A DNA stretch of 64,000 nucleotides, from contig WFXD01000020.1 of the NCBI GenBank assembly GCA_015490795.1, positions 1-64,000 on the forward strand, in the 5' to 3' direction. A model generated the notes under the pieces. The model worked only from the letters and a program-made list of their open reading frames with translations. It was not told where the DNA came from and ran no database searches. The translations under genes were made by a program, and so were the position numbers. This document shows, piece by piece, positions 1 to 64,000 of the stretch (within the stretch, counting starts at the first letter, position 1; each line of letters opens with the position of its first letter). Source of the DNA: Gammaproteobacteria bacterium (GTDB lineage Bacteria; Pseudomonadota; Gammaproteobacteria; Chromatiales; Chromatiaceae).

Positions 1-150
1 TAGGTGGATTGTAGCGAGGGAGTGGGAGAGTGAGCGCAAATATTCCCGGTTTTGAGGCGCATAGTGGGCCTACGCAACGAAAAACCGGGGATATTTGAGC
101 CGCTCTCCCACTTCCGCAGCCAGTTCATCCTAAGTCCGACAGGCTCCTAG
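1..150. repeat. Nested palindromic repeat element, cut by the window edge
   Basis: Bases 21-54 and 79-112 are an imperfect inverted repeat (both start from AGTGGGAGAG read inward on their own strand), and a smaller inverted repeat lies in the loop (about 57-76). Bases 121-150 form an outer arm that recurs at 59762-59791 with 28 of 30 bases matching. The motif GTAGCGAG at 11-18 also occurs at 34309-34316, just inside the outer arm of a similar nested palindrome. The left outer arm seems to be cut by the start of the window. No coding potential is seen. Confidence 0.7.
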
Positions 151-248
151 GCGGCACATTCTACCCTGAACCTCGCTGCTGATATACTTTGTCTCTGCGG
201 CATCTGCGCACCCCGCCAACGACCGCCACAACAATCCAGGATCATCCA

Positions 249-578
249 ATGCAGATCTATCGCGTAGCCTTTATCAATCATGGCAAAATTTACGAGCTTT
301 ATGTCCAGAGCGTACGCCAGGCAGAGCTGTTCGGCTTTATTGAGTTTGAGGATATTATCTTCAATGAGTCCAGCGGCATCGTCATTGACCCGGCAGAAGA
401 GAAGCTGAAGGATGAGTTTGCCGGGGTTAGCCGCACCATGGTGCCAATAAATGCGATCATCCGCATCGACGAGGTGGAGAGGCGGGGCATCAGCAAGATA
501 CTGGATCTGGATAAAAATGCCAATGTGACCCCTTTTCCAACACCCGTCTATCCGCCGGGGCGCAGCAACGATACCTGA
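249..578 (+). CDS. DUF1820 family protein
   Basis: A protein of 109 residues starting MQIYRVAFINHGKIYELYV, which I recognise as the DUF1820 family of small proteobacterial proteins of unknown function. A longer frame opens at 189, but its extra 20 residues are low-complexity and the ATG at 249 has an AGGA ribosome site (238-241) seven bases upstream, so 249 is preferred. The family is soluble and has no known catalytic residues. Its stop at 576-578 directly abuts the stop of phoR on the other strand, so the two genes are convergent with no gap. Function is unknown. Confidence 0.8.
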   Translation: MQIYRVAFINHGKIYELYVQSVRQAELFGFIEFEDIIFNESSGIVIDPAEEKLKDEFAGVSRTMVPINAIIRIDEVERRGISKILDLDKNANVTPFPTPVYPPGRSNDT

Positions 579-1877
579 CTATGGCCCCTGATAGAGAGTG
601 CGTGATTCAGGGAACCGACAGGAGAAACAGCTCCCCCTGCCCTCCTGGCTGTTGATCTCCAGCTTGCTGCCGTGGTGTTGCAGGATATGCTTTACAATCG
701 CCAGTCCAAGCCCGGTGCCGCCCAGATCGCGGGAGCGCGCTGCATCAATGCGGTAAAAACGCTCGGTAAGCCTTGGGATATGCCGCGCCGGAATCCCCTC
801 CCCCGTATCCGCCACAGAGAATTGCGCCTCTTTGCCCTGCATAGCCCAGTCGATCTGAACATGGGCTCTGCCCGGCGTATGGCGCACGGCGTTGAATACA
901 AGGTTGGAGAAGGCGCTCTGCAGCTCTTTTTTATCCCCTCGAAGCAGTAAGGCCGGGTCTGCCGCAAGCGATATCTGATGCCCGGCATCACCACTCAACA
1001 CCACCGCCTCATCTGCAATGCGGGCAAGCAACGCAGCCACATCGACTCTCTCCTGTGCGGGTCTCTTGTCACCCATCTCCAGCCGGGAGAGCACCAGCAG
1101 ATCACTGATGGTCTCATCCATGCGTTTGGCCTGCCGCCGCATCAGGGGTATGAACTCACCCCCTTTTTCAGCGCCGCTATCCTCCATCGTCTCAAGAAAC
1201 CCTGAGATAACGGTCAGTGGTGTGCGCAACTCATGTGAGACATTGGCAATAAAATCACGCCGCGCGTGGTCCAGATGATAGAGCCGGGTAATATCCCGCA
1301 CCATCGCCAGCTGCTGGCTCTCTCTCTTTCCAAAAGGGGTGATAAACAGACTCAACACCTTGGTTTTATCGGCATGTGAAGAGAACTCAAGCGGGCAGCT
1401 GTAATCGCCATGCGCCAGGTAGTCGGACAATACGGGGTGCTGCAGGAGCTGCGCAAAGTTTTTTCCTGCGACCGCAGGCCAATCCAGCCCGAGCAGCATG
1501 CTGCTTGCGGGGTTGCACCATGCAATATTACCCTGCCGTTCAAGGATGATCGTAGCATCCGGCAGTGCCGTAGCCGCTTCACGAAAATGGCTAAAATAAC
1601 GATTTAACCGCCGCTTGCGCTTTTGGCTCTTTATTTGCAGCACCCTGATATGCTCGCCAACATAATCCCAGAGCGTACCGGAGCTGCTGGCTGGAAAAGT
1701 GCGTCCCTCTTTGAGCCGATAGTACAACTTCAACAGCTGAATGAAGTGCCAGCAAAAAAAGCCGCTTATGCCCAACAGCAGCATCAGGAGAAGTTGCTGG
1801 CTCAAGATACCAATTACCACGGCAATCGCAAGAATGGCAACCAGGCGGATCAGCTCTGTTTTGATTGGATTAGGCAA
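579..1877 (-). CDS. phoR: Phosphate regulon sensor histidine kinase PhoR
   Basis: This 432-residue inner-membrane sensor kinase would sense phosphate limitation through the Pst/PhoU system and phosphorylate PhoB. Two hydrophobic segments lie at about residues 10-30 and 32-50. A PAS domain follows (about 95-200), then the HisKA H-box ANVSHELRTP with the phosphoacceptor His215, and a C-terminal HATPase with N-box (NLVFNAVRHT) and GTGLGLAIV glycine motifs. Length and order match E. coli PhoR. In most relatives phoB lies directly upstream in the same operon; here there is no intact phoB upstream, only a fragment on the opposite strand (1995-2126). A Pho-box-like sequence lies about 80 bases upstream of the start. 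The kinase itself looks intact. Confidence 0.9.
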   Translation of the reverse strand: MPNPIKTELIRLVAILAIAVVIGILSQQLLLMLLLGISGFFCWHFIQLLKLYYRLKEGRTFPASSSGTLWDYVGEHIRVLQIKSQKRKRRLNRYFSHFREAATALPDATIILERQGNIAWCNPASSMLLGLDWPAVAGKNFAQLLQHPVLSDYLAHGDYSCPLEFSSHADKTKVLSLFITPFGKRESQQLAMVRDITRLYHLDHARRDFIANVSHELRTPLTVISGFLETMEDSGAEKGGEFIPLMRRQAKRMDETISDLLVLSRLEMGDKRPAQERVDVAALLARIADEAVVLSGDAGHQISLAADPALLLRGDKKELQSAFSNLVFNAVRHTPGRAHVQIDWAMQGKEAQFSVADTGEGIPARHIPRLTERFYRIDAARSRDLGGTGLGLAIVKHILQHHGSKLEINSQEGRGSCFSCRFPESRTLYQGP

Positions 1878-1957
1878 GCAAGTACCTCATTTTTTGAATT
1901 ATATCGGTTGCGCAATGGCAGGCAACCCGCTTCCCCCTAAATACGCAGTTAACACCA

Positions 1958-1976
1958 TTGTCATATATCTGAAATA
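1958..1976 (+). promoter_or_regulatory. Candidate Pho box (PhoB binding site)
   Basis: The sequence TTGTCAT-ATAT-CTGAAAT resembles the Pho box, two CTGTCAT repeats spaced by four bases; it matches 6 of 7 and 5 of 7 positions. An AT-rich -10-like stretch (TTATAT, about 1987-1992) follows at the expected distance in the plus direction, just before the phoB-like fragment. The site also lies in the upstream region of phoR on the minus strand. This is a by-eye match only. Confidence 0.45.
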
Positions 1977-1994
1977 TAACCGGGATTTATATAG

Positions 1995-2126
1995 GTGCGC
2001 TTTGTACTCCAGCAACAGGGTTTGAATGTGCAGGAGGCATCAGAGGCCATCGCCGCCGAGCAGGCAATGCTCAATGTCATCATATTGTCACCAAACCTAA
2101 ACCTGGCGGTCATTTTGCTGGCCTAA
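1995..2126 (+). pseudogene. Probable decayed fragment of a PhoB-type response regulator
   Basis: From GTG at 1995 the frame reads VRFVLQQQGLNVQEASEA and stays open to TAA at 2124-2126. The first part closely resembles residues of the PhoB receiver domain just after its acidic pocket (E. coli PhoB has MVCFVLEQNGFQPVEAED). A TAG stop lies immediately upstream, so the start of the domain with its acidic residues is missing. In another frame from 2078 the peptide HHIVTKPKPGGHFAG loosely resembles the conserved Lys region of a receiver domain (YITKPF), as expected if the gene has suffered an internal deletion and frameshift. The Pho-box-like site just upstream supports this origin. A chance match cannot be excluded for so short a piece. 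Confidence 0.4.
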
Positions 2127-2167
2127 TATTGCGCTTGAACATAATGCAACAAGAGGAGACCATAGCC

Positions 2168-2449
2168 ATGTTCAAGTGCAACAGATTACAACCTCAACCT
2201 GCGATAGATGTGCTTATCCGTTACCGTGGTCGACGCAGCTTTCACGCCACTGCGGAGCAGATAGCCAAAGATGGCATGTTTCTGCGTACACGCCTGTTAA
2301 GCTTCCCACTTAATACAGATATTGAGCTGCAATTTTCCATTGGCCGTGACAGCTACTGCATCCCGGCTGTTGTGATAGATGACTGCTCTCAAGGCATCTA
2401 TGTTGGCTTCTATAAACTACATCAATGGGGTCAGACTCGATTGATTTAG
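2168..2449 (+). CDS. PilZ-domain-like protein with a repeat-derived C-terminus
   Basis: A small protein of 93 residues. Basic residues near RYRGRRSFHA followed by QIAKDGMFLRT resemble the PilZ pattern of an Arg motif and a small-residue turn before the beta barrel, so c-di-GMP binding is possible. The ATG at 2168 is chosen because a GAGGAG ribosome site (2153-2158) stands nine bases upstream; an in-frame upstream start at 2129 lacks one. The last residues (HQWGQTRLI) are encoded by the left arm of the inverted-repeat element at 2421, which means the original C-terminus has probably been replaced by an insertion. The upstream phoB-like fragment and the downstream mobile DNA suggest a degraded neighbourhood. 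Confidence 0.55.
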   Translation: MFKCNRLQPQPAIDVLIRYRGRRSFHATAEQIAKDGMFLRTRLLSFPLNTDIELQFSIGRDSYCIPAVVIDDCSQGIYVGFYKLHQWGQTRLI

Positions 2450-2627
2450 CGATCTTTCCTAAATTCTTCCGACTTTCGATCACCGCCTCGCGCCTTAGGT
2501 GAGCAGTGCCGGTTAAGCTGCGCCTCGGTCTTAGCCTTGAATCGGTCATTCCCCAAAACTCATACTCTATTGATTGGTTCCCGCAATAAATCAATCTTAC
2601 TTTTCAATCGATACTGACCCCATTGAT
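2421..2627. repeat. Element of about 207 bp bounded by 24-bp inverted repeats
   Basis: Bases 2421-2444 and 2604-2627 are inverted repeats matching at 22 of 24 positions; the core is TGGGGTCAG followed two bases later by TCGATTGA. A half-copy of the same motif occurs at 5287-5305. The left arm codes for the end of the PilZ gene and the right arm, read on the other strand, codes for part of the RHS tail (QWGQTRL against QWGQYRL). It has no transposase, so it looks like a non-autonomous palindromic element. Confidence 0.65.
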
Positions 2628-2832
2628 TTTTATTTAATAAGCGCTCAAGTAATTCACGAAGTGTTCTAAGGTCACGCGGCTGCCTGTATCTTTTGCCATC
2701 AGGATCAAAATAACGCATTGGATTCCCTCCCACATAGGCATAGGTATTGATACCTCTATCCAACCCTATAGGATCCCTTGAGATAAACCTTTTTAGCCCC
2801 GGATCGTAGTACCTAGCCCATCTTTCGAGGTG
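2560..2832 (-). pseudogene. Orphan C-terminal fragment of an RHS/YD-repeat protein
   Basis: On the minus strand the frame reads RYYDPGLKRFISRDPIGL and then NTYAYVGGNPMRYFDPDG, which is the hallmark RHS-repeat-associated core that ends the shell of RHS and WapA-type toxin proteins. About 45 variable residues follow, where a toxin tail would sit, but they run into the inverted-repeat element at 2604-2627. No YD repeats and no start lie upstream: an in-frame TGA occurs just above the match. The piece is therefore a remnant of a polymorphic toxin gene of usually more than 1000 residues. Confidence 0.7.
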
Positions 2833-2913
2833 GGCCCTCGTAAGTCATTGATTTTCCGTTAAGGCCGAAAATAATACACAGTAAATACAATGAGTTAACA
2901 TTTTTTTGTAAAA

Positions 2914-4816
2914 TGTAGTGCCATAATAGTCATTACGTCTATTGCATTCCCTGCCAATCTAAGGCAGGCTCTCTACATGTTTATTCGCCGCACCCAAATC
3001 AAGAGCCGTCAGCAAGGAGAGCCATACTATACCTACCGCCTGGTGGAAACAGAGCGGGTCAATGAGCAAGTAAAGCAACACACCCTGTTGAACCTTGGTC
3101 GCCATTTTGACGTGCCCAAGGCACACTGGCGTGATCTGGCATCACGTATTGAGCAACTCCTCAGTGGCCAGGCCTCACTGCTCTCCATTGAGCTGCCCAC
3201 TGAACTGGAAGCACTTGCACAACGCTATCAAGCACTCATTCTAGCCACTCGCTGTGATCATAAAAAAGCCCTGGATAGCGTTCAGTCAGTCGATATTGAT
3301 AGCTTGGAATTAGTGCGCCCCCGCCGCGTTGGCATAGAATGCATGGCACTCCATGCCATAGCGCAAGTCGGCCTGCGTGATAAGCTGATAGCACTTGGTT
3401 TCAACCGCCATCAACTCTCCGCCGCTCTGGGTAATATCATTGCCCGCATGGCTTTTCCTGCGAGTGAGCTGGCGAGTTATGGCTGGCTGCAACAACGTAG
3501 CGGCCTCGGTGAACTGATGGGCTACGATTTTGAATCCATGGGGCTTGACCGGCTCTATCAGGCATCTGACCAACTCTGGAAGCATAAAGAGGCTCTGGAG
3601 CAACATCTGTATGACCAAGAGCAATCACTCTTTAACCTTAAAGAGACCATCACCCTATTCGATCTGACCAACACCTTCTTTGAAGGTGAGGCCAGAGGTG
3701 CAGCCAAAGCACAACGTGGCCGCTCAAAAGAAAAGCGTTCAGATTGTCCACTGATCACCCTGGGGCTGGTGCTGGATGGCAGTGGATTCCCGCGTAGCAG
3801 TAAACTATTCCCCGGCAATGTCAGTGAGCCAGAGAGTCTGGAAGAGATGCTTGGGCATCTACAGTGTAGGAAAGGCAGCATCGTGGTGATGGATGCCGGT
3901 ATTGCCAGTGAATCGAATATCACCTGGCTCAAGGAGCAAGGTTATCGTTATCTGGTCGTAAGCCGCAAACGCAAGCGTGGTTTTGACCCTACACAAGCGT
4001 TCACTGTCAAAGAGACGCCGGGACAAAATATCCGTGTTCAACGAATTGTTACAGAGGAGGGAGAGGTAGAGCTTTATTGTCACTCACAAGCCCGCGAGCA
4101 GAAAGAGCAGGCGATACAAGATCGATTTAGCGAACGCTTTGAAAGCGCCCTGCAAAGCTTGCATGAAGGTCTCGGCAAAAAGGGCGCGACCAAGCGCTAT
4201 GAAAAAGTGCTGGAACGTATCGGGCGGCTGAAAGAGAAGTACAGCCGTGCTGCCCAGCATTACGATATTCAGGTCAAACAGGATGAAGCCAGTGGCAATG
4301 CCTCGGCCATCCAGTGGACACGCAATGAGAAGGCACACAGTCAAGCAACGCATCCTGGTGTCTATTGTTTGCGCACCAACATCAGCGACTGGGATGAAGC
4401 AACCCTGTGGAAGACCTATACCATGCTGACAGAGCTGGAAGCCGTCTTTCGCAGCCTGAAGGCTGAGTTGGGGTTACGCCCTAATTATCATCGCAAGGAA
4501 GAGCGGATAGAGGGACACCTCTTTATCACCTTACTGGCTTACCATCTGGTGCACATCATTCGCGCCCAATTGAAAGCACAAGAGATCCACGACAGTTGGC
4601 AAACAATCCGTCAAAAGATGGAAAACCAACAGCGTGTCACAGTAAGCCTGCAGTGTGAAGATGGCAAGACATTACACCTTCGCAAGGCAACCCGTGCGGA
4701 ACCCCATCAGAAGGAGATTTATGATGCGCTGGGTATTCCTTCACAGCCTGGCTCAGTTCAAAAAACATACGCCTGATCTTGTAATAGTGTAAATAATCAA
4801 ATCTGTAGTGCCATAA
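2914..4816. mobile_element. IS1634-family insertion sequence (ends approximate)
   Basis: A complete IS1634-type transposase gene is flanked by the 13-bp direct repeat TGTAGTGCCATAA at 2914-2926 and 4804-4816. I could not see convincing terminal inverted repeats, so the exact ends are not fixed and the direct repeats may be a target duplication or parts of the termini. The surrounding DNA is AT-rich and contains an RHS fragment and palindromic repeats, consistent with an insertion hot spot. Confidence 0.5.
2977..4776 (+). CDS. IS1634 family transposase (DDE, IS4 superfamily)
   Basis: This 599-residue protein is an intact transposase of the IS1634 type, which moves its own element by DDE chemistry. 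Asp229 (in LFDLTNTFF), Asp306 (in VVMDAGIAS) and Glu488 (in LEAVFRSLKAEL) are the likely catalytic triad; the last lies in the conserved YREK-like C-terminal motif followed by RPNYHRKEERIEGH. The N-terminus (MFIRRTQIKSRQQGEPYYTYRLVE) is typical of the family. Length is usual and no frameshift is visible, so the copy may be active. It stands alone between an RHS remnant and an AT-rich gene-poor stretch upstream of ubiB. Confidence 0.9.
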   Translation: MFIRRTQIKSRQQGEPYYTYRLVETERVNEQVKQHTLLNLGRHFDVPKAHWRDLASRIEQLLSGQASLLSIELPTELEALAQRYQALILATRCDHKKALDSVQSVDIDSLELVRPRRVGIECMALHAIAQVGLRDKLIALGFNRHQLSAALGNIIARMAFPASELASYGWLQQRSGLGELMGYDFESMGLDRLYQASDQLWKHKEALEQHLYDQEQSLFNLKETITLFDLTNTFFEGEARGAAKAQRGRSKEKRSDCPLITLGLVLDGSGFPRSSKLFPGNVSEPESLEEMLGHLQCRKGSIVVMDAGIASESNITWLKEQGYRYLVVSRKRKRGFDPTQAFTVKETPGQNIRVQRIVTEEGEVELYCHSQAREQKEQAIQDRFSERFESALQSLHEGLGKKGATKRYEKVLERIGRLKEKYSRAAQHYDIQVKQDEASGNASAIQWTRNEKAHSQATHPGVYCLRTNISDWDEATLWKTYTMLTELEAVFRSLKAELGLRPNYHRKEERIEGHLFITLLAYHLVHIIRAQLKAQEIHDSWQTIRQKMENQQRVTVSLQCEDGKTLHLRKATRAEPHQKEIYDALGIPSQPGSVQKTYA

Positions 4817-5383
4817 GAAGCACTGCATGCAGGGTAACTATATGTTTTTTATGGTATTCTTATCTGTGAAATCGAAAGATGGGTTAAGTATTTGATATTT
4901 TACGGTGCCATAGCATCTATACATGTCCATAACCATGGTACTCCTTGGTTGCTGTTTTTTTATTACAGGGGTAGATCCTTTTGTATTCTTTTCTCCAATT
5001 ACTGCGTGGACTCACTCATACATAGTGGCACCTCAAGTTGTCAAGCTATGTGAAATTGGGTTTTTTAACGATAAATATCGCTTTTTAAGCGGGTTTGAAT
5101 GGATGCTGTTATGTAGCTTTATCTAGTATTCTTCTTTGAAAACAAATTTATACGGTATTTTCAGGCAGATTTATTAAGCAACTGTTCGAAGCCTACTTCA
5201 TGTCAAGAGAATTTGTTGTTACAGTAATATTTCAGAAAATCCCTACAAAATATCTATTCAACGTAATACACTCGAGAAACGAGGGTCGGGTCAGGCTCGA
5301 TTGATCTTTGAATTTAGTGGCTAACGAATTGGCCAATTAAACCCCAAAAGCCACCATAATATCGTAGTTCTTGGGAAAGAAGA
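4817..5383. other. AT-rich region without a supported gene
   Basis: This stretch downstream of the IS is clearly richer in A and T than its neighbours. The only open frame of note (4923-5126, plus, 67 codons) has no family resemblance and no ribosome site. A sequence GGTGCCATA at 4904-4912 weakly echoes the IS direct repeat. A half-copy of the 24-bp repeat lies at 5287-5305, and a perfect palindrome AATTGGCCAATT at 5327-5338. The 3' end of ubiB begins at 5384. It looks like acquired or decayed DNA. Confidence 0.6.
5287..5305 (+). repeat. Half-copy of the 24-bp inverted-repeat motif
   Basis: The bases CGGGTCAGGCTCGATTGAT match the core of the left arm at 2427-2445 with two differences. No second arm was found next to it. 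It marks the right side of the mobile-element zone that starts at 2421. Confidence 0.6.
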
Positions 5384-7042
5384 TTAACCGCTCTTCAGCC
5401 AGGCACTGACCAGAATCACCCCCCCGCAGACGCCCAGAATGGCGCTGACGGTTGGGATGGATGCCACAGCAATAGCAGCCCCCGGGCCGGCAACCAGCAG
5501 CAGCGCAGCGGTGATGACCATCGAACCACCACAGATTGCCGCAATGGTGCAGCGGCTGGCCTGCTTGGCCTCTTGCCTGAACTTCTCCAGCTCGGCTGAC
5601 TTCCACTTCACCTCCAGGTTGCCCTCTGCGGCATCCTTGATGACGCGATGCGCCAGCAGTGGCAGCTCGGGAAGGTTCTCCGATATCTGTGGCAGCGTCT
5701 CCTGCACCCGGCGGGCGAAGGCCTTGGGGCCGATCTGCTCGCTCAGCCAGCGCTCAAGGAAGGGCTTGGCCGTGGCCCAGAGATCCAGCTCGGGGTAGAG
5801 CTGGCGACCAACACCCTCAACATAGACCAGCGTCTTCTCCAGCAGCACCAGCTGGGGCTGCACTTCCATATCGAAGCGGCGGGCGGTCTGAAACAGGTTG
5901 ACCAGAAAGTGGGCGAAGGAGATCTCACCCAGCGGGCGGTCATAGATGGGCTCGCTGACGGTGCGGATGGCCGCCTCAAACTCATCCACCCGCGTCTGTT
6001 TTGGTACCCAGCCCGAATCGACATGCAGCTGGGCAACCCGGCGGTAGTCACGGTTGAAGAAGGCCAGCAGGTTCTCTGCAATGTAGCGCTGGTCATCGGT
6101 GGTCAGCGTGCCCATGATGCCAAAATCGACCGCAATGTATTGCCCCTCGGGGCTGACAAAGATGTTGCCCGGATGCATATCGGCATGAAAGAAGTTGTCG
6201 CGAAAGACCTGGGTGAAGAAGATCTCCACACCCAGTGCGCCGAGCCGCTCCATGCTGATGCCTTGCGCCTTCAGCTTATCCACCTCACCCACGGAGGTGC
6301 CATAGATGCGCTCCACCACCATGACGTTGGTTTTGGCCAGATCCCAATAGATTCTGGGGACATAGAGGATGGGACTGTCTTCCCAGTTACGCCGCAGCTG
6401 GGAGGCGTTGGCCGCCTCACGGGTCAGATCCAGCTCGTCGGAGATGACGCGGTCGTAGTCTGCAACCACCTCCAGCGGCTTCAGCCGGTGGGCCCCTTTC
6501 CAATAGCGGTTGGCCAGCCCGGCCAGGGTGTAGAGGATTCGGAGATCCCGGCGGATGATCTTCTCAACGCCCGGCCGCAGCACCTTGACCACCACATCAT
6601 CGCCATTTTTAAGCCGGGCGGCATGCACCTGCGCAAGGGAGGCCGATGCCAGTGGGGTCTCGTCAAACGACTCAAAGAGCTCTTCGATCTTTTTGCCATA
6701 GGCCTGCTCGATAATGGTGCGTGCCTGCGGCCCCGGAAAGGGGGGCACGGCATCTTGTAGCCTGGCCAGCTCCTCGGCCAGATCTTCATCCAGCAGGTCG
6801 CGCCGGGTTGAGATAATCTGCCCGAACTTGATGAAGATAGGCCCCAGATCCTCCAGTGTCTGGCGAATGCGCACAGGAAATGGCGGGAGCCTCTTGCGGC
6901 GAAACCAGTAGAAGGGCGAGAGGTAGAGCAAAAAGCGGACCGGGCGGAAGAGGTGCATGGCCAGTATGACCTCATCCAGGCCATGACGGGCCAATACCCG
7001 GTTGATATGGAGCAGGCGTAGCGCCTGGGCAGGGTGGATCAC
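5384..7042 (-). CDS. ubiB: UbiB, ABC1/ADCK-type kinase of ubiquinone biosynthesis
   Basis: UbiB is an atypical protein-kinase-like ATPase needed for ubiquinone synthesis, anchored in the inner membrane. The family signature KxGQ is present as Lys72-Phe-Gly-Gln75, the Ala-rich loop as ASASLAQVH (132-140), a likely nucleotide-binding Lys at 153, and a DFG motif in VDFGIMG. Two hydrophobic helices close the protein (about 497-550). The length of 552 residues matches E. coli UbiB (546). It is the last gene of the ubiE-ubiJ-ubiB run; ubiJ ends two bases before it starts. Its antisense strand carries long spurious open frames. Confidence 0.95.
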   Translation of the reverse strand: MIHPAQALRLLHINRVLARHGLDEVILAMHLFRPVRFLLYLSPFYWFRRKRLPPFPVRIRQTLEDLGPIFIKFGQIISTRRDLLDEDLAEELARLQDAVPPFPGPQARTIIEQAYGKKIEELFESFDETPLASASLAQVHAARLKNGDDVVVKVLRPGVEKIIRRDLRILYTLAGLANRYWKGAHRLKPLEVVADYDRVISDELDLTREAANASQLRRNWEDSPILYVPRIYWDLAKTNVMVVERIYGTSVGEVDKLKAQGISMERLGALGVEIFFTQVFRDNFFHADMHPGNIFVSPEGQYIAVDFGIMGTLTTDDQRYIAENLLAFFNRDYRRVAQLHVDSGWVPKQTRVDEFEAAIRTVSEPIYDRPLGEISFAHFLVNLFQTARRFDMEVQPQLVLLEKTLVYVEGVGRQLYPELDLWATAKPFLERWLSEQIGPKAFARRVQETLPQISENLPELPLLAHRVIKDAAEGNLEVKWKSAELEKFRQEAKQASRCTIAAICGGSMVITAALLLVAGPGAAIAVASIPTVSAILGVCGGVILVSAWLKSG

Positions 7043-7044
7043 GG

Positions 7045-7677
7045 TTACTGCTCGCTGTTGCTGGGTGCTACCGGGTTGCGCAGATGGTCTATTCTGGCCT
7101 GAAGGCGGTCAAAGTCATCGCGCAGGGTATCGATCTTGGCGATAAAGTCCTGGATCTCCTGACGCTCTGGCAGGAGTTTGGCCTCGGCCCGGATATAGTG
7201 TGCCAGGCTTTGGCCTATCGTCCCTGCCGTACGACGCCCCTGGTCGGTAACAAAACGGATGCCGCTAACGATATCATGGGCGACAAAATCGCCCACATGT
7301 GCAGCCAGCTGCTCCTCCCAGTCGATATCCAGCGTCCCCAGTATCTTGCCAAAACGGCGGCCCAGCTCGACATCACCAGTGATCTTGATCTGATCGGAAA
7401 ATAGCTCATCAACGCCCTTTTCCTGTGTCATGCCCAGGCGGGTCAGCGCCAGTGGCGAGCCGCGCAGGGTACACTCCGGCTCGCCTTCATACAGGTGCAG
7501 CACCTGCAGACGCCCCGGCCCAGGGATTAGAAACAGCTGGATCTCAACCCCGGTAATCTCCAGCGCAATGGCGCGGCCATGCAGCCTTGCCAGCTCGGCG
7601 GCCGCCTTTGGGTCCATTGCAATATATTGGTTCAGCGCCTCTTCCAGCCCGGCGCATGCCAGCTCTGAAATGCTCAT
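7045..7677 (-). CDS. ubiJ: UbiJ, SCP2-domain accessory factor of ubiquinone biosynthesis
   Basis: This 210-residue protein carries an N-terminal SCP2 lipid-binding domain (about 10-120, including RLHGRAIALEITGVEIQLFL) and a C-terminal coiled region (about 170-205, KIDTLRDDFDRLQARIDHL). UbiJ works with UbiK in the soluble Ubi complex that handles the hydrophobic ubiquinone precursors. Identity rests on the SCP2 pattern and on its position between ubiE and ubiB, as in E. coli. Its start codon overlaps the ubiE stop by one base (TAATG), which implies translational coupling. Confidence 0.9.
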   Translation of the reverse strand: MSISELACAGLEEALNQYIAMDPKAAAELARLHGRAIALEITGVEIQLFLIPGPGRLQVLHLYEGEPECTLRGSPLALTRLGMTQEKGVDELFSDQIKITGDVELGRRFGKILGTLDIDWEEQLAAHVGDFVAHDIVSGIRFVTDQGRRTAGTIGQSLAHYIRAEAKLLPERQEIQDFIAKIDTLRDDFDRLQARIDHLRNPVAPSNSEQ

Positions 7678-8426
7678 TAGAGTTTATACCCACGGTGAAC
7701 AGCAACTATCCCGGCGGTCAGATTGAAAAACTCCGTGCGCTCGAAACCGGCGCTCTCCATCATCCCCTTGAGGGTCTCCTGGTCGGGATGCATGCGGATG
7801 GATTCAGCCAGGTAGCGGTAGCTCTCTTCATCATTGGTAATCAGTTTGCCAATCTTGGGCAGCAGCTTGAAGGAGTAGAAATCGTAGCCGCTCTTCAGTG
7901 GCTGCATCTCGACCCTGGAGAACTCCAGCACCAGCAGGCGCCCACCCGGTTTCAATACCCGGTACATGGCATTCAGCGCCAGCTGTTTGTCGGTGACATT
8001 ACGCAGGCCAAAGGCGATGGTGACGCAGTCGAAGTGGTTGTCCGGAAAGGGGAGGTGCTGGGCGTCTGCCTGGACGTAGTACACATTGCCAACCAGTCCG
8101 TCATTGATCATGCGCTGGCGGCCCTGCTCCAGCATGGCCGCATTGATGTCGGAGAAGATGACCTCGCCCTTGGGCCCCACCAGGCCGGCAAAGCGGGCGG
8201 AGAGATCCCCTGTGCCTGCCGCCAGATCCAGTACCTTCTGCCCTTTGCGCACACCGGCCAGCTCGATAGCGTAGCGCTTCCAGAGGCGATGGATGCCGAA
8301 TGACATCAGGTCATTCATGATGTCATAACGGGAGGCGACCGAATCAAACACCTGGCGTACACGTCCGGCCTTCTCGGCGGTATCGACCGTCTCAAATCCA
8401 AAATGGGTGCTGTTGTTTTCCGTCAT
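7677..8426 (-). CDS. ubiE: UbiE, C-methyltransferase of ubiquinone/menaquinone biosynthesis
   Basis: UbiE transfers a methyl group from S-adenosylmethionine to the benzoquinol ring (and to demethylmenaquinol where present). The 249-residue length fits E. coli (251). Motif [16 protein letters not shown] binds the cofactor; the family signatures [17 protein letters not shown] near the N-terminus and [15 protein letters not shown] are both clear. It leads the ubiE-ubiJ-ubiB run, overlapping ubiJ by one base. The DUF971 gene lies 55 bases upstream on the same strand. Confidence 0.96.
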
Positions 8427-8481
8427 GACATCTCTCTTTGTGTGTTGTGTGGGCGCAAGCGGGGCGTTGCCACCTGTGGAA

Positions 8482-8844
8482 CTAATGTGGCAGGCGGTTG
8501 ATGCCGGCTGCTTTCAGGTCGGCCAGGTAGTTGGCCCAGTTTTGCGCCTGATGGACGCCCAGTTCATACAGGGTCTCCCAGGTGTAATAGCCGGTGTTGT
8601 GGCCATCATCAAAATGGAGCAGTACCGCATAGTTGCCGACCGGCTCGATCTTGGTGATATTCACATGCTCTTTGCCAACCTGTAGTGTGGCCTCATCGGC
8701 GCTGTGCCCCTGAACCTCGGCAGAGGGCGAAAAGACCCGCAGGTATTCACAGGAGAGATTGTAGCTGGAGCCATCGGGGAAAGAGACGGTCAGCATGCGG
8801 TTATCGCGATTCAGTTTGATCTCTGTGGGGGTGTATCTGGACAT
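8482..8844 (-). CDS. DUF971 protein (gamma-butyrobetaine hydroxylase N-terminal-like)
   Basis: A 120-residue protein with the pattern [46 protein letters not shown] and [13 protein letters not shown], which defines DUF971, the fold found at the N-terminus of gamma-butyrobetaine hydroxylases. Stand-alone members have no established biochemical role. It sits 15 bases downstream of hslU and 55 bases upstream of ubiE, an arrangement common in Gammaproteobacteria, so it is probably cotranscribed with hslVU. Function is unknown. Confidence 0.85.
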
Positions 8845-8859
8845 AAAGGGTACCTGGGT

Positions 8860-10200
8860 TTATAGGATGTAACGGCTCAGATCCTCATCCGATGCCAGTT
8901 CAGAGAGATGCTCGTCAACATAGTCTGCATCAACCACGATGGTCTGCCCCGCCATCTCGGTTGCCTCAAAAGAGATGCTTTCAAGCAGCCGCTCCAGCAC
9001 CGTATGCAACCGGCGGGCACCGATATTCTCGGTGCGCTCGTTTACCTGCCAGGCGATCTCCGCCAGGCTGGTGATCCCCTCCTCGGTAAAGGTCAGGGTG
9101 ACCTCTTCGGTTGCCATCAAGGCCCGGTACTGATCGGTGAGCGATGCATCCGGCTCGGTCAGAATACGGGTAAAATCGTGGGTGGTCAGCGCCTCCAGCT
9201 CTACCCGGATGGGCAGGCGGCCCTGTAGTTCGGGGATCAGATCCGATGGCTTGGAGAGGTGGAAGGCTCCCGAGGCGATAAAGAGGATGTGGTCGGTCTT
9301 GATCATGCCGTGCTTGGTGGAGACGGTGCACCCCTCGACCAGCGGCAGCAGATCACGCTGCACCCCTTCGCGGGAGACATCCGGGCCACCATATTCCGAG
9401 CGGCTGGCAACCTTGTCCAGCTCATCCAGAAAGACGATACCGTGCTGCTCAACCATCTCCACTGCACGCAGCTTGAGATCCTCTTCATTGATGCGCTCGG
9501 CGGCCTCTTCATCCTCCAGCAGCTTGAGCGCATCCTTTATGCGCAGCTTGCGCTTGCGGGTCTTGTTGGAGGCCATGTTTTGAAACATGCCCTGCAGCTG
9601 GCTGGTCATCTCCTCCATGCCGGGGGGGGCCATGATCTCAACACCAAACTGTGCGCCACTGAGCTCGATCTCGATCTCCTTGTCATCCAGATCCCCGGCG
9701 CGCAGCTTGTCGCGAAATTTCTCGCGGGTTTTGGAGCTGGTGGTGGGTGCGGGCTGACTGTCGGTTTCAAAACTGGTCGGGGCGGGCGATGGCAGCAGGG
9801 TCTCCAGCACGCGCTCTTCGGCGGCCTTTTTGGCAGGTTCCCTGACCTTTTCGATCTCCTCCTCCCGCACCATTTTGACCGCAGAGTCCGCCAGATCACG
9901 GATGATGGATTCAACATCCCGGCCCACATAGCCCACCTCGGTGAACTTGGTGGCCTCAACCTTCAAAAAGGGGGCATGGGCCAGCTTGGCCAGACGCCGG
10001 GCGATCTCGGTTTTGCCCACGCCGGTCGGGCCGATCATCAGGATATTCTTGGGGGTGATCTCATTGCGCAGCTCGCCCGGAACCTGGGCGCGACGCCAGC
10101 GGTTGCGTAGCGCAATGGCCACGGCGCGCTTGGCTGCCGCCTGGCCAATGATGTGTTTGTCCAACTCCTGGACAATCGCTTGTGGGGTGATTTCAGACAT
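8860..10200 (-). CDS. hslU: HslU, ATPase subunit of the HslVU protease
   Basis: HslU is the AAA+ hexameric unfoldase that feeds substrates into the HslV peptidase in the cytoplasm. Walker A is GPTGVGKT at residues 57-64, Walker B is VFLDELDK, and the family-specific I domain lies between them (about 110-240). The C-terminus ends SRYIL, where the tail that activates HslV is expected. At 446 residues it matches E. coli (443). It follows hslV by 13 bases, so the two are one operon as usual. Confidence 0.97.
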
Positions 10201-10213
10201 AGGTGTTCCGACT

Positions 10214-10756
10214 CTATTCAGCTTCCAGCTCTTCGAGAACTAGATTGTGGTTGGTGTAGACACAGATATCAGCGGCGATGCCGAGGCTCTTCTCCACGAT
10301 CTCGCGGGCGCTCAGATCGGTATTGTCCAGCAGCGCCTGCGCTGCAGATTGTGCAAAGGTGCCGCCAGAGCCGATGGCCATCAGGTTGTTTTCAGGCTCA
10401 ATCACATCCCCGGTGCCGGTGATGATAAGCGATGCCTTGCTGTCAGCAACGAGAAGCAGCGCTTCGAGGCGGCGCAGTGAACGATCCGTGCGCCAGTCTT
10501 TCGCCAGCTCGACGGCGGAGCGGGTCAGATGGCCGTGGTGCTTTTCCAGCTTGCCCTCGAACCGCTCGAACAGGGTGAAGGCATCGGCGGTGGCACCGGC
10601 AAAGCCTGCCAGTACGCGCTCTTTATAGAGCAGCCGAACCTTGCGTGCATTGCCTTTCATGACGGTATTGCCCAGGGAGACCTGGCCATCGCCGCCGATA
10701 ACCACCCGTCCGTTTCGACGAACGGAGAGAATTGTTGTGCCCTTCAGTGGCTCCAC
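10214..10756 (-). CDS. hslV: HslV, peptidase subunit of the HslVU protease
   Basis: HslV is a proteasome-like threonine peptidase. The frame stays open up to 10831, but homology begins at [20 protein letters not shown], so I place the start at the GTG at 10756, giving 180 residues starting [11 protein letters not shown], with a GGG-containing ribosome site just upstream. The catalytic Thr would be freed by removal of a six-residue leader, slightly longer than in E. coli, where it follows Met directly. The fold signature [12 protein letters not shown] and the AIGSGG segment are present. It is the first gene of the hslV-hslU-DUF971 run. Confidence 0.95.
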
Positions 10757-10970
10757 GTTATGACCCTTTACAAATTGGAAACCGGTGATTGTACCCGATT
10801 TAATTGCAAAGGAATAAAGAGGGCAAGCCATTTGCGCCTGTTTTTAAGAACTACAGGCACAAATCAGCTAGGATTATCTCCTTTTTTTGCCTAGGCTTGG
10901 TAGCGATAACTGTTTGATTTGTGGCGTGTTGCCACTTGGTTTTCATTTAAATGTAAAGGGGCTTCAATAG

Positions 10971-11384
10971 ATGAAAGAGAATATTGCATTGCCATTCGCA
11001 GAGCAGCGCCGGGTGGAGCGGTCTGCTCCGCTGCAGAGCTGTAGAGGTACGCTCAGTCTCTCTGCCGAAGAGCAGTCTGAGACGCATGCTGTTTTGGCAC
11101 TGCGGGATCTCTCGCCATTTGGGGTCGGCGTGGATTCAAGTCTGCTGGTAGATAAGGGCAAGCATGTCCGGTTGACATACAGAGAGGCCGATCGGGCATT
11201 GGCCGTTGTTGGCACTGTGGTCTGGCACCGGCAGGCTTCACCTGCCGGGGCAGAGAGGGGGGAGCAGTACCATCTGGGCATAGAGCTGCGCCCCTCGGAT
11301 ATTGCAAAGAATATCCATTTTTTCCGTTGCATATCAGGGGCGCAGCAGCTTCTGTCGGCTAGTACACCGTCCAGGTTATATTGA
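10971..11384 (+). CDS. PilZ-domain protein
   Basis: A 137-residue protein with a PilZ-like pattern: RRVERSAPL near residue 13 as the Arg motif, then ALRDLSPFGVGVD (the DxSxxG-type element) and beta strands ending QYHLGIEL. PilZ domains bind cyclic di-GMP and act as effectors. The start has a good AAAGGGG ribosome site. It converges on the HD-GYP gene, a predicted c-di-GMP phosphodiesterase, with seven bases between the stops and a shared hairpin over both. That proximity suggests a common signalling theme. The target is unknown. Confidence 0.75.
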   Translation: MKENIALPFAEQRRVERSAPLQSCRGTLSLSAEEQSETHAVLALRDLSPFGVGVDSSLLVDKGKHVRLTYREADRALAVVGTVVWHRQASPAGAERGEQYHLGIELRPSDIAKNIHFFRCISGAQQLLSASTPSRLY

Positions 11385-11395
11385 CGGTGTACTAG
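11359..11395. terminator. Perfect 13-bp hairpin across two convergent stop codons
   Basis: CTAGTACACCGTC at 11359-11371 pairs exactly with GACGGTGTACTAG at 11383-11395 around an 11-base loop. The stem covers the PilZ stop (11382-11384) and the HD-GYP stop on the other strand (11392-11394). There is no clear T run on either side, so it would be a weak intrinsic terminator or a 3'-end stabilising structure serving both genes. Confidence 0.65.
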
Positions 11396-12798
11396 TGATA
11401 ACGGTGTTTAATGACAAGAAATTCATCCAGGTTCTGGATTAGCAGATCCACCAGCTCCGGATCAAACTGCCCCCCCCGCTCCTTTTTTATATAGGCAACG
11501 ATTTCAGGCAGCGCCCATTTTTCCTTATAGATGCGCTTGGTTGCCAAGGCGTCAAAGACATCTACCAGCGTCACAATGCGGCCATAGATGTGGATATTTT
11601 CACCGGCAAGGCCTTGCGGGTAGCCACTGCCGTCCCACCGTTCGTGGTGTTGATGGGCAATAATCGCAGCCGCCTGAAGGACATCCCGCTTTGAGTGACT
11701 CAGCATGCTGTAACCGATCAGGCAGTGATTCTTCATCACTTCATACTCCTGTTCGCTCAATTTACCCGGCTTTAGCAGGATGGAATCGGGTATCCCCAGT
11801 TTGCCAATGTCGTGCAGTGGCGAGGCCATGGCCAGCAGCTCCACCTCTCTCTCTGGCAGGCCATATTTGCTGCCCAGCAGTTGACTGTATTTGGTTACAC
11901 GCAGGGTGTGGTTGTTTGTCTCTTTGGAGCGATGCTCTTCAATGACGCCCATGGTGAAGAGGGTCTCCTGGAGGGTGCGCTCTATCTCTTTGGACATCAC
12001 CTCCAGCGCCAGGTTTTTCTGCTCAATAACCTCCTGCCGGTGTATCGCCTCCCCGGTGAACAGATTGATCTCCCTGGCTACATGCTCAAACTCCAAACAT
12101 TCAAACTCGTCGGCATTGATGGGGGTATGGGCCTGATAGGCTTGTTCCGTTTTTTTGATCAGGCTGTTTAACGGCTCTTGCACATAGCGCTGAATGGTTC
12201 TGAAGTTGTTGATAACAATCAAAAATATAAAAGAAAAGGTTACAAAACCGATGGCCGCCAGCAGCTTGGCCGTTACATCCCTGTACTCTGTGAGGTCAAG
12301 CTCCAGATCTACCGCGCCCAATACCGTGCCCTCTTCCACCTCATGGCATTTCAGACAGTTCAACGGCTCGGTCGAGGAGGCTATAAAAGGTACGATGGCC
12401 CTTAAATAGGGCTCCATATCAATGTCGTTCAGGATGAAGACGGGGCGGCCTGTCTGAAAAGCCTCTTGTGTTACATGGTCATACGTTTTTTCACGCCAGT
12501 GGCCTGCGCCAAACTGGTCTGTCACCTCTTTTGACCGGATGATGGCCACATTGTTGACCAGCGTGAGGGCGTTGATCTCTGCAAGAAAATAGTCCCGCTT
12601 GGCCATGATCTTTGCTCGCATGTGCGAGGTCAGGCCCGCCTTTACCACCTCTGAAATGGCAAGCGCCTTATCCTCCATAATTCTCACCGAGATGTTTCTG
12701 AAATTCAGGGTAAGAATCACCAGCGTTGTTAATGAGAGCAGCATCAGAAAAACCATCAGGTTTTTCAGGGTGATCTGCTTAATGGTTGGCTTCTGCAT
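11392..12798 (-). CDS. Membrane HD-GYP phosphodiesterase with a haem-c (CxxCH) sensor domain
   Basis: This 468-residue protein has a membrane helix at about 13-33, an extracytoplasmic domain (about 35-178), a second helix at about 180-198, a HAMP-like linker, and a C-terminal HD-GYP domain (about 290-460). The metal-binding HD pair is His329-Asp330 and the GYP motif is Gly392-Tyr-Pro394, so c-di-GMP hydrolysis is likely. The outer domain contains Cys148-x-x-Cys151-His152, a c-type haem attachment motif, in a setting (LRAIVPFIAS before it, GAVDLELDLT after it) like periplasmic haem-c sensor domains. I infer a redox or gas sensor that controls c-di-GMP. The neighbouring convergent gene is a PilZ effector. 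Confidence 0.85.
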   Translation of the reverse strand: MQKPTIKQITLKNLMVFLMLLSLTTLVILTLNFRNISVRIMEDKALAISEVVKAGLTSHMRAKIMAKRDYFLAEINALTLVNNVAIIRSKEVTDQFGAGHWREKTYDHVTQEAFQTGRPVFILNDIDMEPYLRAIVPFIASSTEPLNCLKCHEVEEGTVLGAVDLELDLTEYRDVTAKLLAAIGFVTFSFIFLIVINNFRTIQRYVQEPLNSLIKKTEQAYQAHTPINADEFECLEFEHVAREINLFTGEAIHRQEVIEQKNLALEVMSKEIERTLQETLFTMGVIEEHRSKETNNHTLRVTKYSQLLGSKYGLPEREVELLAMASPLHDIGKLGIPDSILLKPGKLSEQEYEVMKNHCLIGYSMLSHSKRDVLQAAAIIAHQHHERWDGSGYPQGLAGENIHIYGRIVTLVDVFDALATKRIYKEKWALPEIVAYIKKERGGQFDPELVDLLIQNLDEFLVIKHRYH

Positions 12799-12843
12799 AG
12801 GTGCTGCTTCTTTAGAGATACCCGGGTGGTACTTTATTGTAGG

Positions 12844-13755
12844 TCATTTTTTACGCCGCGCCCTTGGGTGCGCCTCATCATAGACCTTGGCAAGATGTTG
12901 AAAATCCAGATGGGTGTAGATCTGGGTTGTGCTGATATCCGCATGCCCCAGCAGCTCCTGCACTGCTCGCAGATCCCCCGAGGATTCAAGCAGATGGCTG
13001 GCAAAGGTGTGGCGCAGCATGTGTGGGTGAAGATCGGTTGATATCCCCTCCTCTGCCGCTTTTTTATGCAACCGCTGCTGCACCGTGCGGGGTGATATGC
13101 GTTTTCCACGCTGGCTGATAAAGAGCGCCGGCTCTTCCGGGGGAGCCATTCCAGAGCGAATGGCCAGCCACCGCTCCAGACTCTGGCGGGCCTTTTCGCC
13201 AACCGGGAGGCGTCGGGTCTTGTCCCCTTTGCCGGTGACAGTGACCACGGCATCATTCAGATCCATATCTGCCAGATCCAGCGAGACCAGCTCGCTCAAT
13301 CGCAGACCGGAGGAGTAGAAAATCTCCATCATGGCCAGATCCCTTGCTGCAAGCGGCCCCTCGCCTGGCTGATCCAGCAGGCGCCCCAGCTGGTCGGCAT
13401 CCATCACCACGGGCAGTTTTCGCTGTGACTTTGGTGGGCGCACCCCCTGGGCCGGGCAGCTGTCTGCCTGCTGTTCGCGCTGTAGGTAGCGAAACAGGGT
13501 GCGCAGGGAGGATAGCTCCCGTTGCAGGCTGTTACCGGCAATGCCCTGGCGGTGGCGAGCGGCGATAAAGCTGCGGACATGATGCGGCTTGAGATCGGGC
13601 CATGCGCTCATGCCCTGCGCCAGGCACCACTCCCGGATGCGTTGCAGGTCACGCCGATAGTTGCTCAAAGTGTGTGGTGAGAGGCGGCACTCATGGCGCA
13701 GCTGTTTAAAAAATCGCTCAAGCCAGATTTGAAATGGCTCTTCTGGCTGTTGCAT
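12844..13755 (-). CDS. xerC: Tyrosine recombinase XerC
   Basis: XerC, with XerD, resolves chromosome dimers at the dif site. The 303-residue protein has an N-terminal SAM-like DNA-binding domain (about 8-95) and a C-terminal catalytic domain. The catalytic set is complete: Arg152, Lys176, His245, Arg248, His271 and the nucleophile Tyr280 (in QIYTH). It follows the DUF484 gene in the order dapF-DUF484-xerC, conserved across Gammaproteobacteria, which favours XerC over XerD. No dif site was recognised in the window. Confidence 0.95.
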   Translation of the reverse strand: MQQPEEPFQIWLERFFKQLRHECRLSPHTLSNYRRDLQRIREWCLAQGMSAWPDLKPHHVRSFIAARHRQGIAGNSLQRELSSLRTLFRYLQREQQADSCPAQGVRPPKSQRKLPVVMDADQLGRLLDQPGEGPLAARDLAMMEIFYSSGLRLSELVSLDLADMDLNDAVVTVTGKGDKTRRLPVGEKARQSLERWLAIRSGMAPPEEPALFISQRGKRISPRTVQQRLHKKAAEEGISTDLHPHMLRHTFASHLLESSGDLRAVQELLGHADISTTQIYTHLDFQHLAKVYDEAHPRARRKK

Positions 13756-13766
13756 AGTGGCTGGGG

Positions 13767-14447
13767 TCAGGCCCCCGGCTCCGAGGCACTCTCCAGCCGC
13801 TGGCTGACCAGCTCGCCCAGGCGGCTCAAGAAGTCGGTCCCCATATCTGGCTGGAAGCGCTGCTTGTCACTGCTGCCAATGGCCATGACACCGGAGATGC
13901 TCTCGCTCTTCAGGGGGATCAGTACCGCAGATTTTATCTTTCCGGCGTCAGTCCCAAACAGGATCTCCAGCTGTTCCCGGGGCAGGTCACCACAGCATGG
14001 CCTGTTTTGTTGAAAAAAGGCCTGGAAGTGGCGGATGGTTTTCTCTTCCGATGCATCCAGCTCAGCCGGGGTAAAGAGCCACAACTCTACATAGTCCGCC
14101 TTGAATTCAGCATGCAGCTGATCTTCAAGCACATTGAGCACCTCATCAAGACTGGTGCTATCCATCAGGGAGAGGGTCATCTGGTGCAGGCGCTCTATAA
14201 GCTGGTCATTGGCGTGGCCAATCGCCACCAGCTCGGCCAGCCGCTGCTGGTGGCGGGCAGACTCTTTGCGCAGCGCTGCGAGCTGGCGTTCAAGCAGCGA
14301 TACGCTGCCGCCATTCACATGCGGCAGCCTCAACTCCAGCAGCAGTGATTCATGACGTTCAAAAAAATCCGGGTTTGCGGCCAGATATTCGGCAACGGCT
14401 GCCTCCATATCCGGTGCTTCACTTGTTCGTTCTGTCTGCAGGGTCAT
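13767..14447 (-). CDS. DUF484 family (GAF-like) protein
   Basis: A 226-residue protein of the DUF484 family, found between dapF and xerC in many Gammaproteobacteria. The N-terminus (VAEYLAANPDFFERHESLL) and the segment RELVAIGHANDQLIERLHQMTL-like helix near residues 70-95 are typical, and the C-terminal half resembles a GAF fold (AVLIPLKSESISGVMAIGSSD). No catalytic residues are evident and the role is unknown. Its start overlaps the dapF stop by four bases, so translation is probably coupled; xerC begins 11 bases after its stop. Confidence 0.88.
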   Translation of the reverse strand: MTLQTERTSEAPDMEAAVAEYLAANPDFFERHESLLLELRLPHVNGGSVSLLERQLAALRKESARHQQRLAELVAIGHANDQLIERLHQMTLSLMDSTSLDEVLNVLEDQLHAEFKADYVELWLFTPAELDASEEKTIRHFQAFFQQNRPCCGDLPREQLEILFGTDAGKIKSAVLIPLKSESISGVMAIGSSDKQRFQPDMGTDFLSRLGELVSQRLESASEPGA

Positions 14448-15274
14448 AGCTCAATCCTACCTTCAAAGACCTGGATGGCCGGGCCGCTCATCCATACCGG
14501 CGCGTCACCCCCCGCCCAGCTTACCATAAGCGTGCCGCCCGGCAGACTGACGGCCACCTGCTCATCCAGCAGCCCGTTCATCCGCCCGGCCACCACGGCC
14601 GCACAGGCACCCGAGCCACAGGCCAGGGTCTCCCCCGCGCCACGCTCAAAGACCCGCAGGTCGATGTGGCTGCGATCCTGTATGGCCATAAATTCCACAT
14701 TGACCCGTTGCGGAAAGCGGGGGTGGCACTCCAGCAGTGAACCTATCTTTTTGACCGGTGCATCAGCAACAGATGCTACCTGCAACACGGCATGCGGGTT
14801 ACCCGTGGAGATGGCTGCGATCTTCAGCTGTTTATTGCCCACCTCAATGGTGTAGTGGTTCGACTGGGCCTCTGCCTCAAAGGGTATCTGTGCCGGTTCC
14901 AGCCTGGGCGCCCCCATATTGACCTTGACCAGGCCATCATCTTCATGCCGCAGGTGGAGATTGCCTGAGCGCGTGCCCACACGCAGAATCTCTTTATCAC
15001 TCAACCCCGTGGCCTGTACGAAATTGGCAAAACAGCGCGCGCCGTTACCGCACTGCTCCACCTCGGTTCCATCGGCATTGAATATCCGGTAGTAGAAATC
15101 GGTATTCAGTGAGCGTGGCGGCTCAACCAGCAACACCTGATCGCAACCGATGCCAAAGTGGCGGTCTGCAATAGATCGGATCTGCTCGGTTGTCAGGTCA
15201 ACCTTTTGATTGATGGCATCAAAAACAACGAAATCATTGCCCAGGCCATGCATTTTTATAAAAGAGAGCATCAT
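14444..15274 (-). CDS. dapF: Diaminopimelate epimerase DapF
   Basis: DapF converts LL- to meso-diaminopimelate for lysine and peptidoglycan synthesis. The two catalytic cysteines lie in EQCGNGARCF and in LACGSGACAA, and the N-terminal MHGLGNDFVV signature is present. The 276-residue length matches the family (274 in E. coli). Two adjacent ATG codons (15274 and 15271) could start it. It is the first gene of the dapF-DUF484-xerC run and is divergent from the ACP-FAAL-PlsC gene, with 140 bases between them that should hold both promoters. Confidence 0.96.
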   Translation of the reverse strand: MMLSFIKMHGLGNDFVVFDAINQKVDLTTEQIRSIADRHFGIGCDQVLLVEPPRSLNTDFYYRIFNADGTEVEQCGNGARCFANFVQATGLSDKEILRVGTRSGNLHLRHEDDGLVKVNMGAPRLEPAQIPFEAEAQSNHYTIEVGNKQLKIAAISTGNPHAVLQVASVADAPVKKIGSLLECHPRFPQRVNVEFMAIQDRSHIDLRVFERGAGETLACGSGACAAVVAGRMNGLLDEQVAVSLPGGTLMVSWAGGDAPVWMSGPAIQVFEGRIEL

Positions 15275-15414
15275 GGTATCTACCGTGTCGCTGAATCAAT
15301 AAATAGTAAGGGTCAGGCGATTCTACCCTGTTAGTGTACCAGAGAGGTAGATTTGCAATCTTGATCCTGCTGGGCAGACAATAGCGCAATATCCACTGAC
15401 ATAAGCAACAGGCC

Positions 15415-18234
15415 ATGAACAGACCCGACGTGACGGAAGCTGCGCTGCTGGAGATTGTGCAGCGGCTGCTTCAGGAGCTGTACCCAGGGAGATCCTCCAC
15501 GGCAATCACCACCGACAATACCCTGGAGCATGATCTTGGGTTTGACAGCCTGGGCCGGATGGAGCTGCTCTCCCGGCTGGAGCACAAATTTCAGCGGCAT
15601 CTGTCAGAGGAGGCGTTTGCCGCCGCTGAGACCCTGCGGGATCTCATCCAGCTGTTACAGGATGCACCCTCCGGCATACCGATGGAACGGGAGGTGGAAA
15701 CGGCTCTCCGGCAACCCCGGCAGAGGATCTCGGCGCCGCACCAGGCACGCACACTACAGGAGGTGCTGGCCTGGCATCTGGATCATCAGGCTGAGCGGGT
15801 ACATATCCACCTCTATGGCGAAGGTGATGAGCCGCAGGCGATCAGTTACCAATCCCTCTACGAGGGCGCCTGCCGGGTGGCCACCGGGTTGCAGCAGCAT
15901 GGGCTTCAGCCGGGTGAGACCGTGGCCATCATGCTGCCCACCGGTCGCGGCTATTTTTTCAGCTTTTTGGGTATCCTGCTGGCCGGCGGCATCCCGGTGC
16001 CCATCTACCCGCCTGCCCGCCCCTCTCAGATTGAAGACCATCTGCGGCGGCATGTCCGTATTCTCAATAACGCCCAGACCACGCTGCTGATCACCATCCC
16101 AGAAGCAAAGCTGGTGGCCCATCTGCTCAAGTCACATGTCAGCAGTTTGCGGCAGGTCATTGCGGTGGAGGAGCTTGCCGAAACCCAGGGCGGCAGGCAC
16201 GGCTTCGGTGCGGCCAAGGGTTCGGATATTGCCTTTTTGCAGTACACCTCCGGCAGCACCGGCAGCCCCAAGGGGGTGATGCTGACCCACAGCAATCTGC
16301 TCGCCAATCTCCGCGCCATGGGTGAGGCGGTTAAGGTGACCTCTGACGATGTGTTTGTCAGCTGGCTGCCGCTCTACCACGATATGGGGCTGATCGGTGC
16401 CTGGCTGGGCAGTCTCTACTTTGGTTTTCCACTGATTGTGATGTCGCCATTGGCCTTTCTGGCACGCCCCCAGCGCTGGCTGTGGGCCATTCACAACCAT
16501 CGTGGCACCCTCTCTGCCGCTCCCAACTTTGCCTATGAACTCTGTCTGCACAAGATAGACGAGAGCGATCTGGAGGGTCTGGATCTTAGCTCCTGGCGCC
16601 TGGCCTTTAATGGGGCAGAGCCGGTTAGCCCCGGCACCCTGCGGCGCTTCAGTGAGCGGTTCTCTCCCTTTGGGTTCCAACAGCAGGCCCTGGCCCCCGT
16701 ATTCGGGCTGGCAGAATCATCCGTTGGGCTGGCCTTTCCACCACCGGGTCGAGTCCCACTCATTGACCGCATTCAGCGGCAACCCCTGACGACATCGGGT
16801 CGAGCCATCCCGGCGGGCGATGCAGAGAGGCAGGTATTGGAGTTTGCCGCCTGTGGCCAACCGCTGCCGGGCCACCCCATCCGGATCGTGGATGCTGACG
16901 GGCGGGTGCTTCCGGAGCGCCGGGAGGGATATTTGCAGTTTCACGGCCCCTCTGCCACTTGCGGATATTATCGAAACCCGGAGGAGAGCGAGCGCCTGTT
17001 TGATGGCCCCTGGCTGAATACAGGTGATCTGGCCTATATCGCTGAGGGCGATCTCTACATCACCAGCCGGGTCAAAGATCTGATCATCCGGGCAGGGCGC
17101 AATATCTACCCCTATGAGCTGGAAGAGGCTGTGGGCAACATCCCGGGCATTCGCAAGGGTTGTGTTGCCGTGTTTGCCACTCTGGACCGGAGCACGACAA
17201 CGGAGTCGGTAGTGGTTTTGGCAGAGACCCGGGAGACCACGCCAGAGCGCCTGGAAAAACTCCAGGATCAGATCAACATCCTGGCCTCTGATCTGCTGGG
17301 GATGCGGCCCGACAAGGTGCTGCTGGCGCCACCCCATACCGTACTGAAGACCTCCAGTGGAAAGATCAGGCGCAGTGCCTGCAGAGAGCTGTATGAACAG
17401 GGCCGGATGGGGCAGACCCAACAGGCTGTCTGGTTACAGATTGCAAATGTCGCCCTGTCAGGCGTGGTGCCACAGCTGCGCAGATGTGGCCGGACACTGC
17501 AAGAGTGGCTGTATGCCGCCTATGCCTGGGGGCTGTTTGGCTGCCTGGCCCCCATCATCTGGACATTGACCATCAGCCTGCCCCGGCTCTCCTGGCGCTG
17601 GCGGGTCATTCATGGCGGCGCCCGGCTACTGGCTTCTCTGTCCGGCATAAAGATAGCCGTCTCCGGGTTGGAAAATCTTCCCCCGGGATCGAACTATATC
17701 CTGGTGGCCAACCATGCCAGCTACCTGGATGCCATCATCCTGGCTGCGACCATTCCTGAAGATTGCTGTTTTATCGTAAAGTCAGAGCTGCAATCCAACC
17801 CGATAGCCCGTCTCTTTTTACAGCGCATTAATGCTGTATTCGTGGAGCGTTTCGATCAGCAACAGGGGCTGGCTGATACAGAGCAGCTGGAGAGACTGGC
17901 CCGCTCCAGCAGCCAGCCGTTTCTCTTCTTTCCAGAGGGCACCTTTATTGATGCGCCGGGGCTGCTCCCTTTCCGCATGGGGGCATTTTCTATCGCAGCC
18001 AAGGTGGGGCTACCGGTTATACCGGTTGCCATCAAAGGCAGTCGATCCCTGCTGCAAGGGGGCAGCTGGCGCCCCCGCCACGGGGCTGTAACCGTTACAG
18101 TGGGAGAGAGGATTGATCCGCCAGGCACCGGTTGGAGGGCCGCCATTGCCTTGCGTGACCGTGCCAGAGAGATGATTCTCAAATATTGTGGTGAACCGGA
18201 TAGTGGGTATACTGCGTTGCGGAAGCCAACCTGA
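15415..18234 (+). CDS. Three-domain fusion: acyl carrier - fatty-acyl-AMP ligase - PlsC acyltransferase
   Basis: This 939-residue protein joins three activities. Residues 1-90 form an acyl carrier domain with the phosphopantetheine attachment Ser45 in LGFDSLGRME. Residues about 110-660 form an adenylating enzyme with the core motif YTSGSTGSPKG (277-287) and the features of fatty-acyl-AMP ligases (PIYPPARPSQ, NTGDLAYI). After a hydrophobic stretch (about 700-725), residues about 730-930 form a PlsC-type acyltransferase with NHASYLD (766-772) and FPEGT (839-843). I infer that a fatty acid is activated as acyl-AMP, loaded on the built-in carrier, and passed to a lysophospholipid or other hydroxyl acceptor at the membrane. 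It is a single gene between dapF and dnaA. The acceptor is unknown. Confidence 0.85.
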   Translation: MNRPDVTEAALLEIVQRLLQELYPGRSSTAITTDNTLEHDLGFDSLGRMELLSRLEHKFQRHLSEEAFAAAETLRDLIQLLQDAPSGIPMEREVETALRQPRQRISAPHQARTLQEVLAWHLDHQAERVHIHLYGEGDEPQAISYQSLYEGACRVATGLQQHGLQPGETVAIMLPTGRGYFFSFLGILLAGGIPVPIYPPARPSQIEDHLRRHVRILNNAQTTLLITIPEAKLVAHLLKSHVSSLRQVIAVEELAETQGGRHGFGAAKGSDIAFLQYTSGSTGSPKGVMLTHSNLLANLRAMGEAVKVTSDDVFVSWLPLYHDMGLIGAWLGSLYFGFPLIVMSPLAFLARPQRWLWAIHNHRGTLSAAPNFAYELCLHKIDESDLEGLDLSSWRLAFNGAEPVSPGTLRRFSERFSPFGFQQQALAPVFGLAESSVGLAFPPPGRVPLIDRIQRQPLTTSGRAIPAGDAERQVLEFAACGQPLPGHPIRIVDADGRVLPERREGYLQFHGPSATCGYYRNPEESERLFDGPWLNTGDLAYIAEGDLYITSRVKDLIIRAGRNIYPYELEEAVGNIPGIRKGCVAVFATLDRSTTTESVVVLAETRETTPERLEKLQDQINILASDLLGMRPDKVLLAPPHTVLKTSSGKIRRSACRELYEQGRMGQTQQAVWLQIANVALSGVVPQLRRCGRTLQEWLYAAYAWGLFGCLAPIIWTLTISLPRLSWRWRVIHGGARLLASLSGIKIAVSGLENLPPGSNYILVANHASYLDAIILAATIPEDCCFIVKSELQSNPIARLFLQRINAVFVERFDQQQGLADTEQLERLARSSSQPFLFFPEGTFIDAPGLLPFRMGAFSIAAKVGLPVIPVAIKGSRSLLQGGSWRPRHGAVTVTVGERIDPPGTGWRAAIALRDRAREMILKYCGEPDSGYTALRKPT

Positions 18235-18400
18235 ACCATCGGAAGCGGGACTTTGATCCCACCATATCTGCCGCTCCATGCAGCTCTTCCACACGGGGAT
18301 GGTTTTGATCTCATTAATGCTGTGCAGTCCCGTGCATATTTTTCTTTTAGACGGCCGATACGCTCTAATATTCTTTCATCGTGTAGTGAGTGAAAAAAAT

Positions 18401-18475
18401 TAGTAGATTTAATGCATTAGACGTTGCACTTGTCTCTACTCCTTTGGAAACAAGCGCAACCGGTTTTTCCAGGAT
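18401..18475 (+). repeat. Diverged partial copy of the 34.3-kb palindromic repeat
   Basis: The string TGCATTAGACGTT at 18413-18425 is identical to 34422-34434, within a longer similarity (AGTAGATTTAA against TGTAGATTGAG just before it). About 45 bases on, TTTTTCCAGGATAA echoes TTTTTCTAGGATAA at 34453-34466. Only the right half of the element can be recognised here. Confidence 0.55.
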
Positions 18476-18488
18476 AAGGCCACTAGCC

Positions 18489-18497
18489 TGTGGATAA
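18489..18497 (-). promoter_or_regulatory. DnaA box upstream of dnaA
   Basis: TGTGGATAA is the exact complement of the consensus DnaA box TTATCCACA. It lies about 145 bases before the dnaA start, where it could serve autoregulation of dnaA or belong to the origin. Confidence 0.65.
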
Positions 18498-18639
18498 GCC
18501 CCATCAAGCAGAGTAGACTTAACCGCAATCAACGCATGAATACCAACACCACAACAGCATCTAGCCAGCATACAGCACTCTTCCAGCCTACTGCTCGATA
18601 GATACTCTTAACTTTAAAATCTATTGGGGAGCATCCTCA

Positions 18640-20004
18640 TTGAATCTTTGGCAAAGGTGTATCGATCACCTTCAAGCAGAACTTCCTCCACAGCAGTTCA
18701 ATACCTGGATCAGGCCTCTGCATGCCATCCAGGAATCCAGCCGCATTCGTCTTTTGGCACCCAATAAATTTGTACTGGATTGGGTTAATAACCACTATAT
18801 CGAGCTTATCAACTCCTTTTTCACCCATCTCGAAGAGGCGAGCAATCTGCTCGTCGTTCTAGAAATTGGCAGCAAGCCACGCAAACGGGAAGCCGGTGCA
18901 ATCAATGGCCTTCAGCACGTCCAAAAAAGCCGCGCGCCTCAGCAGACCAAAAACAGCCAACAACCAGCTGAGACCTCCTTAGAGAGCAATATCAACCCGA
19001 ATTTTACTGTCGATACCTTTGTCGAAGGTAAATCCAACCAGCTGGCAAGGGCCGCCGCCATCCAGATTGGTGCCAACCCGGGTACTGCCTATAATCCACT
19101 CTTCATCTACGGTGGCGTTGGCCTGGGAAAAACCCATCTGCTGCATGCTGTTGGCAATATCATCCTGAGTAACAACCCATCATCACGTGTGGTTTATCTG
19201 CACTCCGAGGCCTTTGTTGCCGAAATGGTAAAGGCATTACAAAACAACACGATAGAAAACTTTAAAAAACGTTATCGATCCGTCAATGCGCTGCTTATTG
19301 ATGATGTCCAGTTTTTTGCTGGCAAAGAGCGCTCACAAGAGGAGTTTTTTCACACCTTCAATGCGCTCTTCGAATCACAGCAACAGATCATTCTAACCAG
19401 TGATCGTTTCCCAAAAGAGGTCACAGGGCTGGAAGAGCGACTAAAATCAAGATTTGGCTGGGGTTTGACAGTCGCTATCGAACCTCCTGACCTTGAGACA
19501 CGGGTCGCTATTCTCAAACGGAAGGCTCAACAGCTGTTTAATGTAGACCTGCCCAACGAGGTCGCCTTCTTCATTGGTAAACGGGTGCGATCCAATATCC
19601 GGGAGCTTGAAGGCGCTCTGCGCAGGATTATTGCAAGCGCCCGTTTTACCGGCAGACCCATATCCCTCGATTTTGCCAAAGAGGCGCTAAAAGATCTGCT
19701 GGCGGCGCACGACAAGCAGGTCACGATTGAAAACATTCAAAAAACCGTGGCTGAATACTTCAAGATACGTGTTAGCGACCTTCTATCCAGTAAGCGCAAC
19801 CGCTCTATCGCCAGACCACGGCAAATCGCCATGTCACTTGCAAAGGAGTTAACCAACCATAGCCTACCCGAGATTGGTAATGCCTTTGGTGGTAAGGACC
19901 ATACGACAGTTTTATATGCGACACGAAAAATTGCGGCGCTGAAAGAGAGTGACACACGAATTGCTGAAGATTATGGAAACCTGTTAAGAACCCTTACAAA
20001 TTGA
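18640..20004 (+). CDS. dnaA: Chromosomal replication initiator DnaA
   Basis: DnaA binds DnaA boxes and melts the origin. The 454-residue protein has the N-terminal DnaB/DiaA-interaction domain (1-85), a variable linker, the AAA+ domain with Walker A GGVGLGKT (158-165) and Walker B LLIDD (Asp221, Asp222), and the C-terminal DNA-binding domain with the signature [15 protein letters not shown]. The start is a TTG at 18640 with a GGGGAG ribosome site about nine bases upstream; homology starts right there ([26 protein letters not shown]), so no ATG start is available. A rare start codon may keep DnaA levels low. Neighbours dnaN, recF and gyrB follow in classic order. Confidence 0.98.
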
Positions 20005-20013
20005 TGTGGATAG
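20005..20013 (-). promoter_or_regulatory. Near-consensus DnaA box
   Basis: TGTGGATAG begins right after the dnaA stop codon. It differs from the complement of TTATCCACA at one position. Confidence 0.55.
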
Positions 20014-20049
20014 ATCAGGGATAAATAAGCGGCAAAAAAGTTACAAATG

Positions 20050-20058
20050 TTATCCACA
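20050..20058 (+). promoter_or_regulatory. Consensus DnaA box
   Basis: TTATCCACA is a perfect DnaA box, about 50 bases before the AT-rich stretch of the putative origin. Confidence 0.7.
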
Positions 20059-20230
20059 ACCTGTATACAGTAAGATTACTGCGTTACATGCAGGTTAAAC
20101 ACAGCTGTTTTTCAATATAACTAATTGAAAACAAAAGATAAAAACATATTTATTAACAATTTATAGGCCCCTTAATAATAATAATAATATTGTTTTAAAA
20201 TAATATTATTATTTATTAGAGAGCAATATC

Positions 20231-21325
20231 ATGAAAATAAAACTCCGTATCGATTGCTTGTTAAAACCACTTATACAGGTTGGAAGTGTTGTAGAGCGAA
20301 GGCAGACGCTCCCAATTCTCTCTAATGTACTTGTTAAGATAGCGAATAATGAGCTGGTCATTACCGCCACCGACCTGGAAGTGGAGTTAAGGGCAAAAAC
20401 AGCGATTGAGTGTGATGTGGATCAAGAGTTCACCCTGCCAGCACGAAAGCTTATTGATATCTGCAAAGCACTGCCTGCTGATGCGGAACTACAAATTAAT
20501 ATAAATAACGAACGTGCAGCGCTGAACTCTGGACGCAGTCGATTCATACTGAGCACCTTGCCCGCGCAGGATTTCCCCGCCATTGAAGCTAATGTGAGCA
20601 GTGAGCAATTTTCAGTCCCTGGAAATATATTAAAACGGCTTATTGAAAAAACCCAGTTTGCCATGGCACAGCAGGATGTTCGCTACTATCTAAATGGTAT
20701 GCTGCTGGAGATAAAGGAGGAGAAGATACGTACTGTCGCAACAGATGGACATCGTCTCGCATTAAGTGAAGCTGATTTTGATAAGGCATTGGATCTAGAT
20801 GTAATTTTGCCAAGAAAAGCGGTATTGGAACTGAGCAGGATACTGGTGGATTCGGATGAAAATGTACAGATTGAGATCAGCAGTAACCATGCAAAAATTA
20901 CCGTAGGCAATATAAGTTTTACCACAAAACTAATTGATGGAAAGTACCCTGATTACCGGGGGGTGTTGCCATGCAATACCGATAAAAAAATTGAAGCCGA
21001 TCGGGAAGAGATGCGCCAGGCACTGCAACGTGCCTCTATCCTCTCTAACGAAAAATATCGTGGAATCCAATTTAAGGTCTCAAAAGACAGGTTGAAGCTT
21101 TTGGCGCACAATCCGGAACAGGAGGAGGCAGAAGAGGAGATTGGAGTCGAATACAGCGGTGATGACCTTACTATTGGCTTCAATGTTGGATATCTTATTG
21201 ATGTCCTGTCTGTTATCTCTTCAGAAAAGGTTCATATTGAATTAGGCGATGTGAGCAGCAGCTGCCTCATCTATGCCGCGGGCAACAATGAGAGTCGGTA
21301 TGTTGTCATGCCTATGCGGCTGTAG
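20231..21325 (+). CDS. dnaN: DNA polymerase III beta sliding clamp
   Basis: The beta clamp encircles DNA and tethers polymerase III and other replication and repair factors. The 364-residue protein has the triplicated clamp domains; recognisable segments include RRQTLPILSNVLV near residue 20, FTLPARKLIDICKALP, the ATDGHRLAL motif of the second domain, and the C-terminal YVVMPMRL that forms part of the hydrophobic binding pocket. It matches E. coli in length (366). It is preceded by the AT-rich putative origin and followed by recF after 31 bases. Confidence 0.98.
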   Translation: MKIKLRIDCLLKPLIQVGSVVERRQTLPILSNVLVKIANNELVITATDLEVELRAKTAIECDVDQEFTLPARKLIDICKALPADAELQININNERAALNSGRSRFILSTLPAQDFPAIEANVSSEQFSVPGNILKRLIEKTQFAMAQQDVRYYLNGMLLEIKEEKIRTVATDGHRLALSEADFDKALDLDVILPRKAVLELSRILVDSDENVQIEISSNHAKITVGNISFTTKLIDGKYPDYRGVLPCNTDKKIEADREEMRQALQRASILSNEKYRGIQFKVSKDRLKLLAHNPEQEEAEEEIGVEYSGDDLTIGFNVGYLIDVLSVISSEKVHIELGDVSSSCLIYAAGNNESRYVVMPMRL

Positions 21326-21356
21326 TTTTGTAGTTGATGAAGAGTAACAGGGAACT

Positions 21357-22427
21357 ATGCCCCTGAGTCTGCTGCGCATTCGTCACCTTAGAAATATCCA
21401 GAATATCGAGATTGAACCAGGCGCATCTCTGAACCTGCTCTGGGGTGGTAATGGGGCGGGTAAAACCTCTATTTTAGAGGCCATCTACCTGCTGGGCAGG
21501 GGGCGATCCTTTAGGGGTACAGAGATAGGCCCCTTGATTACAACTGGTAAAGGCGAAACAGTTGTTTTCGGCAAACTGCTCGAGGAAGATAATAAAAGGG
21601 ATATTATCGGGATCAGCAAACAGCTAAAAGGTACTACTCAAATAAGGATAAATGGTACCGCTGTAAGCCGCCTCTCTACACTCGCACAAACCTTGCCACT
21701 GCAAGTGCTTACCCCGAAATCACATGAAATCCTTGAAAGGGGATCTGCATATCGAAGGCGATTTATTGATTGGGGTGTGTTTCACGTGGAACATAACATC
21801 ATCAAACTGGCCAATAATTACGCTAAAGCATTAAAACAGAGGAATGCAGCACTAAGGAGATCACCCCAAACCGCCTTTGCCTGGGATTCAATCCTGATTG
21901 AAAATGGCACACAGATTGAGGCCGTGAGAAGGCAATATCTAGAGAAGCTCATCCCCATCTTCAGTGATAAAACAGAAAAACTGATAGGCCGGAGTGATAT
22001 CACAATCAACTATCGACGTGGCTGGTCTGAAAATGAGAGCTATGCAGAGAGTATAAAGCGCAGAGAGAGAGATGATCTCAATAGAGGATTTACCGGAACC
22101 GGACCCCACAGGGCAGATATAAGGGTTGAGATTGCAGGGCTGCCTGTAGAGAGGGTGGTATCACGGGGTGAGCAGAAACTTATTATTGCGGCACTCTATC
22201 TGGCGCAGGCAAAGATTGCATCAACCGAGAGCAGGGTAAAGCCGCTTATCCTGATTGATGATCTACCCGCAGAGTTGGATGAAGAGAAGCGAGCCGTTTT
22301 TCTAAATGAGCTGGTCTATCTTAATCTCCAGGTTTTTATTACAGGGATAGATAGAAACTCCTTTTCCGCTATAACGCCTTCGAGTGTGTTCCACGTGAAA
22401 CATGGAGAGGTTTTTCGGGAAAATTAA
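21357..22427 (+). CDS. recF: DNA replication and repair protein RecF
   Basis: RecF is an SMC-like ATPase that helps RecO and RecR load RecA at single-strand gaps. The 356-residue protein has Walker A GGNGAGKT (30-37), a signature segment VSRGEQKLIIAALYLAQ, and Walker B in LILIDDLPAELD. Length and order (dnaN-recF-gyrB) are typical. Unusually, two 16-bp parS-like centromere sites lie inside the coding sequence (21778-21793 and 22387-22402), constraining its codons there (CFHVEH-like and FHVKH stretches). Confidence 0.96.
   Translation: MPLSLLRIRHLRNIQNIEIEPGASLNLLWGGNGAGKTSILEAIYLLGRGRSFRGTEIGPLITTGKGETVVFGKLLEEDNKRDIIGISKQLKGTTQIRINGTAVSRLSTLAQTLPLQVLTPKSHEILERGSAYRRRFIDWGVFHVEHNIIKLANNYAKALKQRNAALRRSPQTAFAWDSILIENGTQIEAVRRQYLEKLIPIFSDKTEKLIGRSDITINYRRGWSENESYAESIKRRERDDLNRGFTGTGPHRADIRVEIAGLPVERVVSRGEQKLIIAALYLAQAKIASTESRVKPLILIDDLPAELDEEKRAVFLNELVYLNLQVFITGIDRNSFSAITPSSVFHVKHGEVFREN
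21778..21793 (-). promoter_or_regulatory. parS centromere site 1 (inside recF)
   Basis: Read on the minus strand the 16 bases are TGTTCCACGTGAAACA, an exact match to the bacterial parS consensus TGTTNCACGTGAAACA. ParB, encoded at 35.4 kb, should load here and spread. Confidence 0.85.
22387..22402 (+). promoter_or_regulatory. parS centromere site 2 (end of recF)
   Basis: TGTTCCACGTGAAACA, identical to site 1 but on the plus strand, 25 bases before the end of recF. Together the sites sit about 2 kb from the putative oriC. Confidence 0.88.
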
Positions 22428-22463
22428 CTTTACCTACCCTAAGCGGTAGTGCTGCCAAGCATG

Positions 22464-25613
<3,150 letters not shown>

Positions 25614-25617
<4 letters not shown>

Positions 25618-26156
25618 TTGGTATTGGCCAGCAGCGCATCCACGGCAGCTGCAAGATCTGCATGAATAGGGATGTTGCCGGAATCTTTTATCCGGGAAGA
25701 GGTGGCCCTGCCATTGCCGGTAAGAACCAGCACGGGCTGTGCGCCTGTCGCCTGGGCGGCCTGGATATCCTTTAGACTGTCACCGATAAAAATGGCCTCT
25801 GAAAGATCGGCATCCAAACGGCTGGCTATCTCCAGCAGCAGGCCGGGTTTTGGCTTGCGGCAGTCACAGTTCTCATCGGGTCTGTGCGGGCAGAAGAAGA
25901 GCGCATCAATATGTCCGCCCAGCTTGGAGAGCGCATCAAACATCTTTTGGTGTATGGCATTGAGCTGGTCGATATTGAATAGATTGCGCCCCAAACCGGA
26001 TTGGTTGGTTGCGATTACCACGTGATAGCCCGCATGGTTCAGCCTGGCAATGGCCTCCAGGCTTCCAGGGATAGGGGACCACTCGTCAGGATGCTTGATA
26101 TAGAGATCCGAGTCTCTGTTAATGACTCCATCGCGGTCAAGGATGATAAGTTTCAT
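25614..26156 (-). CDS. gmhB: D-glycero-beta-D-manno-heptose 1,7-bisphosphate 7-phosphatase
   Basis: GmhB is a HAD-family phosphatase in the ADP-heptose pathway for the lipopolysaccharide inner core. The nucleophile and acid lie in LDRDGVIN (Asp7 and Asp9), the Thr of motif II in ATNQSG, and the zinc loop in FFCPHRPDENCDCRKPKPG, which marks this subfamily; GDSLKDIQAA supplies motif IV. The 180-residue length is usual. It sits between glyS (eight bases upstream) and the plsC-like gene, as in Pseudomonas. Confidence 0.93.
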
Positions 26157-26164
26157 AAAGATAG

Positions 26165-28264
26165 TTAGTGAGCGCTTACACCTTGGTTCAGGCCAGCCTG
26201 TAGTCTTGAAAGATCAGCTACATTCAAAAACAGGGCCGAGAGCGATGAGAGGAGGGCCAGACGATTCCGGCGCAGACGCTCATCATCACACATCACCATT
26301 ACATCATCAAAAAAGAGGTCTACCGGCTCGCGCAGGGTTGCAAGTTTCAGCAGCACCTCGGAGTAAAGACCCTCTGCAAGAAGCGGTTCAATAGCGGGTT
26401 CAAGCTTGGCAATCCGCTCAGCCAGTGCTTTCTCGGAGCGTTCCACCAGCAGATGAACATCGACCTGCGCAGGGAGCGTCTCATCGGTTTTGCGCAGGAT
26501 ATTGCAGATACGCTTGTTGGCGGCTGCAAGGGCTTCGGCCTCTGGCAGCTGGCGAAAGTGTGCAACGGCTCTGACACGCAGATCAAAATCAGCAGGCCGG
26601 GTCGGGCGGCGTGAGAGCACCGCCTCGATCAGATCGGCTGAAATACCCCGGTCTGCATAGTAGGCATTCAGCCGCTCCATCATGTAGTCGAAGAGCTCAT
26701 TGGCGCTGTCGCGGGTATCCAGCTTGTCGGCCAGCCCCGCAGCGGCTGCCTGTAACAGCATCTCAAGATCCAGCGGCAGCGGGGTCTCGATGAGAATGCG
26801 CAGCACACCCAGTGCAGCGCGGCGCAGGCCAAATGGATCCTTCTCGCCGGTTGGTCTCTGGCCGATGGCAAAGATGCCTGTCAGGGTATCGAGCCTGTCT
26901 GCAATGGCAATGGCGCGGCCACAATCGGTCTGTGGCAGCCTGTCACCCGCATGGCGTGGCAGATACTGCTCCTCAATCGCGGCGGCAATATCCCCCCCCT
27001 CCCCTGCGCGCTGTGCGTAGTGACGCCCCATTACACCCTGAAGTGATGGGAACTCCCCCACCATGTTTGAGAGCAGGTCACACTTGGCAAGTTCAGCTGC
27101 ACGGGCGACCTCTGCCGGGTCGAGATCAAGCTGTTCAGCAATCCGCTGCGCCAGCTGTGAGATACGCCGGGATTTGTCATACAGCGACCCCAGTGCTTTC
27201 TGAAAAACCACGCCCTGTAGCCGGGGTATCAGGGCATCGAGCGGCTGTTTGAGATCCTGCTCCCAGAAAAAGACGGCATCGCTGAAGCGTGGGCGGATGA
27301 CACGCTCGTTTCCGGCGCGAACCTGTGCCGGATCCTGGCTCTGGATATTGCTGATGGTGACAAAGCAGGGCTGTAGCCTGCCATTGCGATCCACCACAGG
27401 GAAGTACTTTTGATGCTCCTGCATCGCCTTTATCAAGGCCTCTGAAGGCACCTCCAGAAAGTGCTCATCGAAGGCCCCCATAATCGCGACGGGCCACTCG
27501 TTGAGTGCAGTCACCTCATCAAGCAGTGATGCATCGATAGTGGCTGTCCCGCCTGCCTCAGAGGCAATCCGCTCCACCTCTGCCCGGATCTTCTCCCGGC
27601 GGGCATCCATGTCGGCAATCACATAACCTGGATCGAGCAGTGTTCCGGCATAGCTGGCCGGTGAGTCCAGCTCGATGGGGTCAGGGTGGTGAAAGCGGTG
27701 GCCACGGGTTGAGCGGCCTGCGGTCAGTCCCATGATCTTGCAGTCGATGACATGGTCACCAAACAGCATCACAACCCAGTGAACGGGCCGGACAAACTCG
27801 GTATCACCCGCACCCCAGCGCATCTGTTTTGGAATCGGCAGCCGGGCAAGCGCCTGTGTAACCATTGCCGGAACAAGCGCCTCGGTCTGCTGGCCAGGCT
27901 GGTTTTGGCGGAAGAGCAGCCAGGCCCCCTTGGGGGTATCCACCTGCTCCAGCTCGGAGAGAGCCACACCGCAGGAGCGGGCAAACCCCTCCGCAGCCCT
28001 GGTGGCATTGCCCTCTTGATCGAAGGCGGCCTTCAGCGCAGGGCCCTTTCGTTCGATGGTACGGTCAGCCTGTGCCGTGTCGAGTTGGGTGAACAGCAGC
28101 GCCAGCCGGCGCGGCGTGGCAAAGCGCTGTACAGACTCAAAACCAAGGCCAGCCTGGGTAATCTGGGATTCCACACCGGATTGAAAGGCAACGGAGAGAC
28201 GGTCGAGCGCCTTGGGTGGCAGCTCTTCCGTGCCGATCTCAATGAGCAGATCCTGCTTAGCCAT
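26165..28264 (-). CDS. glyS: Glycyl-tRNA synthetase beta subunit
   Basis: GlyS is the tRNA-binding subunit of the bacterial alpha2-beta2 glycyl-tRNA synthetase. The frame is open up to 28447, but homology begins at [21 protein letters not shown] therefore start at the ATG at 28264, giving 699 residues (E. coli 689). The upstream extension is only glyQ read in another frame. A HD-like domain ([18 protein letters not shown]) and a C-terminal anticodon-binding region are visible. The start overlaps the end of glyQ by eight bases (ATGGCTAA holds both signals), so the subunits are coupled in translation. Confidence 0.96.
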
Positions 28265-29192
28265 TGGACACCTCCTGCTGGGCCAGCAGGGGGAAGCCAA
28301 GTGCCTCCCGGCGATCGTAATAGGCCTGGGCCACGGCGCGGGAGAGTGAGCGGACACGCAGGATAAACCGCTGCCGCTCAGTGACCGAGATGGCCTGCCG
28401 GGCATCCAGAAGATTGAAGGTGTGTGAGGCCTTGAGCATCTGCTCATAGGCGGGCAGCGGCAGGCCCAGCTCGATCAGCTTCTGGCTCTCGGACTCGCAG
28501 GTATCAAACCAGGAGAAGAGTGCGTCGATATTGGCATGTTCAAAGTTATAGGCCGACTGCTCCACCTCGTTTTGATGGAAGACATCACCGTAGGTGACCG
28601 GGCCATCCGCACCGTGGGTCCAGAGCAGATCGTAGACGCTCTCGACAGATTGCAGATACATGGCGATGCGCTCCAGCCCATAGGTGATCTCGCCTGTGAC
28701 CGGGCGGCAATCCAGCCCGCCGACCTGCTGGAAATAGGTAAACTGCGTCACCTCCATGCCGTTGAGCCAGACCTCCCAGCCCAGCCCCCAGGCACCGAGG
28801 GTGGGTGACTCCCAGTTATCCTCAACAAAGCGGATGTCATGAACCAGCGGGTTGATGCCGAGCATCTTCAGCGAGTCGAGGTAGAGATCCTGAATATCCA
28901 GCGGCGAGGGCTTTAGAATGACCTGAAACTGATAGTAGTGCTGCAAGCGGTTGGGGTTTTTGCCATAGCGCCCATCGGTGGGGCGGCGCGAAGGCTGCAC
29001 ATAGGCGCAGCTCCACGGCTCTGGGCCAATCGAGCGCAGAAAGGTTGCGGAGTGGAAGGTGCCCGCTCCCATCTCCATATCGCAGGGCTGCAAGATAACG
29101 CAGCCCCGCTCTGCCCAAAACTGTTGCAGGGCAAAGATCAGACCCTGAAAGGTGGAAACATCCGGCGGTGTAGCATCTGCTTGTCTGTTCAA
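28257..29192 (-). CDS. glyQ: Glycyl-tRNA synthetase alpha subunit
   Basis: GlyQ is the catalytic class II subunit. Segments [39 protein letters not shown] and FQVILKPSP are hallmarks of the alpha chain. Length is 311 residues (E. coli 303). It precedes glyS with an eight-base overlap. It is divergent from the PP-loop gene at 29339, with about 146 bases between the starts. Confidence 0.97.
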
Positions 29193-29264
29193 ATCGCGGC
29201 CTTTTTCCTGCTGATAAGCTAATCGGGCAAGTATAACGTCATAAAGGGCATTGTTTGTAGCGCA

Positions 29265-29293
29265 AAGACAGCCCAGGGCGAAGTCCGTATAAT
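29265..29293 (+). promoter_or_regulatory. Candidate sigma-70 promoter for the thiolation operon
   Basis: AAGACA (29265-29270) and a perfect TATAAT (29288-29293) are 17 bases apart, and lie 46 bases before the start of the PP-loop gene. The -35 matches four of six positions. Confidence 0.5.
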
Positions 29294-29338
29294 TACCGGC
29301 TACATTTTGGCCACAGATCTATAGCAGATGTTTGCACC

Positions 29339-30382
29339 ATGACAAAACAATACAAGGCCGCGGCCCTGATATCAGGTGGACTCGACTCCATGCTGGCAGC
29401 CCGCGCCATCCAGGAACAGGGGATCTATGTGGAGGGGTTGAACTTCTTCACCGGATTCTGTGTAGAGGGTCACACCCACGCCATTCGGAAAAAGGATCAG
29501 AACAGACCCAAACGAAACAATGCCCTCTGGGTGGCTGAACAGCTGGGCATGAAGCTCCATTTCGTGGATGTCATCGAAGAGTACAAAGAGGTGCTGTTCA
29601 ACCCAAAACATGGTTATGGTGCGCATCTAAACCCTTGTCTGGATTGCAAGATCTTCATGGTTGAGAAGGCGCTCGAGTGGATAAGAGAGAACGACTTCGA
29701 CTTCATCATCACCGGCGAGGTGATAGGCCAGCGGCCAAAATCACAGCGTAAAGAGACCATGCCGGTCATTTCACGGGAGTCGGGTGCCGGAGGGCTGCTG
29801 CTGCGGCCACTCTGTGCAAAGAATCTCCCGGCAACGATACCGGAACAGGAGGGGTGGATAGATCGGGAGGCGCTGTTCGATTTTAGCGGCCGAACCCGCA
29901 AACCCCAGATGGCGCTGGCTGAAAGATATGGCTTTACAGAGTATGCCCAGCCCGCCGGTGGTTGCTGTTTTCTTACCGATGCCCAGTATTCGGTCAAGCT
30001 GGCGGATCTCTGGAAGAGCCGGGGCACAAAGGAGTATGAGCTGGATGACATCATGCTGCTCAAGGTTGGGCGGCATCTGCGCCCCAAGCCGGAGTTTAAG
30101 GTGATTATCTCGCGTGAAGAGGGAGAAGGGAAATTCCTGCAAGGCTATAAAAACCAGTATGTCAGCCTGAAGACAACCAGCCATGCCGGCCCACTGGCAC
30201 TGCTGGATGGCCAGCTGGGGCCAGGGGATCTGGAGCTTGCTGCCCGCATGGTCGCCCGCTACAGCCAGGGTCGTAATGCAGAGCAGGTGGAGCTTGAGGT
30301 CAGGGAAAAGGATGGCAGCACCCGCACCCTGTCGGTCACCCCCATACCACCGGGCGAGATCCAGCAGGGGTGGCAGCTGTGA
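29339..30382 (+). CDS. MnmA/ThiI-like PP-loop tRNA thiolation enzyme with extra C-terminal domain
   Basis: This 347-residue protein starts with an ATP-pyrophosphatase domain: the PP-loop SGGLDS is at 12-17. Cys100 and Cys103 in NPCLDCK resemble the NPCxxCN cysteine of the tRNA 2-thiouridylase MnmA, and a second cysteine pair is at 209-210 (GGCCF). The C-terminal third (about 235-345, from LKVGRHLRP) is not MnmA-like; it resembles RNA-binding NFACT-R-type domains. I infer sulfur transfer to a tRNA uridine, with substrate and position unknown. The following gene is a TusA-type sulfur carrier whose GTG start overlaps this stop, and mnmG, which modifies the wobble uridine, is two genes further on. 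Confidence 0.75.
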   Translation: MTKQYKAAALISGGLDSMLAARAIQEQGIYVEGLNFFTGFCVEGHTHAIRKKDQNRPKRNNALWVAEQLGMKLHFVDVIEEYKEVLFNPKHGYGAHLNPCLDCKIFMVEKALEWIRENDFDFIITGEVIGQRPKSQRKETMPVISRESGAGGLLLRPLCAKNLPATIPEQEGWIDREALFDFSGRTRKPQMALAERYGFTEYAQPAGGCCFLTDAQYSVKLADLWKSRGTKEYELDDIMLLKVGRHLRPKPEFKVIISREEGEGKFLQGYKNQYVSLKTTSHAGPLALLDGQLGPGDLELAARMVARYSQGRNAEQVELEVREKDGSTRTLSVTPIPPGEIQQGWQL

Positions 30383-30621
30383 GCGCCTCAGATGATATGG
30401 TGATTGTCGATGCCCGGCGCCTGCTCTGCCCAATGCCGGTCATCCGGGTTCAGAATGTGGTGAAAAAACGACCACCCGGAACCCGTATCAAGGCCATCTG
30501 CACCGACCCGGGCGCACTGAGCGATATTCCCGCCTGGGCGCGGATCAATGGCCATACAATCATTGAGACCCTCAGCGGGGATGATGAACATATCATCACC
30601 CTGGAAGTAGGCGGGCCGTAG
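30379..30621 (+). CDS. TusA-family sulfur carrier protein
   Basis: A small protein of 80 residues with the CPxP motif of TusA (LLCPMPVIRVQNVV; Cys17 carries the persulfide). TusA-type proteins hand sulfur to tRNA thiolation enzymes, to molybdenum cofactor synthesis, or to sulfur oxidation systems. The start is taken at the GTG at 30379, which overlaps the upstream stop (GTGA); frames further upstream lie inside the previous gene. Tight coupling to the PP-loop enzyme suggests that this carrier is its dedicated sulfur donor, which is an inference. Confidence 0.85.
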   Translation: MSASDDMVIVDARRLLCPMPVIRVQNVVKKRPPGTRIKAICTDPGALSDIPAWARINGHTIIETLSGDDEHIITLEVGGP

Positions 30622-30626
30622 CGTTT

Positions 30627-31778
30627 ATGGGCGAGACCACCCTGTCGGCCGAGCAGAGATCAGTGACCACGCAAAAGGTAGCGCTGGTTGGGGCGGCAGT
30701 CAATGCCCTCCTCTCGGCGGTCAAGATCTTTGTCGGCATCATTGGCCAGTCACAATCGCTGGTTGCCGATGGGATCCACTCCGCCTCGGATCTGCTGTCA
30801 GATGGCCTGGTCTATTTTGTCTCGCGCAGATCCCACCATGCCCCCGATGCGAAACACCCCTATGGTCACGGGCGGTTTGAGACGATGGCAACCATGGTGC
30901 TGGGGGGGTTCCTCATCATCGTTGCGGTGGGCATTGTCTGGGACGCCTTCCTGCGCATGTTCTCGCCAGAGAAGCTGCTGGAGCCAGGTCTCATCACCCT
31001 GATCGCCGCTGCATTCTCGATTCTGGCCAATGAGGGCCTGTTTCAATACACCTTCCGTATCGGGCGAGAGATAAAATCCAACCTGCTGCTGGCCAATGCC
31101 TGGCACCACCGCTCCGATGCCGTCTCGTCCCTCGTGGTGCTGGTGGGCATAGCGGGGACAATGGCCGGGCTCCCCTACCTGGATGCCGTCGCAGCCATTG
31201 GTGTGGGGCTGATGATTGGAAAGATTGGCTGGGAGCTGGGCTGGAGTGCTGCGCAAGAGCTGCTGGATCTGGGGCTGTCTGATGAGCGGGTTGCGCTCAT
31301 TCAAAGCATCATCCGCTCGATCGATGGCGCAGAGGATTTCCACATGCTGCGCACCCGCAGCCTGGGAGGCCATGCCGCAGTGGATGTGCATGTCCGGGTC
31401 GATCCCCGGCTGAGCGTATCGGAAGGGCACATGATCAGCCTGGTGATTGAACAGCGTCTCAAAAGAGGGCTTAAAGAGGTTGAAGATGTCACGGTGCATA
31501 TTGATGCAGAGGATGATGAGTCGGCCATCCGCACCGAAAGCCTGCCCCTGCGGGCCGAGGTTATGGCGATGCTGGACCAATACTGGCAAGGGATCCCTGC
31601 TGTGGCGTTACGGGATCGCATTACCCTGCACTATCTGAATGGCAAGATCGAGATAGAGCTCTTCTTTCCGAAAGAGCGGCTTGCACAGCTTGGTGATATT
31701 GAACAGCTTGGGCAGGCGCTTCAACAGGCGGTATCCGGTAATAGCAGCTTTGGAACCGTGCGGGTCTATTTTGGATAG
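30627..31778 (+). CDS. Cation diffusion facilitator (CDF) metal exporter
   Basis: A 383-residue inner-membrane protein that exports divalent metals such as Zn, Fe or Mn in exchange for protons. The metal-site residues of helix 2 and helix 5 are seen in [12 protein letters not shown] (HxxxD type) and [12 protein letters not shown]. About six membrane helices fill residues 15-205. The cytoplasmic ferredoxin-like domain follows (residues 210-290, including [12 protein letters not shown] and [10 protein letters not shown]), with an extra C-terminal segment of about 80 residues beyond the usual FieF length. It is five bases after the tusA-like gene and its end overlaps the mnmG start, so all appear to be one operon. 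The metal cannot be told from sequence. Confidence 0.88.
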
Positions 31779-33651
31779 ACAGCTGACAGAGCGTTTTGAG
31801 GTCATCATTGTCGGTGGGGGCCATGCCGGCACAGAGGCGGCATTGGCGGCAGCCCGGATGGGCGCCCGCACCCTGCTGCTGACCCACAATATCGAAACCC
31901 TGGGGCAGATGAGCTGCAACCCCGCCATTGGTGGCATCGGCAAGGGTCATCTGGTCAAAGAGGTGGACGCCCTGGGTGGTGCAATGGGGCAGGCTGCCGA
32001 CCGGGCCGGCATCCAGTTTCGCACCCTCAATGCACGCAAGGGGCCGGCGGTCAGGGCAACCCGAGCCCAGACAGATCGGGTGCGCTACAGGGCGGCAATC
32101 CGGTCGGTTCTGGAGAATCAGCCCCATCTGGAGATATTCCAGCAGGCGGTTGATGATCTGATTGTTGAGGGCGAGCGGGTGGTGGGCGTGGTAACCCAGA
32201 TGGGGCTGCATTTTCGTGCGCCGGCGGTTGTGTTGACGGTAGGCACCTTTTTGGGAGGGCGCATCCATATCGGACTCACCAACTGTGAAGGGGGGCGGGC
32301 GGGCGACCCCCCCGCCAATACCCTGGCGCAACGGCTGCGCGAACTGCCCTTCCAGGTAGAGCGGCTGAAGACCGGAACACCACCACGGATTGATGCGCGC
32401 AGTATCGATTTCAGTAAACTGGAGGCGCAGCCGGGCGACCGGCCCACGCCACGCTTCTCCTTTATCGGCACCCCGGCGGATCACCCCCGGCAGGTGAGCT
32501 GCCACATCACCCACACCAATGAGCGCACCCACGAGATCATCCGGGGTGGACTCTCCCGATCCCCCCTCTATGCGGGGGTGATCGAGGGGGTGGGTCCCCG
32601 CTACTGCCCCTCGATTGAGGATAAGGTGATGCGCTTTGCACAGCGCAATTCACACCAGATCTTTATTGAGCCGGAGGGGCTGGATACCAACGAGATCTAC
32701 CCCAACGGGATCTCCACCAGCCTGCCGTTTGATGTGCAGCATGCACTGGTGCGCTCCATGAAGGGCTTTGAAAATGCCTGGATCACCCGGCCGGGCTACG
32801 CGATTGAATATGACTTTTTTGACCCACGGGATCTGCGCCCCTCACTCGAAACCCGCCACCTGGAAGGGCTCTTTTTTGCCGGGCAGATCAACGGCACCAC
32901 CGGCTACGAAGAGGCGGCGGCACAGGGGTTGCTGGCAGGGGCCAACGCCGTTCTGAAACAGCGTGAAGAGGCACCCTGGAGCCTCCGCCGGGATGAGGCC
33001 TACCTGGGAGTGCTGGTGGATGACCTGATCACCCGCGGCACCAGTGAACCCTACCGGATGTTCACCAGCCGGGCCGAGTACCGCCTGCTGCTGCGGGAGG
33101 ATAACGCCGACCTGCGGCTGACAGAAAAAGGGCGGCAGCTGGGGCTGGTGGATGACCACCGCTGGGCCATCTTTGAAAAGAAGCGGGAGGCCATCGTGCA
33201 GGAGCAACAGCGGCTGCGTGACTGCTGGGTGCATCCCGGCAAGATCCCTGAAGAGCAGGTTCAAACCATTCTCAATGGCGCGCTGTCGCGAGAGGCGAGG
33301 GTGCTGGACCTGCTGGCCAGACCGCAGACCGGCTATGCAGCACTTATGCAGTTGACCGGGGTTGGCCCGGGTGTGGATGACCCAAAGGTGGCAGAACAGC
33401 TGGAGATCCAGGCCAAATATGCGGGTTATATCGAGCGCCAGCGCGAAGAGATTGACCGGCAACAGCGCAATGAGGCGCTTGTGCTGGGGGATGAGATTGA
33501 TTACGACCAGGTGCGGGGCCTCTCCTCAGAGGTGCGGGAGAAGCTGAAACGAAACCGCCCGGCGACACTGGGTCAGGCATCCCGCATGCCGGGCATTACA
33601 CCGGCTGCGATATCCCTGCTGCTGATCCACATAAAACGCACAGAAAAATGA
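31771..33651 (+). CDS. mnmG: tRNA uridine-5-carboxymethylaminomethyl modification enzyme MnmG
   Basis: MnmG, with MnmE, uses FAD and folate to build the cmnm5 group on the wobble uridine of several tRNAs. The FAD site is [18 protein letters not shown]; the catalytic region includes [16 protein letters not shown], and the C-terminus contains the tRNA-binding helical domain. The frame is open from 31681, but the family start corresponds to a TTG at 31771 ([11 protein letters not shown]), giving 626 residues against 629 in E. coli. The start overlaps the CDF gene by eight bases. Its usual partner mnmE is not in the window. Confidence 0.95.
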
Positions 33652-34286
33652 AAGAGGCAAAGCTGGGGCAGCTGCTGGCAAGCGGCATAGCGGAACTGAA
33701 TTTGCAGGTTACAGAACAACAGCAGGAGGCGCTGCTTGCCTATATCACCCTGCTGAACCGCTGGAACAAGACATTTAACCTCACAGCAGTACGCGATCTG
33801 GCAGAGATGGTTCCCCGTCATCTGCTGGACAGCCTGTCAGTAAGCACTTACCTGCAAGGGAGAATGGTTCTTGATGTGGGTACTGGAGCCGGGCTGCCGG
33901 GCATACCGTTGGCCATTACCCGCCCTGAAATCCAATTTACGCTGCTGGACAGCAATGGCAAAAAAACCCGATTTGTCAGGCAGGCTGTAATGGCGTTGGG
34001 ATTAGAAAATGTACAGATAGAGCAGGCGCGCGTAGAGAACTACAGGCCCCCTCATAAATTCGATACCCTGATAACCCGTGCCTTCACAGCCCTCTCTGGA
34101 ATCCTTGATCTGACCTCACACCTTCTTGCGCCCACAGGACAGCTGCTGGCGATGAAAGGCCGTCAGACACAAGATGAACTGGCGGCTGCAGATCTGCAAG
34201 AGCGATTAGTTGAGGTGATCCCACTACAGGTGCCGCAGCTGGAAGGGGAGCGATATGCGGTGCTGATAAAGAGCAAAAGTGGATAA
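33648..34286 (+). CDS. rsmG: 16S rRNA G527 methyltransferase RsmG
   Basis: RsmG (GidB) methylates N7 of G527 in 16S rRNA. The 212-residue protein has the SAM motif [16 protein letters not shown], the family segment [16 protein letters not shown] near the N-terminus, and [15 protein letters not shown]. It overlaps mnmG by four bases (ATGA), the usual mnmG-rsmG pair, and its stop codon touches the left arm of a large palindromic repeat. parA follows after that repeat. Confidence 0.96.
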
Positions 34287-34464
34287 TCCTAGAAAAATCA
34301 GTTGAGCCGTAGCGAGAGCGGCTAAGGTGCTTAAGATACAGGGTTTTTTCCCACATTTTGAACGATTGCGTATCACCCATACGGTGAGTTCAAAATGTGG
34401 GAAAAAATCCTGTAGATTGAGTGCATTAGACGTTCACAGTAGGCTCAACTGATTTTTCTAGGAT
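34286..34464. repeat. Nested palindromic repeat element of about 180 bp
   Basis: Three inverted repeats are nested: a perfect outer one of 23 bp (34286-34308 with 34442-34464), an inner one of 26 bp with one mismatch (34338-34363 with 34388-34413), and a small hairpin CGTAT/ATACG in the loop. A unit GTAGCGAG follows the left outer arm, as in the window's first element. It starts in the rsmG stop and lies before parA; transcribed, it would fold into one long structure. Its right half recurs at 18401-18475. Confidence 0.85.
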
Positions 34465-34585
34465 AATGTTAACTTTGCCTCTTCTCTGATCAGCAGGCGG
34501 GGTGTATGCTGCACAGTCCATTTTTCAAATCCGCCAACCGCCTCAAATCCGGGGGTTGATCGGTGGACAATTCATTGATGAAGCC

Positions 34586-35371
34586 ATGGCTCGTATTATC
34601 ACAGTTGCCAATCAGAAGGGTGGTGTCGGCAAGACGACCACATCGGTAAACCTTGCAGCCGCAATCGCGGGCAAACGCAACCGGGTACTGCTGGTCGATC
34701 TTGATCCCCAGGGCAACGCTACCATGGGGTGCGGGGTGGATAAACATGCCCTGGAGAACTCCTGCTGCGATGTACTGCTGGGTGAGTGCCGCCTGCATGA
34801 GGCGGTGGTTACACTGGACGGGATAGGGATGGATATCCTGCCGGCCAATGCCGATCTGACCGCAGCAGAGGTGGGGCTGATGGACCTGCCGCTACGGGAG
34901 AAGCGTCTCAGCCTGGCGCTGGAGGGGTCGCTGGAAAAATATGACTACATCTTCATAGATTGCCCCCCTTCGCTCAACATGCTCACCATCAATGCCCTGG
35001 TGGCATCGGGAGGGGTATTGGTGCCGCTACAGACAGAATACTATGCGCTGGAAGGGCTGTCGGCGCTGATGAAGACCATCGAGCAGCTCAAACATAGCCG
35101 CAACCCGGGCCTGCAACTCGAAGGCATACTGCGCACCATGCACGATCCGCGCAACAACCTGGCCGTGGAGGTATCGGCACAGCTGCTGACCCACTTCAAA
35201 GACAAGGTATTCAACACCGTGATACCCCGAAACGTGCGGGTGGCCGAGGCGCCGAGCCACGGCCTGCCAGTGCTGATGTATGACAAATCCTCCCGCGGGG
35301 CGATCTCCTATCTGGCGCTGGCCAGTGAGGTTTTGCGGCGGCATGAGCAGCGCCGCCCCGCCTCAGCGTAG
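34586..35371 (+). CDS. parA: Chromosome partitioning ATPase ParA (Soj)
   Basis: ParA is a Walker-type ATPase that moves ParB-parS complexes over the nucleoid. The deviant Walker A KGGVGKTTT spans residues 11-19 (MARIITVANQ precedes it), and DLDPQGNATMG, IFIDCPPSLNMLT and the C-terminal EAPSHGLPVLMYD are typical. I use the ATG at 34586, giving 261 residues, because homology starts there; the frame is open upstream to 34502. parB follows after 40 bases. The parS sites in recF are about 12 kb away. Confidence 0.95.
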   Translation: MARIITVANQKGGVGKTTTSVNLAAAIAGKRNRVLLVDLDPQGNATMGCGVDKHALENSCCDVLLGECRLHEAVVTLDGIGMDILPANADLTAAEVGLMDLPLREKRLSLALEGSLEKYDYIFIDCPPSLNMLTINALVASGGVLVPLQTEYYALEGLSALMKTIEQLKHSRNPGLQLEGILRTMHDPRNNLAVEVSAQLLTHFKDKVFNTVIPRNVRVAEAPSHGLPVLMYDKSSRGAISYLALASEVLRRHEQRRPASA

Positions 35372-35411
35372 TGCCCGATCAACACACAACCTGAACCGTA
35401 ACTGATTCGAC

Positions 35412-36296
35412 ATGGCAGCAAAAAAACGTGGTCTTGGACGAGGTCTGGATGCCCTGCTGGGCAGTGGGCTTGAAGAGCAGAGCAGCGCCGATGCTGCTGG
35501 CTCAAAGGATGGCAACTTTGCTACCCTGCCAGTAGACCTGATCCAGCGGGGACGATACCAGCCCCGCCGGGATTTCAACCCCGAGAACCTGCGTGAGCTG
35601 GCTGACTCGATTGCAGCCCAGGGCGTGGTGCAGCCGATTGTGGTGCGTCCGGTGGGTCAGGGGCGTTATGAGATCATTGCCGGCGAGCGCCGCTGGCGGG
35701 CAGCCCAACAGGTCGGTCTGGGCGAGATCCCGACAGTGATCCGGGAGGTATCGGATCAGACCGCCATGGCAATGGGGCTGATCGAAAATATCCAGCGAGA
35801 GGATCTGAACCCCCTGGAGGAGGCGACCGCCCTGCACCGCCTGCTGAACGAGTTTGAACTCACCCACCAGCAGATCGCCCAGGCGGTTGGAAAATCCCGT
35901 ACCACCGTGACCAACCTGCTGCGCCTGCTGGAGCTCAATGAGGATGTCAAACGGCTGGTTGAGGCGGGGAAGATTGAGATGGGGCATGCCCGCGCCCTGC
36001 TGGGACTGCATGCGCAGGCACAGAGTGATGGCGCCAGAGAGGTGGTCAAAAAGGGGTTATCGGTAAGAGAGACGGAAAGGCTGGTTCGCCGTCTTCAGGG
36101 TGAAGCATCGGACGATCCCGCAAAGCAAAAAAAACCAGCCAGAGAAGACCCGGATGTTGCCCGGTTGCAAGAGGATCTATCAGAGCGATTAGGCGCACAG
36201 GTCAAACTCCAGCAAGGGGCAAAAGGGAGGGGAAAACTGGTCATTGCCTATAACAGCCTCGATGAGCTGGAAGGGATTTTGGAACACATCCAGTAG
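35412..36296 (+). CDS. parB: Chromosome partitioning protein ParB (Spo0J)
   Basis: ParB binds parS, clamps DNA with CTP and spreads from the site. The 294-residue protein has the N-terminal ParA-interaction stretch (MAAKKRGLGRGLDALLG), the CTP-binding motifs GERRWRA (91-97) and ENIQRE (125-130), a helix-turn-helix (about 153-176, THQQIAQAVGKSRTTVTNLL) and a C-terminal dimerisation domain. parA and parB form one transcription unit; the atp promoter lies just after parB. Confidence 0.96.
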   Translation: MAAKKRGLGRGLDALLGSGLEEQSSADAAGSKDGNFATLPVDLIQRGRYQPRRDFNPENLRELADSIAAQGVVQPIVVRPVGQGRYEIIAGERRWRAAQQVGLGEIPTVIREVSDQTAMAMGLIENIQREDLNPLEEATALHRLLNEFELTHQQIAQAVGKSRTTVTNLLRLLELNEDVKRLVEAGKIEMGHARALLGLHAQAQSDGAREVVKKGLSVRETERLVRRLQGEASDDPAKQKKPAREDPDVARLQEDLSERLGAQVKLQQGAKGRGKLVIAYNSLDELEGILEHIQ

Positions 36297-36333
36297 GTGG
36301 TGAATTAATCAGCCAATTATTTAACGGCACCGA

Positions 36334-36362
36334 TTGACCTGCTATCTGAATCCGCCTATACT
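36334..36362 (+). promoter_or_regulatory. Sigma-70 promoter of the ATP synthase operon
   Basis: TTGACC (36334-36339) and TATACT (36357-36362) are separated by exactly 17 bases, five of six matches each. The site is 49 bases upstream of atpI and is the only good promoter seen before the atp genes. Confidence 0.7.
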
Positions 36363-36410
36363 GCGCCGCTTTAATTCGCCCGGTACTTTAGTTCGGCACA
36401 GGGGTCCGGG

Positions 36411-36773
36411 ATGCAGATCACAGACAGAAGTCAGGCTTGGAAGGCTGTATTTGCACAGTTTGTAATGACCCTGCTGATCTCTGCCGTATTAGCAACCGTA
36501 GCACCGCATCATGCCTGCTCCGCCCTGGCGGGTGGCTTGATTGCGAGCGCAGCGAATGCATTTTTTTCATTTTGGGTGTTCAGCCACTATCGCGCTCAAC
36601 ATCCAGACAGGCTGGTTGCCCGGCTCTACGGAGCGGAGATTGCCAAGCTGATACTGGTCGGGGTGCTGTTTGCAGCCGCCGTCCAGTTAATTGACCCGCT
36701 CAGTGGCGGCGCCCTGTTTGGCGCTTTTTTACTCGTCCATCTGATGCCGGGATTCATGAGTTTGCTTAACTGA
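36411..36773 (+). CDS. atpI: ATP synthase subunit I
   Basis: A 120-residue membrane protein with four predicted helices, of the AtpI family that helps assemble the c-ring. It is the first gene of the atp operon, which supports the call; similarity is otherwise low as usual for AtpI. The start codon is preceded by GGGGTCCGGG. It lies 28 bases before atpB. Confidence 0.85.
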   Translation: MQITDRSQAWKAVFAQFVMTLLISAVLATVAPHHACSALAGGLIASAANAFFSFWVFSHYRAQHPDRLVARLYGAEIAKLILVGVLFAAAVQLIDPLSGGALFGAFLLVHLMPGFMSLLN

Positions 36774-36789
36774 CAACGAACAAGTTTGA

Positions 36790-37662
<873 letters not shown>

Positions 37663-37706
37663 TTTACATAATCAACCTTTTATTTACTAACTCACACACC
37701 ATATAA

Positions 37707-37952
<246 letters not shown>

Positions 37953-38020
37953 CTCCTGGCTTATAAACCCGATTATCTGCGAAGCGACTTTCAGGCAACT
38001 GAAAGCGAGGTAATAACAGA

Positions 38021-38491
38021 ATGAACATCAATCTAACTCTATTCGGCCAGCTTGTATCGTTTGGCGTGTTCGTTTGGTTCACGCTGAAATATGTCTGGAC
38101 TCCGATGATGGGCGCATTGGAAGAGCGTCGCAATGGAATAGCCGATAGCCTCTCTGCTGCCGAAAAAGGCAAGCATGATGAGGTGCTTGCAAGACAGCAT
38201 GCCAAAGAGATCCTGATGGAAGCCAAGAATCAGGCCTCCGAGATCAAGGCGCAAGGTGAAAAGCGGGCATCTGAAATTGTCGATGAGGCAAAAGAGGAAG
38301 CCCGTGCGGAAGGTGAGCGCCTGTTAACAGCGGCCCGTGCCGAGATTGATCAAGAGGTCAACCGGGTTCGTGAGCAGCTGCGTGAACGGGTTGCAACACT
38401 GGCAGTTGCCGGCGCAGAGAAGATCCTCCAGCGTGAAATCGATGCGGCGGCCCATAAGGGCGTTGTCGATTCAGTCGCCAATCAGATCTAA
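38021..38491 (+). CDS. atpF: ATP synthase Fo subunit b
   Basis: Subunit b is the peripheral stalk. The 156-residue protein has one N-terminal membrane helix (about 5-25) and a long charged coiled coil with [18 protein letters not shown]-like repeats. Length equals E. coli (156). It lies between atpE and atpH; atpH starts nine bases after its stop. Confidence 0.96.
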
Positions 38492-38500
38492 GGCACCATT

Positions 38501-39040
38501 ATGGCTGGAGAGAACTTAACCATTGCCCGCCCTTATGCGGAGGCCGTTTTTGGCCGAGCCAGGGAGTGCGACAAGCTGGATCACTGGTCCGATACACTGG
38601 GTTTGCTGGCGGCCATTGTGCAGGATGAGAGGGTGGCTGTCGCCATCACGAATCCAAAGTTTGAGAGCGACCAGCAAGTTTCGCTGCTGTTTGATATCTG
38701 CGGAGAGCATCTGGATATGGAAGGCCAAAATCTGGTGCGCCTGTTGGTACGCAATGGCCGGCTGGGTGTCCTGCCTGAGATCGCGTCGATCTACGAAGGG
38801 CTTAAAAATGAGAGCCAGGGAAGACTTGATGTGGAGGTGGTCTCCGCATACAAGATGACCAAGGCTCAAGAAAATACGCTTGCAGCTGCTCTGAAAAAGC
38901 GCCTTGATCGTGACATCCGGGTTACCAGTAAAATCAATCATGATCTGATTGGTGGCGTAATTATACGCGCCGGGGATCTGGTGATCGACGGATCTGTACA
39001 GGGTCGACTGCGAAAGCTAGCCACTGAATTAGGAATATAA
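38501..39040 (+). CDS. atpH: ATP synthase F1 subunit delta
   Basis: Delta links the peripheral stalk to the top of F1. The 179-residue protein begins MAGENLTIARPYAEAVF and ends with the conserved segment LIGGVIIRAGDLVIDGSVQGRL. Length matches E. coli (177). It lies between atpF and atpA in the usual order. Confidence 0.95.
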   Translation: MAGENLTIARPYAEAVFGRARECDKLDHWSDTLGLLAAIVQDERVAVAITNPKFESDQQVSLLFDICGEHLDMEGQNLVRLLVRNGRLGVLPEIASIYEGLKNESQGRLDVEVVSAYKMTKAQENTLAAALKKRLDRDIRVTSKINHDLIGGVIIRAGDLVIDGSVQGRLRKLATELGI

Positions 39041-39052
39041 CGAGAAGCCATC

Positions 39053-40594
39053 ATGCAACTCAATCCATCTGAAATTAGTGATCTGATTAAAAGTCAGATT
39101 GAGAAATACGAGCCAGAAACCGAAGCCCGCACAGAAGGCACCATCGTCAGCCTGACTGACGGCATTGCCCGCATCCACGGTCTGGCAGATGCAATGTCAT
39201 ACGAAATGCTGGAGTTTCCAGGCAACAGCTTTGGTCTTGCCCTGAACCTCGAACGTGACTCTGTCGGCGCTGTTATCCTTGGCCCCTATACACACCTCTC
39301 TGAAGGCGATGCTGTAAAGTGCACCGGCCGCGTTCTGGAGGTGCCTGTAGGCCCGGGCCTGCTGGGACGTGTTGTTGATTCGCTGGGTCAGCCGATTGAT
39401 GGCAAGGGTGCCGTTGATGCGGCTGGAACTTCACCTATCGAAGAGATTGCGCCAGGTGTTATCGCACGTAAATCTGTGGACGAGCCGGTTCAAACCGGGC
39501 TGAAAGCAATCGATGCCATGGTGCCAGTCGGACGTGGACAGCGTGAGCTGATCATTGGCGACCGCCAGACCGGCAAGTCCGCCATCGCCATCGATGCCAT
39601 CATCAACCAGAAGGGTACGGGCGTTAAGTGTATCTATGTTGCGATTGGCCAGAAGGCCTCCACCATCGCGCAGGTTGTCCGCAAGCTGGAAGAGCACGGC
39701 GCAATGGATCACACCATTGTGGTTGCAGCTTCCGCCGCTGACTCTGCCGCACTACAGTTCATTGCGCCATACGCTGGCGCCACCATGGGCGAATATTTCC
39801 GTGACCGCGGTGAAGATGCACTGATTATCTATGATGATCTGACCAAGCAGGCCTGGGCCTATCGCCAGGTTTCACTGCTGCTGCGTCGTCCACCAGGCCG
39901 TGAAGCCTATCCGGGTGATGTCTTCTATCTCCATTCGCGTCTGCTGGAGCGTGCATCACGCATCAGCGCCGAGCATGTTGAGAAGATCACCAATGGCGAA
40001 GTGAAAGGCAAGACCGGCTCACTGACCGCACTGCCGATCATTGAAACCCAGGGTGGCGACGTATCAGCATTCGTACCGACCAACGTAATCTCTATTACGG
40101 ATGGTCAGATCTTCCTGGAAGCCGACCTGTTCAACGCCGGTATCCGCCCAGCGATCAACGCCGGCCTCTCTGTATCGCGCGTAGGTGGTGCAGCTCAGAC
40201 CAAGATCATCAAAAAGCTGGGTGGTGGCGTGCGTCTGGTACTGGCGCAATATCGTGAGCTGGCGGCATTTGCCCAGTTTGCATCAGACCTTGACGAGGCA
40301 ACCCGCAAGCAGCTGGAACGCGGCGAGCGTGTGACCGAACTGATGAAGCAGGCGCAATACTCCCCGCTCTCTGTGGCTGAAATGGCCGTCTCCCTGTTTG
40401 CCGCCAACGAAGGCTACCTGGATGATGTCGAGGTCAGCAAGATTGTGGCTTTTGAAAGCTCACTTCACAGTTACATGAAGGGCAACCAGCAGGCACTGAG
40501 CGAAAAGATCAACAAAGAAGCCGACTACAATGACGAGATTATCCAGTCATTGCATGATGCGCTCAAGGATTTCAAGGCCAACCACAGCTGGTAG
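39053..40594 (+). CDS. atpA: ATP synthase F1 subunit alpha
   Basis: Alpha carries the non-catalytic nucleotide sites and the regulatory arginine finger. The 513-residue protein has Walker A GDRQTGKS at 169-176, exactly as in E. coli, and the family signature [14 protein letters not shown]. It begins [20 protein letters not shown], the segment that contacts delta. It is 12 bases after atpH and 50 before atpG. Confidence 0.98.
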
Positions 40595-40644
40595 GCTGAG
40601 AGATAGACAAGAACGCATTCAGGCTTATTCAATAGAGAGCAATC

Positions 40645-41505
40645 ATGGCAGGCGCAAAAGAGATACGCACCAAGATCGCCAGCATCAAAAACACGCAGAA
40701 GATCACCTCTGCGATGGAGATGGTGGCGGCCGCCAAAATGCGCAAGGCTCAGGATCGCAAAGAGGCAACCGCCCCTTATGCGGCAAAGATGAAAAATGTC
40801 ATCAGCCACCTGTCCCATGCGCATCCGGAATACAAGCACAGCTTCATGGTTGAACGTGAAGTGAAGCGAGTGGGTTACATCGTTATTTCATCCGACCGCG
40901 GCCTGTGTGGCGGTCTGAATAACAACCTGTTTCGCCAGCTGGCCAAAGAGATCAAGGTGCAGCAAGATAAAGGCATCGAGGTTGAGTTCTGCACCATTGG
41001 CAAAAAGGCGCTGGGCTTCTTCCGGCGCTACGGCGGCAAGGTGATGGCAGAGGTGACACAGCTGGGTGATGCCCCCCGCATTGAGGACCTGATCGGTGTT
41101 GTGAAGGTGATGCTGGATGCCTATGAAAATGGCGAAATAGACCGTATCTATATCGCCTATAACAACTTTGTGAACACCATGACCCAGCAGCCTACGGTTG
41201 AGCAGCTGGTTCCCATAGCCGGTGACTCAGAAGAAGAGCTGAAGCACCACTGGGACTACATCTATGAGCCTGATTCAAAAGAGGTTCTGGATGGATTGCT
41301 GACACGCTACATTGAGTCGCTGGCCTATCAGGGCGTGGTAGAGAATGGTGCCTGTGAACAGTCTGCCCGGATGGTTGCAATGAAATCCGCATCAGACAAT
41401 GCAGGCGAGCTGATTGATGAACTGCAGCTGGTTTACAACAAGGCGCGCCAGGCAGCGATTACCCAGGAGATCTCCGAGATCGTAAGTGGTGCAGCGGCGG
41501 TATAA
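40645..41505 (+). CDS. atpG: ATP synthase F1 subunit gamma
   Basis: Gamma is the rotating central shaft. The 286-residue protein has the two long terminal helices: the N-terminal [21 protein letters not shown] and the C-terminal [21 protein letters not shown]. The Rossmann-like core includes [15 protein letters not shown]. Length equals the E. coli protein (287). It is followed by atpD after 94 bases. Confidence 0.98.
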
Positions 41506-41596
41506 GGTGCCATGAGTTGTTTGCAGCTTGAGCAAAACGAATTTTTTAGAGTATTAAATTTTCAACCTGACCCGATCAGGAAAGAAAGAGGATTAA

Positions 41597-42970
<1,374 letters not shown>

Positions 42971-42999
42971 TCGCTGCTTTCTGCTCTGGAGATATTTAG

Positions 43000-43425
43000 A
43001 TGGCAATGACAATACATGTAGACATTGTGAGTGCAGAGGGGGCAATCCACTCTGGATTGGCAGAGATGGTCTATGCACCTGCCGTAATGGGCGAACTCGG
43101 TATTGCGCCTCGCCATACACCGCTTGTAACACAGCTCAAGCCGGGTGAGGTTCGAGTCGATGAAGGCGGCGGCAAAGAGATGCAGCACTTCTTCGTCTCA
43201 GGAGGCATCCTCGAGATTCAGCCGCATGTAATTACCATCCTTGCCGATACGGCTATTCGTGCAAGCGACCTGGATGAAGCAGCGGCACTGGAAGCCAAGC
43301 GCCGTGCCGAGGATGCCCTCGCAGGCCAACAGGCTGACTTTGAACACGCAAAAGCCCAGGCAGAGCTGGCGGAAGCGGCTGCGCAGCTGAGAGCAATTGA
43401 CAAGTTGCGCAAAACCCACGGCTGA
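43000..43425 (+). CDS. atpC: ATP synthase F1 subunit epsilon
   Basis: Epsilon couples the shaft to the c-ring and inhibits ATP hydrolysis. The 141-residue protein has the N-terminal beta sandwich ([36 protein letters not shown]) and the C-terminal helical hairpin ([22 protein letters not shown]). It closes the operon and is followed 25 bases later by an intrinsic terminator. Confidence 0.96.
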
Positions 43426-43450
43426 TTACCTGATGTTAATGCGGTACTAA

Positions 43451-43480
43451 AAACGGCTCTCATTGAGAGCCGTTTTTTTT
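43451..43480 (+). terminator. Intrinsic terminator of the atp operon
   Basis: The stem AACGGCTCTC/GAGAGCCGTT closes around ATT A and is followed by eight T residues, a textbook rho-independent terminator 25 bases after atpC. Confidence 0.92.
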
Positions 43481-43545
43481 GCGTATAAAAAAACCTGATG
43501 CCGAGTATAATCTGCGTTCTATCAAAATAAAGAGATGGAAATCAG

Positions 43546-44919
43546 ATGAAACTTGGGGTCGTAATTCTCGCTGCTGGCCAAGGGACGCGCATGCGCTCTT
43601 CCCTGCCTAAAGTATTGCATCGATTGGCAAACCGTCCACTGCTCAGGCATGTTGTTGATACATCCAACAAGCTCAATCCTGCACAGACCATTGTTGTGTT
43701 TGGGCATGGCGGTGAAGATGTCCAACAGACCTTTTCCTCAGACAGTGATCTGCTCTGGGTGGAGCAAAACCAGCAGTTGGGCACAGGCCATGCGGTGGAT
43801 CAAGCCATTCCTGCCCTTGCTGATGTTGACCGGGTTTTGGTGTTGTACGGTGATGTGCCGCTTATTCAGACAGAAACGCTCTCCTCTTTGATCCAGGCTG
43901 CGACACAGAGCGATCTGGCGCTGCTTACCGTAGATCTGGAAGACCCCACAGGCTATGGGCGTATTGTGCGCAATGAGCAGGGGAGCGTGCAGCGAATTGT
44001 AGAACAGAAAGATGCAACGGCTGCCGAGCTGGCCATTACCGAGATCAACACAGGCTTTCTGGTGGCAGATAAAAAGAGGCTGACGGACTGGCTGTCGCGC
44101 ATTGGTAATGATAATGCGCAGGGTGAGTACTATCTCACCGATATTGTGGAGCTTGCGGTTGCCGATGGTGTGGATGTGAAGGTGGCGCAGCCTGATGAAG
44201 CAACCGAGGTGATGGGCGTGAATGATCATGCCCAGCTGGCGCAACTGGAGCGTTACTATCAGCATAACCAGGCTAAAAGGCTGATGCAGCAAGGGGTAGC
44301 GCTTTTGGATCCATCACGCTTTGATCTTCGTGGAGAGCTGACGGTTGGCCGGGATGTGCAGATTGATATCAATGTGATCATTGAAGGCCGGGTCGTGTTG
44401 GGAGATGGGGTCTGCATCGGTGCCAACAGCGTTATTCGTAACAGCACGGTTGCCGGGGGTGTTCAGATCCTTGAAAATTGTCTGATTGAAGATGCCACTA
44501 TCGGAGCCGAGAGTGTCATTGGTCCATTTGCACGTATCCGGCCCGGAACCAGGCTTGCGGGCAGAAACAGGGTGGGCAATTTTGTTGAGATCAAAAAGTC
44601 AGAGATTGATGAAGGCAGCAAGATCAGCCACCTGAGCTATATCGGTGATGCCGTGGTTGGGAAGGGGGTGAATATTGGTGCCGGTACCATCACCTGTAAC
44701 TATGATGGTGCCAATAAATTTCAAACCATTATTGGCGATAATGCCTTTATTGGCTCTGATTCACAGCTGGTTGCCCCGGTTACGGTTGGTGCGGGTGCCA
44801 CCATTGGAGCAGGCTCAACCATCACTTCGGATGCGCAACCGGAGATGCTGACACTCAGCCGCAGCAGACAATACAGTGTCAAGGGCTGGAAACGTCCGGT
44901 AAAAAAATCGAAAAAATAG
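43546..44919 (+). CDS. glmU: Bifunctional UDP-N-acetylglucosamine pyrophosphorylase / GlcN-1-P acetyltransferase
   Basis: GlmU makes UDP-GlcNAc for peptidoglycan and lipopolysaccharide. The N-terminal uridylyltransferase begins LAAGQGTRMRSSLPKVLH (residues 8-25), and the C-terminal half is a left-handed beta helix of hexapeptide repeats (from about residue 250) with NFVEIKKSEI and GAGTITCNYDGANK for the acetyltransferase site. Length 457 equals E. coli (456). It precedes glmS by 13 bases, so the pathway's first and last steps are cotranscribed. Confidence 0.97.
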   Translation: MKLGVVILAAGQGTRMRSSLPKVLHRLANRPLLRHVVDTSNKLNPAQTIVVFGHGGEDVQQTFSSDSDLLWVEQNQQLGTGHAVDQAIPALADVDRVLVLYGDVPLIQTETLSSLIQAATQSDLALLTVDLEDPTGYGRIVRNEQGSVQRIVEQKDATAAELAITEINTGFLVADKKRLTDWLSRIGNDNAQGEYYLTDIVELAVADGVDVKVAQPDEATEVMGVNDHAQLAQLERYYQHNQAKRLMQQGVALLDPSRFDLRGELTVGRDVQIDINVIIEGRVVLGDGVCIGANSVIRNSTVAGGVQILENCLIEDATIGAESVIGPFARIRPGTRLAGRNRVGNFVEIKKSEIDEGSKISHLSYIGDAVVGKGVNIGAGTITCNYDGANKFQTIIGDNAFIGSDSQLVAPVTVGAGATIGAGSTITSDAQPEMLTLSRSRQYSVKGWKRPVKKSKK

Positions 44920-44932
44920 AGGCGAGATCACT

Positions 44933-46759
44933 ATGTGCGGAATAGTCGGTGCCATAGCACAGGAAGATGTAACAGCGGTTTTGCTGGAGGGGCTAAAGCG
45001 CCTTGAATACCGGGGGTATGACTCCGCAGGGATCGCTATCAGAACAGTGGATGGCCGACTGCAACGTGTTCGCTCTGTTGGCAAGGTAGCGGCGCTCCAG
45101 GGGTTACTGGAGAGGAACACCGTTAAGGGCAACCTTGGTATAGCGCATACCCGATGGGCAACGCATGGCATGCCTGCTGAGCGGAATGCCCACCCTCACA
45201 TGAGCGGGGAGCAGATTGCCATCGTGCACAATGGCATCATCGAAAACCATAGCGAGCTGCGCAAACAGCTTGAGGCCCAGGGCTACACCTTTACCTCTGA
45301 GACCGATACCGAGGTGATTGCCCATCTCCTTGCCAGCCTGATGGGCGGCCGCCAGGATCTGGTTCAGATTGTACGTACTGCCATCAGCAAACTGGTTGGA
45401 GCCTATGCATTGGCGGTGGCTGACCCCGGAGATTCCGAGCGGCTGGTGGTTGCGCGTGCTGGAAGCCCCCTGGTGGTTGGCGTTGCAGAGGGCGGTAACT
45501 ATATCGCCTCTGATGTCTTTGCGCTGCTGCCGGTTACCCAGCGTTTCATCTTTCTTGAGGAGGGTGATATTGCTGAAGTGCGGCGTGATGGTGTCACAAT
45601 CTTTGATAGAGACGGCAATGCCGTAGAGCGCCCTGTTCGAAAATCACACCTGGCCGCATCAACAGCGGATAAAGGGCCCTATCCCCACTACATGCTCAAA
45701 GAGATCCATGAGCAGCCAGCGGTTATCGCTGAAACCCTTGAGGGGCGCATCTACAAAGGGCGGCTGCTGGAAGAGAGCTTTGGCCATGAGGCCAAGGCCC
45801 TGTTGGACAGAACAGAGGCGGTGCACATCATTGCCTGCGGCACAAGCTACCATGCCGGCCTGGTGGCAAAATACTGGCTGGAGGAGATCGGCCTGCAGTG
45901 CAGTGTGGAGGTGGCAAGCGAATACCGCTATCGCCGGGTTGTGGTGCCGAAAAACACGCTGTTTGTTACGATCTCCCAATCGGGTGAGACGGCAGACACC
46001 CTGGCGGCGCTGCGCGGTGCAAAGGATGCCGGCTACCTGGGGAGCCTCTGCATCTGCAATGTGCCAGAGAGTTCACTGGTGCGTGAGTCCAATGTTGCGC
46101 TGATGACGCGCGCCGGGCCAGAGATCGGGGTCGCCTCCACCAAGGCCTTTACCACACAGCTGGTGGTCTTTCGCCTGCTTACCCTGGCGTTTGCCCGCAG
46201 GCGGGGGATGGCTCAGGCGCGTGAAAAAGAGCTGGTGGATGAGCTGCATGCCCTGCCCCGCCAGGTCGAGGTGGTGCTGGAGCTGTCAGATGCGATTCGT
46301 GAAATGGCCAATGGCTTTGCCAAAAAGGAGAATGCCCTCTTTTTAGGGCGTGGTACCTTTTATCCCATTGCACTGGAGGGTGCCTTGAAGCTGAAGGAGA
46401 TCTCCTATATCCATGCCGAAGCCTATCCTGCCGGGGAGCTAAAGCATGGCCCCCTGGCATTGGTGGATGAAGATATGCCGGTGGTCTGCGCCCTGCCGGA
46501 TGATGCGTTGCTGGAGAAGGTGCTGTCAAACCTGCAAGAGGTGCGGGCGCGAGGCGGCGAGCTCTTTCTGTTTAGTGACCGTGCCGTCAGCATAGGTTTG
46601 GATCATTACCAAAACCTGACGCTGGATGACATCTTCCCAACCACGGCGCCTATTGTGTATAGCATCCCGCTGCAACTGCTCTCATATCATGTGGCCCTCC
46701 TGAAGGGCACCGATGTCGATCAACCCCGCAATCTGGCAAAGTCCGTAACCGTAGAGTGA
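44933..46759 (+). CDS. glmS: Glutamine-fructose-6-phosphate aminotransferase
   Basis: GlmS makes glucosamine-6-phosphate from fructose-6-phosphate and glutamine. After Met the N-terminal nucleophile is Cys2 (MCGIVGAIAQ), followed by RGYDSAG and THGMPAERNAHPH of the glutaminase domain. The two SIS isomerase domains follow (CGTSYHAGLVAKYWLE; SQSGETADTL; LKHGPLALVDED), and the end is AKSVTVE. The 608-residue length matches E. coli (609). It converges with the damX-like gene 11 bases on. Confidence 0.98.
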   Translation: MCGIVGAIAQEDVTAVLLEGLKRLEYRGYDSAGIAIRTVDGRLQRVRSVGKVAALQGLLERNTVKGNLGIAHTRWATHGMPAERNAHPHMSGEQIAIVHNGIIENHSELRKQLEAQGYTFTSETDTEVIAHLLASLMGGRQDLVQIVRTAISKLVGAYALAVADPGDSERLVVARAGSPLVVGVAEGGNYIASDVFALLPVTQRFIFLEEGDIAEVRRDGVTIFDRDGNAVERPVRKSHLAASTADKGPYPHYMLKEIHEQPAVIAETLEGRIYKGRLLEESFGHEAKALLDRTEAVHIIACGTSYHAGLVAKYWLEEIGLQCSVEVASEYRYRRVVVPKNTLFVTISQSGETADTLAALRGAKDAGYLGSLCICNVPESSLVRESNVALMTRAGPEIGVASTKAFTTQLVVFRLLTLAFARRRGMAQAREKELVDELHALPRQVEVVLELSDAIREMANGFAKKENALFLGRGTFYPIALEGALKLKEISYIHAEAYPAGELKHGPLALVDEDMPVVCALPDDALLEKVLSNLQEVRARGGELFLFSDRAVSIGLDHYQNLTLDDIFPTTAPIVYSIPLQLLSYHVALLKGTDVDQPRNLAKSVTVE

Positions 46760-46770
46760 GGGGATGTTGT

Positions 46771-48402
46771 CTATTTTGCTGCGTTGATCTCTTTATGCAC
46801 AGACTCCAGGCTGCGCACCCAGATCCCCTTTTGCCGCAGTTGTGCTGCAAGCCCCGGCCGGGCGGCTATGGCGGCAGCCCGGTTCGGGTAGATGCCATAG
46901 AGCAGTGGATACCAGGGTTGGCCATTGCGTGAGGTTTTAAAGTAGGCAACCTTCCCTGCCAGCCTGTGCTGCCTGATATATGCCGGGATGTTTGAGCGCT
47001 TTGTTAAACCGATAATCTGAAGGGTATAGGCAGTTGGTTTTTGTGCGAGCAGCCACGCCTCCTGCCTTGGCCCCTTTTTGACTGTTTTGGGCTGGGGTTT
47101 GGGCTCTATCTTTGGTGCGGGGGGCGGCTTTGTTGCAATCCCGGGAGCGGTGACAGGTTTGACGGGGGCGACAACCGGTTTGGCTACCTCCGGGGTTATC
47201 GCAACAGGCGCGGTTGGCGCCTCTGCTACATCAACCATTGGAGCAGCTGGAACCGGCCCCTCTATCTCAGCCTGAGCTTCGGCTTTTTCAGCTGGCGGCG
47301 CAATCGCGATAGCCTCCTCCTCCCTCTTTGTGATGGGTTCCAGCTCTTCAACGGGTGTGATATAGGGCGGCAACTCCTGCGTCTTCTCTGGCGCTCTCTT
47401 TGGATCATCGGGCAAGGGGGGCAGCTTCAGTGTAATCCCCGGCAGGCTTTCGATTATGGCATGCTCAGCAGGGGTCTTGCTGGGTGGGGTTTTATTGAAA
47501 AAGGCATTGATCTCATCTTGAAAAAGCAAGAGCACCAAGATGATTGAGATAAGCCCGAGTGTGCCGACAATGGCGGTTATGGGCAGGTCTTCCATCAGTA
47601 GCTTTAGTGCAGACCGCTCGGTTGGCTTTTGGGGTGTAGCAGGGTGTGCCGGCAGTTTGGTTAAGAGATTTTCAATCTGCCCGGGCAGCCCCTGGCTGCT
47701 GTGGACGATCTTGTCGATTTGGCCGGCGGTAAGTGCAAAGGCTTCGAGCGCGCCCCGGGCCAGGAGCATCTGTGTGATATAGGCGGCAGCCTGCTCAGCA
47801 TTTAGTGGGGGTATATCCAGTGTCTGGATGATCTGCGCAGCAAGGGTGTGGGTCTCCTGTCTCTGCAGAATATCGTCAATTGCAGGTGCAGCGAATAGAA
47901 TAAGGTGCAGCAGATGGCTCTCTTTCGCGGTGGAGTGGAGGTGCAGTTGCAGCAGCTCAGTGATGGTGTCTGTTGGCAGTAGATGCGCGTCATCAACGGC
48001 AATGACGGGAAGCGTGCCGTCATGCTGTAGCTGCTCAAAGTGGTTTAGAATCTCCTGCTTTATCAGGTCATCTTTTTCAGGGATGCCAAAATGTTGAGCG
48101 AGCAGAGAGTAGAGCTGCTCGGGGTGCATCATGGGGTTGGCATCAATGCGGCAGAGCATCCAGTGTTCAGGGGCTTGTGATTGAAGCTGAAAAAGGAGGG
48201 TTGTCTTGCCTGATCCCTGCGGGCCTTTTATTAAAGGGATCAGTTTGCTGTTTTCCGTTAGATTGCTTATAAGATCCAGACACTGTGTTAGCTCTGGATA
48301 GGTAAAGAACTGCGATAGGTGGGTGGATGCCGTGCCGTCAGCCGGCGCTGCCGGCCTGCTGGCGGAAGGGGTGTAGCTATCGGTTTGCTCTTCTATATTC
48401 AT
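46771..48402 (-). CDS. DamX-like protein: AAA ATPase, membrane helix and SPOR domain
   Basis: This 543-residue protein has an N-terminal ExeA-like AAA ATPase (Walker A GPQGSGKT at 60-67; [10 protein letters not shown] as Walker B), one membrane helix at about 275-296, a long Pro/Ala/Lys-rich linker and a C-terminal SPOR domain (about 465-540). SPOR domains bind denuded peptidoglycan at the division septum; E. coli DamX has the same membrane topology in the same aroKB-damX position. The ATPase part is present in many relatives but not in E. coli DamX. The start overlaps aroB by 26 bases. Confidence 0.85.
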
Positions 48403-49477
48403 TTAGCGTGGCATTTAGGTGGTCATGATTAAAGTCGCCAGTCACAACAGATTTTCCTATACCCTGGGGCAGCACCAGGCGCAGGTGGCCATCAACTACT
48501 TTTTTGTCTACGGACATGAGCGCTATGAAACGCTCCGGCGTTAAGCTGGAGGGCGGCTCCACGGGCAGGCCTGCGCGTTTGATAATCGCTACAATACGCC
48601 CTTTTTCATCGCTGGTCAGCCACCCCTGTTTTTGTGACAGGCTCGCTGCCATGCATATCCCTGCGCCGACCCCCTCTCCATGCAGCCAATCTCCATACCC
48701 CACCCCGGTCTCTATGGCATGTCCAAAGGTGTGACCCAGATTGAGCAGGGCGCGCTGGCCTGCTTCAAGCTCATCAGCGGCTACGATGCGGGCCTTGTTT
48801 TGGCATGAGCGCGCTATGGCGTAAGAGAGGGCTTCAATGTCTCGGTTTAGCAGGGCATCAAGATGCTGCTCCAGCCAGGCAAAAAACGCTGCATCTGTAA
48901 TAAGGCCATATTTGATGACCTCTGCCAGGCCGGCTGCCAGCTGGCGGTCTTCAAGTGTGTTGAGTGTCTCGGTATCGGCAATGACGCAGCGCGGCTGATA
49001 GAAGGCGCCGATCATATTTTTGCCCAGCGCGTGATTCAGGCCGGTTTTTCCGCCGACTGAAGAGTCAACCTGCGCCAACAGGGTGGTGGGAACCTGAATG
49101 AAGTGAACGCCGCGCTGATATGCGGCGGCGGCAAAGCCTGCCATGTCGCCAATAACGCCGCCACCCAGCGCAACTATGGTGCAGCGCCGGTCAAAATGCT
49201 GTGCCAACAGGGCATCAAATATGCGGTTCCAGATTTCAAGGGTTTTAAACTGCTCACCATCCGGCAGAATAACAGAGCTTGTTTGAAAACCTTTGAGAGC
49301 GGTCAGCACCTGCTCCAGATAGAGAGGGGCAACAGTCTCATTGCTAACCACCATAACCTGCTGGCCGGGGATATGGCGCCGGTACAGCTCAGCCTCTCCT
49401 AAAAGGCCGGGGCCGATGTAGATCGGGTAACTTCTTTCGCCGAGGTCAACGTGCAGGGTTTGAGTGGTCGGTTGCAC
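48377..49477 (-). CDS. aroB: 3-dehydroquinate synthase
   Basis: AroB is the second enzyme of the shikimate pathway and uses NAD and a metal. The 366-residue protein shows [36 protein letters not shown] and [12 protein letters not shown], the family signatures with metal-binding His. Length is usual (E. coli 362). It follows aroK by 90 bases and overlaps the next gene. Confidence 0.97.
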
Positions 49478-49567
49478 AAGCAGGGTTCCGTACAGTGGAT
49501 TGGATAGCGGTATTATCCCGGAAAGCAGGGCCTGGTGCTATGAGTGGGTTGATCTGCCCGGCGGCCT

Positions 49568-50086
49568 CTACTTTTCAGAGACCCGCTGGATGATCTCTTT
49601 TGTTACCGAGGCGGCGTTACGCCTCTCAGTAGATATGATGTGATCAGCAACCTGTCGGTATAGCGGGTCACGCTGGGCCATCAACTCCTGTAGCTTGGCC
49701 AGAGGATTTTTGGTCTGTAGCAGAGGGCGGCTGCGATCCTTTTGTGTTCTGGCAAACTGTTGCTCAGGAGAGCAGAGCAGGTAGATGACGATCCCCCGTG
49801 CGGTCAGGTATTGCCGGCTTGCGGCATCAAGTACGACACCGCCGCCTGTCGATACCACCACTCCCCGTTGCCGGGTCAGCTCATCCAGAATGGCTTGCTC
49901 CCGCTTTCTGAAACCTGCTTCACCTTCAAACTCAAAGATGGTGGGAATATCCACCCCGGTACGCTTCTGGATTTCAAGATCACTATCCCTGAACTCCAGG
50001 CCGATCTTTGCTGCAAGCTGTTTGCCGATGGTGCTTTTGCCTACCCCCATTGGGCCAACAAGAAAAATATTTTCAATACGCTGCAT
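49568..50086 (-). CDS. aroK: Shikimate kinase I
   Basis: AroK phosphorylates shikimate. The 172-residue protein has Walker A GPMGVGKSTIG at residues 11-21, the shikimate-binding DSDLEIQKRTG, and STGGGVVLDAASR. It sits between pilQ and aroB, the usual pilMNOPQ-aroKB arrangement of Gammaproteobacteria. The gap to pilQ is 62 bases. Confidence 0.96.
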   Translation of the reverse strand: MQRIENIFLVGPMGVGKSTIGKQLAAKIGLEFRDSDLEIQKRTGVDIPTIFEFEGEAGFRKREQAILDELTRQRGVVVSTGGGVVLDAASRQYLTARGIVIYLLCSPEQQFARTQKDRSRPLLQTKNPLAKLQELMAQRDPLYRQVADHIISTERRNAASVTKEIIQRVSEK

Positions 50087-50148
50087 GTAGACGCTGTCCA
50101 GCTATTTGGTTCCTGTTATTGCTCACGGCCAGGGGCTGTTTAGTGCCA

Positions 50149-52371
50149 TCAACGTATGCTCAGTGTGTCTTTCAGGATTTTGGGTGTGACAAAGATGAGC
50201 AGCTCCTGATTTTCATCTCGTTCAATGCGTTGTTTGAACATAAAGCCAACATAAGGCAGATCACCGAAGAATGGAACACGCTCGATATTTTCTGTTTTGT
50301 CACGCTCAAAGACACCACCCAGCACAATGGTCTCGCCATTTTCTACCAGCACAGTGGTTTCAACCGAGCGTCTGTCGATAGGTGGTATGCCCAGAAGTGC
50401 ATTTGTATAGTCAGGGTTGTCCTTGTTAATAATAAGATCCATTATGATGCGGTCATCCGGTGTGATGTGGGGGGTGACCTCCAGTTTTAGCAGCGCCTCT
50501 TTAAAGGCAATGGTTGTCGCGCCACTGGAGGATCTCACCTCATAAGGGATCTCCAGACCCTGCCTGATAATAGCCTTGTTCTGATCAGAGGTGATGACTC
50601 GCGGGCTGGAGATGAGCTCGCCCCGACCCTCTTGCTGCATGGCGCTTAATTCAAGGCGCAGCAGGTGTGAGGCCACTCTTGCTAAAACCAGGTTAATAGC
50701 TCCTCCACGGGTTGCGCTTAGCGCCTGGGGCAGGTTGACCATCAGAGAATCATTACCTGTGCCTGCTGGATTTTCTATATAGGTTGGGCCAAAAGCAGGG
50801 TTCCAGGTAACGTCACCGGGCAGGCCGCCAGTGACCAGTGCCTGGGTATTGCTGTTGGGAAATGCCTTGTCTGCAGTGTATCCACCACCTAATTTAACAC
50901 CTATATCCTTGGCAAAATCATCGTTGGCAATCACTACCCGTGACTCAATGAGTACCTGCCGGATAGGGATGTCCAGCAGCTCGACCAGGCTGCGGACCTC
51001 CTCCAGCTTGGAGGTGGTGTCCTGCACCAGCAGCGTGTTGGTGCGCTCGTCAACCGTTACATTGCCCCGTTCGGAGAGCAGCTTGTTCTCTTCACTCTTG
51101 AGCAGCGTAGCGAGGTCTGCTGCCTTGGCATAGTTGACCTGAATAAACTCAGCGCGCAGTGGAGCCAGCTCTTCGATCTGGCGTTCTGATTCAAGCACCA
51201 GCTTCTCTCGGGCGGCAATCTCCTCTGTGGGGGCGACAAGTATGACCTTGTCGGTGCGCCGCATGGAGAGCCCTTTGGTCTTGAGGATGATATCCAGCGC
51301 CTGATCCCAGGGGACGTTCTTCAGCCGCAGGGTGATGCGCCCTTTTACCGTATCGCTGGTGACCATATTCAGGCCGGTAAAATCCGCCAGTAGCTGCAGG
51401 ACAGAACGCACCTCAATATCCTGGAAGTTGAGGGAGAGACGATCCCCGGTAAAGATCGCTTTGTCCTGTTCAATCTTCGCTTTCTGTGCCTTGGTGAGCG
51501 GGCGAACCTCAACCGTATAGAGTCGATCCGTTTGATAGGCCAGATGCTCATAGTTGCCTATGGGGAAGATCTCTATTTTGGCATTGCTGCCAGATGGGGA
51601 GGCTTCAACGGTTTGCACGGGCGTAGCAAAATCAGTCACATCATATTTGCGTGTCAGCTGCCGCGGCAGTGCTGTATCCAGGAAATCAACCACAATGTGG
51701 CCACCCTCTTCACGCAGATCGACCAGGGTGCCAGGGTCTGAGAGGGTGATCATTATCCGCCCCTCTCCGGCACTGCCGCGGCGGAAGTCGATATTTTCAA
51801 TCGCCTGTGCCCTGGATATGCTGCGGGTATAGGAGGCGGTGGCCTCTTGTGATTGTTCTGCCTGTAAGGCCGGAGGTTGATCGGCAGCAGTGTTTCCGCC
51901 TTCGATGGTGATGACTGCCTGGTTTCCATCCAGGTTGATGTCATAAGGGACGGATGCGACCAGATTGATGACGATGCGCGTACGTGAACCTGCTTCGATG
52001 GCGGTAATGCTTCTGGCCATGCCGACGCTGATTGGAAGGGTCTTGTTTTTCAGGCCACTCTTCATTCCGGTGAAATCCAGGGCGATGCGCGCAGGATGGT
52101 CTGTAGTAAAGCTGGTTGGCTGCATCAGCGGCCCGGAGGCGGTAAGGGTGATCTGTACTCGATTGCCGGGCAGTGTGGTGGACTTGATGCTTTCCAGTAC
52201 CACATTCCCCATGGCATGGGCTGGCGAAAACAGAGCTGTAACAAGAATTAGCAGTAGCGCTTGGATCACCGCAGCACAGTGGTGGTATCTGCCTGTTCTA
52301 CGGCGGGCCTGATGCTGTGATCCGGATTTGACCGGCTTGCTGTTCATCTTCATTTCCTCTGTTTTATTCAT
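50149..52371 (-). CDS. pilQ: Type IV pilus outer-membrane secretin PilQ
   Basis: PilQ forms the outer-membrane channel for the pilus. The 740-residue protein has a signal peptide (about 30-55, ending SPAHA), two AMIN domains that bind peptidoglycan (about 58-300), a secretin N0 domain with DRLSLNFQDIEVRSVLQLLADF, N1 domains and the C-terminal secretin domain with VPFFGDLPYVGFMFK. The first codons overlap pilP by eight bases. It is the last pilus gene of the pilM-Q run. Confidence 0.97.
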   Translation of the reverse strand: MNKTEEMKMNSKPVKSGSQHQARRRTGRYHHCAAVIQALLLILVTALFSPAHAMGNVVLESIKSTTLPGNRVQITLTASGPLMQPTSFTTDHPARIALDFTGMKSGLKNKTLPISVGMARSITAIEAGSRTRIVINLVASVPYDINLDGNQAVITIEGGNTAADQPPALQAEQSQEATASYTRSISRAQAIENIDFRRGSAGEGRIMITLSDPGTLVDLREEGGHIVVDFLDTALPRQLTRKYDVTDFATPVQTVEASPSGSNAKIEIFPIGNYEHLAYQTDRLYTVEVRPLTKAQKAKIEQDKAIFTGDRLSLNFQDIEVRSVLQLLADFTGLNMVTSDTVKGRITLRLKNVPWDQALDIILKTKGLSMRRTDKVILVAPTEEIAAREKLVLESERQIEELAPLRAEFIQVNYAKAADLATLLKSEENKLLSERGNVTVDERTNTLLVQDTTSKLEEVRSLVELLDIPIRQVLIESRVVIANDDFAKDIGVKLGGGYTADKAFPNSNTQALVTGGLPGDVTWNPAFGPTYIENPAGTGNDSLMVNLPQALSATRGGAINLVLARVASHLLRLELSAMQQEGRGELISSPRVITSDQNKAIIRQGLEIPYEVRSSSGATTIAFKEALLKLEVTPHITPDDRIIMDLIINKDNPDYTNALLGIPPIDRRSVETTVLVENGETIVLGGVFERDKTENIERVPFFGDLPYVGFMFKQRIERDENQELLIFVTPKILKDTLSIR

Positions 52372-52912
52372 CTTCGCTCAGTGAGAGTGAGGCGGGCCGT
52401 TCCATATAGCCTGACTGCCCGTCTGGCACGATCTCTATCAGTTCAATCTGGTCTTCTGAAATGCGGGTAATGCGTCCGTGATTCTGGCCCATATAATTAT
52501 CTGGCTGGACGCGGTAGATGGTTCCCTCCTGCGACCGGACCAGCCCCCAGGTGTTTCCATGCTGCTCCAGGGTTCCAACCATGCGGAGGGAGTCCAGAGG
52601 GAAATCTTCAAGCTCCTCTTTGCGGCGCAGGGTGTCGGGTCGAATGCCATTATCGGGAAGATCCATCTCCATCTCAGGCTCCTCCCCTACAGAGAAGGCA
52701 AATGGATTGCGCTTGTCCGAAGCGGTGTAGATGAAGGTCTCTATAGGTTTGATCTCTGGAAGAGGCGTGATGCGGCCTGCTTGCCGGGATTTGACCTCTT
52801 CGACAAATTTGTGGAGATCCTCCATCTGGTTGTTGCTGCAGGCGGTTAGCGCTGCGCAGGCAAAAATGGCGGCCACACTTTTTAGCAGGAGGGAGGCAGT
52901 GTCTGTTTTCAC
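52364..52912 (-). CDS. pilP: Type IV pilus inner-membrane lipoprotein PilP
   Basis: PilP links the PilN-PilO platform to PilQ. The 182-residue protein has a lipobox ending at Cys25 (ALTAC) and the family core DSLRMVGTLEQHGNTWGLV followed by YRVQPDNYMGQNHGRI. It overlaps pilO by one base and pilQ by eight, in the classic pilMNOPQ order. Confidence 0.95.
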   Translation of the reverse strand: MKTDTASLLLKSVAAIFACAALTACSNNQMEDLHKFVEEVKSRQAGRITPLPEIKPIETFIYTASDKRNPFAFSVGEEPEMEMDLPDNGIRPDTLRRKEELEDFPLDSLRMVGTLEQHGNTWGLVRSQEGTIYRVQPDNYMGQNHGRITRISEDQIELIEIVPDGQSGYMERPASLSLSEDE

Positions 52913-53526
52913 TATTCACCCCCCTCATCGATATAGCGGTAGGTTTTTGCTGTTGCTTCCAAAACCAGCTTTGTTCCACCAGGCCGCCCGCGGGATTTCC
53001 CCTGCTTGCCTGCGGGATAGATTCTTACATCATGGATAGTGACAATGCGGGGGAGAGCGGCCAACCCACTGATAAACTCTCCAAATTCGTGGAAGCCACC
53101 ATGCACTTTGAGTTTTATTGGCAGCTCAGCATAAAACTCTTTGGGTACCTCTCCCGTGGGTTTAAAAAGCTCAAACTCCAGCCCTGCGGCCAGGCCGGTT
53201 TGAGAGACATCAACCAGTAGTTCGGCAACCTCGGTTTTGTTGGGAAGCTGGCGTAGCATGGCGCCAAATGATTGCTTCATCTCCTCCAATTGCTGTTTGT
53301 ATTTATCAAGATTGGCTGCCTTGGCCTGCAGGGCCTCAAAATCTTTTTTTAGTGCAACCTCCTCCTTTTCTGCCCGCTCAAACTGTAGTAGCTGATCCTG
53401 GGTATTAAAATAGTAAAACCCAACAGACAGGAGGGTGCAGACAAGCAGAATGAGTACGATCTTGACCGGCCAGGGCCAGATGCCGACGTTGCTGAAGTCC
53501 AGCTCATTTAGTTCATCAAGGTTCAC
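52912..53526 (-). CDS. pilO: Type IV pilus alignment protein PilO
   Basis: PilO is an inner-membrane protein that dimerises with PilN. The 204-residue protein has one membrane helix (about 21-41), a coiled coil (about 55-100) and a ferredoxin-like domain with LPIKLKVHGGFHEFGEFISGLA. It overlaps pilN by four bases. Confidence 0.94.
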   Translation of the reverse strand: MNLDELNELDFSNVGIWPWPVKIVLILLVCTLLSVGFYYFNTQDQLLQFERAEKEEVALKKDFEALQAKAANLDKYKQQLEEMKQSFGAMLRQLPNKTEVAELLVDVSQTGLAAGLEFELFKPTGEVPKEFYAELPIKLKVHGGFHEFGEFISGLAALPRIVTIHDVRIYPAGKQGKSRGRPGGTKLVLEATAKTYRYIDEGGE

Positions 53527-54083
53527 TGGCCGCCCCCTTTGGCAGGGTTGATCTGCTGGGCGCTTAAACGAAAATGATTAAGGCCTGTGCCGGTTTTGTC
53601 CTTTGTCTCAATGACCAGAAGCTGTGGCTTCCCCAGCCACTCTGATGCCTCGATCTTGCGCATATAGGCGGATACTCTGGCATTGGACTGGGCGCGGCCA
53701 TCTATTCGGATACTCTTTCCGCTCTGTTCAACCTTGGTGAGCAGCGCACCCTCAGGGACGGTCTTTACAAGCTCGTCAAACAGATGCACAACCTCCGGCC
53801 GACTGCTCTGCAACTCCTGAATAACCTCCATGCGTGCCAGCAGTTTTGCTTTGGTTGACTCCAGATCCTTAATCTCTTTGATCTTGCTCTCTACCGCAGC
53901 AATCTCTTTCTTTAAAAAGGCATTTCTATTGTTTTGGTGCTTGATCATGCCCGCAATGTGCATATGGCCGATAATCAGTAGCAGCAGGGTAATAATGGCC
54001 ATGCCTCCTACGGCAACACCAAATTCGCGTTGGCGCTGTTTGCGAAGATTTTCGCGCCAGGGCAGTAGGTTGATCTGTGCCAT
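53523..54083 (-). CDS. pilN: Type IV pilus alignment protein PilN
   Basis: PilN binds PilM through its short cytoplasmic tail, which here shows the conserved INLLPWRE motif at residues 4-11. A membrane helix follows (about 23-45), then a coiled coil and a periplasmic domain. Length 186 is usual. It lies two bases after pilM and overlaps pilO by four. Confidence 0.95.
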   Translation of the reverse strand: MAQINLLPWRENLRKQRQREFGVAVGGMAIITLLLLIIGHMHIAGMIKHQNNRNAFLKKEIAAVESKIKEIKDLESTKAKLLARMEVIQELQSSRPEVVHLFDELVKTVPEGALLTKVEQSGKSIRIDGRAQSNARVSAYMRKIEASEWLGKPQLLVIETKDKTGTGLNHFRLSAQQINPAKGGGQ

Positions 54084-54085
54084 CT

Positions 54086-55168
54086 TTAGTCAAAACTCCT
54101 TAACGCCAGGCCGCATGCAATCATCATGGATGGGGCATCGTTACTCAGGCTCTGAGGTTTTACCCGCGATGACACCGACATGTTGGCAAACGGGTTGGCA
54201 ATAATGGCGGGGGTTCCCAGCTTCTCCTCAATCAGCTCGTCAACACCGGGTATGGAGGAGCAGCCACCCGCCATGACGATATAATCCACGCTGTTATATG
54301 GGCTGGATGAGAAGAAGAACTGCAGAGAGCGACTCACCTGCTGAACCATGGCTTCACGGAAGGGATCCAGCACCTCGGGGATGTAGTTATCAGGCAGGCC
54401 GCCCTGACGTTTGGCCATGCCGGCCTCTTCATAAGAGAGGCCATAGCGGCGCTGGATCTCCTCGGTCAACTGGCGGCCGCCAAAGTTCTGCTCTCTGGTG
54501 TAGATGATCTTGTTGTTGTGCAGGACATTCATGGTGGTGGTTGATGCGCCGACATCGGCTACCGCAACGGTTTGATTTTCACCATGCTCCGGAAGCTGAT
54601 CTGCGATCTGGCTAAAGGCATTCTCCATGGCGTAGGCTTCAACATCGACTACCTCCGCGATGAGGCCGGCAATCTCAATGGCGGCGACGCGATCATCGAC
54701 ATTCTCGCTGCGTGAGGCGGCCAGCAGAACATCCATCATCTCCGGGTTTTTTTCAGAGGTACCCAGCACCTCAAAATCCATATTCACCTCCTCCAGTGAA
54801 TAGGGGATATATTGGTCTGCTTCAAGCTGGATCTGAGCCTCCATCTCCTGGTCGGAGAGGGAGGCCGGCATGGTGATAATCTTGGTGATGACAGCGGAGC
54901 CTGAGACGGCCACGGCAACATGTTTGGCGCGTGAGCCGGAGCGTTTTACGACATTTCTTATGGACTCACCAACGGCATTCACATCGGCAATGTTTTTCTC
55001 AACAACAGCATTTTCCTGGAGAGGTTCAACCGCATAGCTTTCCACTCTGAACAGAGCGCCACCGCGCCCCATGGAGGATGTTTTGCTAAGCTCCAGCAGT
55101 TTGATTGCCGTCGAACTGATGTCCAGCCCAATGATGGCGGGTTTTTTGCGTTGGAAAATAGAAAACAT
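54086..55168 (-). CDS. pilM: Type IV pilus assembly ATPase-like protein PilM
   Basis: PilM is a cytoplasmic actin-like protein that binds PilN. The 360-residue protein begins with GLDISSTAIKLLEL (phosphate 1 loop), and has VADVGASTTTMNVL and VMAGGCSSIPGVDELIEE as later nucleotide-binding elements. It is the first gene of the pilMNOPQ run and is divergent from the PBP1a gene, as in Pseudomonas. The 214 bases between hold the promoters; I could not define them with confidence. Confidence 0.96.
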   Translation of the reverse strand: MFSIFQRKKPAIIGLDISSTAIKLLELSKTSSMGRGGALFRVESYAVEPLQENAVVEKNIADVNAVGESIRNVVKRSGSRAKHVAVAVSGSAVITKIITMPASLSDQEMEAQIQLEADQYIPYSLEEVNMDFEVLGTSEKNPEMMDVLLAASRSENVDDRVAAIEIAGLIAEVVDVEAYAMENAFSQIADQLPEHGENQTVAVADVGASTTTMNVLHNNKIIYTREQNFGGRQLTEEIQRRYGLSYEEAGMAKRQGGLPDNYIPEVLDPFREAMVQQVSRSLQFFFSSSPYNSVDYIVMAGGCSSIPGVDELIEEKLGTPAIIANPFANMSVSSRVKPQSLSNDAPSMMIACGLALRSFD

Positions 55169-55382
55169 GCGGTACTTGTTCTCGCTGTATTAACATGGCC
55201 TTATGAGAATGTTAAAGGTTTTGCTTTAACTAGACTGCTTAACTATATAGCAGTAAATAAAAAACATGTGAAGCGTTTTTTTTGTTTTCAGCGGAAAACC
55301 CCGATGATGTTTTTTGCTATTATAGCCCCTCTCCACCCCTCTATTCTGGGATGTTCCACCCAAAAAAACTGTGACAAGGTGC

Positions 55383-57806
55383 ATGAAGCGGCTCATTGGA
55401 TTGATTAAAATCGGAACAGTGCTGGTATCTCTTGGTGTGGTTGCCGGTGCTGCCTCCATTGTAGCAGCCTACTATTACCTTGAACCTGAACTGCCATCGG
55501 TAACACATCTGCGGGATGTCCGCCTGCAGGTGCCGTTGAGAATCTTTAGCCGCGATCACCGGCTGATTGCCGAGTTTGGAGAGAAGCGCCGCGTCCCCCT
55601 CTCCTATGGGGAGATTCCAGATCAGATGGTCATGGCATTTCTTGCCGCAGAGGATGACCGTTTCTTTCAGCACCCGGGGGTGGACTATAAAGGCATTCTG
55701 CGTGCCGCTGTCAGACTGCTGCAGAGCGGCCACCGCCGGCAGGGCGGCAGTACCATCACCATGCAGGTGGCCAGGAATTTTTTCCTGACCCCGGAAAAGA
55801 CCTACATACGCAAACTCAAGGAGATCTTCCTTGCCTTTCGTATTGAGGGCGAGCTGGAAAAGCAGGATATCTTTGCACTCTACCTGAACAAAATCTACCT
55901 GGGGCACCGCGCTTATGGCGTGGGTGCCGCCGCACAGGTCTACTACGGCAAACAGGTGGGGGCGCTGTCACTGCCAGAGATTGCAATGATTGCCGGGCTG
56001 CCCAAGGCACCCTCCAGCAACAACCCGCTTGCCAACCCCCAAAGGGCCATAGAGCGGCGCAATTATGTACTTGGGCGCATGGCAAAGTTGGGTTTTATTA
56101 CCCAGGCCGAGTATAGCGCGGCTATTGAAGAGCCTATTACCGCCTCACTGCATGTCCCCAAACCGGAGGTTGAAGCCCCCTATTTTGCAGAGATGGTGCG
56201 GGCAGACCTGGTAGAGCGTTTTGGCAACGATGCCTATACCCAGGGCTACCAGGTCTACACCACGCTGGACAGCCGGCTACAGAAGGCAGCCAATGAGGCG
56301 CTGCGAAAGGCGCTGATCGCCTATGACCGGCGGCATGGGTTTCGTGGCGTGACGCAGCATCTGGATCTGACAGAAGCAGCCACTGAGCAGGAGTGGGATG
56401 AGTATTTGAAGGATAAAAAGCAGATCGGGGGGCTATGGGCCGGCTTGGTTACAGCGCTCTCCGAGCGCTCAGCAACCATCTATCTGGGCGGGGGAAAAGA
56501 GGTGGAGATTGGATGGGATGGCCTGAAGTGGGCCAGGCCCTACGTCAATGAAAACAGGCGCGGCCCAGCGCCTAAAGATGCGGGGGAGATTCTGGTAGTG
56601 GGGGATCTGATTCGCCTCCAAAACAGGGGGACAGAGCAGGAGCCAGAGTGGCAGCTGGCCCAGATTCCTGCGGTGGAGGGGGCGCTGGTTGCGGTCGATC
56701 CCGACAGCGGTGCACTGTTGGCTGTGGTGGGTGGCTTTGATTTCTACAACAGTAAATTCAACCGGGCAGTTCAGGCCAGGCGGCAACCTGGATCGGGTTT
56801 CAAGGCCTTCATCTACTCAGCCGCCCTGGATGAGGGCTATACCGCAGCCAGCCTGATCAACGATGCGCCGGTGGTGTTTGATGCCCCCGGCCTGGAGAGC
56901 GCCTGGCGCCCAGAAAACTACAGCGGCAAATTTTTTGGTCCCACCCGCCTGCGTTTTGCGCTGACCAAATCCCGCAACCTGGTCTCCATTCGCCTGTTGC
57001 GCGCCATTGGCGTTGACCGGGCGCTGGAGCAGGCAGAGAAGTTTGGCTTCGACCCTCATGAGCTGCCGCACGACCTGTCGCTGGCATTGGGCAGTGGGGC
57101 GGTGACGCCACTGCAGATGGCCATGGGTTACTCGGTGCTGGCCAATGGCGGCTACCGGGTAAAACCCTATTTCATTGAGCACATTGAGGATGGGCGGCAC
57201 AACATCGTCTTTAAAGCCACACCGCTTCGGGTGTGTAACGACTGCCTGCTTGAAAAGGGGGAGGGGGTGACGGATAGAGAGCTTGAAGGGCCGCCTCAGC
57301 ATGTCGCCCCCCGCGTGATCAGCCCGGAGAACCATTACCTGATGAACTCCATGATGCAGGATGTCATCAAGCGGGGCACCGGCAGAAAGGCGCGGGTATT
57401 GGGCCGCAATGATCTGGCCGGAAAAACCGGCACCAGCAACGAGCAGCGTGACGCCTGGTTCAACGGCTTTCACCCGGACCTGGTCGCCATTGTCTGGGTG
57501 GGCTTCGACTCATCCAAACCGCTGGGCAGGGGTGAGGTGGGCGGCAAGGCCGCACTGCCAGCCTGGATTGACTTCATGAGGGTGGCGTTAAAGGATGTTC
57601 CCGAACACCCGCTACAGATGCCGCCAGGCATGGTGACCGTGCGTATTGACCCACACACAGGCAGACGCGCAGGAGCGGATCAGCAGGATGCGATCTTTGA
57701 GGTTTTCCGTGCGGCAAATGCCCCTGAAGAGCAGGCAACCCCGGGCAGTGGCCTGAGGAATGGTTCTGGCCCGGATAGCACGGACAGCCCAGAAGAGATC
57801 TTTTAG
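55383..57806 (+). CDS. mrcA: Penicillin-binding protein 1A (bifunctional peptidoglycan synthase)
   Basis: PBP1a polymerises and cross-links peptidoglycan. I take the ATG at 55383 with AAGG just before it, giving 807 residues; a GTG at 55371 is possible. A membrane anchor (about 6-28) is followed by the glycosyltransferase with AAEDDRFFQHPGVDYKG and GGSTITMQVARN, an OB-like insert, and the transpeptidase with the nucleophile Ser471 in SGFK (471-474), the SRN motif and KTGTSNEQRDAWF. It is divergent from pilM as in Pseudomonas. Confidence 0.96.
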   Translation: MKRLIGLIKIGTVLVSLGVVAGAASIVAAYYYLEPELPSVTHLRDVRLQVPLRIFSRDHRLIAEFGEKRRVPLSYGEIPDQMVMAFLAAEDDRFFQHPGVDYKGILRAAVRLLQSGHRRQGGSTITMQVARNFFLTPEKTYIRKLKEIFLAFRIEGELEKQDIFALYLNKIYLGHRAYGVGAAAQVYYGKQVGALSLPEIAMIAGLPKAPSSNNPLANPQRAIERRNYVLGRMAKLGFITQAEYSAAIEEPITASLHVPKPEVEAPYFAEMVRADLVERFGNDAYTQGYQVYTTLDSRLQKAANEALRKALIAYDRRHGFRGVTQHLDLTEAATEQEWDEYLKDKKQIGGLWAGLVTALSERSATIYLGGGKEVEIGWDGLKWARPYVNENRRGPAPKDAGEILVVGDLIRLQNRGTEQEPEWQLAQIPAVEGALVAVDPDSGALLAVVGGFDFYNSKFNRAVQARRQPGSGFKAFIYSAALDEGYTAASLINDAPVVFDAPGLESAWRPENYSGKFFGPTRLRFALTKSRNLVSIRLLRAIGVDRALEQAEKFGFDPHELPHDLSLALGSGAVTPLQMAMGYSVLANGGYRVKPYFIEHIEDGRHNIVFKATPLRVCNDCLLEKGEGVTDRELEGPPQHVAPRVISPENHYLMNSMMQDVIKRGTGRKARVLGRNDLAGKTGTSNEQRDAWFNGFHPDLVAIVWVGFDSSKPLGRGEVGGKAALPAWIDFMRVALKDVPEHPLQMPPGMVTVRIDPHTGRRAGADQQDAIFEVFRAANAPEEQATPGSGLRNGSGPDSTDSPEEIF

Positions 57807-57809
57807 CCA

Positions 57810-58412
57810 ATGTCTCATAACAGAAGAGATGGCCGCCTGCACCAACGTATGGTCTATGAAATAGTGCGTACCCTGGCAGATGGCTCATGCCGGGATGTGC
57901 GCATGGCACGCCGAAAAGCGGCTGAGAGGCTGGGCACTACAGGCCGTTTTGAGCTGCCGACCGAAGCAGAGATCGAGCAGGCACTAAAGGTGCACCAATC
58001 GCTGTTTCAGCCAGAGCAGCAACCTGCGGTATTGAATGAGCTGCGCCGACAGGCCGTGGCGGCGATGAAAACCCTGGCACCATTCAACCCCCGCCTGGTG
58101 GGGCCGGTTCTGACGGGTACAGCCGGCCCCCATAACAGGATAGAGCTACACCTCTTTAGCGAGACGCCAGAAGAGGTGATTCTCTCCCTGCTGGATCGGG
58201 ATATCCCCTGGCATGACGGGGAGAGAACCCTCTATTTCAGTGGCGGGGTAAAGCGCAGCTACCCGCTCTGCCGTTTTCGTGCAGGGGATACAGATATTGA
58301 GCTTACGCTCCTCCCGCTGGAGGCATTGCGCCAGTCGCCACTGGGCCCCTTGGGTGACAGACCCCTGCAACGAGCCTCGCTGAGCCAGTTGCAGGAGCTG
58401 ATGGGGGAGTGA
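57810..58412 (+). CDS. Conserved hypothetical protein, possibly nucleotidyltransferase-like
   Basis: I do not recognise this 200-residue protein securely. The N-terminal third is basic and helical (HQRMVYEIVRTLADGSCRDVRMARRKAAERLG). The middle, GPVLTGTAGPHNRIELHLFSE, weakly resembles a small nucleotidyltransferase core, in which a Gly-Ser helix start precedes a pair of acidic residues, but the acidic pair is not convincing. It starts three bases after the PBP1a stop, so it is likely cotranscribed with it, and converges with gltA across an 18-base gap. No signal peptide or membrane helix is seen. Confidence 0.5.
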   Translation: MSHNRRDGRLHQRMVYEIVRTLADGSCRDVRMARRKAAERLGTTGRFELPTEAEIEQALKVHQSLFQPEQQPAVLNELRRQAVAAMKTLAPFNPRLVGPVLTGTAGPHNRIELHLFSETPEEVILSLLDRDIPWHDGERTLYFSGGVKRSYPLCRFRAGDTDIELTLLPLEALRQSPLGPLGDRPLQRASLSQLQELMGE

Positions 58413-58429
58413 GAGCACCCTTCCCTGGC

Positions 58430-59728
58430 CTACTCCCTCTTATCAAGCGGCACATAGGCGCGTTCGGCAGCCCCCAGATAGAGCTGGCGGGGGCGTGCAA
58501 TACGGTGATCCGGGTCGCCAATCATCTCCATCCAATGGGCAACCCACCCGGCAGTGCGGGCGATGGCAAACATCACGGTAAACATATTCATCGGTATATT
58601 GAGCGCCCGATAGATAATGCCCGAGTAGAAATCGACATTGGGATAGAGTTTATGTGAAATGAAATAGTCATCCTTCAGGGCGATCTCCTCCAGCTTCAGC
58701 GCCAGTTCAAATAGCGGGCTACTGGCATCTGGCATATTTTCCAGCACGTCATAGCAGACCTTGCGGATAATGGTCGCCCGGGGGTCATTGTTTTTATAGA
58801 CCCGGTGGCCGAATCCCATCAGCCGGAAAGGGTCGTTCTTGTCTTTGGCCCTGGCGATATATTTATCAACATTGGAGATATCGCCAATCTCATCCAGCAT
58901 ATTCAGGACCGCCTCATTTGCCCCGCCATGTGCCGGCCCCCAGAGAGAGGCAATACCAGCGGAGATGCAGGCAAAGGGGTTGGCGCCAGAGCTGCCAGCA
59001 ATGCGCACGGTGGAAGTGCTGGCGTTTTGTTCGTGGTCGGCATGCAGGATAAACAGCAGATCCAGCGCCTTTACTGTGATGGGGTCTGGCTCGAACTCCT
59101 CACAGGGGGTGGCGAACATCATGCGCATAAAATTGGCGGTATAGCTCAGATCATTCCGCGGATAGATAAAAGGCTCGCCTTTGTGCCGTTTGAAACTACA
59201 GGCAGCAATGGTCGGCATCTTGGCGATCAGGCGATGGGCCGAGATCTCGCGGTGGCGGGCATCGTGGATATCGAGTGAATCATGGTAGAAGGCAGAGAGG
59301 GAGCCGACAACACCCACCATGGTGGCCATTGGGTGGGCATCGTAGCGGAAGCCCCGGTAAAACATCTGCAGGGACTCATTGATCATGGTGTGATGACCAA
59401 TGATGTACTCAAACTCCTCAAGCTGTGCTACAGATGGCAGCTCACCGTAGAGCAGCAGGTAGGCCACCTCCAGAAAACTGCTCTGTTCAGCCAGCTGTTC
59501 GATGGGGTATCCCCGGTAGCGGAGGATGCCCTTTTCACCATCAATGAAGGTGATGGCGCTGCGGCAACTGGCGGTTGCCATAAAACCGGGGTCAAATGTA
59601 AACATTCCAGTCTTTTTATATACAGAGGTCACATCAAAGGTTTTTGGCCCCACACTCCCTTCCCGTATGGGAAGCTCTATGGATGTGCCATCAGGTTGAA
59701 CGGTAAGAGTTACATGCTCTTTTTCCAT
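58430..59728 (-). CDS. gltA: Type II citrate synthase
   Basis: GltA condenses acetyl-CoA and oxaloacetate to open the citric acid cycle. The 432-residue protein has the catalytic His and Asp in [17 protein letters not shown] (His), [12 protein letters not shown] (second His) and [10 protein letters not shown]; the N-terminal domain typical of the NADH-regulated hexameric type ([16 protein letters not shown]) is present. Length equals E. coli (427). It converges on the unknown gene at 57810 and lies about 220 bases from rpmE on the same strand. Confidence 0.97.
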
Positions 59729-59761
59729 ATCGAGACTCCTCGGATAGATCAGGATGGAGTA

Positions 59762-59791
59762 CTAGGAGCCTGCCGGACTTAGGACGAACTG
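59762..59791 (+). repeat. Copy of the outer arm of the palindromic repeat at 1-150
   Basis: These 30 bases match the complement of 121-150 at 28 positions (core CCGGACTTAGGA). A short inverted repeat GGAGCC/GGCTCC lies around them (59766-59771 with 59791-59796). No full nested element is seen here. Confidence 0.7.
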
Positions 59792-59892
59792 GCTCCTGGG
59801 ATAATAGTAAGACTAGCATGATGGCGGCAGGTTGCTTGATTAGTTAACCCTAAAACTTATTGCAGGAGGCGCTTGGTGGATTTCACCGCGCA

Positions 59893-59926
59893 ATAAAAAA
59901 GCGCCTCCCAGGGGAGGCGCTTTTTT
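59893..59926. terminator. Strong bidirectional intrinsic terminator after rpmE
   Basis: AAAAAAGCGCCTCCC pairs with GGGAGGCGCTTTTTT around a short loop, with A runs on one side and T runs on the other, so it can stop transcription both ways. It serves rpmE, whose stop is 26 bases away. Confidence 0.9.
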
Positions 59927-59951
59927 ATAAAGCCAATGTGCCGAGTCGGGA

Positions 59952-60152
59952 TCAGCGGGCATACCGCTTGCGGAACTTGTCAACGCGACCGGCTGTGTCC
60001 ATCATCTTCTGCTTGCCGGTATAGAAAGGGTGACAAGCTGAGCAGACTTCGATGTGTAGATCCTTACCCAGCGTGGAAGATGTGGTGAACTCATTGCCGC
60101 AGCTGCAGCTCACTTTGATCTCATTGTATTCAGGGTGGATATCCGCTTTCAT
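59952..60152 (-). CDS. rpmE: 50S ribosomal protein L31 (zinc-binding form)
   Basis: A 66-residue protein starting [20 protein letters not shown]. Cys16, Cys18, Cys37 and Cys40 form the zinc site of the C+ type of L31, the version replaced under zinc limitation in species that also have a C- form. The frame is open 33 bases further upstream but the ATG at 60152 matches the family. It ends in the usual basic tail FRKRYAR. A terminator lies just downstream. Confidence 0.97.
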
Positions 60153-60185
60153 GTTTGCCTCAAAAAATGACCCATTCTCCCGCAC

Positions 60186-60534
60186 TATTGCGGGGAAAAC
60201 CGCGCATGTTAGGCTAATATCGTGCTGGGCGCAAGGGCTTTTCTGCCTTGTCCAATATGATGATAAGTCTGAAGGGAGAGTGGTATTTCTAACATAAAAT
60301 GAGTCTGAAACTGGGAAGAGGTCTGTTCATGATGGGGGGATGAAAACCATCATGAGACTCGAAGACCTTTAAAGACTACCGATCAACTCACAGATTTCCT
60401 ATCAGGCACCCAGGTGGAGGACCCTGGCTTTGCTTTGACTCTTGTATCAGCCTGTTGCAACATTGCGTGAGCAGCCTCTTCTTGGGTTGCTTGGGGGTGC
60501 AACCTTTACTGAATTCAGGTGGAATATAGCGCGT
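60186..60534. other. Intergenic region before the polyene-like cluster, with hairpins
   Basis: Between the divergent rpmE and acyl carrier genes. A hairpin TCATGATGG/CCATCATGA is at 60327-60355, enclosed by AGGTCT (60319-60324) pairing with AGACCT (60363-60368). A smaller stem CCAGG/CCTGG stands at about 60410-60428. They could be leader or regulatory structures for the cluster; I do not recognise a known riboswitch. The rpmE promoter must also lie here. Confidence 0.55.
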
Positions 60535-60798
60535 ATGAGTGATTTATCTGTCAAAGAGCTTGAAGTGGCAAGGCTTATTGTAGATTCATTGAATCTTGAG
60601 GATGTTACGGCGGAGGAGATTGAACCGGATGCTCCGCTGTTTCGTGATGGGCTGGGGCTTGATTCCATCGATGCATTGGAACTCTCCCTTGGTATTAAAC
60701 AAAAATATGGTATCCAGTTGCGTGCTGAAGATGAGAATGTAAATCAGATCTTCACCTCGCTCTCTACGCTGACCAAACATATCCAGAAAAACAGTTGA
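60535..60798 (+). CDS. Acyl carrier protein
   Basis: An 87-residue carrier with the phosphopantetheine site Ser44 in GLGLDSIDALEL. The frame is open from 60442 but the extra residues have no homology and an AGGTGG ribosome site precedes the ATG at 60535. It begins an apparently coupled set: the next start overlaps its stop. A carrier protein next to a hotdog dehydratase, LpxL-like acyltransferase, LolA-like protein and MMPL exporter is the pattern of aryl-polyene clusters. Confidence 0.88.
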   Translation: MSDLSVKELEVARLIVDSLNLEDVTAEEIEPDAPLFRDGLGLDSIDALELSLGIKQKYGIQLRAEDENVNQIFTSLSTLTKHIQKNS

Positions 60799-61112
60799 GC
60801 AGCGTCTACCACTCCCAAAGCCTGATCCCTGAAGATCACCCCTCCCTGAGCGGGCATTTTCCGGGGAATCCGGTTGTGCCTGGTGTTGTGTTGTTGGAGC
60901 ATGTTGCCCAGGCAATGACAGCCTGGCGGCCTGAGTCGGTTATCGCTGGATTTCCGGTAGTAAAATTTCAGCAGGTATTAAAGCCTGGCCAGCTGTTTGA
61001 GATCCAGCTGCAACAGAGAGAGGCGGGGCGGTTTGGTTTTGAATGTGATATTGCAGGTCAGATTATAGCCTCTGGCACCTTTGCGACCAGTGATGTTAAA
61101 GCGGCATCATGA
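60795..61112 (+). CDS. FabZ-type hotdog dehydratase
   Basis: A 105-residue hotdog-fold protein with the 3-hydroxyacyl-ACP dehydratase signature SGHFPGNPVVPGVVLLEHVAQ; His21 would be catalytic. It starts with a TTG that overlaps the acyl carrier stop by four bases (TTGA). It is shorter than FabZ (about 150 residues) but similar to small dehydratase-like proteins of aryl-polyene clusters. Its substrate is presumably acyl groups on the preceding carrier. Confidence 0.8.
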   Translation: MSSVYHSQSLIPEDHPSLSGHFPGNPVVPGVVLLEHVAQAMTAWRPESVIAGFPVVKFQQVLKPGQLFEIQLQQREAGRFGFECDIAGQIIASGTFATSDVKAAS

Positions 61113-62005
61113 GTAGTGACTGGGCCTCTCAGAAGGAGCGGGGCACCCCCTTTGCCTTGCGTTTGATTCTCTGGATTGCACAGCACCTGGGGCGTGGTTT
61201 TGCGCGCCTCTTTCTCCACCCGATTACACTCTATTTCCTGCTGATGGCCAAGCCGCAGCGCAGAGCCTCGCGGCAATATCTCCAGCGTATTTTAGGTCGC
61301 CAGATTACCCTTTTTGATATAGCGCGGCACATCCACTGTTTTGCTTCTACGATCCTTGACCGGGTTTTTCTGCTGGCAGATCGCAGCAGTGAATTTGATA
61401 TTAAACGCTACAAGCCTGAAGAGGTCTATCGTCTGGTTGATCAGGGGCAGGGCTGCCTGCTGCTGGGCGCTCATCTTGGCAGCTTTGAAGTGTTACGTGC
61501 GCCGGCAATCAATGAGCGCAGGATGCCGTTGAAAATACTGATGTATCCCAATCACAATGAGCAGATCTCAAAGATATTTATGGGGCTGAACCCAGAGGTT
61601 GCGCAGAGCATTTTACCGCTGGGGGAGATGGATACCATGCTCAGGGTGGCGGATGCTGTGGCAGAGGGCAAGGCGGTAGCCATGCTGGGGGATCGGGCAA
61701 TTGGCAGTGAAAAGTCTGTTGATTGTTGTTTTCTTGGCAAGAGCGCTCAATTTCCTGCCGGCCCTATGTTGCTGGCCTCGGTACTGAAGGTGCCGGTGAT
61801 TCTTTTTGTCGGTCTGTACATGGGTGGTAATCGCTATGAACTCTATTTTGAGAAGCTTGCAGACAAGGTGGTGATTGGCCGAAAACAGCGTGATGCTGAT
61901 CTGCAAAAGTGGGTGCAGCACTATGCAGATCGTCTGGAATATTATGCGCGTAAAGCACCTGATAACTGGTTTAATTTCTATGACTTTTGGAACAGGGGTG
62001 GGTAG
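61109..62005 (+). CDS. LpxL/HtrB-like acyltransferase
   Basis: A 298-residue membrane-associated acyltransferase. The motif GAHLGSFEVLRA gives an HX4E active site (His-Leu-Gly-Ser-Phe-Glu), and ALGDRAIGSEKSVDC-like and FPAGPMLLASVL segments are typical of the lauroyl/myristoyl transferase family of lipid A. In polyene clusters such enzymes are thought to attach the polyene chain to a membrane anchor. The start overlaps the dehydratase stop (ATGA). An unusually short N-terminal helix region precedes the motif. Confidence 0.85.
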   Translation: MSSDWASQKERGTPFALRLILWIAQHLGRGFARLFLHPITLYFLLMAKPQRRASRQYLQRILGRQITLFDIARHIHCFASTILDRVFLLADRSSEFDIKRYKPEEVYRLVDQGQGCLLLGAHLGSFEVLRAPAINERRMPLKILMYPNHNEQISKIFMGLNPEVAQSILPLGEMDTMLRVADAVAEGKAVAMLGDRAIGSEKSVDCCFLGKSAQFPAGPMLLASVLKVPVILFVGLYMGGNRYELYFEKLADKVVIGRKQRDADLQKWVQHYADRLEYYARKAPDNWFNFYDFWNRGG

Positions 62006-62579
62006 CCTTCGCTATAGTCTGCTGGTCTCTTTTTTGCTGCTGCTGGTTTCGGTACAGACCACAGCAAAGGAGTGGGATCGCGCCGAATTAATGGCGCTGC
62101 TGGCTACAACAAAAGGGAGTGAGCAACGCTATACAGAGACCAGACAGCTGGATTTTTTAGAGGGATCGGTTACTTCGCAGGGGAGACTCATCTTCTCGCC
62201 GCCAGATCGGCTGGTAAAGCAGGTTGACCCACCTGATTCAAGCCGCTATGAAATCATGGGGGATACAATGACGATCCGCCGCCCCGGCGAGGCTGAACAG
62301 GTTGTGAGTATTGATGCGCACCCTCTGTTGCGTCTTTTTATTGATACACTACGCGCTCTGCTGATGGGGGATCTCAAGCTGCTGGAACAACACCATGCTA
62401 TCGCACTGACCGGCAACCGTGATGCATGGCAATTGCAGCTTAGTCCGCAAGATAGTCAGCTGGCTGCATCGGTGGAGTGGTTAATCATCACTGGGCATGA
62501 TGGGCATATCGAACAGATGATCACGCAGGAACAGAGTGGTGACCAGACGGTGCTGATCCTGCACGGTAAAAGTGAATAG
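61980..62579 (+). CDS. LolA-like outer-membrane lipoprotein carrier family protein
   Basis: A 199-residue protein with a signal peptide (about residues 12-30, LLVSFLLLLVSVQTTA) and the LolA-like pattern of beta strands with RYTETRQLDFLEGSVTSQGRL and PDRLVKQVDPPDSSRYE. The ATG at 61980 is within the previous gene, overlapping it by 26 bases; a longer frame from 61875 lacks a signal peptide at its start. In aryl-polyene clusters a LolA-like protein is always present and may carry the product in the periplasm. It is followed by the MMPL exporter. Confidence 0.8.
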   Translation: MTFGTGVGSLRYSLLVSFLLLLVSVQTTAKEWDRAELMALLATTKGSEQRYTETRQLDFLEGSVTSQGRLIFSPPDRLVKQVDPPDSSRYEIMGDTMTIRRPGEAEQVVSIDAHPLLRLFIDTLRALLMGDLKLLEQHHAIALTGNRDAWQLQLSPQDSQLAASVEWLIITGHDGHIEQMITQEQSGDQTVLILHGKSE

Positions 62580-64000
62580 AGACCAGCTCACCGCTCTGCT
62601 GATCTGGGTGCTTTTGGTTGCTCTTGCCTCTGCCTGGTTGGTGGCAAAGGTGCCGATACGCTCTGATCTCTCCCTCTTTCTTCCTGCGGGTAGTGACCCT
62701 GTTGAGCGGGTGATGCAACACAAGCTGCGCGAAGGGGCAGTCTCACGCCTGGTGCTGATAGGCATTGAGGGTGGCTCACTTGAACTGCGTGTTGCAGCAA
62801 GTCGCCAGCTGCGGCATGCATTATTGAAGCTGGAGCACTTTAAGCGGGTAGAGAATGGTGCAGCGGCACCGTTAAAGAGTGATCCGCTGTTGTTTGAATA
62901 TCGCTACCTGTTGGCCAAAAAGGGTGAGGCGGTGCTTTTTACTGCGCAAGGGTTGGCGCAGGCGCTTGATCGGCGCATGCAGGAGTTGACGGCTCCCTAT
63001 CCCTCGCCGTTTAAACAACAGCTGCCGCGAGATCCAACCGCTGCCTATCCCGCATTGCTCAAGCAGTGGCTGCCGCCATCCCGTCCCAACAATGTGCAGG
63101 GACTCTGGTTTTCGGCTGATCGGCAGCGCGCCTTGCTGGTTGCCGAAACATGGGCCAAAGGGATGGCGATGGAGAGCCAGCAACAGGCAGTTGATGCGAT
63201 CCGGCAGCAGTTTCATGCGATTGACAGCAGTGGCCAGTTAACATTGCAGCTCAGCGGGCCGGGTCTGTTTGCCGTCCACTCACGAGAGGTGATTCGGAGT
63301 GAGGCCAAACTGCTGAGCATGATTGCATCAGCTGCTATAGTGGTTATCCTGCTGTTGGCCTATCGCTCGTTGCGCATCGTCATCCTGGCGGCACTGCCGT
63401 TAATGAGCGCCATATTGGCGGGTAGCTGTCTGGCGGGTCTGCTGTTTGGTGAGCTGTATGGCATTACACTGGCCTTTGGCATTACGCTGTTGGGGGTCAC
63501 TATTGATTACCCCATCCACCTCTTCAGCCATCTTAAAAAAAGTGAGAGCGCCTCACAGAGCCTGATGCGGGTATGGGGCACCTTGAGGATGGGGGTGGTG
63601 ACCACCTGCACCGGCTATCTGGTGATGGCGGCGACCGATTTTCGTGGACTCAGCCAGCTGGGTGTCTTCACCATTGGTGGTCTGCTTGCCGGGGCATTGA
63701 CGACGCGATTCCTGCTGCCGCGATTGATGGGGGATGGCTGGGAGCTTGCCTTGGACAAGGGTGCCTGTCGGGTTCCCCAACCCGGTCGGTTACCGGCAAG
63801 GCTGTTGTTTGCAGCAGGGTTCTGCTCGCTGCTCTTTCTTTTTGTGCAATCCACGCCCGTTTGGCAGGATGATCTCGCTTCAATGAGCGCATTGCCAAAA
63901 GAGCTGCTGGATCTGGATCGGGAGATGCGGAGGCAGCTCAATGTGCCGGAGGTGAGTCATCTGATCGTTCTGCATGCTCAGGATCTGGAGAGCGCGCTTC
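62572..64000 (+). CDS. MMPL/RND-type exporter, truncated by the window edge
   Basis: From the GTG at 62572 the frame is open to the last base, giving at least 476 residues. The first membrane helix (about 8-26), a periplasmic domain and a run of helices (SMIASAAIVVILLLAYRSL; FGITLLGVTIDYPIHLFSH) are typical of MMPL transporters; the segment GVTIDYPIHLFSH has the acidic membrane residue expected for proton coupling. It starts eight bases before the LolA-like stop. It probably exports the acylated product of the cluster. Confidence 0.85.
   Translation, partial: MNRDQLTALLIWVLLVALASAWLVAKVPIRSDLSLFLPAGSDPVERVMQHKLREGAVSRLVLIGIEGGSLELRVAASRQLRHALLKLEHFKRVENGAAAPLKSDPLLFEYRYLLAKKGEAVLFTAQGLAQALDRRMQELTAPYPSPFKQQLPRDPTAAYPALLKQWLPPSRPNNVQGLWFSADRQRALLVAETWAKGMAMESQQQAVDAIRQQFHAIDSSGQLTLQLSGPGLFAVHSREVIRSEAKLLSMIASAAIVVILLLAYRSLRIVILAALPLMSAILAGSCLAGLLFGELYGITLAFGITLLGVTIDYPIHLFSHLKKSESASQSLMRVWGTLRMGVVTTCTGYLVMAATDFRGLSQLGVFTIGGLLAGALTTRFLLPRLMGDGWELALDKGACRVPQPGRLPARLLFAAGFCSLLFLFVQSTPVWQDDLASMSALPKELLDLDREMRRQLNVPEVSHLIVLHAQDLESAL

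Follow-up and report, generated by a model that had tools for sequence, protein, structure and literature searches.

A conserved ACP–FAAL–PlsC fusion protein of Gammaproteobacteria, a candidate CoA-independent acyltransferase with its own carrier domain

Introduction

Fatty-acyl-AMP ligases (FAALs) make acyl-AMP and load holo-ACP, and proteins of the PlsC family acylate a lipid hydroxyl from acyl-ACP or acyl-CoA. An AMP-forming fatty acid ligase and a PlsC-type acyltransferase are found together in one protein in Aas and LplT-Aas. Escherichia coli Aas uses the ACP of the cell, bound as a subunit, so that the acyl group is carried as acyl-ACP, and the enzyme probably acts on membrane lipids. 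In Aas and LplT-Aas (NF005959, NF006386) the order is PlsC–ligase, with or without an MFS module; Aas lacks a built-in carrier domain, and FAAL features are absent from its ligase.

Known FAALs, such as EcFAAL (3pbk), LpFAAL (3kxw), FadD32 and the olefin-synthase FAAL (7r7e), act with PKS/NRPS or with separate ACPs. To explain why FAALs refuse CoA, Patil et al. (2021, PMC8460268) point, besides the insertion recognized earlier, to a FAAL-specific helix, to prolines at an alternative pocket and to three bulky residues within the canonical one. In one sentence, the same authors also note the fusion of certain bacterial FAAL-like domains with lysophospholipid acyltransferases, as a case of recruitment independent of PKS/NRPS; this sentence names neither an organism nor an ACP domain and says nothing of distribution or function. 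The FAAL–acyltransferase fusion was previously known only from this passing mention of 2021, without a function, and we found no paper giving a product or an assay for it.

Another system that joins an acyl ligase, an ACP and an AGPAT-like acyltransferase in one protein is ElbD of Myxococcus xanthus, together with the ElbD-like proteins; ElbD has an N-terminal fatty-acyl reductase (FAR) domain, and the protein is needed for ether lipids (PMC9131029). Here, we describe a gene that combines ACP, FAAL and PlsC domains, in this order, and compare it with these systems.

Results and Discussion

Domain organization of the fusion protein

The window analysed here is the whole stretch of 64,000 nucleotides at positions 1 to 64,000 of contig WFXD01000020.1 (assembly GCA_015490795.1, Chromatiaceae). 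The gene at 15415–18234 (+) of the window is a single intact ORF that starts with ATG, has no internal stop and encodes a protein of 939 amino acids. The first-pass annotation had placed a carrier domain (Ser45), a FAAL core (residues 277–287) and a PlsC acyltransferase (NHASYLD and FPEGT) in this one gene, and both the positions and the Pfam domains agree with this assignment. The features that we refer to below are the following:

15415..18234 (+), ACP–FAAL–PlsC fusion gene (ORF and full-length homologues)
15445..15657 (+), acyl carrier (PP-binding) domain, residues 11–81 (PF00550, E 1.6e-9; four helices in the model)
15547..15549 (+), Ser45, expected 4'-phosphopantetheine attachment site (62/62 homologues; start of the second carrier helix in the model)
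15748..17409 (+), fatty-acyl-AMP ligase domain, residues about 112–665 (NCBIfam FAAL models, PDB FAALs, Foldseek)
16243..16275 (+), adenylation core YTSGSTGSPKG, residues 277–287 (sequence motif)
16363..16386 (+), WLPLYHDM, residues 317–324, with Trp317, Pro319 and Met324 equivalent to W224, P226 and M231 of EcFAAL (alignment to 3pbk)
16447..16467 (+), FAAL-specific helix, residues 345–351 (aligns to T252–R258 of 3pbk; helix 345–350 in the model)
16528..16530 (+), Phe372, equivalent to F279 of EcFAAL (alignment to 3pbk, conservation)
16720..16854 (+), FAAL-specific insertion region, residues 436–480 (gap-free alignment to EcFAAL; length comparison)
17362..17364 (+), Lys650, A10 catalytic lysine in KTSSGK (65/65 homologues)
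17464..17643 (+), two predicted membrane-associated helices, 684–721 and 725–743, N-terminal to PlsC (model; hydropathy peak near 702–704)
17650..18036 (+), PlsC (lysophospholipid acyltransferase) domain, residues 746–874 (PF01553, E 8.6e-30; nearest model TIGR00530)
17710..17730 (+), NHASYLD, residues 766–772, with catalytic His767 and Asp772 (both 65/65)
17929..17943 (+), FPEGT, residues 839–843, acceptor-binding motif (Glu841 and Gly842 65/65)
24892..25617 (-), canonical stand-alone PlsC adjoining a HAD hydrolase gene and representing a further acyltransferase of this genome, separate from the fusion (profile match)

The Pfam matches to the PP-binding (11–81), AMP-binding (124–519, E 1.5e-68) and acyltransferase/PlsC (746–874) families all exceed the curated cut-offs, and the AlphaFold model of the protein has a pLDDT of 85 and a pTM of 0.72. 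The carrier domain is recognizable from its PF00550 match, from Ser45 lying within a GFDSL motif and from four helices in the model. The PlsC domain displays the catalytic motifs of the PlsC/AGPAT family, HX4D (NHASYLD) and EGT (FPEGT), which it shares with stand-alone PlsC, as it does the N-terminal membrane helices. It differs from stand-alone PlsC in having its own acyl-activating and carrier domains, and in the sequence FPEGTF, the usual PlsC motif being FPEGTR. The nearest model of the fused PlsC is the 1-acylglycerol-3-phosphate (AGP) acyltransferase model TIGR00530, with 95.4 bits, just below its cut-off of 102.95 (a subfamily-domain model), whereas lyso-ornithine-lipid acyltransferase models match weakly, with 56 bits.

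The order of the three domains is not due to chance: homologues with the same order exist at 42 to 86% identity. The fusions mentioned by Patil et al. very probably have the same or a similar architecture.

The ligase domain carries FAAL-specific features

Several lines of comparison bear on the class of the ligase. In the NCBIfam ranking, PRK09192 comes first with 418 bits, FadD21, FadD32 and FadD28 score 299–269 bits, and these FAAL scores are well above those of Aas and most CoA ligases, the Aas family score being 167 bits against a cut-off of 1221 for NF006386. The nearest solved structures found by PDB sequence search are all FAALs (E about 1e-89), and FAALs are also the top Foldseek matches of the AlphaFold model. 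Like the known FAALs listed above, the fused ligase displays the FAAL fold and motifs, the insertion, the FAAL-specific helix and a plugged CoA pocket; it differs from them in having an ACP fused to its N-terminal side and a PlsC domain to its C-terminal side.

In the alignment with EcFAAL (3pbk), residues W224, P226, M231, F279 and P107 correspond to W317, P319, M324, F372 and P200 of the fusion protein. Thus, both the plug of the canonical CoA pocket (W317, M324 and F372) and the prolines of the alternative pocket (P319 and P200) are present, and across 54 homologues each of the five is either invariant or conserved to at least 90%. The FAAL-specific helix (residues 345–351, facing T252–R258 of EcFAAL) is also there and is helical in the model. 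As to the insertion, whose presence the first-pass annotation had singled out for checking, the interval from the A5 Glu to Gly481 spans 46 residues in the fusion protein and in every homologue tested, versus only 18, 29 and 33 residues in three further ligases encoded in the genome; these are of the CoA/Aas type, include Aas itself and lack the pocket plug as a set.

On these grounds, the ligase domain is classed by sequence as a true FAAL. Loss of FAAL features, which would have pointed to an acyl-CoA synthetase, is not borne out, and we rejected this identity on account of the insertion, the FAAL-specific helix and the pocket residues. The same features argue against the use of CoA by the ligase and in favour of a transfer of the acyl group to ACP.

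Conservation, distribution and genomic context

Among 65 aligned proteins, Ser45 is kept in every one of the 62 that cover this position; Lys650, His767, Asp772, Glu841 and Gly842 are each present in 65/65. Against four relatives, dN/dS was 0.12–0.23 for the whole gene and stayed below 0.35 when the domains were computed one by one; each of the three is under purifying selection. The invariance of the catalytic residues, together with these low ratios, indicates that the three functions are maintained as a unit.

A survey of the domain order, proposed beforehand, recovered it, conserved, on plasmids and in 46 of the 274 Gammaproteobacteria sampled (about one in six), as full-length or near-full-length relatives; the corresponding figure for genomes sampled across Pseudomonadota is 6 of 399 with a strict threshold. 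Relatives also occur in metagenome-assembled genomes (MAGs) named Sedimenticola and Candidatus Thiodiazotropha and in others labelled Geopsychrobacter and Acidiferrales (the MAG relatives include L017 and L019, the latter cut by a contig end). Plasmid-borne relatives come from Methylobacterium nodulans, Sinorhizobium sojae, Cupriavidus, Paraburkholderia and Photobacterium, and the plasmid records that name the intact form call it only 'AMP-binding protein'. Altogether, the fusion is conserved and patchily widespread, and not rare.

In the window, the fusion gene is followed by dnaA (at 18640) and then by dnaN, recF and gyrB. DnaA-box-like sites flank dnaA at 18489–18497, 20005–20013 and 20050–20058, two of them, including the one at 18489, being perfect, and the GC skew turns at about 18–20 kb of the window; the region around dnaA is probably the chromosomal origin. 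The location of the gene beside the replication origin, reported in the first-pass annotation, is therefore upheld, but the link is accidental: dnaA adjoins the fusion in none of the 65 other fusion loci examined, so that the location is incidental and a functional tie with the origin can be rejected. The dapF–DUF484–xerC block upstream of the gene is common to only the four nearest relatives.

Gene clustering around 66 loci revealed no conserved operon partner of the fusion and no PKS/NRPS neighbour or dedicated biosynthetic gene that travels with it, which suggests that the fusion is probably self-sufficient. At several loci, a gene resembling AMP-forming acyl-CoA ligases directly adjoins the fusion; in three cases (L010:10834-12672, L062:6069-7922 and L068:10939-12777), the neighbour is long-chain acyl-CoA-ligase-like, lies at most 90 bases away and is on the same strand. 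On a Cupriavidus plasmid (L143), an AMP-binding gene overlaps the start of the fusion, which is clustered with genes for acetate–CoA ligase, pyruvate dehydrogenase E1/E2 and ACP; a second Cupriavidus plasmid (L142) looks similar.

These data bear on the idea that the FAAL–ACP part supplies a loaded fatty acid to another pathway, with the PlsC domain as a passenger or acting separately. FAAL–ACP pairs do normally feed PKS/NRPS, according to Patil et al. (PMC8460268), but the fusion has no conserved PKS/NRPS neighbour, its PlsC domain has invariant catalytic residues and is under purifying selection, and an ACP–PlsC protein devoid of FAAL exists (see below), all of which make a passenger PlsC highly improbable.

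Other lipid genes of the genome

Also encoded in this genome is a 1149-amino acid LplT-Aas fusion with MFS, PlsC and AMP-binding modules (NF006386, 1499 bits; G000:C95, L108:5262-8711); the genome thus holds two different ligase–PlsC fusions. Across the 274 genomes, Aas is found in 22/46 genomes with the ACP–FAAL–PlsC fusion versus 104/228 without it (p 0.87), i.e. the two proteins are neither exclusive nor linked. Both this independent distribution and the co-occurrence with LplT-Aas oppose the fusion being a simple substitute for Aas, and we rejected this role. FadE, which is encoded in this genome, occurs in 39/46 fusion genomes versus 123/228 others (p 7e-5 for the 274 genomes, a value that ignores kinship); read in this way, with kinship ignored, the association means that the fusion is enriched in genomes that handle free fatty acids.

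Could the fusion be an ElbD-like ether-lipid enzyme? Besides the shared set of ligase, ACP and AGPAT-like domains, one can invoke the ElbD homologues from outside the myxobacteria, which mostly have no FAR domain (PMC9131029), and the ElbD matches counted in Proteobacteria MAGs (PMC11868695). However, according to Pfam, the fusion protein has no fatty-acyl reductase domain, and no NAD_binding_4 protein was found in this genome at E <= 1e-20; such a reductase is present in only 3/46 fusion genomes, the fusion being independent of reductases in the 274 genomes (p 0.78). Without a reductase there would be no fatty alcohol for the ether bond. We consider this identity very unlikely and dropped it, the fusion being set apart from ElbD on the published description of the latter; some of the ElbD-like proteins that lie outside myxobacteria and mostly lack the reductase may be the fusion described here.

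The profile models for PlsY and PlsB match nothing in this draft genome (estimated 98.85% complete), which is the one argument for the fusion supplying the first acylation, as a glycerol-3-phosphate acyltransferase, in their place. Against it, PlsY is found in all nine other fusion-bearing genomes checked via named loci, including those of the closest relatives (78–86% identity), and in 40/46 fusion genomes of the class sample, so that the fusion is not a PlsY substitute in general. Moreover, plsY adjoins tsaD in a close relative, and in the present assembly the contig stops 155 bases past tsaD (G000:C109, L139), a segment in which no PlsY reading was found. The missing plsY is therefore likely to reflect an assembly gap, although this is unproven, and we discarded the replacement of PlsY/PlsB as extremely unlikely.

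A proposed CoA-independent route to membrane lipids

On the basis of the domain set, the intact catalytic residues, the FAAL hallmarks, the conservation and the purifying selection described above, we propose that the fusion is a membrane-bound, ATP-driven, CoA-independent acyltransferase with its own carrier, which would salvage free fatty acids into (lyso)phospholipid (estimated probability, roughly 0.55). The reaction would comprise four steps: (i) the FAAL domain would adenylate a free fatty acid to acyl-AMP; (ii) the acyl group would pass to the phosphopantetheine arm that the fused ACP carries on Ser45; (iii) at the membrane, the acyl-ACP would swing across to PlsC; (iv) PlsC would esterify the acyl group with a hydroxyl group on a precursor of glycerophospholipids, for which a lysophospholipid or lysophosphatidic acid is the likeliest candidate. 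Since the pocket residues argue against the use of CoA and an ACP is present on the same chain, the simplest route would lead via Ser45 to the lipid. The transfer within one polypeptide, the nature of the acceptor and the salvage role are what we infer.

The protein would thus be an Aas-like salvage enzyme in which a FAAL replaces the Aas ligase and a built-in carrier replaces the ACP of the cell. It would work like Aas without being a member of the Aas family, given its score, its reversed domain order and its FAAL-type ligase. The first-pass annotation had suggested that the fusion could be a complete route, free of acyl-CoA, in one polypeptide: the three domains and the FAAL features are in keeping with this, but the presence of LplT-Aas implies that the fusion is not the sole route of lysophospholipid repair in this genome.

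Which lipid receives the acyl group is the least certain part of the scheme: the fused PlsC is best matched by AGP acyltransferase, and less well by the lyso-ornithine-lipid acyltransferases. Instead of salvage, the FAAL could activate a particular fatty acid and the PlsC domain acylate a non-standard acceptor, for instance a lyso-aminolipid or some other lyso-lipid. This would fit the usual dedication of FAALs to specialized lipids, as stated by Patil et al. (PMC8460268), the weak lyso-ornithine-lipid acyltransferase matches and the patchy, partly plasmid-borne distribution; in addition, as LplT-Aas is already a general salvage enzyme, a second enzyme may have another substrate. Yet AGP acyltransferases remain the better match (95 versus 56 bits) and no dedicated biosynthetic gene accompanies the fusion, so that we regard such a specialized role as rather unlikely. 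A bolder version, a self-contained machine that keeps the acyl group covalently on one polypeptide from activation to the membrane and delivers it to an acceptor other than an ordinary lysophospholipid, yielding an undescribed lipid in sulphur-oxidizing and symbiotic bacteria, seems doubtful.

If the proposed salvage mechanism is true, free fatty acids could enter membranes independently of CoA, with no need for a diffusible acyl-CoA or acyl-ACP, FAALs would have a role outside PKS/NRPS, and a testable function would be at hand for a protein present in roughly a sixth of the Gammaproteobacteria sampled that goes by a generic name on plasmids. Another conceivable use is as a compact catalyst with which selected fatty acids could be attached to lipids. 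As the component parts are ordinary, the surprise is moderate.

Natural variants of the fusion

One genome (G264) encodes, alongside the full fusion, a 409-amino acid ACP–PlsC protein without ligase (L110:7512-8741). The existence of this protein suggests that the carrier serves PlsC, and hence that the fused carrier may dock with the PlsC domain as well as with the ligase. Another genome (G228) contains a stand-alone PlsC (L109:8070-8834) that is 45% identical to the fused PlsC, with HX4D and EGT intact; its gene lies directly downstream of hydrogenase-like genes. The N-terminal extensions of two homologues (L090 and L095) look like start-site artefacts. Finally, a conjugative plasmid of Sinorhizobium fredii carries a 761-amino acid form that lacks the N-terminal half of the AMP-binding domain (L145:5938-8223), and this shortened form sits among stress genes encoding Hsp20, FtsH and a universal stress protein.
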